Shown: one piece after another, positions 1 to 64,000 of the stretch
Position numbering within the stretch: position 1 is the first letter of the stretch
How the letters are laid out: each line of letters begins with the position of its first letter
Assembly: GCF_000091045.1 (NCBI RefSeq)
Contig: NC_006685.1
Span: forward strand, 1,356,201 to 1,420,200
Length of the DNA stretch: 64,000 nucleotides
Direction: 5' to 3'
From: Cryptococcus deneoformans JEC21
Lineage: Eukaryota > Basidiomycota > Tremellomycetes > Tremellales > Cryptococcaceae
The notes under the pieces: generated by a model
Databases searched by the model: none
What the model was told of the DNA's origin: nothing
Seen by the model: the letters and a program-made list of their open reading frames with translations, nothing else
Program-made: the position numbers and the translations under genes

Positions 1-1507
1 AGCTTGGATCCAATCGGCAGTGTAGTTGGGCTTTCGCGCAAACCTCCAGAAACCCGAAGTGAGAAGCTTGTTGCCGTGTTTGGTTTGGATGTAAGTCGGA
101 TTCTTGAGTTCGGCCCAAGGCATCTGAGGAAAAGCCTTTCGGGGCTTGTACTCGCCTTGCTGCTGCATCTTGAAGACAGATTTTTGAGCCATGGAGCAGT
201 CAAAGATATAGTAGCAGAGCATAAGAGTGGAGAACAAGGCAAGGGATCCTAATCGCGAGAACTCATAGGACGCGATAGGAGCTCGAGACATGTAGATAGC
301 GGGGTAGACATAGGTCATGGGACTTCAAAAAAGATCAGCGAAAATCACGTACCAACGATACAAATGTACTCACACACCAGACATGTTCCAGAAGATCAAC
401 ATCCATCCAAATTTCTCATGGAACATGTCCCAGGTCTGAGGAATCATTTGCTCTGCCTTGGCACAAGCATTGATGTACAACCCGGTGGCAAGCAAAAAGT
501 GAACCATGTTGTAAGTGACCCTGCCAGCCTCCTCGTACTGCTTAACGGTCGCAGACAAGGCGAACAAGAAGAGCAACACCCAAGGAACTCGAACCTCGGC
601 AAACATCTTGAGGTCAATTATACCAAGTCTAGGGTTAAGGGAGACACCCATAAAGTGGTCATAAAATATGTTGCCGCTCATTCGAAGGGGGCCACCGCCG
701 TATTTGAAGACCCTGGCAAACACGTCGATGATGATGGACACGCTGTAGGATGTGATGATAGAAACAGTCATGATATGACCAAAGTTTTCAATAATCCAAG
801 GCAAGCGGTAGATGCCGGTCTTGTGGAGCACACCAGCGAGAATAAGGGTAGTATACCACGAGTAAAGGGCATTACACTTGTAGGTAAGAGTCTTGTAGTT
901 GAGGGAGGGGACAGGGAGACCATTTTGATATATACCAGGCATGACAGCCGCAAAAACGAGTTGGATGGCAGTGAGACCCCAGTAAGTGGTAAAAGCGAAT
1001 TTGGTGGGGTAAGCGCCCTATCCAGTTGTCAGCGTGAAGCCAACGAGAGCGATTAAGATAGACCTACGTCGTAGATATGCTCCCACATGCGGTGGAAGAA
1101 GGGCCCGATGTCATCCACAGAGGTGGGATATACAAAGCTTCCCTGATAATACCAGAGGCAGATCCAAAGGTAGTCTATCGGCAAAGAATAACGCGTCGGT
1201 CAGCTCGAGGCTTGTCATAAACCGCTCTCTGGACTTACACATCAGGAGCGGGAAACCAAGCATCATTGCAAGCACGCCAACAGGTCCGCCAAATTCATAC
1301 CTACATGTTGCTTATCAGCATCTTTCTAAATTCTTCGACGGATTGCACTTACTCCTGGTGCTCATCGAGCTCCTTGTCCCTTTCCTGTCCGTGCTCGGTG
1401 GGGACAGCATTGATCTTAAGCAAGGCAGTAGAGTTTCCATTGGCAATGTCGTCCGAGCGGAGGTTAGTGGCCTTGCGCTGGCGGAGGTTGTCCTGGGTGA
1501 CAGACAT
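1..1507 (-). CDS. ERG4: Delta(24(24(1)))-sterol reductase, 3' part missing at the window edge
   Basis: Last step of ergosterol synthesis: NADPH-dependent reduction of the C24(28) double bond in the ER membrane. Five exons were read on the minus strand: 1507-1353, 1300-1239, 1174-1068, 1017-374 and 322 to the edge, giving about 430 residues. Family marks are the early segment YEFGGPVGVLAMMLGFPLLM, the block NPRLGIIDLKMFAEVRVPW, which separates ERG4 from ERG24-type C14 reductases, and the late block KHGNKLL...FWRFARKPNYTADW. Many hydrophobic helices are visible. The start MSVTQDNLRQRK is followed by a hydrophilic N-terminus and then the first membrane helix. The ERG4/ERG24 family is usually about 430-480 residues, so only the extreme C-terminus is lost. 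The call rests on recalled family motifs, not on an alignment. Confidence 0.93.
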
Positions 1508-2033
1508 AATGCAGGACTGTGTGTCTCTCGTGGGGAGAAGTATGCAGGCAAAGAAGCGCAGTTGCCTTTATTTATGTTTTGCAATGTACGACAGACCGAG
1601 AAAACATGAATTTCGGCGTCGGCGCGCGGTGGACAATCAGCCACGAACCACGAAGCCCCCGTCTCGTACGACCGTTGATTCCGTTGTTTGCCCGGTGAAC
1701 ACCCACTGCCGCTTACCGGTTGCCGACAACATAGTCCACAAATACTTATAGTCATGACAAACTCGGCTGCAGGCTGCAACATGATATCTGCAACATGCTA
1801 TGCATCACAAGAGTAGAAAAACGCGCAAGCGAGCGATATTGTACGGTTAATATACTGAACTAAACTTATAAGGCCCCTCGTCGATGAGACCGACGTTGAC
1901 ATTTTATCCTCCAAAAGTCCGGTTGTCCCTAACACAAAATTGTGGCCTTCTGTAATAGCGAGAAGACACACCAAACAGCCGGTCAAGACTTGGTCCCCAA
2001 CAGCGATCGTGATAGTAGTGATTTCAATGCCAC
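1508..2033. other. Intergenic: ERG4 upstream region and protease 3' flank
   Basis: No convincing gene. It holds the 5' flank of ERG4, with purine/pyrimidine-rich sequence before the ATG at 1507, and the 3' flank of the aspartic protease. Short open frames here overlap one another and show no family resemblance. Confidence 0.5.
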
Positions 2034-4199
2034 TCATTCAAGGCTCGAGGACCCAGGGGCGTTCGTTCGAGCTGAAAGTTGGACGGTTTTATCGTCCACA
2101 TTGGTGGTCATGTACACATTCTTCAGGAAGGAATCACCGAGGAGCCATGTGTCGCCGTTTTTAATCGTACCGGCAGAAAGAGACGAGACACAATTGCCTC
2201 GAAGATCGTCGGTGATGGGTTGGAATATGAGGTCGCGAACGTCGATTCTAAAAGTTTGCGTCAGGTATTTACGATAAAACAAAACGTTTAGGAAAGAAGG
2301 AAGAGTGAGAGACGTACTGGAACGCGACATTCCCAAAGGTCATCGTCACGACTTGTTCAATCGTGCACGGAATAGAAAACATGCCGCTACCGATGCTTTG
2401 AAGGGGCTCAGCATGCTATCAGATGATGGAGGGCGTGAACACAGACCTTGCTGACCCGTTGATCAATTCATGGAAGGCCATGGCACTAGTCTTTCATGAG
2501 ATGAATATTTAATACATTTGAGAGAAATCGCTTACTCGTCGTTGGGCGCCATCATGAGTGTTGTTCCAGTGTCGAGAATGGCTTGCCGGTTGATAACAGC
2601 ATCCTGCCCATCGATCGTCACCGCTGACATGGTGACCTGCCAAAAGCCATCATCAGAGGTAACAGGGAGCGTCTGAGTTGTAGAAGGGTCGAACTTTGAG
2701 GCGTCAGCTTGCCCAAATACGAGTTCTCCGTCGTTCTCGCCATCAGCTATGTAAGTCAGCAAGGTATCTTCGGATCGTTCAAACAGCAAGTCGCTCACCG
2801 TAACGTCCGAGCGCGATACCTAAAATCGCATTTTGAATGAGCCCAGCAGATTGGAGAGAATCTACAAGAGTAGGCACGCCTTGATGAGACAGTTGCTGGA
2901 GGAACAGGTGATCAGCATTCGGAGTACTTGTGGAGTTTTAGATAACAGAACATTCCTATGATACTCACATTCATAGCTAAACCCATCAACCCATCAAATG
3001 GAATGTTGTCGTCTCCGAATTGAACGGATTCCTGTAGAGTGGCACCCATTGAGTAATTTTCAAGAGTCATGCCGGCAACAGTCACAGTATCGGCTCCAAT
3101 AATCCCAGAGACGGCACCAGAGCCGTAGGTCACTTGAAAAGTCCGGTTGGATGCCTGGAATGTGCTGCTTGTGTTGGCGCCGAGGGAGAGATGATTACCG
3201 CAATTTTGGGGTAAGCATTCACTTGTAGCGCATGGTAGATCAGCCCACCACGCTCACTTATAACCTTACTTTCAATGAAAGAGCTAGAGCTTTTACATAC
3301 GTGGAAGGAACCCATGTATCAGCGCTACCTGTGTCCATAAGCATCAAGAAAGATTGAGGTGGGGTGCCGATCTGGATCTCGCAGAGATACCCTATTATTC
3401 AGTTTAATCTGTAGAAACCGCTTTGGACTTACCAATGTCATTCGCATCAATGATTGCGGGGGAGCCACCTTGAACCAAAGCGCTGGTAGAGTTGGTCAAG
3501 ACAATGTCTGTATCAGCAGCGGCTTGACTAAATCCATTGGCGTTGGATCCGGAAGCTAATGAACACGGGCTCAGTAGTACTTCCGCACTCGGCGTCAAAC
3601 ATAATGGGTAGGCTTACCGGTGACAGTTCTGGTCGCGGCCGCAGCGGCGGTACCAGTGCTGTTAATGGCCAGCAGGTGGAATTTGGGAAGGGGTACCGAG
3701 ATTCCAGAAGGCTCGTTGTCTCCCTCTCGCCAGTATGCCCTCTTTGAGGATTGATTGGACCTTTTCTTCCTAAGCAGTCGAGGGGTCCATGTACGGTTGC
3801 GAAGCATGGTATCTCTTTCAATCGTTTGGCGCTGTGTAGTCGGCAACGGTGTCAGTAGTAGTATTCTTCATGACGGCCTCGAATATGATTGTGACCTACC
3901 TTTTCCTTAGTCAGTCCTTTAAGGTAGGTTATCTCGGGGGGAGATAGTCGCTCTAGCAGCATGTTCAGCCGCTCCCCATACCTTTGTGCTCGTCACTTAC
4001 GGTAATGGTGTAAACGCCGAGTGGCAGCATCATAGTGACGTTCAAAAGCCACAACTGGGTGTTCATCGTCTCGGGCGACAGGAAGCTTACGCAGTTTCAA
4101 GCGGTGTTGAGTCACGGAAGTTGCGATAGGGACGGCAACGACGAAGTGTGATATAAGAGACAGAAGTAGAAAAAGGAGGGTGGGTGAAAAAGAACGCAT
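2034..4199 (-). CDS. Secreted pepsin-like aspartic protease
   Basis: Family A1 endopeptidase, expected to be secreted or vacuolar. The N-terminus starting at 4199 is a clear signal peptide (MRSFSPTLLFLLLSLISHFVVA). A long prosegment follows, with a basic stretch (KKRSNQSSKR) before the mature part. Both catalytic motifs are present: DTGSADTWVPS near 3320 and LDTGTTLMMAP near 2550. The substrate-flap region has YGSGAVSG near 3115. The C-terminus contains WLLGDSFLKNVY, the usual A1 ending, and stops at 2036-2034 with no GPI signal. At least seven exons are needed; exon 1 ends at 4001 with a GTAAGT donor. Frame is kept across the junctions that I followed. Which Cryptococcus protease this is cannot be told from the sequence alone. 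Confidence 0.88.
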
Positions 4200-4887
4200 G
4201 ATGAAGTCGAAATGACGACTTCGTTGGAAGAGTTACAAGATGGTAGAAGGATAATCGAAACAACGAAGAGAAGAATAAGAATGAAGAAACAGACCTGGGT
4301 TGGGAGGTGCAAACTATCTGGCATTGCCAAGAAACAGTAATAAGGGGCTATGGCAGATTGTCTGCGCATGTGAGAGAAATGGAGATCGGCTAGAAGTCTA
4401 AAGGCATCTCGACTGACGGTGAGAGACGTGACACAAGGAGATAGAGGAGAGGACCTTCTTTAGAGGGTGTGGATTCTTGGAATTGCCTGCCATCATATTC
4501 ACATTGCAGGGTTGATGCCATAGTCGCTGTATTCTCCTGTAGATAAGGAGGAAGAGGGCGATCGCGCTATATAGAGAGTTGTAGATGCCAGTAGAAAGTG
4601 AATGACGATGGACGAATTGTCGAATCGGCAACCAAATAGCAGCAATCTTCTTCTGCGAAATCGACGAGAGAGGGGCGGCTTCCTCCGCCTTACAGCCACT
4701 GTCACCACACGTGGCTTTTTTCAATTCGCTCTTAGCCTATCACGAACCATTGATTCCTCAATGCATACACCTTCCTATCGGTCTCTTCAACTCTCGACGT
4801 CCGCCTGGCAGCTATCCCATATCCTAACTTTTCTGTCCACCCGCGTGATCTTTACAAGCCACCGCATTTTTCAACCTCATCAACATT
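4200..4887. promoter_or_regulatory. Shared upstream region of the protease and NDUFB7 genes
   Basis: A divergent 688-bp intergenic stretch. It is rich in C/T tracts on the plus strand just before 4888, as is common for fungal 5' leaders. No specific site is assigned. Confidence 0.45.
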
Positions 4888-5396
4888 ATGACTGCCTCAA
4901 CAACAGCTTCTCAGACGGAGATGGAAGCGGCTAGGGTCCCCTTGGGATGGAGAGATCAGTGTTCTGCGTGAGTCAGGACTTTCGTATTGTCAACGTCGGA
5001 GTCAGGAATTGGACATGTGCGCCACGCTGTATTCGAACATCAGGCTTCCAGATTCAAACAAGCTTCGAGTCCCGTTAGTGACTGGAGAAATCAAATTGAC
5101 CACTGAACGTCGCAGGCTTCTGATTCCTCTCAACGTCTGCCGACACAAGGAGCTCTACATGCCATGGAAATGCGAGGATGAAAGACACGGTTATGAGAAG
5201 TGAGCCATATCTAGTAATTATATGTATCTCCGTTGCTAACTTCAATCTTGTGCAGGTGCCAGTACGACGAGTATGTCCTGTTACCCGTTGAACAGTGAAA
5301 TGCAACTAACATCGATTGTTTTGCAGCTACATTCGCCGGATGAAGCAACTCACTCGACAAAAGAAGGAAGCTGCTGAAGCAGCTTCCGAAGAATAA
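4888..5396 (+). CDS. NADH:ubiquinone oxidoreductase B18/NDUFB7-like subunit
   Basis: Accessory subunit of mitochondrial complex I, located on the intermembrane-space side. I read four exons, 4888-4967, 5116-5199, 5256-5270 and 5327-5396, giving an 82-residue protein. It has the CHCH-type pattern of the family: WRDQCSALLIPLNVCR, then WKCEDERHGYEKCQY, that is two cysteine pairs each separated by nine residues. A short basic, Ala/Glu-rich tail ends the protein. Exon 3 is only 15 nt long. Intron 1 (148 nt) is longer than most in this window; another exon inside it is possible but not needed to keep frame. Length fits the short fungal members of the family. Confidence 0.9.
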
Positions 5397-5710
5397 GCCG
5401 AGATACTTGCATCAATTCTTCAAGAGGTGTATGCATTTGAGATACTACTGGATTGCCTCGGATATGTCAGGACCGACTGCCATCGACTTCTGCGAGACGC
5501 CACGCCTACGATTAGCTGTTGTCTGAGCCGCCATTATCAACGTCGTTCGTTAAAACCATACCTCGCAGCGGATAACAGACACAGGTACAAGGGCACCGCC
5601 ATTTTGTGCTCATACCTCTGTATACATACAAGAGATTCATATTGACTAAAGCTTTACAACCTGGCATTGCTAATTATATTTGTACAGTTCCATAATAATA
5701 AAAACATTAT

Positions 5711-8700
5711 CTATCTGTCATCCCCTTCCTCCAAGTTCCTCCATTTCCCAAATGTATTAGGTAATAAGGCAGTTTTAAAAACATGACTTCCAAGTGCAGA
5801 TCCAATATTCAGTGGACGGCGTTCAGGACTGGTCACAGCACTAGCACTGCCGCTACGACTTCGACTACCGCCAGAGACAACTGACCAGCCATCATCGTCC
5901 ACAGTGTGACGCCGTGGGGAAAATCTACCTTGTGAAGAACGAGAACGAGAGCGTGATCGTGAACGTACCCGGTTAAAGCTGAGGTCGGCAGTGGTTAAAG
6001 GATGAAGGTGACTAGAAATCCTCTCCGGGGTTCTGTCATCGGTAGATGGAAGGGATTTGATGATTGATTTGGCGTATTCCTAACACCAAAGTCAGACATG
6101 TTCCGCACTAATTGACCGACTCACCAGATCACGGTAGATGGCTTCTATAGCCCTCGTTATACCATTTTCCTTCCTGATCATTTCACCAACTACTCTCGCT
6201 TTCGAAATCTGCTTCTCATCGGTAGTCGCCTTGATCAAGGCAGATGCAAGTTGATGAGACGTCAACCTGCGGATGGACGAGCCAACATTCAGACTTTCAA
6301 CCCGTTCTGCCCAGAACGCTTGATCGCCGAAGAACGGTTTGATGATTGTAGGCTAAGAAAAGGTCAGTTCGAAGTGGAACAAATACTTTTATAATCAATC
6401 CTACTTACAATTCCAGCTGCAACACAAAATCAGTAATCTTTCTACAATCCCAAAAAGAAGAGCTTACCCCTCAAACTTGCTCCCGTTGTCCCAGCACCGC
6501 CATGATGACAAGCTGCATCAATTCGTGGGAACAGCCAACCATGATCTATGGAGTCGATAGCGCTAGAACAGGCGATGATGATTAGTTTTCAAATTTGACC
6601 ATTGGCAAACGGTGCTTACAAAATTTCAGGGGGATATTTGACACCATCAGCTCCCTCTGAATCCCCTTTCGGCTCCCCCTTTTTCGACCCTCGATCAGAC
6701 CAGCCCTTTGACAAAATTGCGCACACGCCGCTATTCACTACTGCTTCCACAACACAGCGAGTCATTTCTTCTGGATCAGACACAACAATCGAACCAAACC
6801 CGCTAAATTCGATGTTATTCTAGTCAGTAAACTAGACAAGGTGGTGCTAACGACGACTCACATGTATACCACTTTCTTTTCCTCCCCATGCGCCTTGTCA
6901 ATAAAGTCAACAAGGCCCTGCGGAGGTGTCCAACTCTTCTCCCCCTGCTTCTCGTCTGCTTTATCCAGGAACCAATATCCAGTGACATGAATCCACTCTG
7001 TCCAATCAAGAGGGGGTGGTACCACAGTAGGCGAGAAGTTATACAGGAAGGGAACCTTGTGCTGCTCCATTTTGTCAAATGTAGTGGCATCAAGGCCCAG
7101 GACGTTACGTCTCCACCGATTTACTTGTCCAGAGATTGCTCGCCAGAAGACTTGATCGAACATTGTGTAAGTCATATAGTTATATGGGCCTCCGCGACCA
7201 TGTTCAGGAACAGCAAACGCGTGCTGCGAATATGTCAGAAGAGGTTGCAAGAATGGCGTCCATGGCTGCTCACAGGATAGGCTCTCGTCCGGGTCCAAGG
7301 CATCTATCTCGGTTGATCAGTCATCGCCATACTTTCCCAATGGTAGGCACACACCGTGAAAGCTCGGTAATACGGTATTCTTAATGCCTCTGCGACGTGG
7401 ATGCCGCTCATTGCGCTTGGAGATTCAATCAGTAAGTCAGATCCTTGGCAAGCTTCCCATGAAGAATTGAGAAGGTCATCCAACCACCCTCGGAACTGCA
7501 TGATTGCGTGAGCAAAAGCCGTGCAAAAGCAGAATGAAAGATACCTTTTGGAGACCTTCCTTGAGGAAAGAGACCGTGAACATTCCGTTATCTACACACA
7601 TTTGCATGAGCTCAGCAGGATCACCACCAACACTTTCGAAGGCGATGCCATGCTATCCATAGATTAGCCAAGCCTGCCAATAGAAAGAGCACGGAACTGA
7701 ACTCACTCCTTCAACCCATGCTTTGTACTCTCCGTGAGTAGCAATTTTGGTAATGTGGCCTTCTGCCTGTAATCCTTTGCACAACGCGATGTATGGCTGG
7801 ACATCTCCCCGGCTGCCAATAGTCAAGCAAGTGATCTTCATTGGCTCTGGTTTAAACTCCAGGAATGAGGTGGAAGTTGTGGAACCAAAGAGGGGCGAAG
7901 GTGACACAGGCCAAGGGGACTTGGGTTCAACCGGTGTAGACTCATCAAGGTCCTCCATTATACGTGCTTCAATCTTGTGAGAGTCAACAATAGTGTTTTC
8001 TCCACTGAGTCGAACAGCCTCCATACGTTCTTCAAGTAGGGCGATGCAGGCTTTTCGACGACTGGCGGAACGGAACTCAATGAAAATCTCCTCGTGCCCT
8101 TTAATGACCACAGTAAGACCAGAATGTCCAAAGCGGAAAGCTTTCTGTGCTTTGAGGCCGTAAAGGTCGCGAATCGGAATGATCATCTACACATACACCA
8201 TCAGCTGCCTTATGCAGTTGTCAACCAGTCTAAAACTTTCCTTTGTTTTATAGAGCAGTTGAGATGACCGAAAGCAAAAGTAATTGGTAGAGATGAAAAA
8301 CCTTCCTGATACAGGCAATACTCGGTAAAGGTAGCCAGGAAAGTCTTAGGCGATAGCCAGCGTTAGAGAGTAAGAGCAGATTTCTCTGAAAGAGACACCC
8401 ACGATCAATCAATTCCTCCTTGTCACTCAAGGCAAAGAATGTCCTAAACTTTCTTACCGTTTCCGCGCTCTCACTATGCCCACTCTCAGAGCCCAGCATT
8501 GAAAAGTCCGATTTACTCTTGACCATTTGACTTCCACTAGAAGTTTCCGACGTCCAAGATAACCTTGCCGCTCTCTTCCTCGCCGTCTCCGCTGAATTAC
8601 TGTCTACAACAGAAGGTTTGTTTGACATTTCGTCCTCACTGACCTCTTCTTCATACTGAATAGGAGGCTCCATCACTTCTGTTACGGATGCTTGCTTTGT

Positions 8701-10920
8701 CCGACCAGTTCGACTACGTAAGCTAGGACCTGACTCGGTGACAGTAGTCGAACTATCCGTGGGCAATCGACCAGGGTGGGAGACGAACGAACCGCTTGGA
8801 GAACTACCGAACAATTTGGATGCCGGTTTACGAATCCATGAGGGCCTCCAATTACGAGCGTCATCATTCATTGACGGAGGAGGAGGGCCAACCTGCCGAG
8901 GTGGATAGCCGTCGAAATAATCGTTGTCGGACTCTTCTTCTGACCGTCGCCTATTTGAAATGGCCTCTATATGAGGTAGGTGCGATGCGTCTTCGTCATT
9001 ATGATGAGGACCTTGGCTGTGCTCCTCAAGTGGTTCTCCATCACTGGATTTCAAAATCAATGGTTTCAAAACTGAACTAATTTTCCGGAAAGGCCGATGA
9101 CTAGCCATCCCCAGTTTTTCCGCTGAGGAATCCGTCCCATGGCGCTTGATAGTAGCATGACTGGTGTCAAGCGGCTCCTGATTAGCATGGATTGTAGTGA
9201 CAGAGGATATGCGGGGAAGCTCAGGTGGTGATGGTCGTTCTCGCACAAGCTTTTGGATGGCAGAGAAGGCATAGTCGTTATCGGGAAATGATGCGAAAAA
9301 GTAGCTATCGACGGACATTTGATCTTCCGCGTCAATGCATTTGACCTGGTAATGAAATGATTGGTCAACGATCGGCATTTGAGATGAAACGGGAGGCTAA
9401 CCTCTATTGTCTCTGTAAACTCTAGAGTCGGACTCTTTTCGACATCTACTATTGCTTCAAGAGGGATAATGAGCTATTAAATAATTTAGCACACGCCTTC
9501 AGGTAATAACACTTGAAATAAATGACCTTTATAGTTTCGCCCTCGTGCTGCGTTTTAAACATGACCTTTTGGATTGCCTTGACCCACTCGTCCCTACTTG
9601 ACTCGGTATCCGCCGTGAAAGTGTAATTTCTCTCCGATGTTCGAACTTTGAACCTAGTGCCGCTCACAGCGTCACAGCTATGGCAGTATTGGAGAGAAAT
9701 GTTGCCTTTTGGGAAATAAGGATCTGAGGTACTCTCATACCAACTAAGAACGTCGTTCTTCAGTACAACCCAGAACTTTGTATTCAGTTTTGAACGGGAT
9801 GCTTTCTTGTGCAAAGGACCGGATTTAACGAGCAGGTTCTTTCATCATCATTAGCTTATCGCACTGCAGTTCTTGACGTACATTCTCATTGGGCATGTTG
9901 GCGAAGAAGCATATATGCCTTTTCGTGAGGTACATGTAACCTTTAAGCACTAATGGAACATCAACCACCTCGTCATGGCATAAGGGATCGGCTACTTACT
10001 GACGCTCCTCAGCAACCAACATTTCATCTCTTCCAATACCTCTTCCCGTTCTTCAAGACCAAACACCTCCATAAGCCGTTCTGCCAATTTCTCATTTCTT
10101 GTGAGCCTCTTCTCTGCCTCGTTGGTCTGCATCTGCTCTTCAATCACATCCTCCCTCTCGCTTCCACCTTCTCTCAAAGCAGCGTCTACATTTAAATCCG
10201 CCGAGTCGCGGCTTTTGGGCGGTACAAACTCCTTTCCCAGCCTCATTTCTTGTTCCTCGGCAGACCTGAGAATTTCTGCTTGTTCCTCTACATCTGCAAT
10301 CTGCTGCTCTTTCGTTATCCTATCGCTGATCAGCTTGGGATCAGGGTGTGCTGCAGCTTCGCCTTCCCCACTCGGTACAATAAGGTTGGGATGAGAGACA
10401 AAGCCTTTTGGAAGTGGAACCTCACCCTCCGAGCTTGACTCGCTCCCAGCCGCACTCGTCCTTCTAGACGATGTCTCGGGAGTAGCGTATTGGTAATCTA
10501 GCTCTGTTGTGCCAGGCTGGCAAGCTCTGCGTGCGATAGCGTTTTGGCGGAAAGGGAAATGAAGAGTGTGTGTGGGATGAAAGCCATGGGAAGTAGAAGG
10601 TGCTGTAGCATGAGTCGTGCTAGACGAAGGCATCGGTCTGATGGTATTGAGAGACGACCCAAGGCGAGAAACTAGACAAATAGCGAATAGCGTGAGCATG
10701 GATCCAATGAAAAGTAGCAGATTGACTTACTTTGTGGCCGTTGTTTTCTCTCGTATATCGTTGAAGAAGAGCCTCGGGCTGGCTCTATAAATTCATCATC
10801 GTCCTCCCCATCATCAGAGTCGTCATCTTCCTCCCAAGGAAGAGCATTGAGGGCAGATACAAGAGCTGAAGCGCCCATGCGGATCTGTTGTACATGGACC
10901 GAGGTCGGTGGAGTAGCCAA
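5711..10920 (-). CDS. ATG26: UDP-glucose:sterol 3-beta-glucosyltransferase (Ugt51/Atg26 type)
   Basis: Transfers glucose from UDP-glucose to ergosterol. Order from the N-terminus: an acidic start ([15 protein letters not shown], about 10830); a GRAM-like stretch near 10000-10450; a PH domain ([17 protein letters not shown], 9800-9540); a long Ser-rich linker (9370-8450); a second GRAM domain ([18 protein letters not shown], about 8150); the GT1 N-terminal fold ([20 protein letters not shown], about 7830); and the UDP-sugar site (DHGWLF...[15 protein letters not shown]...PFFGDQAFW, 6550-6320). The tail after the enzyme domain is Arg/Ser-rich ([11 protein letters not shown]). Domain order is the classic fungal Ugt51/Atg26 order. 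The start at 10920 gives a sensible N-terminus. In some yeasts this protein also serves pexophagy; that role is not implied by the sequence here. Confidence 0.95.
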
Positions 10921-11215
10921 TTAATTGTGGATGACGGGTATACACAGAGTGGCAAGAATAAAGAAGGGCGGGCTTCGGTCAGCACTCGTCCACCTCTGAA
11001 AAATAACAAAAGGATAAGATGACAGACAACAAACACAAAGGACGGCCTTCGGGCATAGACCGTGGGTACCGTAATAGGTGACGTCGACTTCGGTCGATAT
11101 GACCAACGTCCACCGGTCGCCACTGTTTTTTGGCAAAAGAAGCAGGCCCTCAAGCAATGCATTGATATTGCACGCTTTTTGCATGTAGGCCAACAAAGAT
11201 CTCGGAAATCTTCAA

Positions 11216-11854
11216 TTAACAGCAAATCTGAAACGGTTCACTGCGCCCATTACCACTTGTAGGGGGAAGCGGACACGTGAGCATCATAAGTGTAAAGGTC
11301 CAGGAGAATGCTTCACACCTGACAGCCGTACAGAGCACACAAAAAAGTGACTGCACAAGAAAGGAACTTACGGAACCAATATCTCGGGAAGATCTAAAAT
11401 CACAGCTGGACTCAGCCATCTGGGAAGAAGCTGTATTCGGCGCCCGAGAAGACGTTCGCGGTTCATTGATTCCTTCTGTGGGATATTCGTGTGTAGAGTA
11501 GGATGCCGGGGAAGAGGATGAGAATCGTACAGTTTGGGCGTCCTTTGTTGGTTCCATCTCATCGGGCGGAGTCCCCGCTGTGATCGCATTTTCTGTCTCT
11601 TCTTGGTCGGGGGCTTGCCGACTTGGTATTAAAGAGTCATTAGAAGAATTTGTGGCTTGGTCTTCCATCTGCGGTAACTCATCGGATGTCGGAGGACAAG
11701 TCGGGGCGACATGCTGGGCGGCGGCATTGACGAGTGACTCGGCGGCCTGCTGGTGTTGGGGAGGAGGATCGGGACGATCGGGACCACGAGCGATGGCAGT
11801 GGGTGGGAACGGAGGCTGAAGCGGAGGGGGGGTGGGGGATATGGGTGGGGACAT
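11216..11854 (-). CDS. Hypothetical Pro/Ser-rich protein
   Basis: I do not recognise this gene. The first 140 codons look coding: a proline-rich start (PPISPTPPPLQPPFPP), then an acidic, Glu/Asp/Gln-rich region without membrane helices. The last 45 codons, after about 11385, look less protein-like, and a GTAAGT donor lies there (after the codons for RDIGS). A further intron and a different C-terminus are therefore likely. Its 3' end lies about 300 bp from the start of the sterol glucosyltransferase gene, on the same strand. Confidence 0.4.
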   Translation of the reverse strand: MSPPISPTPPPLQPPFPPTAIARGPDRPDPPPQHQQAAESLVNAAAQHVAPTCPPTSDELPQMEDQATNSSNDSLIPSRQAPDQEETENAITAGTPPDEMEPTKDAQTVRFSSSSPASYSTHEYPTEGINEPRTSSRAPNTASSQMAESSCDFRSSRDIGSVSSFLVQSLFCVLCTAVRCEAFSWTFTLMMLTCPLPPTSGNGRSEPFQICC

Positions 11855-12452
11855 GCTGTGGGGAGTAGCTGGCGGGAGTGATGAGTGATGGTGATGGTTG
11901 ATGATGGATGACCGATGACAGTAAAACAGCTAGTGACGTGACCGGTGCCAATCAGGCACCAAGTGGGGCGCATAAACATCTAGCACCATTCGTTCGTCTT
12001 AGCTTTTCATTCTCTCTTTCCTGTCTTTCTATTCATCCTAGCTCTCGACGCTGGGTCGCTTTTACATCTATAGAAGGTCTTATCCATAACGTCCGGACCC
12101 TGATATGTAATGCGTCCTGCTAGATTACTCAAATTTGTGCATGACGCGCAGTTTTGGAGCCGTAAGGCGTTTCGTGACCGCCTCTTCTGCCCGCTTCCCG
12201 ACTTAATTATCAACACGCGCACGCTGGAACTTTTAAAACGGAAGAGATGGAATGGCCTTTCAAATATATATACTGATAAATTTTCGTCAGAAATCAGATC
12301 CTCTGCATAATGTGTGCGGATAATGAGACTCCGCAACCTCCATCAAGAACGTCAGCTATCACGGATGTACATTTCTCGGCAATCTACATCAATCGTACAT
12401 GAATTTAAAAATATTATAGAGTCTATAACCAAAAAATCGAATCCTATTATTT
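11855..12452. other. Intergenic, no gene seen
   Basis: Upstream region of the proline-rich gene and downstream region of the siderophore transporter. Short frames only; nothing assigned. Confidence 0.5.
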
Positions 12453-14917
12453 TCAATCCTTCCTCCGGGGATCAGACATGCCAGCCTCGGAAGGAGTCCT
12501 CTCATCGAGAGTCGGCTCGTCTGTAGGACGGCCGGAAAGATCCTTGGCATCCACGGCATTTTGGGCACGGGTGAGCTTTACGTCCTTGGTGAAGAGGAGA
12601 CACCAGATAGGAGGGAAAATAGCCACGATCACGGCACCAAGAACAAGTCGGAACCTTTTGAAATCAAGTTAGCGACGCTCGTTCAATTCCAACGGTAAAA
12701 TATTGCTTACATAACATTCTGGTAAGCGGCAATGGCACCAAGTCTGATGGGATCATCGGAGGGGTAAAGAGCAATGTCGGTGATACTGCCGTAAAGCTCA
12801 GCCAACAAAGTAGCATTGGTGGTAGGCACATTTTTGGCAAGCTCCTTGGGCATGTAAGAAGCCCAGATACCAGAGGCCACGGCAGATCCCACAGAGTTTC
12901 CAACTTCAGTGATCAACAAAACGACGGCGGTCACAGTAGCCACATCGACGTGAGCCACAGCTGCTTGCGCTGACACTTGAATAGCTGTTGCAGCTGCGCC
13001 ACCACCCATACCTATATAAGAAAGTAAATAGAAAATCCCGGAGGCGTAATAGATCAAACAATAACTTACCTTGCAAGATTTGACACATGACCAACTCCGC
13101 GGTGTTTCCAGTGGCAGATCGGGCTTTGAGCATAAGACCCACACCAAGAAGACGGATGAGAAGCCCGATAAAGAGCATCCACTTGAAACGCCTGGTGGCG
13201 TACATGATGAAGCCGGCCATAATACCGAAGATGGTGAGGGCGAGAGACTGGGTCGAGCTGAAGTAGGTCAAGTTTCGGTAGCTCCAGTCCTCAGTGACAT
13301 AAACATAACTGTACAGCAGTTAGTGATAGGCGTATTTGAATGAATAAGATTTCTTACCTATAGAGGTAGGTGTACTGAAGGTAGAAAGACACAAAGTCGA
13401 AAAAGCCGATGAGGCAGGCACCAAGGATAGGGCCACGCTTGAGCCATCGCATGGGCAATACAGGCTTCCTGGGGAACCTGGATTCGTAATAGAGGAACAC
13501 GGGAAAAAGAAGGCCACCGATGATGAGCATCACAATCATACTCGGAGTCTTCCAGCCATTGGAAGCCGAGGGGGCAAGACCGAGGGGGAGAAGGATAAGA
13601 GCGAGGGAAGCGGCAATGAGGATAAGACCCATAAAGTCCATTTCAAGACAGGCTTCACGGATAGTGATCCAGAAACCACTGAAGAATACGAATTAGAGGT
13701 GATCACACATCGAAAGTTGCAACTTACACTTTGATGGGGGGCCGAGAGTATCTAATCTTCAACTGCTTGGCAGCCTTGTGCTGGGCCCACATGAGAGCAA
13801 TGATGATGGGAGACAGAGAGACTGGGACGAGGATAGCAAACTGGTATACAGTTGGTTAAATGATCAACATTAAAAGGAAAAGCTTGACGACTTACCATGC
13901 CATAACCCCATCGCCAGTTGGGAAGCACACCCTCAGCGATTTCAGCCGAAACGAAGTTGTTGATGATGAAAGGAGCCGAGACGAGACCAGTGACAAGACC
14001 ACGCCACCGGAGGTTGGTCATATCAGCAATAATGATCTGCTGAAGCATTTGCAAACCAGTGTAGCCGAAAGACTGATACAATTATTCAGTAACCACATCT
14101 CCGCGATGGTGTCCTGAGAGAACTTACGTAGATTACCTGCCCACCGGCAATCTGACCAACGTCGTTGGCAGTGGCAATGACGATCTACAAAGCAAAGGGA
14201 ATGTCAGCCTTCTTCTTAACCTTGTGAAACATGCATGTCGCAAATTAGACTTACGTAGCCAACGACATAAAGGATTGTAACAATGATGAAAGTCTCGCCT
14301 CGACCAACACTGGCATGGGGTTATTAGCATATGTGCATTGCACAGCCTGTTGCTTGTACTCACACATCCGCAAGCTTGGCCATGAGAGGTTTACCAACAG
14401 CAATGATGATAGCATTGGCGGTTGAAATAGTACCGGAAACAGAGTGATCCAAAACATAAGAGGTGCTGAAGGTGATGTGTCAACTTATAATGTAGGAGCC
14501 GGGCTATGACTGCGGCTTACGCATAAGAAAGATATTGATATGTAGTGACACCATCAAGGGAGTAAATATAAGCAGAGAGTGCGATACTACGGGCCGTCGA
14601 TCAGTGATCCGACCTTGTTAAAAATTCACACAGCACACAACCTACCCGATGAAAAGGAACCACTGGGATTTAGGACCCCTAAACGTGCAGATAGAATATC
14701 AGTACGCACATCCCCATGGTGATCAACCAGTCACGAACCATACAGCTGCAGCAGCTTCGACTTTGCTGACACCAGTAAGAACCTCCTCCGATGATGTATC
14801 CTCGTAATACAGCTCGTCCTGGGGGGCGGCACCGGCCTCTTCAAGGTCACGGGCCTTCTTTGCGTCCTGATGGGCTTCTGGATCAAGCGGGAGGTTGCTC
14901 TGTGAGAGAGTGGTCAT
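12453..14917 (-). CDS. MFS siderophore-iron transporter (SIT family)
   Basis: Proton-coupled uptake of ferric siderophores at the plasma membrane. The multi-exon minus-strand gene encodes about 590 residues. It has an acidic cytosolic N-terminus (EDTSSEEVLTGVSKVEA) and then about 14 hydrophobic helices, as in SIT proteins. Typical pieces are YIYSLDGVTTYQYLSYA near TM1, GRGETFIIVTILYVVGY after TM3, GGQVIYSFGYTGLQ near 14130-14080, the WRGLVTG segment near 13995, and a Gly/Ala-rich stretch MGGGAAATAIQVSAQAAVAH near 12970. The C-terminus is short and hydrophilic (DERTPSEAGMSDPRRKD). The start at 14917 follows a good purine context. The substrate cannot be read from sequence. It stands apart from other iron genes; no siderophore synthetase is nearby. 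Confidence 0.93.
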
Positions 14918-16890
14918 GATGTTGGAGTAGTGGGGGATTGTAATAGGGAAATTTTGTGTCAATGGGGTTATTTATATTTGGTCGGTTGGAGGACTCCAAA
15001 AAAGAATCAGTGGAGCAGATTTTTGTTTCCGTTCCTCACGTCACCGCATGGGAATCGGGGAGCGACAAATTTCGAAAGGGAAAAAGGCCCTCGGGAAGTT
15101 CTTCCCTTCCTTTACCTTATCAGATAGCCCTACTCTCACCCTGACTACTAAATAAGTTCCTTGTTGCTCTTCTTTTTCCCTACTAGCGCCGCCCGATCCC
15201 GACTCCACCTCCTTCCAAGATATATATCTCAATTGCCGCTCCACAGGGAAATAGAAGAAGACATAAAACGTAAATAAAGCCCTTCTTCTGCAACAAGATG
15301 CAAAAATATGCGAGACAATCAAAGTCAGCAGGAAGAAACGTCTTTTTTAGCAGTGATGATGGAAGAAGTCCTCGAGAATAATTTGTTAGCATTTGGTGAT
15401 TGACGCGAAAAACCGATAACAGCTCGAGCAAATTCCATTAATAGTCTGAAGGATGTAATAGTAGAAGAAGGCGGTTGCAATGATGATGTGCGGTCGAGCG
15501 TCAACGATAGTCAAGCAGTCGATAGAATAGTTTTTATTGGCCTTGCAGCTTTAAAAATGAACAAGGAGATCCGCGAATGCATGCATGTTTGGCATTCGGT
15601 ACGTAATTGGTGGTCCGGTATTGGTGATTGGGTAAGACGGTCGGAAAAACTGCCGGAAAACTTCTGCTCTCATTTATTTTTATCTTCCCCTGTCCGCTTT
15701 CAGCTGCTCGCTGATCGCCTTTTGCCTTTTTACCTCCTCTTCTCCTCTCTCGCCGCTGTTGCCTATGATGATCTGCCGTTCTACGGTCTATACTGTATAT
15801 TTGTATGTGTACGTAACTACAACGATAGAACGGAAATAGATATTATGTTCGGGTCGTCAGAAACCCGATGCCAAGCCCAAATTGGAAACTGAACAGAACA
15901 ACGCAACTTGCTCTGTCAAAATTACCCAAAGTAGAAGGAGGGCGAGTGTCCCAAAAGAAATAGGGGGGGGGGGGGGGGGGGTCCGAAATGGTTCCCCATG
16001 GTCAGCAAGCTTTTATCAAATTTATATGATACGCATGCAGTACATCCAGTTGTCGTCTCAGGGGATGTCCGATGATTTTTGCCTTCGTAGCGGATTATTT
16101 TTACCATCATTCCATCCCTTGCTCCTTGACCCTTACTTGGTGTTCAGCTCATTTATTGCTGCAACACTCCGTCCTTCTGATTTTCCGCTGCTGTTCCGTA
16201 TTATCAGGAGCAGAAGAAGCTAAGGCACGAGGGACAAACGGACAAATTGACGATCTCGACGATAGACGATGTAAGGAAAAAGCAATTAAGAGAGAGTAAA
16301 TAACAAATGGCAAGGGGCAAATAACAAAGAAGATTTAACGAACGAAGAAGAGCAATGAGTGAAGTCAAGACACTTCATTTACCTTCTTTTTAACGAAGTA
16401 CAACTTGAGGTAACGGGTTGAAGCGAGGAGGACAACAAAACACGAAGAAATACGCGTACGCTTTGTGCTTGGCACTTGGCCTCAAGCCCTTGGATTATAC
16501 ATTATACATGGGCGCACTTTCATGCCTCTCGTGCTTTTATTGATTCTCAGGCCAGGTCCTTCTTTCTCCCTTTCTGTCAAGGGCGCCCTGTCGACAGCTC
16601 AGTCTTGGTTGAAGGAGTTGAGATTGTATAATACGAATGTTGCAGGGCTAAAGAACGAAAGTGCTTGTTGTTCCGGGAATGTTGCCAGCAACTCTGTTTG
16701 AGTATTGAACATTGAGCGTTAACTTCTTCTACTGTTGGTGTGTAAGTCTTCTAATTTATACAGTTCTAAGGTAATGGTTGTGCTTTGCATGGCGACGTTG
16801 CGCACCAGGACAGTAACGAATAATAGATTTAGAAGTCGTAGCATTAGCAGTAAGACGAACATAAAGAAGGTGGTTGTTCTACTTACCCTG
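14918..16890. promoter_or_regulatory. Long upstream region of the siderophore transporter
   Basis: About 2 kb without a gene, unusually long for this compact region. It contains a back-to-back GATA pair (TTATCAGATAG, 15117-15127, some 200 bp before the ATG) and a homopolymer of 19 G (15963-15981). The rest shows no coding or structural pattern that I can support. Confidence 0.5.
15963..15981 (+). repeat. Poly-G tract, 19 bases
   Basis: A pure run of 19 G on the plus strand. Such tracts are prone to length change and can form G-quadruplex structure; length in the assembly may be inexact. Confidence 0.9.
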
Positions 16891-16899
16891 TCCCAGTAA

Positions 16900-17297
16900 A
16901 CTGGATTCGCTCAACAGGCCCAAGTACACCAAGATGGCGATCAAAGGCATCTTGGGGAACGAGGGTGGTACAGTTAGGTCGTCAAGATCCTCTGGTTTCG
17001 AAAACATCTTTGTGCTGAAGGATGGAGCTCATTCGCATCGCGCTGCGTGCGAAAGCAGCGAGAGCTAAAATGGGACCGGGTTTTGGAAACCATCCCCTCT
17101 TCACTCGATCTAAATCCCATAGCGAACATATGGTATCTTCTGAAGGCAAAGGTCGCGGTTTCCAGAGTCGCTACGTCGCTTGACGAGCTCTGGGAACAGA
17201 TAATACGTACAGAAGGCATGAAATGAGATCAACCTTCTGGAGAGCAGGTGAGGGATCTCATAGATGAGATGGAGCAGAGGCGTGTAGCAATTTGAAA
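16900..17297 (+). pseudogene. Decayed Tc1/mariner transposase, C-terminal part
   Basis: Two overlapping frames together recall the C-terminal half of a Tc1/mariner DDE/D transposase. Frame one (about 16935-17065) has VLKDGAHSHRA, matching the conserved D-x-A-x-x-H block around the second catalytic aspartate, and ends at a stop. Frame two (about 17072-17220) has LDLNPIANIWYLLKAKVA, matching the DLNPIENxW block. It runs into a TGA after TEGMK, and readable sequence continues beyond it (DLIDEMEQRRVAI). At least one frameshift and one stop break the gene, and the position of the third catalytic acid is Ala (NPIA). No N-terminal half or terminal repeats were found. It is an inactive relic. Confidence 0.75.
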
Positions 17298-17668
17298 GGC
17301 GAAAAGAAAGTCTACCAAGTATTAGATTATTGTAAATTATACATAGAATCTGCCTATGTACTTGGTTTGCCGGAAAACATGCACTGTAAAACGATACATG
17401 CAATCGATGCATGTTGTCAATATAGATGGGAAAACGGGATCAAATGGGGGGGTACATTTCTTTTCCGTCGTAGTAGGTACCAGTAAGGTGTGGGCTTGTC
17501 CACTAATTAAGGTAACTAAAAGTTAAATTAACTCGTCAACATCTCCGACACTTCGTTTCAGCTGCATATCTTCACCAATTAATCTGTGCTCTTCGATTCA
17601 CAACTGCCCGTTTCTGTTACCAGCGACTTCACAATACCCTTGTTCACCACCTATCAGTAGTTATCGAT
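17298..17668. other. Intergenic, POP5 upstream region
   Basis: About 370 bp of AT-rich sequence between the transposase relic and POP5. No motif assigned. Confidence 0.5.
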
Positions 17669-18360
17669 ATGGTCCGCTTCAAGAACCGCTATCTCCTAGT
17701 CGAGTTCCTCCTCCCTACTTCCCTTTCTTCAACACTCGACGCCCATTACGACTCTATGGATCCTATAATACCAAAGGAACAAGCTCTGGAAGACAATGAT
17801 TCTGAGGACGAAGAAGATGAAGAGGAATTTTCTCCGATACCCTCACTGCGGTTTATGGTCCCTTCTATACTGCCCGATAGCCAACTAGGAGAAGAAGGAG
17901 GACAAGGGATATACAGGGCTATAAGATCCACTGTGATCAGTGTCTTTGGAGATGAGGGCTGGGGAAGAATTGCTAGTTCATTTCGAGGTTCGTTCTAGTC
18001 GTCATCAAAACTCGATGGTCGTCGCAGGCTGAAGTAAGAAATACAGTGATATATCATTCTCCCCTGACAACCCTTACATTTCTCCGTGTCGCCCGTCCAC
18101 ACTATCGTCTCTTATGGTCTGCATTGACGTTCATAACTTCCCTGGAGAATATACCCGCTATCCCACGAGTCATTGCAATCTCGGGTACTATCAAGAAACT
18201 TCAGAATCGGGGGATAGCATATCATCGTGCGATGGTCGGAGCGTTGATCAGTGCTGGTGTGGATAAGAGCAAGACAGGGATCTCTGGAGTTGGAGGCGGA
18301 AAGTTGCAGAAGGAAGCGGAGCAAGAAAGACAAGAAATGGAAAGGATGCAAGAGACATAG
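17669..18360 (+). CDS. POP5: RNase P/MRP protein subunit Pop5
   Basis: Shared protein subunit of RNase P (tRNA 5' processing) and RNase MRP (rRNA processing) in the nucleus/nucleolus. Two exons, 17669-17987 and 18047-18360, give 210 residues. The N-terminus MVRFKNRYLLVEFL is the family hallmark, and the second exon carries FLRVARPHYRLLWSALTFIT, which matches the Pop5 core. Between them sits an acidic insert (EDNDSEDEEDEEEF, about residues 38-52) that is absent from the shortest family members. The C-terminal tail is charged and probably a helix (KEAEQERQEMERMQ). The stop codon is at 18358-18360. Confidence 0.93.
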
Positions 18361-18619
18361 TTTCATAGGCTGTTACGATATTTTAACGAGTTTTAATGAC
18401 AATTATCATAAGTGATGACTTATGATTTCATACTTATTCTGAGACTGCATACGCACACTTCTTTCCGACATCAAAAGACAACTATTCGCAAAACCTATAT
18501 CAAAGCCTAACGAGCGAAAACCCAAGGGTATATCTTTTTGATATACTACAATCCCACTTTCAGATTTTATATGATTACAATAGCCCGTTTTAAAACCATG
18601 AGATCAACATATCTTCGAA

Positions 18620-20183
18620 TCAAACTTCAGTATGGGCCAGATCTTCGAGGCGCTGTTCCAACCCTTTGCCGAGTCCCTCCCTTTCCCACTCACCCCTGGC
18701 AGTTCCATCACTGCGCTCCCATTCACCCTCAGCCAAACCTAAAGCACCTTTCGTAGCATTTCCACTAGCATCGCCATCGAGTTTGGGCTCGGCGATAGGA
18801 CCTTCGCTGGACGCAATAGTAGCCGAAGGGGTGACGTTTGTGGCAGCAGATGGCATGCCGTGGTGCGGAAGTGACGCGATCGGCGATCTGCTACTGAGAC
18901 TAGGCGATACTGTACCGGGAAGATGATCCGGAGACACATTGCCAGAAGTAATCTCGCTAAACGAGGTGACCTGAGTAGGGACAGAGAGGAGGATATCGTT
19001 GTATGAGATGAACGAGAGTCGGTGATGTGGAGGCTTGCCCTTGGAAGGCGACATATGAGGTGGCACTGCGCTAGGAACTGTAGGGTAAGAGACAGTGGCT
19101 GGCGCAGGAACAGGAGTAGACGTTGACTAAGATCCCATCAGCTTACGTTTTGACTTTACAGACGAAATAAAAAAGCTTACCTCTTCCTGCGTCTTCTCAG
19201 ACTCGTTAAACGCCCAACCACCGGGTAACTGCGGACCGGTGCTAATCCTCCTCGGTACAGCTGGACGGGGAACGCTAGCTGTAACTTGGGTCTTTGAGAC
19301 AGTTGGAGACGTCGGACTAGCCGGAACACCATCTTGCGCAGCCAAGCCCGTCAAGCTTTGGGGAGGCGAGAGCTGGGTAAGAATTGGCGGCGATTGGGCT
19401 GGGGAAGCCATGGAAGATGTGAGAGAATCGAGGCTTATAGGTGAAGAACTGCGGGAAGGAGATGAAAAAATGGCAGTAGGACCAGCAGTGACTTTGCGTC
19501 CAGCGCTAGGCAAATTAGAAGAACTCTGCCGGGCCATACCTATTCCGCTAGGAGCAGGAGCTTCGATTTCTAGACCTTCGAATCCTCCGCTTGTTGAGTC
19601 GCCCGACGTCAGGGCCTCCACGGCGTCATCCAGGACCGCGGGCACGGTATGATCCAAGTTCGAACCATGCGGCAGGTGGAGCAAACGACTGGGTTTATGG
19701 CTGAGTGTATGGGACTGGTGAGAGGGGTTTGGGTTGAGCGAAAGCGAAGCCATCGGCGGATGCTCGATATCCCGTTCGAATATAGCAGACCCGGAAGAGT
19801 GGATCGAAGAAGGCGATGACGGTCTTGAGAGGTGGTGGCCGAGAGTGGACTGGACGGGAACCGCGGAAGGCGGAGTCGCAATGGCGGAACCCGAAGTGCG
19901 TGGAAATGGCTGCAGCAAAGGAGAAGTGTGCTCGGAAGACGGTGACCTGTTGGACTGCGGCACTCGGATTGGCGATGCATCGCGGGACGAGAGGGGAGAA
20001 CGAGCCCGTTGGGGCGTACGAGCGCCGGTGCGACGGGGCACGGAGACGGGCGACGGTTCGCGTGGGTCGGCGGAGGGTGGCGGGGGAGGGAGATCGACCG
20101 GGGCTGAAAAGAAGTTGGCTGAGCTGTGTCTGAGAGCTGGAATAGTACTTACAAAGGTGTGCGCCGGGCGGTACGAGGGTCAT
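18620..20183 (-). CDS. Ser/Pro-rich protein of unknown function
   Basis: Three exons, 20183-20153, 20103-19181 and 19126-18620, give 486 residues. The protein is low-complexity: many SP and SSP motifs (RSPLSSR, SPSRSSSPIS, SPAQSPPILTQLSPP), possible sites for proline-directed kinases. One stretch in exon 3 looks like an ordered, conserved patch: HHRLSFISYNDILLSVPTQV. The C-terminus is rich in Glu and Arg. There are no membrane helices or enzyme motifs. It could be a regulator or a cell-cycle substrate, but the sequence does not say so. It is divergent from the uS17m gene across 465 bp. Confidence 0.8.
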
Positions 20184-20648
20184 CTCAGCGGAGAAGGGCT
20201 GGGTGGGGTACAGTGGCTAGAGACTCGCTGGGCGGGCGGACTAAGTGGGGGGCGGAAGCAGGACAGGCAGCAGGCGGGGACCGGGGTGCGCGGGGGCGAG
20301 TATACGTAGCAGACGGCGCAGACGAGACGGCGGAACTAGATTTATAGAGGATGGCAGACGAATGAAATGCACCTGAGACGAATGGCCACCCACGAGGCAC
20401 GCACCCCATAAACATCTCTGGGACCTTTCCGACGTTACGTAAATCTCCAGGCGGACAAGCCCGCTCAAACCTTCGACAATCAAGCGACCTTCAACGACAG
20501 GCTCGTCTTTTTCACCGCCAACTGCACTCTTTAATCTCCGCTTTGCTCTATACCTCACCATCCACTTCCGTCTTTGACAGGCACCTTGCGGATACATCAA
20601 CCTAGACCTCGGATACGTCAAACTAGAACCTAGCCGACTCTTTGCGAT
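20184..20648. promoter_or_regulatory. Divergent promoter between the Ser/Pro-rich gene and uS17m
   Basis: 465 bp, with a GC-rich part near 20210-20330 (repeated GGCGGGCGG and GGGGCG-like blocks) and a pyrimidine-rich part toward uS17m. No individual site is claimed. Confidence 0.5.
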
Positions 20649-21232
20649 ATGCCTTACCAACCCAATCACGTCTTCAAGGGCATCGTCACAAAAGTCGGAG
20701 CCATGAGAAAGACTGCTACTGTCACTGTGAGAGAAGTCACAAAAGTGCCCCGGTTCAAAAAGTTGATTATTCTTTAGGTTGAACGGATATTTGAACACCC
20801 CAAGATCTTGAAGGAAATGAAAAGACATAAAAAGTTCCTTGTCCACGATGAAGGAGAGCGTATGTCAACTCCCCCTATGTTCGCCAAGAGCAAGCGGCCC
20901 GCTAACCCTAGGATGCAGTTGCCAGATTAGGCGACAAAGTCTCCATCATCCACGGCGCCCGTACTTCTAGACATAAATCCTTCCGACTTCAATCAATTCT
21001 TTCTCGTAACACTCAGAAGTTCCCCGACGATCCTATACCTGCCGAGATTCCTTTACCCTCCATCAAGCCTAGCAAGCAGAAGAAGTTGTTGGAAAAGGCC
21101 GCCTTACGATCGAGCGGGCAAGTGGATGCTTCGGGCGGGTCAGGAAAGGTCATTGATGCATTGAAAGAGGCGGAATTAGCAAAAGGACAGGCAGCTAGGG
21201 TCGCCGAGGTTGCCGGGAGAAATGTGGTGTAG
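20649..21232 (+). CDS. Mitochondrial small-subunit ribosomal protein uS17m
   Basis: Component of the mitoribosomal small subunit. Exons 20649-20726, 20778-20859 and 20919-21232 give 157 residues. The S17 core is easily seen: FKGIVTKVGAMRKTATVTVE at the start, HPKILKEMKRHKKFLVHDE in the middle, and then LGDKVSIIHGARTSRHKSFRL, which is the OB-fold signature of S17. A Lys/Ala-rich extension of about 60 residues follows, as in fungal mitochondrial forms. No long presequence precedes the core, which is also usual for this protein. Confidence 0.9.
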
Positions 21233-21422
21233 AACTGTGTCCCCGAATGGATCCATTATTCTGCACTGATCCTATTTTGTAATGTCTCGTCACTGAACTA
21301 TGGTGCACTTCGCATGATACCGTCTACATCTCCGTTACTTCTATCTACCATCGTTCCGCAAGATGCGTCAAGTCGAGCTAGAGTTCTCGCACCCAAATCA
21401 ATCAAAGTGCATTTTGGACAAA

Positions 21423-23194
21423 TCACACGTCGTCAAATGTGATCTTGACCTTATTGGGCCCTTCAAAACTCCCAGTGAAGAATTTCGGAACCCCCAAAGT
21501 CTTGCCTCTCTGCATTGTAATTAACGTGCTGCTGAATACCCAGTTCCCGAACCAAGGCAAGGTGAGCATCCCTGCACCTTCCCTGTGGCCAACAGGAATT
21601 CCCTAGGTGAAGGACGTTATCTATTCAAGTCCGAATTTAACCAGCATAACCTTTTCTACTTACTAGACCTTGCATGCCAGGCGAGTACTTGGTTAGGGTT
21701 CTACCTTTCAGTTCGTTTTTGATACTAATAATCAAGCTCTTTAGCTCGCCGCTTACAAGCCAAGAGAAATATATCGCTATTTGATTACTCACTTGTTTGC
21801 AGTACTATAAGCTGCGGTATACGCTCCCCTTGCCACTTTAAATCCTGGCGCAGAGCAAACATCTCCAATCGCATAGTATTGCCCTTTAAACGGGGAATTC
21901 TCATCTGTCGACGAGACCTACCAAGCATCAATAACCAATCAAAGTGTTTTACCTCACCTTGAGATAGTCATCTACCCGAATTAGCTTGCCGTCCAATGCT
22001 CCCTTGTCCTTGTCCCCAACCATCCAACTGTTGGGACTCGTCCCGGCGCCCAAAATGACATAGTCCGACTTGAGCTTTCTGCCGCTCTTCAGTGCCACCT
22101 CTACGACTTTTGATTGCTTCCCATACTTGCCCTCCCACGCTTCGTCTGGTACCTTTTCATCTTGGGGAGGGATCGCGACCCTATCCTTGAAAATCAAGTT
22201 GATGTTGAGTTTACGGCAGTGCTCCTCCAGCGTCTTGGAGAGTCGAATGTCGACAGGTGGAGAGTTGTAAGATGGGATCGTGGACGTTTTCGCAGGGACA
22301 GGGTTTTTGGGTGTTGGGTTAAGAAGTGCAGAGTCGGGATGAACGATGGTAATGTTGGCTTCAGAGTTGACTTCACGAATATCCTAAGAGATTGCACCAT
22401 GTGAGTTTTCATGAAGCCTGGTCGGTGTGAATCTTACCCCGGCGAATTCAATCCCGACAGAGCCTCCACCAATGATGACCACCTCCTTGGCCTCTTTCAA
22501 CTCTCGTTGGTTCTGACGGAGGCATTCCTTGTACTCTTCCTCTGTCCAACTTAAATCGGGTACCATGGGTGGTTGTTGGCTTGTTCCGGTTGCAATGATA
22601 CACCTCTTTTCTCTGCTGTCAACCCACCAACCATTGAAACAGATTTGTTGTGACTTATCACTTGTGCAAACTCACCCAAAAAGGTACCTCATTTGAACCT
22701 TCGAAAGGGTGCTCAAGGATGACACTGTTATCTTTACATTCTACAAGTTTGTTGGGAGCTAAGACACGATGAGGTGTACCATCGGGGAACACTCGATCAT
22801 CGGTAAGGGGAATAGTAATCTTGTTTTCCCAACCTGTTGTTTACGTACCGAGTCAGCTGAAGGTTTGTTTGTGCTATCCAGGGATGAGATTCACCTGGAA
22901 CTGTGGCAGCTCTGAATGCTGCAATGGGCCAAAAAGCAAAACCCAATGTCTTCCTACGTCAACCAACAAGACACGATGCGTCGGCGGAAGGTGAGGATAG
23001 ATTTGGTTGGCTAGAGTATGGCCACCAATAGAAGCTGCAACATGTGCTTGTCAGAAGCTGTAATATGTGATAATCAGGTATATGGCAGCCTGACGAATGC
23101 GATAGTCATGGTCGCTACGTCTTCTGACCTTGATTGAGAAAAACATACCTCCTACGACGATGATATTTTGATACTGGATTTTGTCTGACGGCAT
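21423..23194 (-). pseudogene. AIF/FSP1-like FAD oxidoreductase, left copy, with an 8-bp frameshift
   Basis: Family of AMID/AIFM2-like NAD(P)H oxidoreductases (pyridine nucleotide-disulphide fold). All parts are recognisable on the minus strand: the FAD Rossmann start (IIVVGASIGGHTLAN across intron 1), ATGTSQ, the NAD Rossmann motif VVIIGGGSVGIEFAG (about 22440), the FAD-ribityl motif YYAIGDVC (about 21860), and a complete C-terminus ending at 21423. The reading frame breaks in exon 2: between the codons for LLVD and TLGFAFWPIAAFRAATVPG lie eight extra bases (GTAGGAAG; plus-strand position about 22952-22959). Read as is, the protein stops about 30 codons later. All later exons are open and intron positions match the right-hand copy. 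It is either a recent pseudogene, a strain-specific break, or an assembly error. Confidence 0.8.
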
Positions 23195-24054
23195 TGTATT
23201 AATCAGGAGTTACCAACGATTGTAAGGTCGAAGGTATGTTTCTGTTGTGAAAGGATCCGAATCGAATTTTGTCAAGGCTAGTACTACGCTTTTTCTTATA
23301 TGTGTAATGGGCAGAAGGGACCTTCGTTCGCTCTCGGTTGTAAAAAAAGATCGTCTGACCAATTTCGGGCATTCAACGAATCAATAAGAAAGAGGAAACA
23401 AGGAGGCCGAGGCCGAGATGAGCTGCAGAATGCTTTTACTCATTGGCATGATTGCCGTTTGCAGGGCGTGCAACTGAAATTCGTACAATTTAGATAAGCG
23501 GGGGCGGCAGACGGAAGGAAGGAGTTGTTCATTCGGTCTTTGACTCCGTCCCTGACTGCTGCCTCGTCGGCGCCGTCGAGACACGTCACGGAAGAGTCGT
23601 CGGCGCCGCGATCTAATCAGATAAAAATGTCAAGCGCCTTTTTTTCGGCCGTCCTCGTAATGTTCATCACTGCACCACTACGTAACACACCCTTCCTTGA
23701 TCTTGTCATTTTCAGGCAGGAAAAAGCTATGACGATATAAGTTACAACTTTTTGACCCTACAGGTAACTGTGTAGTTGTTGGTCTCTTTCGGTATCGCTA
23801 CCATTATTCATTCATCACTGGACATTCAAGATTAGTTCCTTACTATTACGTTCTCTTTTTAATCTGTCGTCTCAATAATACGATAATGAGCAGTACTATA
23901 CGAAAGAGTCTAAGAGAGAATCATAGTCCAATAAAAGAGTTCAAGAAAAATACATAATTCAACAAAACAGAAATCCCATATAGGCTATAGGTTATAAATG
24001 CCATACAGAAACAGGAGCCTTTAATTAATCAAGAAGTGAATCGACCTACACATT
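23195..24054. other. Intergenic between the two FAD oxidoreductase copies
   Basis: Contains the promoter of the left copy and the 3' flank of the right copy. It is AT-rich, with poly-A and poly-T tracts after 23800. No gene seen. Confidence 0.5.
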
Positions 24055-25736
24055 TCACACCTTCAAGTCAACCTTATCACTCCCTTGCCAGAGAGGCTGC
24101 CAGACCTGGCCGATGAGTAAATCCTTCCCCTTGGCTGCCTTAACCACGCCCCCACCAACAATCCAGGTACCCAAGAAAGGGAATGTGATGGAGCCGGCGC
24201 CATGTGTTGGACCTATAGGGACAAACTGAAGGAACATTAGACTCAAGAAAGCCGTTTCGTCATATATGAGAAGAACATACCAAGGCATTGAAACTTCCAG
24301 GTGAGTACTTCAAAAGCTCTTTGCCTTTGACCTCATTGATAATGCTAGTCAACGAATCGTCAACAATCCAAAGATTCATCTAAATGGTCGGCCCCGGCTT
24401 TGTTCCAGACTCACTTCTTAGCAACATGCGTCGCGGCGACACGGGCAAGCCATGCCGTTTTCAACCCTGTAACAGCGGAAGCATCGCCGACAGCATAGTA
24501 GTTACTATTCTTCGTGAGAAGAGAGGCTGGGTTGTCGGATGCAACCTATTGACACTTCGTCAGTCCACATCAAGTTCGGAAAGCACATGAAAATATTAAC
24601 CTTCAGATAATCGTCAACTGCTACCAATCCGCTAGTTATTGCGGCCGGGTCCACGCTCGCCACCAGCCCAATGTTTGGATTATTGCCAACGCTCACAAAG
24701 ATATAATCACCTTGCACCTCCTTTCCACTTCGCAACTTGAGCTTCTTCACTTCATCCTGGAGGCCGAATGACCCATCCCATTCGCCCGCGACTGATGCAT
24801 TATCTCCCACTGGGATATAGACACTATCATCAAGGATCAGGTTGACGTTGAGGTTTTTAAGAACCTGCTCTAGACTCTTAGAGAGTTTGGGATTGGTGGG
24901 AGGAGAGGACCAACTCAGATTGGAAGAGGATTCAGGGCCTGCAGATGGGATCGGAGATAAAAGGGAAGGTTTGGAATGGATGATCGTAACTTCGGTATCA
25001 GGATGGGCGTCTCGAACTTCCTGTGGATGTTGCAAAGGCAATTAGAATCTGGCTTATTCCGCATACGTTGACCAACTCACTCCCGCGAATTCAATGCCGA
25101 CTGTACCACCTCCGATGATCACGACTTTCTTAGCCCTGGATATGTCGCTTTGAATATGTCGGAGATTATCAATGAACTGTTTCTGGCTGGTGGCGCCTGG
25201 GGGTGGTCTCATTGGGGAGGGCTGAGAGGCTCCAGTAGCAATGACACAGCGCTGTCGTAATAAAAATCAGGAAGAGATATAGACAGTTATTAACCGCAAC
25301 TTACGAAGAATGGGACTTCTGTGGAGCCTTCGAAAGGCTTCTCTAAGACCACAGAGTTCTCGCGCAGCTCAATGACTTTGTTAAGGGCGATGACCTGATG
25401 GGCAGTACCAGAAGGGAAAACGGTCTTGGTGGTAAGCGGTACCGTGACCTTATCTTCCCAGCCTAGTGTAGTTATTAACATCTTTTCGGCCTCATTATGC
25501 ATGGGAAAATAATTCACCAGGAACGACGGCAGCACGGAGACATGCGATGGGGAAGAAACCGTAATCGAGTGCGTCAATAAGCAAGATACGATGGGTAGAC
25601 GGCAGTGTAGGATAAAGGGAATTGGCGAGGTTATGCCCAGCCACAGAGGCTACATATAATCTGGTCAGTCTGTTCCAAATATCTTGTGCCATAACTTACC
25701 TCCGATGATGACAATGTTGGATGGTTGCGAAGACAT
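24055..25736 (-). CDS. AIF/FSP1-like FAD-dependent NAD(P)H oxidoreductase, right copy
   Basis: Same family and same exon pattern as the gene to its left, but uninterrupted. The start MSSQPSNIVIIGG at 25736 leads directly into the FAD-binding Rossmann fold (GASVAGHNLANSLYP after intron 1). It is followed by DALDYGFFPIACLRAAVVPG, VIATGASQ, the second dinucleotide motif KVVIIGGGTVGIEFAG (about 25110-25080), YIFVSVGNNPNIGLV and the C-terminal domain ending DLKV. There is no targeting peptide and no C-terminal membrane helix. Members of this family reduce quinones or act as NADH oxidases, and AIFM2/FSP1 reduces coenzyme Q at membranes; the substrate here is unknown. It lies divergent to a P450 gene. 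Confidence 0.88.
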
Positions 25737-26878
25737 GTTTTGTTATGACGATTAGAATATTTATCGAAGCTTCTTGGAAGGTAGATCAGCTGAAGGTGTA
25801 TTCAAGGGCAACGAGTATGGGCGGTTTGCGAAGAGATAGAATTTGGGGGATGGTTTTGCATACCCTTACTCGGGGTATATATACGTATGGAATCTTTTTA
25901 GACCGACGGCTTGGATTCTTCTTGCTTCGTTATCAGTTGTTTGTTGGTTACTAATAAGCAGAGCTACTTGTCGTGTATTTGCTTTCCGACGGAAACAATA
26001 ATGGCAAAACGTCGTGGGGACGATCCTCGTATATGTATTTGCCGCTGCATCCGCGGCATATTTCATGAAGTCCATTCGAAGGAGGCGTGCCTCGTCGGAG
26101 ACCGGTCAATGTCCGTCAAGGGGTTTTCCTCATGCCGGAGTCTAATTTCAAATTTACTATTTACTCGGCATATTTGTTATTCTAAAAGGTTCGGCCCAGA
26201 TCATGGCGGAAATAATCAGTTATCTTAATATTACGTAACTACCCGTTTTGGGACCATGATTGGCGGAAGAAACCACAGACCACGCACGCATTATCTTCCG
26301 TCCCTACCAGTCGACCGTTGGTCCGAGGCTCACATGTGCGCCAACCTGAACCATTTTAGGTAGTCTGTACGTAGATTTTATAGGTCATCGCGAAGCGACT
26401 CGGGACGAAGGAGTGAATTACCACTAACATTCTCGAACTGTCAGTCGAATAATGTTACTCCAGCCTGCCATCACGCACATCATGCATGGCAGCACCACCA
26501 CCACGCACTGTGGTATTATTATTATTCAGCCTTCAGGCTGCCGTTATTACTACTCTATGTGATGGATGATGATCACTATATTGATGCCTATTAAGGTCAA
26601 TCCATTTCTTCTGAATCAAAGACTTGCAAAACGAAAACTTCTCTAATAAATTGAATGAGACGACCGTTGTAGAAGAAGAGCGTACTAAGTTGAATGCAAA
26701 ATAAAGATATTCAGGCACGAGCAGGCACATATATCGAACACACATTGTTATTGAGCACTACATCATAACAAGATGTCACGAATACATCCGTCCGTCCGTC
26801 TAACGAACGAATGCTGCACGCGTGACGGAATTTCTCTTCTACATCAATCGCTCATCTGTGGACAGATTCTTTACAGCA
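25737..26878. promoter_or_regulatory. Divergent region between the FAD oxidoreductase and the P450 gene
   Basis: About 1.1 kb without a gene. It includes short simple repeats (CACCACCACCACGCAC near 26492-26507; ATTATTATTATT near 26515). No regulatory site is assigned. Confidence 0.5.
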
Positions 26879-29039
26879 ATGAAAGGAGGTCGGTTCCTTC
26901 TCCCTGCACTCTTCAAAACGCTCCTTCTGCCTCCTCTTATCGCCGCCTTGTTCATTCATCATTTTCCCTCGCTATTCCTGCCCTTTTCGGCACTTATCTA
27001 CCTCATATCATTTCCTGCCTTGTATGTCTTTCGTTCCTACGCATCTCTGGTTGCCTCTTCTTGGAAGGCATCAGCACTTGGAGCTATAGATATTCCTCGG
27101 GTCAATGGTACATGGCCACTGAACATTGATATTCTTTTAAATTGGGCCAAAAGCGGCACTGAAGAAGAAGTTGGCAGAATGATGGTGCTGATGGGAAGGC
27201 AATACGGCGGGACATATAATACCAGGGTTCTGGGTGAAGACCAGGTATGTCTTGTTGTAATCGTCAATAATCAATGGTCACTCACCGAATCCACCACTCA
27301 TGGGCAGATCATTTCTTCTGATCCCAAAGTCATAAAGCATGTCCTAATTGACGACTTTGACAACTTTGTGAAAGGCCAAAAATTCAAAGAAAGGGCACAA
27401 GACTTTCTCGGGGATGGTATCTTCAACTCGGATGGCGATAATTGGAAATTTGTGAGCCCTCTCTTCAGAGGCACAGCTGATACATCACCACCACAAAGCA
27501 TCGTTCATTCATGCGTCCATTTTTCCAGCCAAAGTATATTTCACCACTTCATTTCTCAACCAATGTACAAAATTTCTTCGCTAAACTACCATCATACGGA
27601 AAAGCGTTTGACATGCAAGCCCGCATTGGGCAGCTAGCACTCGAATTGGCCATAATGTGGTTATGCGGCGAGGACATGTCTGGGGACGCCAGCAATGTCG
27701 CGCGGACGGAAGAGTGGAAAAAGGCAAAGGGGGAGATTAGTTGGGCCATGACGGAGGCTCAAAAGATTGTAGGGAAAAGGGTCAAAATTGGGACAATCTG
27801 GGTAGGGACTTGTTTAACTAAGTTTTTTTCGGCACAATCAACACTGATCCGTCGTAGCCGCTTTTCGAAGTCAGACATGATCCATTGGAAAGACCGATGA
27901 AGGTTATTCGTGCATTTTTCCGTCCTATCATCTCTCGAGCTCTAAACCGGAAGAGGCAAAGATGTAAACTGGACAACACAGAAGATGTTTACATGATAGA
28001 TCGACTAGTTGAGGCCACCGACGGTAGGCCATCTGCTTTATTATTCTAAGAAGCGTGAATTCAAAAGACAATCGGTTAGACATAAAATTGGTCGAGGATC
28101 AACTGATTAATGTCCTCCTGGCTTCGCGAGATACTGTAAGTATCTCTCGTACACTATCCATGTAAATAGGTGACTGATATGGTGAAGTAGCTTGCTTCAC
28201 TGCTCACATTTTCTGTCTATGCGATTGTGCTCCATCCTGATTTCGCAGCTAGGCTTAAAGACGAAGTCTTTACAATAGCTAATCAAGAATGTGAGGTTAC
28301 CAAGGACACTATCCGCCAATTGAGGTATTGTAAGTTGCTGATTTCAAGGCGCTAGTTCTGATGAGATTTATCTGATGCACATGAGCCAGGTCGAGCGTTT
28401 ATCAACGAAGTACTCCGTCTTTTCCCCCCTGTTCCTCTCAAGTAAGTAGCCGGTTTTTTTCGGTATGTCATGACTAATCAACCCCTTCCTTAGCATTCGT
28501 CGCACTCTCCGTCCTTCATTGCTACCCACACCCAATCACTTAGCTTACATGCCGGCAAACACTTCTATCATACTCGCCACCATATTGATGCAACGTGATC
28601 CAGCGGTATGGGGAGAGGATGCTCAGGTGTTTAACCCCGACAGATGGCTGGAAGGAGGGGGGCTAGGGAAAGAGAAAGAAGGTTTCATGAGTTGGAACCT
28701 TGGGCCTAGGATGGTTGGTAATATCCTACAAATGTGTGAAAATTGTTGATGGTGAAATAGTGTCTCGGCCAGTCATTTGCGTTGGCTATAACGCACACTT
28801 TTCTGGTATATTTCTTCCGACATATTGCTCACGTAGGTACTTTGGTCGGCCACAATACCACTGTTCAGCTGGCTCTTGATGCTCAACCGCCGGAGACTGT
28901 TCTTCCAAAAGAGTGGATGACGCCCGAAGGTGGTGACGGGCGCGCTAGGGGAGGACGAGATAAGGTGTGGATAGTTGCCGACGTCGTCTTGGCCATAAAG
29001 GTGAATAAAATATCGAATGTGAAAGCGGATTTCAGTTGA
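26879..29039 (+). CDS. Cytochrome P450, CYP63/CYP52-like
   Basis: ER-bound haem monooxygenase. The start at 26879 (MKGGRFLLPALFKTLLLPP) gives a hydrophobic N-terminal anchor of about 60 residues. Further marks: FLGDGIFNSDGDNWKF with HRSFMRPFF across the next intron (C-helix WxxHR), an I-helix LINVLLASRDTLASLLTF (about 28100-28215), the K-helix ExxR as INEVLRLFPPVP (about 28405), the PERF-like FNPDRW (about 28632), and the haem loop WNLGPRM-CLGQSFA split by an intron. Frame is kept through about nine exons, so the gene looks intact. Oddity: the usual Phe of FxxGxRxCxG is Trp. Such P450s often hydroxylate fatty acids or alkanes, but the substrate is not known. The last intron before LALDAQPPE is my inference. 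Confidence 0.87.
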
Positions 29040-29167
29040 TGAGTAACGTAGGGTGGCCTTTGGATTCGATTCGGTGCAGAGGAAACGGAATAAACATCAT
29101 GAAGTAGATTTCTACCCCATCAAATATTAGCACGCATGGCCATGTTTATACCTATGCATCGTCTACT

Positions 29168-30015
29168 CTAAGCTTCATTCTTCGGTATGCCGAACATCCC
29201 CTTAACACCCTCCCAAAGTTTCTCATCGCCTTGTTGACGAAGTCTGGCTTCGACTTCAGGAGCAGTGAGCCAAGCCCAAGAAGAGTACGGTGAGGAAGGA
29301 GAGAGTGTGGGTTCGCCCCCCAAGATATGACCTCGTATGAAGAATGTCTGTTGACCTTGTTAGATACGCAGAACAGAAAATAAATAAGAAAAGCGCGCAC
29401 TCTTGACTCTCCGTCCTTGACCATCCCAACAGGCTTCCTGGTAACCAACCAGCTATCCATGCCTTTTCCTCCTAAGCTGCCTTCCACACCTGTGATGCCC
29501 CTTGTCACAGCCTCATCCAATGCTTCTAATTTGCCTACTTTCACGTCAGGGAATGTCCATTTGCCCTCTTTTTCCTTGCCCTTCAGCACCAAACAATATA
29601 CTTCTTCCTCTGGCTTTCTCTCCAAACTCTTCTCTCCTCGCTTAGCATCGGCTTTCTCCCACCGATCACGCTCAATGATTTCGTATTCCGTCTCTGGAGG
29701 AATGTCTCCAACATCGGGGGCTTTGCCTGACAGCTTTTTCCCATATGTCTCAGAAACAAAAGCGTGTTCCGCAACGAGGTGTCTGCGCAAGGGAAGAGAG
29801 CCAGTCTTGAAGTAAAAATCAAGAGGAAGAGGGGAAGAAAGGGCGTGGGCGACTGATCGAGAGTGCGAGTAATAAGCTGATTCAAAAGGCGTAGGCGTTG
29901 GTGTAAGAAGAGGAGGGCGAGAGAGAAGGAGCGAAGCGGTAAGAGAAGGAGGGGCTGTCGAGGAGAAGCGGACCTGGGCTACAAAGGGGGTCAGTAGACG
30001 TAGGAGACAGGCCAT
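29168..30015 (-). CDS. Mitochondrial large-subunit ribosomal protein mL46
   Basis: Mitoribosome component with a NUDIX-like fold. Two exons, 30015-29401 and 29347-29168, give 264 residues. The N-terminus MACLLRLLTPFVAQVRFSST is a typical mitochondrial presequence. The middle has the mL46 blocks RHLVAEHAFVSETYGKKLSG and TYGKK...EYEIIERDRWEKADAK, followed by YCLVLKGKEKEGKWTFPDVK. The end reads FFIRGHILGGEP and SSWAWLTAPEVEARL, consistent with the family's C-terminal part. The intron uses a GTGCGC donor. The longer open frame upstream of 30015 lacks family similarity, so the start at the presequence is preferred. Confidence 0.9.
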
Positions 30016-31170
30016 AATCGGGGAAAAATGGACGGACCCGCTGATCTTGAGCCGGACACAGCCGCTCGTGATATTGAGCGAGTGGAAAAGGACATGTTGG
30101 ATGATTTTGAGATGAATTTGGGACTTGTATTGTGTCTTCGGAAGGCTCGAAATTTCAGACTGCAAGAGAGCAAACGGTGTCGAATCGTAAACTTTATTTG
30201 GTCCACACTTTTGCAGATCTCCCCAAATTATGTAATCATAGGGACATCCCATAACGCCGCCAATTTCCGCTTGCTGCATCGGCCAACGAGGGGGTGTTGT
30301 CTTCGAGTTTTATTTTTCTTTCTTCTTTCCCTTTCTTCAAACCCACAGGTAAGTGTCTGTCGCGCCCAGTCTCAGCTTGTCGCTCACAGTGCCGCATGCG
30401 CAGCTCCAAGGTCACATTGCTCGTTACGCACAGTCGGGTGTTTTGTGAGTCCCTGTCTCTCAAACGTGCACTTTGAAAGCCCCTGACAATCTTGTAGTCA
30501 AAGCATCCTTACCCATTCGCGAGCGGGCCAAGGTCCTGGAATTCCAACCCCCCTTTCTTGCATATTATTATCAAGTCTGACCGGTCTTAGCGGACCCTCG
30601 ACGCCAATCGCCGAGCTGCGCCCGACCAGAAATGCGTCCCTCTTCTTTCAACCTCGTTGGGTAGCCCGGAGAGACGCTTTTTCGCGTGGAGGGTATGTGA
30701 GAACTGTATTGGACTTGGTATGGGCGCGGGGGGTCGCCTTGTAGCCTTTCGTTTCTCCAGCACTCCTGCGTTATGCGGGGTATGAGAAGTCTCGTCTCAT
30801 CATCGTTTGAGAACTGAGAAGCGTTGGTCTTTTAAGACTGACCCGGCTGCAAGGCTTTAGTGCAATTTGGTGACGCTCTCAATTCAAACTCGTCTTCAAT
30901 CGATGGCGAGGAGGGTAACTCGATCAGGACTACTCTGGGGCTGCGGGTATGGCTCTCGTGAGCCTAGATTTTTATATTTATCAAACATATTTAATACCAT
31001 TATTTCTGGGATGCATTTTCAAACCTCGAGAAGAGATATTCACCAAGCTTGCGCCTGGTGCGACATACAAGATCATCTATCCTAGGGTATTGCGATTCGC
31101 CTCAACTTCATTTCTGACAACCGGTGTTCTATATTTGACAACACATAACCTGAAAAGCTAACTTCCGATC
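30016..31170. other. Intergenic, about 1.15 kb, one possible small ORF
   Basis: The upstream region of mL46 and the 3' flank of the Vip1-like gene. A plus-strand 70-codon frame (30949-31161) encodes a Tyr/Ile/Leu-rich peptide with two weakly hydrophobic segments; it has no recognised relative and overlaps the likely 3' UTR of the neighbour. Nothing else is supported. Confidence 0.4.
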
Positions 31171-32507
31171 TCAAAGGAGAGGGGGAGGGATAACGGTGGC
31201 GCTGGCTGCGGGGTTTCGAGAGGCAGCAGCGGCAGCAGGAGTAGTAGATGAAGCAATGTCGGCCTTAACATCAGAGCTGGGGAGGGCAGATCCAGCTTCG
31301 TCGGCGGGCACAGTCGCGGATTGCGACTTCTTCTTCTCCTCCTGAATCTATGGTCAGTTAACATCCTACTTTCAAGGGCAGAAAAGGAAAATGACTCACG
31401 GCAATTCTCTTGGCCTCCTCGTGCACATCCATGACCTGCTTGTGTGTTGTAGTGTAGAACTGATGAACCCTAGAAAAACTGAATCAGTCCAGTCCCCGTA
31501 ATTAGTTTGCTCGCGGCATATGACTCACTTTTGGCCGACAGGTGTTCCAAGGACCTTGCTGTAGTACTCTTGGAACCTAGAGCTGATGCCCCTAGACTGA
31601 TCAACTTCCCTAGTCTTGGCAACGGCAGCGGCGGCATGCTCATGGATCTTGCCAGAGACTGTCTGGTTTTCCCCGACAACCTTGTTACCGACGGTGGAGT
31701 CGAGGTTGTTGAAGAAACTGAGGAAACGAGAGGAGATACCTTGCTTGTCTACCGGGATAAACCGAACATTAGAAATTCCGTGAGCAGATCAAAAGTGGAT
31801 CACATACGGTCAATGTCGATGGCCTTCTGGACAATGTGGTCGCCCAAAGCGTAGCCATGAGCGAGGTATTCGGCAACGATGGCCGCCTTGGGCTTGTCCT
31901 CCTGGGCGAGGTCGCCTTCAGTGGCACCGATAGGTGTTGAACCTGTAGCAGAAGCGGGAAGGATGGATGGGGTTTTCTCGATGTCTGATACAGATGTGAC
32001 CTCGAGATGAGCGCCATCAAGCTGAAGAAAATCATTTAGCATAAGTACATGTAACACGTGGACGGGAGAAGATAAGGACTCACAGTGCCGCCGTTGAGCA
32101 TCCTAGCGCAAAGAGCAATGTTTGGTCAGCATATCATCTTTCCGCGTACTACAAGCCGAATGCATAACACGATAGACGGACGGCTCCACGATTCCGTCTT
32201 TCAAAAAGGTTTTTAACGTTGACATGGACTTTCACAGCCTCCCACGCTTATCGCCTCTTGAACGAAGGACCATCGCATCCCAATCATTCACCTATTACCG
32301 TGCACACACCCGATTGGCAATGAGAACTGACACGACTCACAAGCTGGTCCTCATAGCGCTGAGCTTCTCAAAGGTGATATCGGCAGCGCTTCCACTCTTC
32401 TTGACGCTTGTGAGTTTACCACAGAAAGAGAAGAAATCATGGAGCTTGTCCTCAGTGGTTTCAGGAGCAAGGCCCGCGACGTGAATGGTGTAACCGGAGG
32501 CAGACAT
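31171..32507 (-). CDS. RRM protein of the Vip1 type
   Basis: Small RNA-binding protein resembling Schizosaccharomyces pombe Vip1. The RRM spans roughly residues 5-75: TIHVAGLAPETTEDKLHDFF (beta1-alpha1), FFSFCGKLTSVKK, AMRTSLMLNGGTLDGAHLEV (with RNP-like sheets split by introns). The remainder is helical and Ala/Glu-rich: AAIVAEYLAHGYALGDHIVQ, then ISSRFLSFFNNLDS, repeated in similar form as ISSRFQEYYSKV, and a conserved GTPVGQKVHQFYTTTHKQVM stretch. The C-terminus is Ser/Ala/Pro-rich. At least five exons. The start at 32507 (MSASGYTIHVAGLAPE) places the RRM immediately at the N-terminus, as in relatives. The target RNAs are unknown. Confidence 0.85.
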
Positions 32508-32890
32508 TGTGTGTATGGTTGTTTTGGTATATCTGATCTGAGGTATGGACGGATGGAAGTATAGATGTATAAGAAGAAGAGCAAAAAGAAAATGAATATA
32601 TGAGCGTCAGAAATGATTGCCATGTTCGTCCTTGGTGACGGGCGTTTCGCTGCTTGGGGCGATGGCAAATTACGTCATATCCCGACAACCTCCGTCATAT
32701 CGATACTGAGTGGCACCGCAAGTCTCTTGATCGGAGGACCGCGCGGTGGTTATGTGCGTGATATTATCGATGGAAAAGAGAAAAAGAATAGTGGACAACA
32801 GGGGAACAGGAAAAACAAGAAGTCGAGTTAAAAAGATACGTAAAAAAGAGATAAATAGGGTGGTGCATTCGCAGCAAAGTAAAAAAAGCT
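32508..32890. other. Intergenic, Vip1-like promoter and PGS1 3' flank
   Basis: 383 bp; A/G-rich in the second half (AAAGAGAAAAAGAATAG and related). No gene seen. Confidence 0.5.
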
Positions 32891-34760
32891 TTATAACATC
32901 CCCTCGACTCCAAGTGCCACCAAAAGCCAAGCCAACCAACTGACCTGCCGCTCCTCCAGCTTCCAAGTCTCTTCCCCTACCTGCGTCGCATACTCGTCCA
33001 AGTGCTTCAGCTCGGTATCAAGAGCCCGCCGCAAAGTAGGGGAAGAAGTCATCATCACCATGGACAGCTCAGTGTCGAGTGTGAGTGATCGTGTGGAAAG
33101 ATTCGACGAGCCGACAAATGTGAGGAATGGTTTTGAGTCGGGCGGTGAAACCCAAAGCCCTGAATACAAGGTCAATGAAGTGGCCAAAAAAAGTTACGAC
33201 AATGCTGCTACAGACCTTTTGAATGATATGTCCATCCTTCTCTCTCCCACTCTTTTAATCTCACGCCGGTGCCCTTCTCAACGTTCCAAGTTCTACCAGC
33301 CCTGACAGTATCTCGATGAAACCTGGTTTCCAGCAAAGTGTAGCCTTCTGGGATGAGTCTGGAGAATCCTTTGGATCCGTAAAATCCGTTCGCCTTGTAT
33401 ATATCATCAGCACACTTGACATACTTGTGACAGATAATATCGCTCTACCTTTGGTGACGCTGCAATGATCTTAACGGATGCCGGTGATTCCACCACCAAT
33501 TGCTTGTACTTCTTGTACAGACCAAAATATCCACTTGTCAAATCTACTTCTACCTTTCTGGATTCGTTCTGCTCTCCCTCGTGACTTTCCCTTACAGCCT
33601 TCCAAACTTCTGCCATGGCCCTCTCCTCTTCTTTGATACCCAACACTCCAGCTTGAAGGACAGGCCAAAACCAAGTATCAACATCTACTCGACGCGACCT
33701 GGCAGAATTGGAGGCACGCCAAGAGTTTTGAAAGGCTGACAACGTGGCTAGAGCGTGAAGGGAGAACTTGCGGGGATTGATGGAAGAAGAGGGCCATATG
33801 AGAGAGGCACGCGGGCGGATTGAAACTGAAGAGCTAGGGAGTTTCGAATTGTCCGGATTCTCCGGTGAAGGGAGCGGGACGGTATTGTAGGGGGGGATGT
33901 GAGGTGGTGGTGAATGATGTAGAAGATAAGAGTATTGTGTGAAAAGTCGAGTTAATGATGAGAGATAAGATAACAGGCTGGGATTGGATCGGAAATGGAT
34001 ATATCTATCTTGTCTATTCGTAAAATACGAGCGACCGAGGTTGGCTCTGAACATATGTCAATGCGAATCTACTGATGTCAAGAAGAGATACTTACCCACT
34101 TATAATCACTTCATCGTCTGCACCATACCACTTGCCATGCCATGTGCCCCATCCCTCGTCATATCTGGCAGGTACGATCTTCTCCATTAATCCTTTCAAC
34201 TTTGGACTTCTAAACAACCACACTTCGCATCGGTCAGAAAAACGTTCCACAAGAGGTAATAAAAGATGGGCGGTAGAAGGGGGTAAGTTGGTCGAAGTAG
34301 CTAGACGAGTCGCGCGATGGTAATCGAGAATAAAGACTACACGCAGCTGTGGATTGTTCGTCAGAGCGGCTTGTATGGCCTCAACCTGATTGCAATGTCA
34401 GCAACCAATGAAAGACGGCTTGTATCCAGCACTCACGAGCTCCCCCTCCTCGGCTCCGATATACAGACTGCTGATCAATATTCTCCTCTTCGCCCCTTTG
34501 ATCATGTCCAAGAGCCGGCTGTAGAAGACTTCTGGCCCGGTCAGAAGCTCTACTTCGTCTCCTCTGGCACCGAAACATGGCTGCTTCAGAGAGAGTGCGG
34601 TTGACAGGCGTTCGAAGGCTGGATACTGATGTGGCTGTAGGTTTGGCGGGGGCTCTGTGGCGGAGAGTGAGTACGGGCGGGAGTGTATAAGGGCGGGAAG
34701 AGGAGGCCGAGTGGCCAGGCGTGTGGAGATGCGGAGGGCGCCGCGGGCTGGCCTGTGCAT
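32891..34760 (-). CDS. PGS1: Phosphatidylglycerophosphate synthase (PGS1)
   Basis: First committed step of cardiolipin synthesis: CDP-diacylglycerol plus glycerol-3-phosphate to phosphatidylglycerophosphate, in mitochondria. This is the phospholipase D-like eukaryotic type. The start at 34760 gives a basic presequence (MHRPARGALRISTRLATRPP). Motifs in order: RRILISSLYIGAEEGEL, the first HKD motif HGKWYGADDEVIISGANL (about 34160-34020), SRRVDVDTWFWPVLQAG, and the second HKD motif YHSKGLWF (about 33195), followed by FLTFVGSSNLSTRS. A hydrophobic C-terminal segment (WLAWLLVALGVEGML) ends the protein. Length and both catalytic motifs look normal. An in-frame ATG further upstream exists, but the presequence supports this one. 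Confidence 0.92.
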
Positions 34761-35077
34761 AGGATGGCGGTGGCAGGAAGGGGGAGGGGGGAGGATCAGT
34801 ATTCGAGACCAAAGCGGACAGGCGGAACTATAGAGAGACGGAAGAAGTTGGCCGCCGACGTCGAAATAAATAACAAAAGTTGCCACGTGTCGGTGACTGC
34901 CTCATGCTCGCCTATTTGGCCGACACTTCCAATTGTTCACCTAAGACTCTCTTTTCTCGATACACCTCTCTCAGCCAGCACTCAGTTAGTCCGCCAGCCC
35001 ATCGGAAGCTCCCGTCATGGGCAGTCTATAGAGCTCAACAATAGAAGACACTAGAGAACGCCCCACTATTTTCGATC
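34761..35077. promoter_or_regulatory. 317-bp head-to-head promoter of PGS1 and the NAPE-PLD-like gene
   Basis: Short divergent intergenic region between two mitochondrial phospholipid genes. Both leaders are pyrimidine-rich on their own strands. The small distance makes shared control possible. No site is assigned. Confidence 0.55.
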
Positions 35078-36887
35078 ATGCTTGCTACAGGTCTTCACGG
35101 TCTCAAGCGTGCTGCAATAATCCTGCCAGTGGCTTGGACAGGAATTTGGCTAGGGTATTATGGTATGTTTTCCTGGAATACATGATAAAAACTGAGTTCC
35201 TTAACATTCTGTATTAGCGTACACCGATACCCTTCGCAGGGCACATATCCGAGAACGAAACAAGAAACTCATCAAGACATTAGAAACATTGCCGGGCGGA
35301 GGACCTGATCATGCACAGCCAGCAACCGAGATTGAGCGAAATGCGTTGAAAGAGCGGTGAGTTATGGTAGAGTTGACTTTGAAAGGGAAGGAAACTGATT
35401 TTCGTCGGTTCAGGTATTCAAGCCTTAAATTCGCTGGGAGATACTGGAATCCGTATGTGGAATGGAGAGAGCAAGGGGCTTGGGTAAGTGCTGCCCTTGA
35501 GGAGTGGTGCCCTTGTACAAGACTGATTCATGAAGGAATGGGCCCTCTGGAAAGGTGTCATTTCGACTCTAACTTTGAAGCTCTTCTACAACGGGCAAGT
35601 GATAATTAGTCCGTATTAATGGACCATTACTCACTTCTTTTGCAGAGGAGTACCGCCAGATAGACCTATACCTGACCTCCCGGTAGAACGCCCGGATTTT
35701 GATCTTCTCTACCCGTCTTCATCTTCTGAAACACCAACGACTCGTGAATCAGGTAGCGGAGGCAGCGACATCGAAATCACTGATAAATACACCTGCACAT
35801 GGGTAAGTAAAATGGATTTATCTACATATTATGTGACACGCTAACTTGCAGGATAAGCTTGGCCAATCAACATCTTACGTGACTCTCGATAACCTGGCCA
35901 TCCTTACGGATCCGGCTCTTCAGCATCGCACTATTCCGTCTCGACTTGCACCTGAAAGATTACGGCCACCTCCCTGCACTTTAAGTGAACTTAAGAGGGT
36001 TGACGTTGTCCTTGTATCTCACAAGTAAGTTAGGAGCTCAAATTCATCGCACTGAGTCCTGTAAGCTAACTCTCTTGCCAGTCACTTTGACCATCTAGAC
36101 CCCGGTGCCATTTTGGAACTAGGTGACAGCTGTGAATGGATCGTGCCTGTAGGGTGTGGTCCTTTTTTGCGCAAGCATGGGGCTACTAGAGTGACAGAAC
36201 TCGAGTACGTCTCTATTGATCGGATCATCTCCTGTTTCTGATATAGATTCGCATTAGCTGGTGGCAGGAAACCAAACACACACTCTCTCGACCCGGCCAA
36301 AAGGACAAGACGTACACGATTACTGCCGTGCCCAGCATGCATTGGTCTGCCCGTTCCCCTCTAGATACGAATGCCACACTCTGGGCCGCATTCCATGTTA
36401 AATCCGATACCGACAAACCCAAATCATTCATCCATCTCGGTGACACTGGGTAAGCGGTTGATAGCATATCGTGTCCTAAGCGTGAAAACTGATACAGAAG
36501 GTCAGATACTCGCCCACACTGTTCCATGCTGTAGGCCGGATAATGGGCCCAGTTGATCTTGCTGCAATTCCTATTGGCTCTTATGAGCCCCGATGGCACA
36601 TGCATCTTCAACATACAGATCCTGAAGGGGCAGTCAGGATGGCTTTACAGATGCACGTTAGAAAAAGTATTGGTGTGCACTGGGGAACATGGATGATGAG
36701 CGACGAAGCTTGTGAGTGTTCTTCCCTGAGCAAAAATACCATCCTGACGACACATTGGTGATGTTAATCTCCTGGGGCAGACAACAAGCCTCCTTTAGAT
36801 CTAGAGCTTGCAAGGCAGCTGTTGGACGTCAGTGAAAATCAGTTTTCAGTCGTACCAGTGGGGAAAACAATTGTCCTTGAAGACTGA
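35078..36887 (+). CDS. NAPE-hydrolysing phospholipase D-like enzyme (FMP30 type)
   Basis: Metallo-beta-lactamase-fold enzyme; animal members release N-acylethanolamines from N-acyl-phosphatidylethanolamine, and yeast Fmp30 is its mitochondrial inner-membrane relative. The N-terminus (MLATGLHGLKRAAIILPVAW) carries one membrane helix. Zinc motif HxHxDH is VSHNHFDHLD, split by an intron near 36025-36082. Other blocks are CTWLGQSTSYVTLDN, RLAPERLRPPPC, AVPSMHWSARSPLD, LWAAFHV, SFIHLGDTG and LAAIPIGSYEPRWHM; the last His-containing block HTDPEGAVRM carries the Asp/His metal ligands; then IGVHWGTW. I followed frame across seven or more exons; the stop is at 36885-36887. The whole gene appears intact. 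Confidence 0.9.
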
Positions 36888-38188
36888 GCAGTATTGCATA
36901 GTGGAAACGATGCAAATGCATACCAGCTTCGCACTTGTCGCTACACTTAGATCGATATGTATCACCATGTGCACTACAATGCGCTATCCTCTTTCACCGC
37001 TGCTGGCGCCAGAACTCGAACACGAATAACGGAATTTTTGTCGTCTCCCTCATCGGACTGTATATTTGCGATTAACAATCAGCGTAACATCATGAATTCA
37101 TATATCTGTTCGCTTATACATGCAGCAGCTCACCCCTCCTACGCCAACAGCATGACAATATGATGCATGGCCAAACGAAAAGGCTAGGTGGAGACCCGCC
37201 TTCTAGCCTAGCCAGTAGTCAAGTGTTAATAATAAAAATAAGCGGTAAATAATGCAAATAAATGACTCCCAGCGTGCGCCGACCGCCGCGACCCACAAAC
37301 AAATAATTAAATAAGAAGCAGAAGCTGTATTTATAGAATTTAATTATTTAGATTCCAGGAAAGAAATTCAAAAGGTATTTATATTTTTCCTATTTTGTGC
37401 GCGAGCTCCCACAACCCAAACTCCTCGCATTTGCTTGAGTGGACCAAAAGTTGAAACCATATTATTCATACAACCGTCTCCCCACACTCCGTTTTGTTTC
37501 CCCTTGTTCTAAAATTAATATAAAGTGAGTATCATTTATCTTCATTCTAGGCATACAGGATCTCCAAGAAGAAAATTTATCCCATTTCACCCATGTCCGG
37601 GAGAGTAAAATTCTCCAGATCCCTTCGGTCTTTTCGATGTCTTCCGTCTTGGGAGCTTGAGCTAGGAAGTTGGGGTCGTTCGGATGATGAGGGACCTTAG
37701 TTCATAGTTACACTGAGAGATCCTTCTGCCTATTGGTTTCCACGGTTTGCGAAATGGCGTGAGCTGACAGTAGTTCACAGGAGTCTATCATCAAGCACCT
37801 GTGGTCCTTTTTTGGGTAGGTAGTAATAGCATATGGTAATATCAAGCAGGATAGATAATGATCCGAACAATTTGAGTAAATTATCTCCGTTCTTATCTTT
37901 CCAGTACTTGACAATCATCTCCCTTGTACTTTTACAATACTTGATAATCATATGATTGCTCGCTATTCGAGGACGTCGGGTTATATATTCATTCATCGGA
38001 CAATCAACTGTTAGCTTTTGACTAACCATACATCTGCACAGTAATGACGGCGGAACGTGTTAAATAACTGAGAGATTCAGCATAATAGCATCTGTGCTGT
38101 CCACGGAGGGATGTCGTGCATAACACTCGTTCACTTCAATCTTTCACAAAATACTAGTACTCGACAAGTTTCAGTTTAATGATCAGTT
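36888..38188. other. Intergenic, about 1.3 kb, AT-rich, with a 12-bp inverted repeat
   Basis: No supported gene. It includes a perfect inverted repeat AAATAATTAAAT / ATTTAATTATTT (37301-37312 and 37338-37349). A weak coding-like minus-strand patch near 37540-37695 reads DPNFLAQAPKTEDIEKTEG but has no identifiable start or continuation. Confidence 0.5.
37301..37349. repeat. Perfect 12-bp inverted repeat with a 25-nt loop
   Basis: Arms are at 37301-37312 and 37338-37349. Both are pure A/T. It may be chance in an AT-rich spacer, or act as a convergent 3'-end hairpin. Confidence 0.6.
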
Positions 38189-39190
38189 TCACTCAGCTTT
38201 GTGACTCTTTTGTCTGTTCATCTCGCTGATCCGAAGCCCGGCTCTAGCCTTGATCTTCTTGTGTAGATCAGGTTTGTCTGCAGGAATAATATTTTGGTAA
38301 GCCCCAATCCCGAGTTAGCAAGCAATATCAGCATCGCAGTTTCTTATCACTCACAGTTGAAAAGCGCGAACAAGGCTTCGAGATGGACAAAGAAAGGAGC
38401 AAGGACGAGAGCTACCACTTGATCAATAATGCCCACCTCAACCAGATTTGAAAAATGCCCTTACCCTGGACAAGATTATCCAATAAAGCGGGAGCCCTGT
38501 GTTCAAAGACTCCATGTCCAATAAACTGCGCGATCCAAGCTAGCCCGTGGATGGCGAGAGCAAATGGTATGGCGGACGGTTCCACAGGAGATGTCAGGGG
38601 AAGCCAAGAAGGTGGCGATGTGGCAAGATATGTGGCAGTGAGGTAAAGTAGACTCCCAACTGGAATATAAGTTACCTATAAATGTCAGAGGTGTAAGCCT
38701 AGAAGAGTATTGGAAAGTGAAATGCAGGCCATACTTACACCTCCAATTGGATCAAGCAATGTGTAATACGTCATATAGGAAGTGATGAATGCTAGCGCGA
38801 GGCTAGGTTGGAAAGCTAGACCCCAAGTTAAGGTAAACAGCTTTGCATCTGGTAAGGTAACATGGGCGGCAACAATGAGCCAAGTCCTGGAAGCATCAAG
38901 TGTGTTAGACCAAAGCCCAGATGACAAAAGGGTCGCAGATTGTAAGCAACCACGAACCATAATATTTGAGGAATGCAAAAGAAGTGAATCATTTGGTTTG
39001 TTTTGTTCGAATGATATGATGCATAGAACGATAGCTGTGTGGCGGCATAAGCATAAGGAAGATGAAGGTTTGACATGACAAGTCATCCGCCGCTTACCTC
39101 TTCTTCGACATCAAGATGATTGGTTGCCATCGATCGTTCATGGCTGTCCTTTAGATCTTCCAAAGGCTCCGATTGTGTGGAAGTCTGCAT
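38189..39190 (-). CDS. Mpo1-like 2-hydroxy fatty acid dioxygenase (DUF962 family)
   Basis: Yeast Mpo1 (YGL010w) is an ER-membrane, iron-dependent dioxygenase in phytosphingosine breakdown. This gene encodes the same family. The N-terminal part is hydrophilic ([15 protein letters not shown]). Next comes an amphipathic region with [20 protein letters not shown], holding two conserved His. Membrane helices follow ([31 protein letters not shown]). The strongest block is [20 protein letters not shown], then ALLDNLVQ and [20 protein letters not shown]. The C-terminus is charged ([20 protein letters not shown]). Roughly five exons. Frame is kept to the stop at 38191-38189. Confidence 0.88.
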
Positions 39191-39742
39191 TGTGGAAGGA
39201 ACGCAGAAGTAATAGTTGAATAGAGTTTGTGAGTGGTAGCACCTATTTCTTGGTTGGTTCGCAATAAGGAGCGGATGTATGGGAGAGTGTGGAGAATGAT
39301 TGATGATACTTCTTTCTATACGCAATTGAGAAACGCCGGGCACTCGCTGATAACCGACCACGGGACGACGACGCCTGCCGGTTGTTTTTGGTTTTCTTCC
39401 GTTAATCCGTCCAGGTATTCGTCATCACGCAACTGTCTTTACAGTCTATACAAGCTCAAGATTATGATAATAAAGAATTAATTCGATATTTATCACACGC
39501 AATAATAACAAGCATGTCCCTATTCGCCTTCTTCTTCTCCATACAAAAATGAAAGAATGGGTTGGTTATTGATGTTTGAAGAAGCCATAAGAAGCGATAG
39601 GCTATGGAAAGTACAACAAAACAGAAGCATATTGCTATGGCTCAAACAGAACAAATCGATGTTTTGCTGTAAATCTTTCATTACGTCTTCTTATCAGTCG
39701 TGCTTCCAGTGTGCGGAAGATGGCAATACATTACGATTTCAA
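39191..39742. other. Intergenic between the Mpo1-like gene and thymidylate kinase
   Basis: About 550 bp. Promoter of the Mpo1-like gene and 3' flank of thymidylate kinase. No gene seen. Confidence 0.5.
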
Positions 39743-40557
39743 CTATCTTGACCAAAGATCCCCAATATTTCCGTTTGAATATTCCACAACATCACTTATC
39801 TGCGACCATATTCGTTCTTCAACGTCCTCGAATGTCCCATCAGCTTCAATCTCAATCCATTTGTCAGCGCCATGTCGTTTTTTAATTTCATTGGCAACAA
39901 GTTTGAACTGTTGTCGGACGGCTTGCTGAATCGAAACAGACTCATAGCGTTCTTCACCATATGCGGAACGCTTGGCGGCTGTTTCTGGAGGCAAGGTGAG
40001 ATATAGTGTTACGTCCGGAAGAGGGAGTCCCGCATCTGGGTGCAAGCAGAAATCAAAAGGCAGACCCTACTTGTTGGTCAGTTTGGAGATATGGACAAAT
40101 TCAAACGTAACACAAACCTTGGCGGCTGAAAAAGCTATACCCGAGAACGCATAACGGTCAGCGATGACAGTTATGCCATTGGCTAGATCTCTCCTGATGG
40201 CTGCTCTGGGACGCCATGATTTATCAGACAATGAGCAATCTTCTATGGAGCAGCATGCTACTTACGAGCACTCCCATCGGTTAGCGCTGAAGAGAAGGTG
40301 GATAGCATGGTCATCTATTTCAGTTTTGGATTGCAGATAGGCGTCGATCATTTTCCCTATCTGCGTCGTTCTTTCTGGTGTTAAAATATGAGCTCATTCA
40401 CTAGACAACCATGACAGCCCGTACCAGGGAATTTTTGCAGACGCGCTCTATGGCCCTGGCGTTCTAGACGCTGGACTAGACGGTCTACTTGTGTTGATTT
40501 TCCACAACGGTCTAGTCCTTCGAAGACAATAAAGGCGCCTCGGGTGGAAGTCGACAT
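39743..40557 (-). CDS. CDC8: Thymidylate kinase (dTMP kinase)
   Basis: Phosphorylates dTMP to dTDP for DNA synthesis. The P-loop is [11 protein letters not shown] (about 40515-40483). The dTMP-binding part reads [10 protein letters not shown], and the DRY motif sits in [20 protein letters not shown]. The C-terminal part starts [21 protein letters not shown] and includes the LID region [14 protein letters not shown]. About four exons. The start at 40557 ([16 protein letters not shown]) was chosen because it lies close before the P-loop; nine codons further upstream there is another in-frame ATG (MTFISSDAI). The stop is at 39745-39743. Length is about 215-220 residues, normal for the family. 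Confidence 0.92.
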
Positions 40558-41368
40558 GATGGCGTCTGAAGAGATAAAGGTCAAGTTGGAAACTGTTAAT
40601 ATCTAGGCTGTATGTTATAGTGGGAAGCAGTATAGTGCAATGTTGCGATCCGACTCTTAATCACTATGTTCTGAGATGGAGTTGTCAATTGTTTATATCA
40701 TTTCGGTCGGTTGATTTGTCCGCAGCGAAAAACGCGTCGACGCGTGAAACTGTGGTATCTGCTTTGTTGTCAGATGCGCCAATTTTGCAAATGCCGTGAA
40801 ATCTCCGCTCGCCCAGACGCTACCTCCACTCTGTTTCAGCTGATAATTAATAAGTCTGCTGGTAACGTCGCATGTGGTTCGTTGTTTCATTTCGATTTCA
40901 TAGCTTTTTGTTCTGCGCGACATCTGTTTCACTTTCCATAGCTTTGATCCACGAAAGCAATCGCATTGCCACATTCGCAAGCCCCCTGAATTTTTCTAAC
41001 ACATCGATACAGGTACCGTCATTATCTATGTTTCTTTGATGAGCACGGGCTTTGGTTTATCTGACCTGAATAGCGACATCGTGTCCTAAGACGAGGTCGA
41101 CTTTTGTTCTTGACACAAGATGATGCCGATCATTTCCTCAGCGGCTAGTCTTTATCGAAAAGATCGTTGGGGGAACGAATATATACGCTTGTAGACAAGC
41201 ATGGATTAGGCCTTGAACACATCTTACAACTTCATTTGTTTACTGTTTACATACTGCACCCAATTACTCCTCAAGACCGTCGCTGGACGACATTGCGCCC
41301 AATAAAGCTTTATAAGACACTCCACAATATCTCAGTAATCTTACATTCCCTTCTCTTCCTACTCAAAC
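40558..41368. promoter_or_regulatory. Divergent region upstream of thymidylate kinase and the four-helix protein
   Basis: About 810 bp. It contains the palindrome AACGCGTCGACGCGT (about 40731-40745), which embeds ACGCGT, the consensus of the yeast MluI cell-cycle box, in the upstream region of a DNA-synthesis gene. That reading is inference. No other gene seen. Confidence 0.5.
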
Positions 41369-42568
41369 ATGTCGCCCACAAGCAACATAAAGCCTTTTCT
41401 GCCATCTTCTCGACCTTCTGGTGCTGTTTTTATCGGTCTGAACGCCGTGAGAGCCCTCAGCATCATTGCTTTACTTCTGGTCTTTGCTGCTAATATCGAA
41501 ACAATGGTTTCGTGAGTCTCTCTACAAGAGAAACAGGTTTTACGCTTACCCTTTTGCAGTGATATAAAGGCCATCAAAAACCCCGCTTCGGATGAGGACG
41601 ACTGCGACTACATCGAATACTCCAGCGTTCCTGACCAAACCGGAGGTCCTTTCTGGAGTATTCTTAACCGAATCTTCATCTGTGAGTTGAATGGCGCCCT
41701 GGCCAAGCAACAGCTTATTGGTCTGCTTATATTACAGTGTCCGAGTGTCTGCTCCTCATCATGTCGGAAGTCGGAGTTCCTCGACGCTTATTCGAAAATT
41801 ATATTCCCATGCTCGGACCGGCCTATGGGCTAGGATGTCTTGGGGTTTTCCAAGCGTTGTAAGCAGACACATCCACTGTATTTACCCTTGTGTTGCTTGT
41901 TGAACAGGACTCAGAATTGGTGCGCAAGTTCTGTCTCATTACTGTGATCTCTTTCCTCAAGTATCGAGCTGGCTCCTCTTCATTGTCGGTTGTTTCAACA
42001 TCCTTGTTGTAAGTTGCCGATTTACATTTCGCTGCAAACGTTATGTGCAAGACTGACATTGGTCGATCCAGGGCATTTTCCTTCGTGAAGGGGCCAAGGA
42101 AAAACGGCTGATCTTCTCGTGGGAGAATGCATCATCGTTGTATGTGGGACATCTATTGCAATGTTCTTTCCTTCTTCTATCCGCTAATATCTTGTTTATC
42201 ACAGAACCCCTCAAACTCGTATGGCAACCACTGCTTGGGATATGGTCACTGAGAAGAAACGGTCGAAGTCTCCGTCCGAGTCATCCAAACAACCAGATGG
42301 ACTCTCTCGACTAAACACCAGTGGCTCAGGCAGTCCTCTTCTTCCTGCTAACAGTACAGCTCCCGGAGCTCGATTTGGTGGGTTTGGATTTGGACGTCAG
42401 GGTGAGAAGGCAGCAGCCGATAGAGGCTGGAAAGTAAGTCGACCGCTTGACGTTTTACCCCGTAAGCATAAGCTATTCTTCCCACGCTTTCCAAAGATGA
42501 ATTGACTGTTTTGCCAAGGTTATGCTGTCTAGACGTATGTGGGTGTTGCAAATGAATTGCAAATATAG
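41369..42568 (+). CDS. Fungal four-helix membrane protein of unknown function
   Basis: Unknown function; it resembles a basidiomycete-conserved membrane family. Exons were read from 41369 across introns near 41513, 41683, 41861, 42009, 42140, and 42434. Four hydrophobic segments: AVFIGLNAVRALSIIALLLVF, ILSECLLLIMS, MLGPAYGLGCLGVFQALIGA, and SWLLFIVGCFNILVGIFL. The conserved N-terminal SDIKAIKN follows helix 1. The C-terminal tail is cytosolic in type: Ser/Pro-rich, then a Gly/Phe patch (GARFGGFGFGRQGEKAAAD). The final short exon (TYVGVANELQI, ending 42568) is the least certain part. There are no enzyme motifs. Confidence 0.75.
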
Positions 42569-43240
42569 CACAATAATTGTACTTCGACACTACATTAACG
42601 TTCCAGTCTCAGCAGATGTTCATATGCATACCACGCCGCTGGTCTTCTGTTTGTGTATATAAGCTAATGTTATCCATACCATGATCATATCGGTAATGTG
42701 CATTAGAGGTCATAAATGGTTGAACATATCCAAAAACAATTATTTCCTTTTGATGCCATAATGTGTTATCGTACTCGTCATCGTTCGTACGCTGAAAGGG
42801 ATGCGGTGCAGTCCGTGCAGGCGTCATCAGCACCTTGATGATATCGTTTCTTGGCCCTCAGTGTTTAGAGGTTTCTGAACGCCGCTCCGTGAATGTGGTA
42901 AATTTTGAATCCTGACGACAACAGCGACGATAGAAGTCCCAAAAAAACAACCCCCCCGATCCCGAGAAAATCAGCGGCGAGAGCCTCCTTCAGTCTTCGT
43001 CAGAGCTTCAGCCATTTCAAAACTCTTCAGAAGAATTGGGGACACTTCTGGGTATATATATGATAGTGCTTGTCAATATATAATCCGATCATCATTCCTG
43101 CCTTCTACTAATAGTAAGCAGGATAAACTTCGTTCCAAATTTACTTATTTATATTTCTATAAATGGGAGCCATTAGAAAAAGGGAACGTAATATAAAAAC
43201 TAGTAAAACGAGGTCTACCAGCTAAATAAAATCCCTCTGC
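42569..43240. other. Intergenic, convergent 3' flanks
   Basis: About 670 bp between convergent genes. It includes a run of C with A-tracts near 42940-42958 and a near-palindrome around TACTAATAGTA (43108-43118). No gene seen. Confidence 0.5.
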
Positions 43241-43609
43241 TCATTCCCAACGGCCAACTTCTTGCGCAGTCTTCTGATTCTTTTTTGCAGCACCAGAGAC
43301 GTCTTCGCTATCAGCTTTTCTGCCCCTATTTTTCCCAGCTCCTTCTTCCAACACATCTGACTTCTTCTTTGGTTTCTCCTCCAATAAGTAACCAGGGATT
43401 TGAATGTCCCGCCGATGAGCAAGAGGTCTGCCTGGTACCCTTTACAAAAGTTGATATTGTTACATGGTACTTGGGAAATACTCACCCCTTCCGGACTTGG
43501 TTTTAGGAGAGGCGCAAGACGAGGAAGAGGAGAAAGAAACAGCGCCAATTCGAGCAACCTGTATTGACCGTCTACTAGTGAGGCTGGTGAGGGGTCTTAA
43601 GGCGATCAT
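43241..43609 (-). CDS. Small protein with a mitochondrial-type presequence
   Basis: I do not recognise it. Two exons, 43609-43486 and 43431-43241, give 104 residues. The N-terminus (MIALRPLTSLTSRRSIQVAR) followed by a Ser-rich stretch is a typical cleavable mitochondrial signal. The rest is hydrophilic and basic (RRDIQIPGYLLEEKPKKKSD, then GKNRGRKADSEDVSG). I chose the acceptor at 43432 because it continues frame into this protein-like sequence. A different acceptor a few bases earlier opens another frame with an aromatic and basic composition. The transposon's left end lies only about 95 bp upstream of the ATG. Confidence 0.55.
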
Positions 43610-43703
43610 CCTGTGTTTTCGAGGAATGTAAGCAAACAATCTGTCGGAAATTGTATAACTGGTGAAATTCATTAAAATGTCGGAAGCGTAACAAAAGATG
43701 TTT

Positions 43704-43731
43704 TTTTGATACTGTAAAGCAGGTATCAAAA
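43704..43731. repeat. Terminal hairpin, 9-bp stem
   Basis: Perfect stem 43704-43712 with 43723-43731 and a loop of 10 nt. On the transposon's strand it follows the 3' inverted repeat directly, in the place where rolling-circle elements carry their 3' stop hairpin. Confidence 0.8.
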
Positions 43732-43734
43732 TAG

Positions 43735-43745
43735 GCTCGCGTTAG
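43735..43745. repeat. Left 11-bp terminal inverted repeat
   Basis: GCTCGCGTTAG, exact inverse of 49758-49768. An 11-bp GC-rich perfect match at both ends of one transposase gene is unlikely by chance. Confidence 0.8.
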
Positions 43746-43872
43746 TCTGTGTGCTTAACCTCTGCGCCGACCAAGTTGATTCCGACTTTGCATTATTATT
43801 ATGTACAACACTAGTAAAGCTATATACAACACCGAAAACTGTGAAAACATGCCAGGCTCAATCCGAATTATA

Positions 43873-46800
43873 TTAAACAAATATTCCCTCCTCCTCCCAA
43901 CCGGAGTAATCGTCGAAACCGCCCACCAAACCCTTTCTCCTCTCGTTGTCATCCTCCCATCTCCGTCTCATCCCAGTTCCTCTTGAGGATTTCGCACCAT
44001 TCACCTGCATCAGTCTCTCCAACTCAAACCCAGGCTTAAAGGCAATATGCTCAAGCTTTCTTACGCGAGACATGGCTACGAACGTAAGTCCACGAGCAAA
44101 TTCCCTATCACCGAGATGGAGACAAACTCTGTCAAGAGTCATGCCTTGAGATTTGTGGATGGTGATGGCAAATGCGAGTTGAAGAGGGAATTGGGTACGA
44201 CTGCAAGCAACTCCCTGGGACTTCCATTCACATTTCACCGGAGTGATCGGAACCAGAGGTACGCCCTGTGCATTTGTGCCAGCGTGAACTGGACCGGTAT
44301 AACCGGGGAACGCCACTAACACAGATGAAGGCATGTCAACCCCTGGTCGTGCAACACCATCCCAGAGAATCTCGTGCACTTGTCCCATTGACCCATTCGT
44401 GAGACCCTGATCGACCCAAAGGTTTCGAGTAAGCATGACCTTTGCGCCTTCCATCAAGAAGACGACGTTCGTCAGGGAATCAGCATCGTCAGGCCTTCTC
44501 TTCTCGGCACCAACACCGGTATGGAGAGCAGAGACGCGGAGGACCGGTTTTTTTGCGAGGTACAAGCCAGAGAGGTTGAGCTCCTGTACATGAGCAGATG
44601 TCGCACAGAGGTGAGTAGCCTGAACAAACAGCTTCTGCTCATCCGTCGGTAGCTTCGCAAAAAAACGAGTCTGGACCACATCGGCGAAGTCTTGCTCAAT
44701 GACCTTCCCAGCTCTAGAACGGAGGAGATGTTCTTTGAACTTGCGGGTGGTTTCATCCATACCAGCCTGCCTCATTTCCACATCCAGCTCCAAGCTCTCA
44801 GAGAAAGCAAGGTAAGCCAGACGACCATGGTTTAGGAGCCTTGATCTGTCCGAGTTACCCGTTTGGATATCAGTGGAATACAGAGGGACGTCACCGACCG
44901 GAGGTAGCTGGCCGAAATCTCCGCAGAGGATGACACTCAATCCACCGAACCAAACGTCCCTATGAGGAAAGATCTCACGAAGACGTTTGTCAATGAGGGC
45001 CAGTCCCACACGACCAACCATTGATTTTTCATCAATGATCAGATAGCGTATGTGCTTCCAATCCTCTTGAAGAGCAGCTAGCTGACGACCAGCAGCCGCC
45101 TTGCCTTTCTTCTCCTTTGGGGAGATGCCAAGGGCGGAATGGTATGTGGAGCCGTGTATATGAAAAGCGGCTATGCCTGTTGGCGCTAACCGTCTAACAA
45201 TCACCATACTTCCCATGCCAGCGTCATCGACTAAGTCTGCAGCCGTCTGACAAATCGCATTGACAGTGAACGTTTTGCCTGTACCTGCAGTACCGTCAAG
45301 GTTTAGGAGGAATGGCGGCAGAGGGTTGTTGGGCCCAGCTTGCAAGGAACGTTGGCAGTGTCGGCGAAATTTGGTGTGGCATAGAGCCTGCTTGAAATTG
45401 AGGAGAGTAACATCTACTCGAGGCAGAGGAGGAAGAGGATGGGGTAGTTCAGGAGGGGGCTTAATGACTGTGAGTCCACAGATCTCGCTAGACGACAATG
45501 ATATACACCTACAGGGTTTTTCCAGTCTTTAATGCCTTTGCTCAACAAAGCCACATCTTCCCCACCTCTTCTCTCTGACCATTCCTTCCATCTGAAGTCT
45601 TTGTCGAAGTCTCTTAGACCTAGCCTGTTTCCAATGAATTGGTTGGGGCGTGGGCCCATTGCCGAGAGAAGCTGTTCATCCGTTAGGATTCGTTCTTGGA
45701 CAATGTCGAGCTCTTCAAACTCTTCTTCTGGAGATTGGACAACAACACGACTTCTGGGTTTCGAAGGCATGGAGTCAGCTCTTCCCCCATTGTTTCGTAG
45801 AGCCCTGGCAGCCAGGAGACGGAAGTAGGTATCAGCCCAGGATTCGTTGTCCAGCCGAAGCTCAGTCTGATTGCGGTATGGAACATGGAGGAGGATCTTT
45901 GCTCGGAACCAATCTTCGCTGTCTTCTTCATTGGAGGGATTAGCACCGGGGTTTTCTTCATGCTCTTCACCTGGGGAGGATGGTAAGAGGGGTGAGTGTG
46001 TTATTCGGGGAGAAGCGGGGAGTACAGGAGGAGGTGGAGATAGGGGAGGCTCTGCAACTCATGTTCAGTAAAAGCAATGAGCATCACTGGTATCAGTCAG
46101 TACTAACCGTTATCTGTGTACATTTCATATGGTGGGAAGTACACTGGCCAGAGCCTGAGGACGTAACAAGACTCGTCATCTCTTCGTGAAAGGTTTCCAG
46201 TTCTCTTATTTTTCTCGAAGAATAGGTACCACTCATATAACGAAATGTTCTCTTCTTCAGGGGGTCTTTCCTCATACGCGTCCCTCCAGTCTTTCATTTC
46301 TGGACCATCATCATCATCCTCAGCATCGTCCATGTCGTCCTGGCCACCATTGCCCTCCTGTTCCTCTGGACCTCGAAGGCGTCGGAAACGATTCATTGAT
46401 AATGCAAGGGATCTGAATGAGCGGGACGCAGAGAACATATGACATCCCAGTAAAGAGTGGCAAACCTCTTGACCTGAGTAGTCACGAGAGCTGATATCGT
46501 TTGAAAGGACTTTCTGTGCCACAACACGCAGTGGTGTATCGTCTTCGAGGTGTTCAATGATCGAGAACAGTGTCGGAAGCAGATCGGCAGAAGACTTTTC
46601 CGATTTCGAAGCATATTTAGCAACGTAGTTAAGAACTGCATGGGGTGATTTGCAGGGGCTAAAGTCTGTATTTGCTGTCCATCCTAATACCAGCACTGGA
46701 CTGAAAGTATTCAGGTCTTGATCATTGCTTTTCACCACAAACGCCCACTCGTCACCCTCTTCCTCTCCTCTCACCCACTCTGTCTTCTCATGCAGAGGCC

Positions 46801-49152
46801 TCGGGAACCCAAATCGACATTGCGCTGGAGCGTCGGAGGGAGCATTACGCTTGCGTTTCATGCAGTACTGAGAGTGAGTTGCATGGCGCTGAAAGCAGTT
46901 GATCCTTTGCGCAACAGCGTGATGAGTAAACTCAATGTCTGCGAACGCTAAAGAGGAAGGATGACAGTCGCCTGCAGGAAGACCGACTTCAGGATTGAAA
47001 GCTGTGATGTGTTTATCCCAGAATTCAGCGAATGCGTTCCTAGACATGTCATCCCCCAACGCAGAGGGATCTGGCGCTCCATCCATCCAGATAAGACCGT
47101 GCACATGAGAGGAACCTCGACTTTGCCATTCATAACGGAACCACCATTCCTTTACCTTGAACACTGGTTTTATTACGTGCTCGAAAAATAACTGGAATCG
47201 TTTCTGAAAATACCATGCAGTGATAGCAGGATTGTTATTGACATTCTTGCTGTTGTGTCGCTGACGAGCAGTTTCCGAAACATGGGGTTCATCTGGTGGA
47301 GGCATATGTCGGTGCAGATCCGGCCAATGGAGATCAGCTGCGGTGACCGTGAGGAATGCATTTGGGGTTCCAAGTTGCTGAACCATAGCACTCAGCTCAG
47401 TGCTCCTTTTATGCCAATATGGAGCGGTCCCTCGAAGTTGATGACCCCCCCTCCGAACACGATCCAACAGGCTTCGAGCATCACTTTGGGCCAAGTCTCG
47501 CAGGTCTCCGGCAGACAACCCTCTATCTTCCTCATTCCTGGAAACCAAAAAGCCCGACATCTTCTTCGCTTGCCAACGCAGTAAAGCATTGAATGCATAG
47601 AACCTGAAGCGAGGATCACTGGCAAATCTCCCGTCTTTATAACGAAGTAGATGCCTGAAATACTCATCCGGATGAACTGCATGAATGCGATGGGCATGAA
47701 GGTCCGCCACACCACTCGGGAATAGGAAGGGGAAGGCTTCGATCAGGTATTCGTGACCTTGGTCATGTTCGTTGACAGGTTGGGATCCCAGTAGGGGAAC
47801 CGCGAGTGCGATTTCCTCACCATCATCATCACGTGCATAATGGCCGAGAGCAGCCCTAGCATCATCCAGCTCCATTCCAGGCTGCATCAAATTGGGGACA
47901 CAACCTGCTGAGACAATGTCGTTATTGGCTTCTGGAAGGTTGCCTGCGTGAGGACCAGAATCAGGGGCGGTGTGGGTTGTGACATTAGGGTCTGAAGCTT
48001 GGGTTGCTGAACGTAGGCGGTGGAAGACTGACCCATCTTCTGGGAGGCTGGCCAGATTCTCTTGACTGATGATGATGTCTCGGTAAGAAGGGTGAAAACG
48101 TTGAAGGGCCAGCAGGTTATCAATAAGCCGTTGTCGTTTGACATGGAACTCTGCGCGGTTCCCAAAGCCGGTGATATGTGTTGGAGAAGCCGAAGCGTCG
48201 CGAAGTATAAGAACATCCAGATGTTCAGGTAGAATAGGTAAGGTGTTCAGAAAAGCTGCATTATCACGGGAGAAAAGGCAGGTATGTCCAGCGTATGCGG
48301 TTTGCTGTCCGTGAACATTCCAATACTGGACCTGAAGGTGTATTTTGGATAAGAGAAGTTCTTCTGTATGCGACGGAGGTTCAGGACGTTGCATACCAGC
48401 TTCCTCACAAAGGTCTCCAAGTGATTTGCCTAAAATGGGGAAGGATGATGAGTAAAGAGTCTTTTTGAAACGTGATGAATCTCACCGGGATCCATATTGT
48501 TGTAGTCGGTAAACTTTGTCCTTCGTAAATAAGAGGACCTGCAACGCGTACACCTCCCCTCCCTACTGACATCCAAACCAAACCATCGCTCGTTGCACGT
48601 GATGCAAGTATCCACCGTTATCTTCTCGCATTCACTCTGAAAGGTCTTAATGCAGCTGATAGCATGTTGTGGGATAGCAGGTGCGTCAACATTATCTGTG
48701 AAGGGTATACGTGAAGGAGGGATGGTTCTTCGGCACTCAATACAGGTGTCATATGATTCGCCGTTGGCCTCGAAACGTTCTCGCGGAAACGATTCGTCAC
48801 AGAGGGCACATTTGATAGGCCTTGGTGGGCGCCGGAGTTGTTGATCACCCTCGTCTATATCATCAAAGCGTGCTGGAGCCCGGCGTTCGCGCCGTGGTCG
48901 ACGGCGAGCAGGCTGTTGATCAAGATCATGGAACTGTTGGTTACCTTCGTTTTCATCGTCCAGCCGTGTTGGAGGCCTGCTTTCACGCCTCGGATGACGA
49001 AAAGCAGGATATTGGCCACCTGGAAAGCGATCAGAGGGAAGTAAATTGCGAGGTTCAGGACTGTCATCATGCGGACGACGACGACGTCGGGCCCCGTCAG
49101 AGGTAGAGGGCATGTCGCCAATATCGGCCAAAGTTGTAGTACGTTTACTCAT
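43873..49152 (-). CDS. RepHel replicase-helicase of a Helitron-like transposon
   Basis: Rolling-circle transposase. Four exons keep one frame: 49152-48486, 48429-46108, 46051-45509 and 45467-43873, total 1,708 codons without a stop. Residues 1-222: Arg-rich start and a Cys-rich, zinc-finger-like region (CALCDES, CIECRRT, CITCNERW, CTRCRSSYL). About 480-850: Helitron-like N domain with the HUH motif GSSHVHGLIW (about residue 663) and the nucleophile motif NYVAKYASK with two Tyr (about 820). About 1230-1700: Pif1-type helicase with Walker A GTAGTGKT, Walker B YLIIDEKSMVG, LCGDFGQLPPVGD, and the late motif TIHKSQGMTLD. The C-terminus ends EEEGIFV. No endonuclease or captured host domain is seen. 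All key catalytic residues are present. Confidence 0.93.
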
Positions 49153-49225
49153 TGTCGTGGAGCGATGGTAGGGGATACCAGGGGCACTTAATGACTGCAC
49201 GACATATAGGTAGAGAATCAAGAGA

Positions 49226-49245
49226 GTAACAGGACGTAACAGGAC
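49226..49245. repeat. Tandem 10-bp repeat, two copies
   Basis: GTAACAGGAC occurs twice without a gap, in the 5' leader of the RepHel gene. Confidence 0.8.
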
Positions 49246-49256
49246 GAACGAATGAC

Positions 49257-49271
49257 AAACGCGACGCGTTT
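49257..49271. repeat. Short palindrome AAACGCG-A-CGCGTTT
   Basis: Perfect 7-bp arms with a single-base spacer, followed by a further CGCGTCG copy at 49283-49289 that pairs with CGACGCG inside it. It lies just before the duplicated segment in the transposon's 5' region. Confidence 0.75.
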
Positions 49272-49292
49272 TTGTACCAAGTCGCGTCGAGG

Positions 49293-49480
49293 AAGTGCAT
49301 GCCTACAGCCGATCATCGCTTGCCTTACCTTCTTCAGCCAAATTCAAGTAAACGGCACAGACATTTTAAGTATGCATGCATAGTACCATTAGAAGGGCGG
49401 ACCTGGAAGGAACTCAGTGGTATAACTGTCGGGGCTGCAGGATGAGTTTTGATCGAGTAATATGGAATTAAAAGAGACAT
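49293..49480. repeat. Subterminal direct repeat, unit A
   Basis: Begins AAGTGCATGCCTA and ends around GAGTAATATGGAATT. It matches unit B in the same order: CTTCAGCCAA, ATGCAT, CGGACCTG, GATGAGTTTT, CGAGTAATATGGAATT. Confidence 0.8.
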
Positions 49481-49533
49481 TAAAGGGGGTGTTTCGCGAA
49501 TATTAGTACAGAAACGCGTGAAAAAGTGGTAAA

Positions 49534-49726
49534 AAGTGCATGCCTAGAGCCTATTTGTGCGCGCCTAAGGACACACCTTCAGCCAATTTCAACTAAGTGA
49601 CCCAGAGGTGTAAAGAATGCATATACGGTATTTTTGGATGCACGGACCTGAGCCCAGTTCAATGATACAGGTTTGAAAGCCATACGATGAGTTTTAACCG
49701 AGTAATATGGAATTGAAAACACATAG
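49534..49726. repeat. Subterminal direct repeat, unit B
   Basis: Imperfect copy of unit A with an offset of 241-245 bp. It lies immediately inside the right terminal inverted repeat. Confidence 0.8.
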
Positions 49727-49757
49727 AAAGTGGGACGTCGGGAGTACTGGTTGCCCG

Positions 49758-49768
49758 CTAACGCGAGC
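49758..49768. repeat. Right 11-bp terminal inverted repeat
   Basis: CTAACGCGAGC, exact inverse of 43735-43745. On the transposon strand the sequence before it reads ...TTATC, so a 5' terminus at or near the TC is possible. Confidence 0.8.
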
Positions 49769-49775
49769 GATAACC

Positions 49776-52010
49776 ATGCGTGGCGCGATGTATCTTTCGT
49801 TTTAGTTTTGAACTTTGACCTAACAGCGGTTAAAAACACTATTTTCATTTCAAATCTAATGTTAATTATTTGAGTTTGCAGTGTGAAGTGTGAAGTTCGA
49901 CATGCGGCGAGCGGCGTTACTGGCGTTCTTCAAATCCCGGGATTCATAGTATTCGTCGGGGTCTTCGCATCTCTGCAGAATGGCAAAACTGGCTCTCTTC
50001 TCTCCGGTTGGGCGTGGGCGGTAGTCGACTCATGCTTGCGTTTCTTGTCGATCTGGTTTTATAGAAGTAGGAGGAGGTTTGGCTGCAGATAACCGAGCGA
50101 AACCGGTACAGCGCAGGCTGGCTCGGCCTGGGAGATCTTGGGCTGTGAGTCTTTGGCGAGGTACCATTTGTTGGTAATCGTCTCAGCAGTAGACTCCTCG
50201 GGATAAGTAGTAGCCTGCGCCATGCACGATCAATCTGACCAACGAATATCTTCCCAAACCTAAGACCTACAGATAGAGACGGCTTACAGGATGGGAGCTG
50301 CTCATAGACTCCTCCCTTCACGGCTCCTCCTCTTGTTCTGATGACAGCCACCGAGACCCTGCCTGGGGCGAGCTCGGACAACACGTTCCTTGGAATTGTA
50401 CGCAATCAATGCTCTTGGCACCGGTCTTTTTGAGCATATCGCCAATAGGTCGTCCAGACACTGTTCATCACAGGTGTTGATAATAATTTTGGCCTCGTAT
50501 TCCTCCTCGTCTATCAAAGACTCTTATTCAGTTCATCCTTCTTCCGTTGCTGATGAATGATCTTTGTGAGGATGGCAAGCGAGTCTCTCCTTCATTTGAC
50601 TAAGCAAGTAAGCGGTTTGGATGAAAAGAGAGGCATTTTATGGTTGTTCGCTATGAATTACTTCCAATAATATTTGCATAGTTGTGCAGTGTGCATACAA
50701 GTTAGAAGGATAGAGAAACTGTAGAAGAAGACAGACTGGACGACGGCAGACAGTGGCTACGTACGCGTCAGAGATATATAAAAGGCGTCCCGGCTTCCCA
50801 TGGAACTCATTCGTGCGCTTACTGAAAATAGGCTTCTGGGTAACTTATAAGTAGCCGTCTAAAAACCCGGACTTGAGGTCCGGAAGTCAGCCCCCGAAGG
50901 AGGTTCGGGATTCGGGTTTGAAAGTTCCAGATCTGAGGAAGGCTGTATTTTAATTATTCGCTTCCACCTTTTCGTTTTTCGTTGTCGATCATGGTCCTGA
51001 AAGTTTATAGCTTAATAAGATTTCTAGACTGATTACTTCCATTTACAGTCGGCATCATTTACGGTCCCCTACGCACACGTTTTTTCTGACCGCTGTCCCC
51101 AAGCTCCTCCATGCTTGGTGCTTATGGTCACCTACAGGCACAATACTCCACACCCAAAATTCTGTACGTTACACGTTTCAGGGATGATTTCCGTCATCCG
51201 CCGCTAGCCGCCAGCCTGCAAGCTTCATGTTTCCTTTTTTCTTTCCGTTTTCCGACGACTTCTTGAATCCTGAATGTAGTATATGGCTTTTTTTGGTTTT
51301 CAGGTATGTCAACCATCGGTGATTGACTTTCAACTGAAGGCTTCCATCTTCCGTTACCTAGGAGGGGGAAGATGGAAGGTGATAGGCGATAGCTGATGAT
51401 ACATAGGTGACAAGTGTCGAATAACAATTGAAGACGAGAGTAGGTGAGTAACCACCCCTTCATCTCCTAAACTTGTACCTGGTGCCTTTGCTTTTAATTT
51501 CCATATGCTATATGGTTTATAGCCACCGGTACCTACGTACATGCAGTTGTAATCTGCAGTCTGCAGTGCAGTTGGTCTCTTATCTCCCTTCTCAGGCATT
51601 AGGAATTGGAAGAAGTCAGTTAAGGACATAATCTTGATTGCAAAGTTCACCAAAGCTTCTTCGTCAAAGCTCTCATCACAAAAGCTATGGCGCTGGTGGG
51701 ACAGTTGTAGACATCATTTTTTTCTTCAGTTCCCAGACCGATCTGACCTCGTCTTCCATCCCACGATCATGACGGAAGAATCAGAAGCCAAGAGGAGGGA
51801 AACTACATCATATATAAAGTGCATGGGATCCCTACTGATTTCCTCTATGTTTCCTTATCAATTAGTCTCGTACACTTCAACTTCTTCTCACTTTTTCTGA
51901 CATCCACATCTTTACAGCGATCCAATTTTACGTCTGTCGTAGCGTAGCTCAACTACCTACCATAACTGTCGTTCTCAAGAAGCACCCGCGCGCAACTAAC
52001 TCTTTCCACA
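49776..52010. other. Gene-poor stretch with uncertain minus-strand coding remnants
   Basis: No gene is supported with confidence. Minus-strand open pieces at 50517-50302 (DEEEYEAKIIINTCDEQCLDD) and 50223-50080 (EESTAETITNKWYLAKDSQP) have a protein-like composition and plausible donors near them, but no family is recognised. They may be a broken or unannotated gene. A structured element lies at 50861-50920. The last 500 bp is the leader of the glutaredoxin-fold gene. Confidence 0.4.
50861..50920 (+). other. Compact multi-stem inverted-repeat element
   Basis: Two perfect 6-bp hairpins, CCGGAC/GTCCGG (50867-50872 with 50878-50883) and CCCGAA/TTCGGG (50893-50898 with 50904-50909), are enclosed by AAACCC/GGGTTT (50863-50868 with 50914-50919). 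The outer arm shares two bases with the first hairpin. This would fold as a three-way junction. The host gene or RNA is unknown; it could be a small structured RNA or a transposon terminus. Confidence 0.55.
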
Positions 52011-53714
52011 ATGTCCGAAGTGGATGTCATTATTGTTAGTTTCTACCCATCTACACGTCTCGATCTCGATCCTTGCTTATTGTTATTGCAGATACCCACT
52101 TTTCCCCCTTCCCCTCCTACGACATCGTCGTCAAGAATGATATCCACTTCGCCTGAGTGGTTCTCAGCACCCGTAAAGCCCCCTTATAAGCCTTCTCCCC
52201 TTTCAATTAGCATACCGATCAGTCCCTTAACCGTCATGGACTCCGAGTCCGACTCCAACATCAATCATCAGGAAGACGGGTCTCTTTCCCCCGAAGCCTC
52301 CACCCCGCCTCTTTCACCCTCGGATGCAATTTCATCGGTTGACATGACACGCAAAGTCTCGTCTTATTCTACATGCTCCAGTGGCTCTGACGGTGATACC
52401 GAGGAAGTCATTGTCACCCCTTCCTCTCAAAGCCCGTCTTCTCAAGGTCGAAATTCCCCAAGCAGTTATTTTGATTTTGACTCCCGCAGAGGCAAGGAAG
52501 ATTCTCGTTCAAGGCCCCCCCGTGTTCCAGTCAGGGGACTAATTGAGCCCATGTGGAAACTAGAGGAAAAGGAGAAGTCTGAGGTCAAAGTCAAATCTAC
52601 AGGGACAAACAAACTTCTTGAGCCTTTCCAGATGGCATTTCCTACTAAAGTGAGTCCATGGATATAGGATCTCGTGATGCTGAGCTGACTCTTTATATGC
52701 TCTAGAAACATACCGATATACAATATGTTTTTGACGAGGATTCATTCGTTCTTACCCATGTGCCCGCAAAGATAGTGTCACTTTCTGTCTTCAAGCCTCG
52801 TCTTCCTCGGGTGCCTAGGTGGCAGCGTCCCATTGTCATTGCAGTCATGTCTATTCTTCTTTTCGGCTCTCTTTGCATAGTTTCCTGGTTCCAGCAGTCG
52901 CTCATCAACGCTGAGCGTTCGATAGCAGTCAGGAAAGGGGAGTGGATGGTAAAATATGGTGCAATCGCCAAAGCTGAGTCAGATGTGAGTACATCAGAGG
53001 CATGAGTTTTGGTACTTTCTGCTAATTGCTACGTAGCAAATGGTTGATACTGAGCCCGGCTATAAACCAGCGAAGCCCCAACATCACTCTCTCAAAGGTC
53101 AGTCGAAGCTTTCAAAACGTGTTGACGAGGAGCAGAAACCCTTCAAGAAAGTCAGTTTTCACATGACTAAAGATGAGGAGTTGGCCGCCTTGATGAGCTT
53201 CATTGTCGGTACCAGCGCCAACGCGCTTCCCCCTATCGATCCCGAGAACGAACTTTCTCTTGAAGGATTCTTACCTTTCAATCCTCACTCACCCCATGCC
53301 AAGACTGAACTTGAGGAGCTGGTTCGCACCCAATGGGAAGTTAATCCCATCATGGTTCTGGGTAACATGCGTGACCCCATGATGCGCGAAGCGCGAGCTC
53401 TGTTTAAGAAATACAACGTCAAACCTGCCCCCTTTTATGTTGACATCGATCAACGATCAGATTCCGCCCATCTTTCAGCAACTCTCGAGCACATTCTTGG
53501 CAAGCAAACTGGTCCTTATGTTCTGCTTGCAGGCAAAAATATCGGCAACACGTCCAAGCTTATTGAGCTTGAGACGAACGGAGCCCTCATTGATACTGTC
53601 AAGGAAGCAGGAGCTACCATAGCTAAGAAGTTGAAGAAGAACAAGCATCAAAGAGAGGAAGAGCGAAAGGAGAACGAGCGAGTTCTGGGTCCTCAACGGA
53701 TTGCAGGCGCCTGA
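52011..53714 (+). CDS. Membrane-anchored glutaredoxin-fold protein without the active-site cysteine
   Basis: Exons 52011-52649 (with a possible 57-nt intron inside), 52706-52984 and 53037-53714. The N-terminal 220 residues are Ser/Pro-rich and probably cytosolic. A single helix (RPIVIAVMSILLFGSLCIVSW, about 52827-52890) spans the membrane. The C-terminal domain resembles the Grx6/Grx7 type, with ELEELVRTQWEVNPIMVLGN, then EARALFKKYNVKPAPFYVDI, and GPYVLLAGKNIGNTSKLIEL. Where glutaredoxins have CxxC/CxxS after the first strand, this has MRDPMM, so thiol chemistry through the usual residue is not possible. The C-terminal tail is Lys/Glu-rich. Location in the ER or Golgi is inferred from yeast relatives. 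Confidence 0.8.
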
Positions 53715-55263
53715 GCATTTTGATACGGATTTTGAATCTAAGTAGCCTTTGATTATGTACTTGTACACGGATTCTTTTTTTCCTTTCGGTACTTTCATCA
53801 TTAGTAGCAATACAAGCTTCTTTTTCGTTTATAATTGGTGCACAGATAATAATGAACATGCACTCACCTCTTTGACAACGACTTTTACATTTTCATTCAT
53901 ATCATGTTACAACATCAGGTATGCCTTCGGAGCCAGACCACTGGTAATGACGTCCTGGTTAGGTTTTTGAACGATGAATGAAGTTTCCGAACAGCCATTA
54001 CCGTGTTTTAACTACTATTATAGATGTCGATGCGTGCGTGACCTTTCCAAATGACAAGCTAAAGCGCCAAAGAAATGAAACTCGCATGTCGTAATGTAAT
54101 AGTAGATCAGGGTCCGGTGTGCACCAGTATTTTATTAACAAATACTGCACTACAATATATTAAGGGGAAATGTACGCTAACAATCTTCTGAGGCCAAGAA
54201 GGCGTCGTCGCCGTTCTTAGTCCGATTATATCTTATCTTAACGCATCTACGTATTTCAAAATATATTCTTCGGACCCTTTTGCATTATGTAGTAGAAGGG
54301 GCTGCTGTCTCAAAATGCGACATGTCATCACGACTCTCCATCACTGCAGCGTTCTTAGCTCGCTCTTTGTTGGCCTACTGTCAGTCGTCCACATTCCACT
54401 TTTTACTTACATTGGAAGTATTGGGTAAACAATACACATTTATACCTGCTCATCATGCAGCAGCAGGGCTCAGGACGACGGCCTTTATATAAATACAATC
54501 GTCATGCTGATGTTATAATTTATAATTGAGATAATTTTGTTTTGTATTTGGCTCCAATGAATGATGCGCTACTATGGATGGTTGCTCGTTGCTCATTCAT
54601 CTACCGTACGTAATAGACATTAATCAGATATTCATTGTGCTGTTTGTGCATCGTGTAAATGTACCGTAGTAACGTGCGCGTCGTGGCGTTCATCAGCAAC
54701 TGTCACGCCCAGAGGTCCTAACGGGCTGAAGTATCGAATCAAAAGTTGAGAAATGTTGAATAATTACTATAGTCGGACGACGCGTCGGCGCCACACCCCA
54801 CAAATCCCTGGCATTCCGCCCTGGGCAGCATGGCTGAGGACTTGTTGCCAAGTTGTTCAAAATGTTGCCAGGGACGGAATTGACGGGGCTCGGGGCTACT
54901 GCTTCTGGTAACTTTGTGTACGGCTTTGAACCCTGAATTATTGCGGTCAGTTCCTGAACAACGCGTCAGTAGAGCACGCTAAGAAGAAGGAAGAAATGAA
55001 GAACAACAAAACCTGCCATCTCTTCTTCTTTCTCTTTTTTTATTGCTCAATCCTCCATCCATCCTTTCTAGAAGCCCTAATCCCGACCTCCTGGCTCCGC
55101 TTCTCTTCTTCTTCATTCTCCGTACAACTGGAACCTGGTGTTCTGTACAGCCTTGACGGCATCTACTCTCGTTTAATCTGTTTGCTGGTCAAACTAATCT
55201 GGAGTTTCAAACCAGTAACCGATCATTCCCTAGTACCTCACTCTTTACTCATTGACACCCATA
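53715..55263. other. Intergenic, about 1.55 kb
   Basis: AT-rich 3' flank, then the upstream region and pyrimidine-rich leader of the glucanase gene (CTTCTTCTTTCTC near 55020). No gene seen. Confidence 0.5.
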
Positions 55264-58061
55264 ATGGCCCCCATCATTGAAGCTGCCGTGGTTCTCCTAG
55301 CTCTTACGGGCAACATTGTGGAGGCTAAGCCCCTGCGCACTCCCGGTCGACATGCGCCCCCAGGTGTGGCTAATGTCCTCGCTTCGTCCAAGAGGTCTCT
55401 TCATAGTCTTCTTGCCAGGTACTACGGAACTGCTCACGGGCTGGTGGGTCTTTGTCTACTCTTATATACATCGTTTCTGATCACGTCCCTCCGTAGAGTA
55501 AACCGCCTTCTCTTCCTACCAAGCGTGACACGTCCTTACCGAACGGGTGGTCAACCTTTGGTTGCGTCGCCGAGTCTTATGACGAGCGTTTACTGCAAGG
55601 ATTTGCATTTTCATCTTCCAGCCTTACTCCTTTTCTTTGCGTCACCGAATGTACAAAATTAGGGTATACTATGGCAGGCACCGAGTACGGCGATGAGGTG
55701 AGTCGTGAAAGTTTGTTCGCAACTTGTCGCTAACTGTCCGTAGTGTTACTGTGGCGATAATTTCGTCGGTAATGGCGGTGGCATGGCTCCTTCTTCCTTC
55801 TGCAGTATGCCATGCGAGGGCGACACAAGTGAGATGTGCGGCAACAGTTGGTATCTTAATCTCTACACGTACAACTCTAGCGCTCTTCCTCTTTGTAGCG
55901 GGCCTACCAGCACGGTTTCTGCTCCTGTGGAAGAAACTAGTAGTCTTTTGTCTACGTATTACTCGACCTTTGAATCCTCTGTAACCGCCACCTCATCTTT
56001 GGCGTCTGCTTCTTCAACAGATGCCACCATTAGTGCCAATTCATCGAGCTCCGTGATGTCTGCTTCCGCGACTGCGACGGTATCCTCAAGCGCTATAGAG
56101 ACAGCCGGGTCTGTGACCAATAGCGTCTCTAGTGATACCGCTCCTGCAGCGACATCCATTTCGACTTGTCCCATACATGAGGATTCCGACGACTCTTCCG
56201 AGTGGTATGCGCTTGGCTGTGGCTTGGACTCCGAGGATCGGATTCTATCGTCATACTTTATAAGCCTTGACAATATGACTGTCGACTCTTGTCTCACAAT
56301 CTGCGAAACCCGTGGATACGTGTATGCGGGGTAAGCATGCTCGTTAAATGGTGTTCGATTAATTAGCTGACATTGTGGATCAGCCTGCAATACTCCGATG
56401 AGTGTTACTGTGGAAACTCATTATCCTCGTCTACAAGTTACGACAGCACTCGGTGTGATATGGACTGCGCTGGGGACTCTGAGGATACTTGTGGTGGTAC
56501 TTGGGCTATTGAACTCTTCAGTCTCATCTCGTCATCTTCAAGTTCCTGTACCGATAGTCTGTCCACCGAGAGTGCAACCACAACTCTTGTTACCTCAACT
56601 ACTAGCGGGTTCAACACTGCAAATACCACCGCGATTGCGAGTAGCACAGACTCTGCTTCTTCAGTCATTGTTACCTCCTCAGAACGCGCTACAGAAGCTA
56701 CTTCTGTTACCGAGTCTACGGCGGGATCTGAGACAGTCAGTGTCCCCGTCACGTCGGCATCCGTCATTTCCCCAACTAGTACGACTTCTACGGAGTCCAC
56801 CGCTTCTGCAGCCTCAACTTCTGTCCCATCTTCTTCCAGCACTCATCAAGTCTGGGCTCACTATATGGTCGGTAATACCTACCCTTATACTGTTTCAAAT
56901 TGGGCTAGCGACATTTCTGCCGCTTTAGCGGCTGGTATTGATGGGTTCGCACTCAACATGGGTTCCGACGACTGGCAACCCGCTCGTGTAGCAGATGCGT
57001 ACTCTGCCGCCGCTTCTACAGGCTTTAAGTTGTTCCTGTCTCTTGACATGACCGTTCTCAGCTGTTCGTCATCTTCGGATGCCGCAAAGCTCGTCTCTAT
57101 CGTTGAAGGATACGCAACTGCGACCGCTCAAGCCACCTACGAGGGCAAGGTACTCGTCTCCACCTTTGCTGGTTCGGATTGTGCTTTCAGCTGGCAGACA
57201 GACTTTGTAGACGTTCTCTCGTCTGCTGGAATCAACATCTTCTTTGTACCTAGTATCTTCTCCGACGTCAGCACGTTCTCTTCCAACACTTGGATGGACG
57301 GTGAGCTCAATTGGAATTCTGGGTGGCCGATGGGAGCCGAGGACATCACTACTACGTCAGATGACGCGTACATGGCCGCCCTTGGCAGCAAAGAATACAT
57401 GCCTGCTGTGTCTCCGTTCTTCTACACTCACTTCGGTCCCAATTCCTGGAATAAGAACTGGCTTTACCGTTCCGATGATTGGCTCTACTGCACTCGATGG
57501 GAACAGATTATAGCCATGCGTGACAGTGTGCAGATGACGGAAATTCTTACTTGGAACGATTTTGGAGAATCCTCGTACATTGGTCCTATTGAAGGTGCTC
57601 TTCCTGCAGGCTCTGAGGCCTTTGTTGATGGTTTCACACACACTGGGCTCTACTCCCTCACCTACTATTACGCAACTGCATTTAAGACCGGTGCCTACCC
57701 GACTATCACAGAAGACGAAATCATCGTATGGGCCCGCCCTCACCCGCACGATGCAACTGCCTCGTCCGACTCCATTGGCAGACCTACAGGCTGGTCCTAC
57801 ACAGAGGATTACCTGTACGCAGTAGCCTTGACGACAGACGCTGCTACCGTGACTCTTACATCAGGTTCCACCACTGAAACGTTCACTGTCTCAGCCGGTC
57901 TCACTAAGCTCAGGGTCTCCTTGTCCGAGGGTTCCATCTCCGGTTCAATCTCTCGTTCGGGCAGCACAGTGGCTTCTTATGATGCAGGCTCCGCCTTCAC
58001 GTACACTACCTCACCCACCACTTATAACTTCAATTACTTTGTTGGATCTAGCTCTTCATAG
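55264..58061 (+). CDS. Secreted alpha-1,3-glucanase (GH71) with two WSC domains
   Basis: Cell-wall enzyme acting on alpha-1,3-glucan. The start at 55264 (MAPIIEAAVVLLALTGNIVEA) is a signal peptide, followed by a dibasic region (LPTKRDT). WSC domain 1 runs from GWSTFGCVAESYDERLLQGF (about 55540) across an intron to CYCGDNFVGNGG...CGNSWYLNLY (about 55870). WSC domain 2 covers YALGCGLDSEDRIL (about 56205) to CYCGNSLSSS...CGGTWAIELF (about 56510). A Ser/Thr-rich, probably O-glycosylated linker follows. GH71 begins at VWAHYMVGNTYPYTVSNWAS (about 56850), with FALNMGSDDW and WNDFGESSYIGP. A beta-sandwich-like end (TLTSGSTTETFTVSAGLTKL) closes the protein. No GPI signal. About four or five exons. Confidence 0.92.
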
Positions 58062-58500
58062 TATTTTTTGTGGTTGACTGGGTTGTGGTATATCAGGTGT
58101 TAATAGTTGTTCTTTTTTCTTCTTGATCTACAGAATTTTTTCTTATCTATATTGACCCTTTTTAATCTTCATAATGTCTCGCTGCCTGTAATGCCGGCAT
58201 CCTGATCATATTATTACTTATTTAGGACACATTTATCTAGCAGATGATGTACTTAATTTCAGCTGTGCTCGAACTTGGCTGCTTTGTGTGTAGATACGTA
58301 GCCAGGACGGGCCATATATGTCCTTTCCTGTATCTCTCGCTTATCGACAAGTGTGTACTTAGCCGTCGGCAAAGCCGAACCGTCATGCGTCGTCGGCTTG
58401 TGTCGAGTCTAAATCAGGCGCACGGAACAAAATGATAAAGTAGATGCGAGATGCACGTTGCACGACTCATCTTGCCACCACATGATCCATTTCCTGCCCT
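58062..58500. other. Intergenic, glucanase 3' flank and threonine aldolase upstream region
   Basis: 439 bp with T-rich sequence after the glucanase stop. No gene seen. Confidence 0.5.
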
Positions 58501-60180
58501 ATGGTCCGCGGCGCTTGCTTTAAATACGCCAGCTTGCCAGTAAGGATTTCCGCATCTATCATCTTTCCAACAAGAACATTAGCGACGACCGCACCTATCG
58601 CCATGCCCGTAGCTTCCTCCAAGTCCTCAGCAGACGTGACCCCCGACGTTGGTGGACAAGCAAACGTTGATCAGTTGCACAGGGTATCTCGTGACTTTCG
58701 TAGTGAGTCTGACACTGTCACAAAAGACGGCAAAGCATTGGGACACCAACTGATGGTCATTATTTGCAGGTGATACTATTACCATTCCTACAGATGCTCA
58801 GCTCCTGTGCTGTCTGAGAGCCACGAGAGGGGACGATGTATACGGTGAAGATACTTCGACAACAGCGCTCGAAAAACGGATAGCGAAACTGACCGGTAAG
58901 GAGGCTGCCATGTTTGCAGTCAGTGGTACTATGACGAATCGTACGTGTGCCGAAATAAAGGAAAGCGAGTTTCATACAGTAGCGTACTGACGATGCCTTG
59001 GGTGATAGAACTGGCCATTAGAACACACATGAAGCAACCGCCGCACAGCGTCATCACTGACTGGCGAGCACATGTCCACAAGATGGAAGGTACGTGCGAT
59101 TTTCTTATACATCGGATGCTTTCTGATGGAGCTTCCCAGCCGGTGGAATTGCCATGTTTTCTCAGGCGACTACCCATCAGCTTGTACCGGAAAATGGTTT
59201 ACACTTGACCATGCAGGATATCGAGCCGGCTTTGCAGCTGGGTACCAATATTCACATTGCTCCTACCAAGCTTATTTGCCTTGAGAATACTTTGTCCGGC
59301 ATGATTTTCCCGCAAGAAGAGATTGTAAAGATTGGGGAAATGGCAAGAAAACATGACATTGGTATGCATCTTGATGGCGCGAGGATCTGGAACGTGGCTG
59401 CCGATGTTATCGCGAAGAGGGGGCTAAATCCCAACAAAGAGGAGGATCTGCAGACTGTGTCAGTGACTTTATTTTTTCTTCTCCTGAATATACTATCCTA
59501 ACTTGTCGCATAGTCTTACAGAACTTATCGCTCCCTTTGACTCGGCATCGCTCTGCCTCTCCAAGGGCCTAGGTGCACCGATCGGTTCTGCGTTGGTCGG
59601 CTCTAAAGAATTCATCGATCGCGCTAAGTGGTTCCGCAAGGCTTTTGGGGGAGGTATCCGGCAAGCTGGTGGGATAGCTGCGTCTGCGGATTACGCAATA
59701 ACCCATCACTTCCCAAGACTTATAAAGACACATGAACTTGCGTCGCGACTGGAGCAGGGTTTGAGAGAGCTAGGCTGTGATATCCTGGCGCCAGTGGACA
59801 CCAGCATGGTATGCTACGCTTATTGTCTGTTCATCATTTCATCCCCATGCTAATGTTGATGGTTTGCACAGGTATTTTTCCAATCTAAATCCATTGGACT
59901 ACCCCTGGACGCTGTCATGGCCAGGCTGGCTGCTCTTCCTGATCCCATTGTTATTGGTGGTCAACGTTGCGTCGTCCACCATCAGATTAGCCCGCAAGCG
60001 ATTGAAGATTTTATTGGCTGTATCGCCGAAATGAAGAAGGAAAAAGAAGAAAAGGGGGAGTACAAGGTTACTACGCTAGGGCAGGAGGAGAAAGACAAGT
60101 TGTCTAGATTTGTAAGTCCGGAGATCAAAAACGAGACAAGCGAAGCTAGATTGAGGAAGGAGGCTGCTCTGGGGTATTAA
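58501..60180 (+). CDS. GLY1: Low-specificity L-threonine aldolase
   Basis: PLP enzyme cleaving threonine to glycine and acetaldehyde. The start at 58501 adds a basic N-terminus that could be a mitochondrial presequence; an in-frame ATG at 58603 (MPVASSKSS) would give a cytosolic form. Family blocks: [12 protein letters not shown] across the first intron, [61 protein letters not shown] (about 59368), and the PLP lysine in [18 protein letters not shown] (about 59550). Next comes [20 protein letters not shown]. The C-terminus has a charged extension ([11 protein letters not shown]...). About seven exons; the frame is intact. Confidence 0.92.
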
Positions 60181-60760
60181 TATTCATGTGCCTTGTTGTT
60201 TGTGCAGCTTGTACTTTAAGAACTGTCTGTATAAATGTAACGGGGGCGTATAGGTGGATAGACGGCCAAAGATGCAGTTTTACGTATCATGTATAGTGGT
60301 TTCGCATGCAGCGTGCAGCTCAGCCCACGCATGAGCATGAGCAGCAGCGTCGTCGATTGATAATAATAATAGTAGTGCCTAGCGTCGGACGAGGCCGACA
60401 GTTGGGCGAAGAGTGGAAATGGCAAGATTGGTAAAAAGCGTGAAAAGGTCAGATTTCTGAATGGAAAAGTCAGATTTTGAGCGAGCATCTGACCTTTGTG
60501 TGAGAAATCTGACCTTTTAGGATTTTATCTGACCTTTTCCGGTGTAATTTGACCTTTTTGGAGTGGAGCGGGTCGCAAGCGAGGCGGGACAGGAAGCGCC
60601 GGGCGGCAACTCAAGCGACGACGTCCACGCAATAGTCATTTCGCGACTTCACCCAGTAAACGAACATCCTCTCAATGGTCAAATTTTGCTCTCATCCCTA
60701 ATATCCCACAGCTCTCTCCCCCTATAAAGCACAGCCCCGCGCCCCATTGAGATCACCACC
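60181..60760. promoter_or_regulatory. GABA transaminase upstream region with a repeated motif
   Basis: 580 bp between threonine aldolase and GABA transaminase. Its middle holds six copies of a CTGACCTTTT-like motif (60443-60559). A TATA-like TATAAAG (60723-60729) lies about 32 bp before the ATG. Confidence 0.6.
60443..60559. repeat. Cluster of six CTGACCTTTT-like motifs
   Basis: Two copies are in reverse orientation (AAAAGGTCAGATTT at 60443-60456, AAAAGTCAGATTTT at 60465-60478). Four are forward (CATCTGACCTTT near 60486, AAATCTGACCTTTT near 60505, TTATCTGACCTTTT near 60525, AATTTGACCTTTTT near 60546). Spacing of forward copies is about 20 bp, that is two helical turns. Confidence 0.85.
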
Positions 60761-62372
60761 ATGCCTCCTCGAATTGCCCCTCTTCTCTCTCGAACTGTCC
60801 GTACCTCCACCAGGTCTTTCGCCTCCACCTCCGTCAGCATGTCTGCCCCCGTCCGCACTGCAGCCCAATGGTCCGATTTTGGCCGTGAACACGTCTCTCA
60901 CGGTCTTGGCCGGGTGAAGGACCATGTTATCGTCAAGGGTGAAGGCCTCAACCTTTATACCGCTGATGGTAAGAAGTTGCTCGACTTCACTGCTGGTATC
61001 GGTGTTACCAACCTTGGACAGTGGGTATTGTCCTCTTCATCATCCAGCACTTCAAGCTCACGATGCACCTTTAGCTGCCATCCCGCGGTCTCCAAGGCTG
61101 CTGCTGAGCAGATCAACAACCTCGTTCATCTTCAGTGCTCCATCGCTTTCCATCAGCCCTATCTTGAGCTTATCGAGAAGCTCCTCCCTGTTATGCCCGA
61201 CCCCTCTCTTGACCAGTTCTTCTTCTGGAACTCTGGTTCCGAGGCAGTTGAGGCTGCCGTCAAGCTCACCAGGAAGGCAACTGGCAGGCAGAACTTGATT
61301 GTCTTCCAGGGCGCTTATCACGGCCGAACCATGGGTTCCGGTTCCATGACAAGGTCTAAGCCCATCTACACCCAGAACACCGGCCCTTTGATGGTGTGCT
61401 TTCTTTTCAGTTGTTGACAAGCGTTTGCTGATTGATTCTGTCTTTCGCAGCCCGGCGTGATCGCCACCCCCTATCCCTATTGGCACTCTCTTGGCGCTTC
61501 TCCTTCTACATCCGAGGAGGAGCTTGTCAACCTCGCCAAGTACCAGCTTGACCTTCTCTTTCGTCAGCAGACCAGCCCCAAGGATGTTGCCGCTATCTTT
61601 ATTGAGCCAGTCCAGGGTGAGGGGTACGTTTTATATCTCGCTCATTTCATGAGGCAATCCAGCTCACTAGATATTCCCTAACAGTGGTTACGTTCCCTGC
61701 CCCCCTGCCTTTATGAAGCACCTTCGAGAGGTTTGCGACAAGCACGGCATCCTTCTTGTTGTCGATGAAGTTCAGACTGGTTTCTTCCGAACCGGAAAGT
61801 ACTTTGCCGTCAACTCCATTCCCGATTTCCGACCCGACGTCCTTGTCTTCGCCAAGGGTATCGCCAACGGTTTCCCCCTCTCCGGTATTGTCTCCACCAA
61901 GGAGCTCATGAGTACTCTTGACGTTGGTTCTTTGGGTGGAACTTATGCCGGTAACCCCGTCGCTTGTGCCGCTGGTATTGCCGCCCAAGAAGTCTATGCC
62001 TCTGGTGAGATCGAGAAGAATGTTGCCGCTCGATCCGAGCAGCTCTTCACCGCCCTTAACAAGCTAGCCTCTTCCGAGAAGACCAAGCACCTCATTGCCG
62101 ATGTTCGAGGTGTTGGTCTCATGACTGCCATTGAATTCCGTTCTGCTTCCGACCCTCTTACCCACGAAGGATTGCCCGAGGGCACCAAGATTCCCAAGGA
62201 CATTGGCAAGAGGGTTCAGGCTTATTGTCTCGAGAAGGACTTGATGGTTCTTACCACTTCTTGCTTCGACACTATCAGGTTCATTCCTGCTTTGGTCATT
62301 AATGAGGAGGAGATGAAGAGAGCTATGGACATCTTCACCGAGGCTGTGGAGAAAGTTGCCCTCGAGGCCTAG
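60761..62372 (+). CDS. UGA1: 4-aminobutyrate aminotransferase (GABA transaminase)
   Basis: Class III PLP aminotransferase converting GABA and 2-oxoglutarate to succinate semialdehyde and glutamate. The N-terminus (MPPRIAPLLSRTVRTSTRSF) looks like a mitochondrial presequence. Exons end at intron sites near 61022, 61395 and 61625. Blocks: LLDFTAGIGVTNLGHCHPAV, FFFWNSGSEAVEAAVKLTRK (about 61213), FQGAYHGRTMGSGSMTR, AAIFIEPVQGEGGYVPCP, LLVVDEVQTGFFRTGKYFA (about 61753), and the PLP lysine in FAKGIANGFPLSG (about 61850), then GGTYAGNPVACAAG. The substrate call is by overall similarity; a related omega-aminotransferase specificity cannot be excluded. It stops at 62370-62372. Codon use is strongly C-ended, suggesting high expression. 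Confidence 0.9.
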
Positions 62373-62709
62373 AAAACTGGCATAGAGTTAGTTGTAAGGA
62401 AGAAGTTTCATATATTTGTATTATCCAGCACTTTCGGTATTTCGTATGCATTTTGGGCCCAATCAGATATTCCAGCGAGTTTTCATCAGTAGAAAAAGCT
62501 GTTGCTTATAACACATGGTACTATTAGAATTGTATAGTATACGAATCGCCACGTAATATGCTATAAGCAGGATGCAAAACAAGTAAATACATTTCAATTT
62601 TATATGCAAAAGTTCTCGATTGTCTGACATTGCTACCGCAAGAAAACATGATCAGCCCAAAAAACAAAACAAATGGGAAAACATCGATGTCATGAAACAA
62701 GTCCCCAGT
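62373..62709. other. Convergent 3' flanks of UGA1 and ADE4
   Basis: 337 bp, AT-rich, no gene seen. Confidence 0.5.
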
Positions 62710-64000
62710 CTATGAGCCGAACCAAGAGTTATGAAGGCCGACAGTGTCGTTGGGAGAAGGCATAGCAGACGGCCCGATTTTGGGAGAATGGTTGGCCAAA
62801 CCCATAAGAGAGTCGGATCCGTTCATGGGTCCGCTGCAGCTAATCTGCCCTTCTGGCTGCTCAACGACAGCTTGGATCTTTTTGGCCTTGGCCTTGTCGT
62901 TTCTCAGCTTCATCAAGTGTTCGAGGTATCTGTCATCGACACCACCAGTGACGTATTCGCCGGTAAAGACAGAGCAGTCGAACTGTTCGATGGAAGGGTT
63001 AAATTGCTTGCACGAGGCAACAAGATCGTCAAGGGTCTGGTAAATGACGAGGTCGACGCCAATGTGCTTGGCAATTTCTTCGGTAGTTCGATTGTGGGCG
63101 ACGAGCTCTTCGGGAGAAGGCATATCGATACCATAGACGTTGGAGTAACTTTTAAGGAACAATCAGCATGTGGGTAAAACTACAGGCAAACCGATACTTA
63201 CCGGATGGGAGGAGCACAGGAAGCAAAGACGACCTTCTTGGCACCTACGTCCTTGGCCATTTGCACAATCTCCTTGGAAGTGGTGCCTCGAACAATGGAG
63301 TCTGGAGAAACTGTCAATACCGATACAGTACATCAGAAGATAAGACTTGCCATCAACAAGCATAACAACCTTGCCAGCAAACTCCATGGGCATGGCATTG
63401 AGCTTTCGTCGAACGTTCTTGCGTCTGCAATCTACATTAGTATGACTGAGATGAAAGTAAGTGGAGAATACTTGCCGCTGCGTCTGTCCCGGCATGATAA
63501 AAGTTCTACCAACATAACGGTTCTTAATAAACCCTTCTCGGTAAGGGATTCCAAGGTGTTGAGCAAGTTGCAAAGCGGCAACTCGAGAGGTGTCGGGCAC
63601 AGGAATCACAACATCTACAGTCAAACCAGCTTTGGCCAACTCCTTCTTGGCCGTCTCAGCGAGATACTCTCCCATGGCCATTCGGCTTCGGTAGACACTG
63701 ATACCGTCGATAGTGGAGTCGGGTCGAGCAAAGTAGACATACTCGAAAATGTCGGGGGAGAAGACTTGAGGTTCGGCCACTTGGCGGCGAGAGATTTTTT
63801 CGCGGGTGATAATGATGGCCTCACCGGCCTTGACATCCTCCCAATCGCTGAAACCTAATCCCTGAGCAACAATATTCTCACTCGCGACCAAATAATCAAG
63901 TCCGCCTCGGGCACCTTGTCTGGTGGCGATGCCGACGGGGCGGATACCGTTGGGGTCTCTAAAGACCACAAGACCAAAGCCGGCAATCATGGCTACACAG
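62710..64000 (-). CDS. ADE4: Amidophosphoribosyltransferase, 5' part missing at the window edge
   Basis: First step of purine synthesis: PRPP plus glutamine to 5-phosphoribosylamine. Present are the end of the Ntn glutaminase domain ([20 protein letters not shown]), the linker ([20 protein letters not shown]), the phosphoribosyltransferase part ([35 protein letters not shown]), and the PRPP loop [13 protein letters not shown]. Then come [20 protein letters not shown] and a short C-terminal tail ending HNSWFGS. The codons for the PRPP loop are split by an intron (63350-63302) that begins GC, not GT, and ends CAG. The catalytic Cys1 lies outside the window. The stop is at 62712-62710. Confidence 0.93.

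Follow-up and report, generated by a model that had tools for sequence, protein, structure and literature searches.

A probable Helitron2-type rolling-circle transposon in Cryptococcus deneoformans JEC21 with an mL54 gene fragment flush with its 3′ end

Helitron2 elements, as presented in the available sections of Bao and Jurka 2013 (PMC3627910), carry asymmetric inverted repeats of 8–15 bp, of which the 5′ one stands within 0–2 bp of the end and forms part of a 5′ hairpin, and the 3′ one lies upstream of a 3′ hairpin. According to a suggestion in the same sections, the two repeats pair when replication finishes, which opens the 5′ hairpin and so determines the end point; Helitron-1N1_CRe is described as lacking a target duplication, and some Chlamydomonas Helitron2 members as having one. 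For the genus Cryptococcus, the accessible part of a review (PMC7175516) confines Helitrons to H99 (serotype A) with reference to Castanera et al. 2016; this is not spelled out in the accessible part of the latter (PMC4905642). Helitron sequence amounting to 511–619 bp is reported for eight serotype A-type (var. grubii) genomes in the portion of PMC5484541 at hand.

Here, we investigated a 64,000-nucleotide stretch of the genome of C. deneoformans JEC21 (the window), in which an earlier note, made from the sequence alone, had pointed out the ends of a mobile element around a RepHel gene. JEC21 is a serotype D strain. With a probability of about 0.88, the element is a Helitron2-type rolling-circle transposon with the ends given in Table 1, and a 241-bp fragment of a mitochondrial ribosomal protein gene next to it was acquired when the stop of an earlier insertion was missed. 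It is read as a rolling-circle transposon because its frames encode Rep and PIF1 domains and its terminal bases are shared by copies on other contigs. Judged by its ends and by diagnostic Rep residues, it appears to be a new family within Helitron2, which is itself a described group.

Table 1. Coordinates in the window of the element, its parts and the adjoining gene fragment
Feature	Position	Strand	Remarks
Whole Helitron2-type element, ~6,075 bp	43696..49770	-	5′ end 49770, 3′ end 43696
5′ asymmetric terminal inverted repeat GCTCGCGTTAG	49758..49768	-	2 bp from 5′ end
5′ hairpin GCTCGC-GTTA-GCGGGC	49753..49768	-	6-bp stem, built from 5′ repeat
Outer copy of duplicated 5′ subterminal domain	49577..49734	-	
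Inner copy of 5′ subterminal domain	49332..49489	-	diverged; intact terminal repeat missing
Open frame, N-terminal Cys-containing part of RepHel gene	48430..49302	-	without Pfam family
Rep exon, Helitron_like_N (PF14214) and DUF6570; HVH, YVAKY	46103..48394	-	Helitron_like_N E 1.1e-39
Open frame between Rep and helicase	45414..46058	-	without Pfam family
PIF1-type helicase exon (PF05970), GTAGTGKT	43873..45498	-	E 2.4e-25
3′ asymmetric terminal inverted repeat CTAACGCGAGC (element orientation)	43735..43745	-	39 bp from 3′ end
3′ hairpin	43704..43731	-	9-bp stem TTTTGATAC (43704-43712)/GTATCAAAA (43723-43731), 10-nt loop
3′ terminal tail AAACATCT	43696..43703	-	last 8 bp beyond hairpin
Mitochondrial ribosomal L37 (mL54) gene fragment, 241 bp	43455..43695	-	flush with element 3′ end

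The large frames of the element all lie on the minus strand, and short introns with GT...AG borders, picked out by eye from the sequence, seem to link its exons. These frames contain what defines a Helitron2 RepHel, namely HUH, tyrosines and a PIF1-type helicase; HVH (the HUH motif), YVAKY and GTAGTGKT are the catalytic motifs. An ordinary cut-and-paste transposon is ruled out by the combination of Rep and helicase and by the absence of a target duplication. The Rep exon has two matches elsewhere in the genome, each short and each with a stop; no copy whose Rep exon is open was found there besides the window element. Among 7,998 candidate proteins scored, 16 are relatives by sequence; the top one shows 96% identity across 59% of the query and the remaining ones 25–48%, with three named Tremella mesenterica proteins at 44–48% among them, and a search by sequence for relatives of Rep with solved structures returned none. 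Elsewhere in the window, 30400-30944 (+) holds the nuclear RNase P RNA gene, which scores 63.7 bits (gathering score 28).

The 11-bp inverted repeat pair that the earlier note had described is real, with GCTCGCGTTAG at 43735-43745 on the plus strand and its exact inverse at 49758-49768, and the 9-bp-stem hairpin does follow the 3′ repeat copy, as claimed, because with a minus-strand gene 43735-43745 is the true 3′ copy. Repeats and hairpin indeed mark the ends, but the limits of 43704 and 49775 proposed from them have to be moved to 43696 and 49770, an ambiguous T being counted to the element at the 5′ end and to the target after the 3′ end. The element thus delimited starts with TC-GCTCGCGTTAG and finishes in CATCT. 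Its 3′ hairpin has a perfect stem and begins 3 bp after the 3′ repeat. A sliding scan found five perfect 9-bp hairpins with loops of 3–15 in the 64-kb window, the element's own counted, and when the 41-nt tail was shuffled such a hairpin arose in 27 of 20,000 trials. The C6 and C4 copies (C with a number denotes a contig) carry the hairpin unchanged, and two substitutions in the stem of the C8 copy leave 7 of the 9 pairs; CATCT is followed by T at all six 3′ ends compared (window, C6, C8, C4, C13 and C14).

Judged from the window by itself, the repeat pair carries little weight: at least two matches were obtained in 11 of 100 shuffles with one mismatch allowed. Together with the 5′-TC start, this would fit a canonical Helitron1 in which the inverted repeats arose by chance. 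Across the whole genome (19,051,922 bases in 14 contigs), however, the exact 11-mer occurs 14 times, against once for a control pattern, and ten of these occurrences, two of them the window's own, stand at ends with at least 38 bp of element homology, the 11-mer included. Three more (C4:597k, C7:534k and C14:676k) are 5′-end-like with shorter or weaker homology, and the one at C12:728k is apparently unrelated to the element. The window, C6 and C8 copies have conserved repeats at both ends, and additional single ends have them too. All six pairs of the 5′ stem are intact in 9 of the 11 copies compared, and are kept in C5, C1 and C14:676k despite substitutions inside the stem; the stem is broken in C4:597k and C7, the two weakest family members. 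The 3′ end is CATCT rather than CTRR, and the A/T insertion rule of canonical Helitron1 does not hold, A occupying the −1 position in just 4 of 11 flanks. A Helitron1 with fortuitous repeats is therefore extremely unlikely.

The Helitron2-type ends can also be followed in other copies, whose alignment the earlier note had proposed, and in the single genome examined homology gives out at the ends themselves or no more than a few bases away. Searches with each end plus flank returned 7 and 15 matches, including the window itself and two flank-only matches. The 5′ ends of the copies align from TCGCTCGCGTTAGC inward and the outside sequence differs, the C1 copy excepted, with blast alignments running 3 bp past the 5′ end, over TAA/CAA/AAA, in a few copies. 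On the 3′ side, the alignment of the window, C6, C8 and C4 copies includes CTAACGCGAGC, the hairpin and AACATCT, beyond which the copies diverge. Both ends are present in the window copy, in the C6 copy (~1.99 kb, with an internal deletion) and in the C8 copy (~258 bp); the latter consists of the ends only and is a short non-autonomous copy of the kind that had been suggested. The family also has truncated and internally deleted relatives in this genome.

Homology reaching well past the ends, which would have spoken against them, was seen in C1:4585-4720 alone, which shares ~13 bp beyond the 5′ end. There, CCACGCATG lies directly outside the 5′ end of both the C1 copy (L045 4585-4720) and the window copy (window 49771-49783). 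By our own arithmetic, the chance expectation of such a shared 9-mer is ~0.06 among 55 flank pairs. The likeness is possibly due to chance; if it is real, the 5′ end of the window copy may lie ~13 bp further out, the extra bases being old flank. At the start of the C1 contig (L045 4363-4720), two 5′ ends of the element stand in tandem, 38 bp apart.

Other remnants are more complex. The C13 locus (L046 3852-5640) is a composite of a Helitron2 5′ part, a Tc1/mariner-like fragment and the 18 terminal nt of the 3′ end, and was rejected as a clean non-autonomous copy on account of this middle part and of a 3′ match confined to those 18 nt. Tc1/mariner-like is our reading of the middle, whose match to a Tc3-type HTH is weak and below Pfam's cut-off; a fragment at 16904-17468 of the window is 81% identical to it. 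L046 and L065 (C14:750856) both hold solo 3′ tips, comprising roughly the last 18–25 nt from the hairpin loop to CATCT, and the hairpin loop may be a favoured breakpoint.

Empty sites, which had likewise been proposed as a check, were found for the C6 copy. This copy sits in repeated sequence, and its joined flanks match C2:761939-762170 and C11:175139-175370 at 86% through the junction. The two empty sites read ATCTTGTCATAC and the filled C6 site reads ATCTTG-TCGCTCG...CATCT-TCATAC, so that insertion occurred without target duplication and the ends of the C6 copy are fixed to one T, which can be assigned to the element or the target alike. A search of the genome for an empty site of the C8 copy gave none, one 80% match spanning part of one flank, and flank searches for the window copy returned only itself, the C10 gene described below and diverged repeats. 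Both flanks of the window insertion (43234-43426 and 49895-50934) contain diverged dispersed repeats with 71–78% identity elsewhere in the genome.

Among 11 five-prime flanks, T is found at −3 in nine and at −2 in eight (binomial P 0.0002 and 0.0015), and the base at −1 is A in four, G in four, T in two and C in one. This count leaves out C12:728k (an 11-mer without TC context), the C1 inner 5′ end and C3:1724k (both with a decayed tip), and C13 (5′ truncated). In the copies with clear homology alone the preference is weaker, with T at −3 in 6 of 8 (P 0.005) and at −2 in 5 of 8 (P 0.03). The target consensus predicted from these flanks is TTR|T.

The layout had been attributed by the earlier note to the Helitron2/Helentron type, and the Helitron2 half of this attribution stands, given the repeats, the hairpins and the lack of CTRR. 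Helentrons in the strict sense are rolling-circle elements with an AP endonuclease that insert in TT. The element resembles the Helentrons and HINEs of Thomas et al. 2014 (PMC4067079, accessible part) in its subterminal inverted repeats, its 3′ stem-loop, its short non-autonomous derivatives and the S after RG in the Rep motif (RGSSHVH), a position given there as diagnostic of Helentrons; at the other diagnostic Rep signature listed in that part, a triplet, the element reads WFR and agrees at the R alone. However, a Pfam scan of the element frames at E 0.001 found no endonuclease domain, and the predicted target, TTR|T, may not be simply TT. Identification as a Helentron is thus very improbable.

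The fragment that adjoins the 3′ end of this Helitron2-type element spans mL54 from upstream of the ATG to the start of intron 1 and is 98.8% identical to C10:289735-289975, on another chromosome, with 3 differences in 241. The C10 gene has a match to PF08561 (mitochondrial ribosomal protein L37, E 3.3e-22) in exon 2, and its exon 1 is similar to L37 proteins of Cryptococcus species. The homology with C10 begins at the first base past CATCT, and the C10 sequence at that point, TTTTA|TTTG, is an unoccupied TTR|T site. The base past the fragment is T, and the rejoined recipient site would read GGTTA|T. At difference 112 a serine is encoded in the window and in three related proteins, and an asparagine in C10; the window copy apparently retains the ancestral state, since its serine matches these three proteins.

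The fragment could have been an independent duplication that already lay at the window site when the Helitron2 element inserted beside it, which would suit the finding that C10 has no Helitron at the site upstream of mL54 and that genome searches recover the fragment in the window and C10 only. Yet insertion inside such a duplicate should have left its other half at the 5′ flank of the element, where the C10 sequence upstream of TTTTA|TTTG is absent, and otherwise the edge of the duplicate must coincide by chance with both the last base of the element and the TTA|T site of C10. We consider this history rather unlikely, and infer that 3′ read-through from a former insertion at C10 is the best explanation of the fragment. 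By analogy with the family, Rep would nick the 5′ TC terminus, one strand would be displaced by the helicase, the 3′ end formed by repeat, hairpin and CATCT would halt replication to give a circle, and the circle would insert at TTR|T; once, the stop would have been missed, and the 241 bp of mL54 downstream of the earlier insertion would have been copied along.

The first exon of mL54 is probably mitochondrial-targeting, and a short frame that closes near 43241 could be spliced to exon 1 through a predicted acceptor near 43432. The piece moved by read-through may have comprised mL54 sequence from the upstream region and start codon through exon 1 to its splice donor, placing this donor where it joins the acceptor and a new short targeted protein is made, a consequence that we regard as unlikely. 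Our search for an annotated fusion of exon 1 with the downstream frame found none; it returned three proteins, whose match is confined to exon 1, two of them containing PF08561 and the third unnamed.

What appears to be new, from comparison of the two loci, is an mL54 fragment flush with the 3′ end of the element together with a parent gene that retains a vacant target-like site. The flush fragment would illustrate, in compact natural form, the 3′ read-through that has been proposed as a mechanism of gene capture by Helitrons, and, should the new targeted protein indeed be made, it would be an instance of exon shuffling in which the vacant donor site can still be read. Base-exact ends and empty sites would permit correct annotation where programs tuned to TC...CTRR miss such elements. 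A Helitron2 element in JEC21 also contradicts the restriction to H99 found in the accessible part of PMC7175516, which would need correcting.

The element is not described in the available parts of PMC5148889, PMC4067079, PMC3627910, PMC7175516, PMC4905642, PMC12810828, PMC5484541 and PMC12730594, Repbase lying outside the search. It is like the Helitron2 group, as far as the accessible sections of PMC3627910 portray it, in its 11-bp repeats placed 2 bp from the 5′ end, its 5′ hairpin, the T at its 5′ end, a 3′ repeat just before a hairpin and the absence of target duplication (in one copy). It is unlike the group in that its 3′ repeat lies 39 bp from the end, compared with ~20–30, and in its target of apparently TTR|T, compared with TTTT|T/C. 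With FoHeli1 and FoHeli2 of Fusarium oxysporum, in what is available of PMC5148889, it shares the TC start, the 5′ hairpin, a TNAT-like target, a length of ~5–6 kb and the distance of the 3′ repeat from the end, which is 38–51 bp in FoHeli. Joined element ends are reported there for FoHeli1; no capture abutting the 3′ end is mentioned for FoHeli1 or FoHeli2. The duplicated 5′ subterminal domains of the element recall the multiple 5′ termini of some FoHeli copies in the same source; the termini themselves differ, being TCAG...ATTTT in FoHeli and TCGC...CATCT in the element, and so does the host genus.
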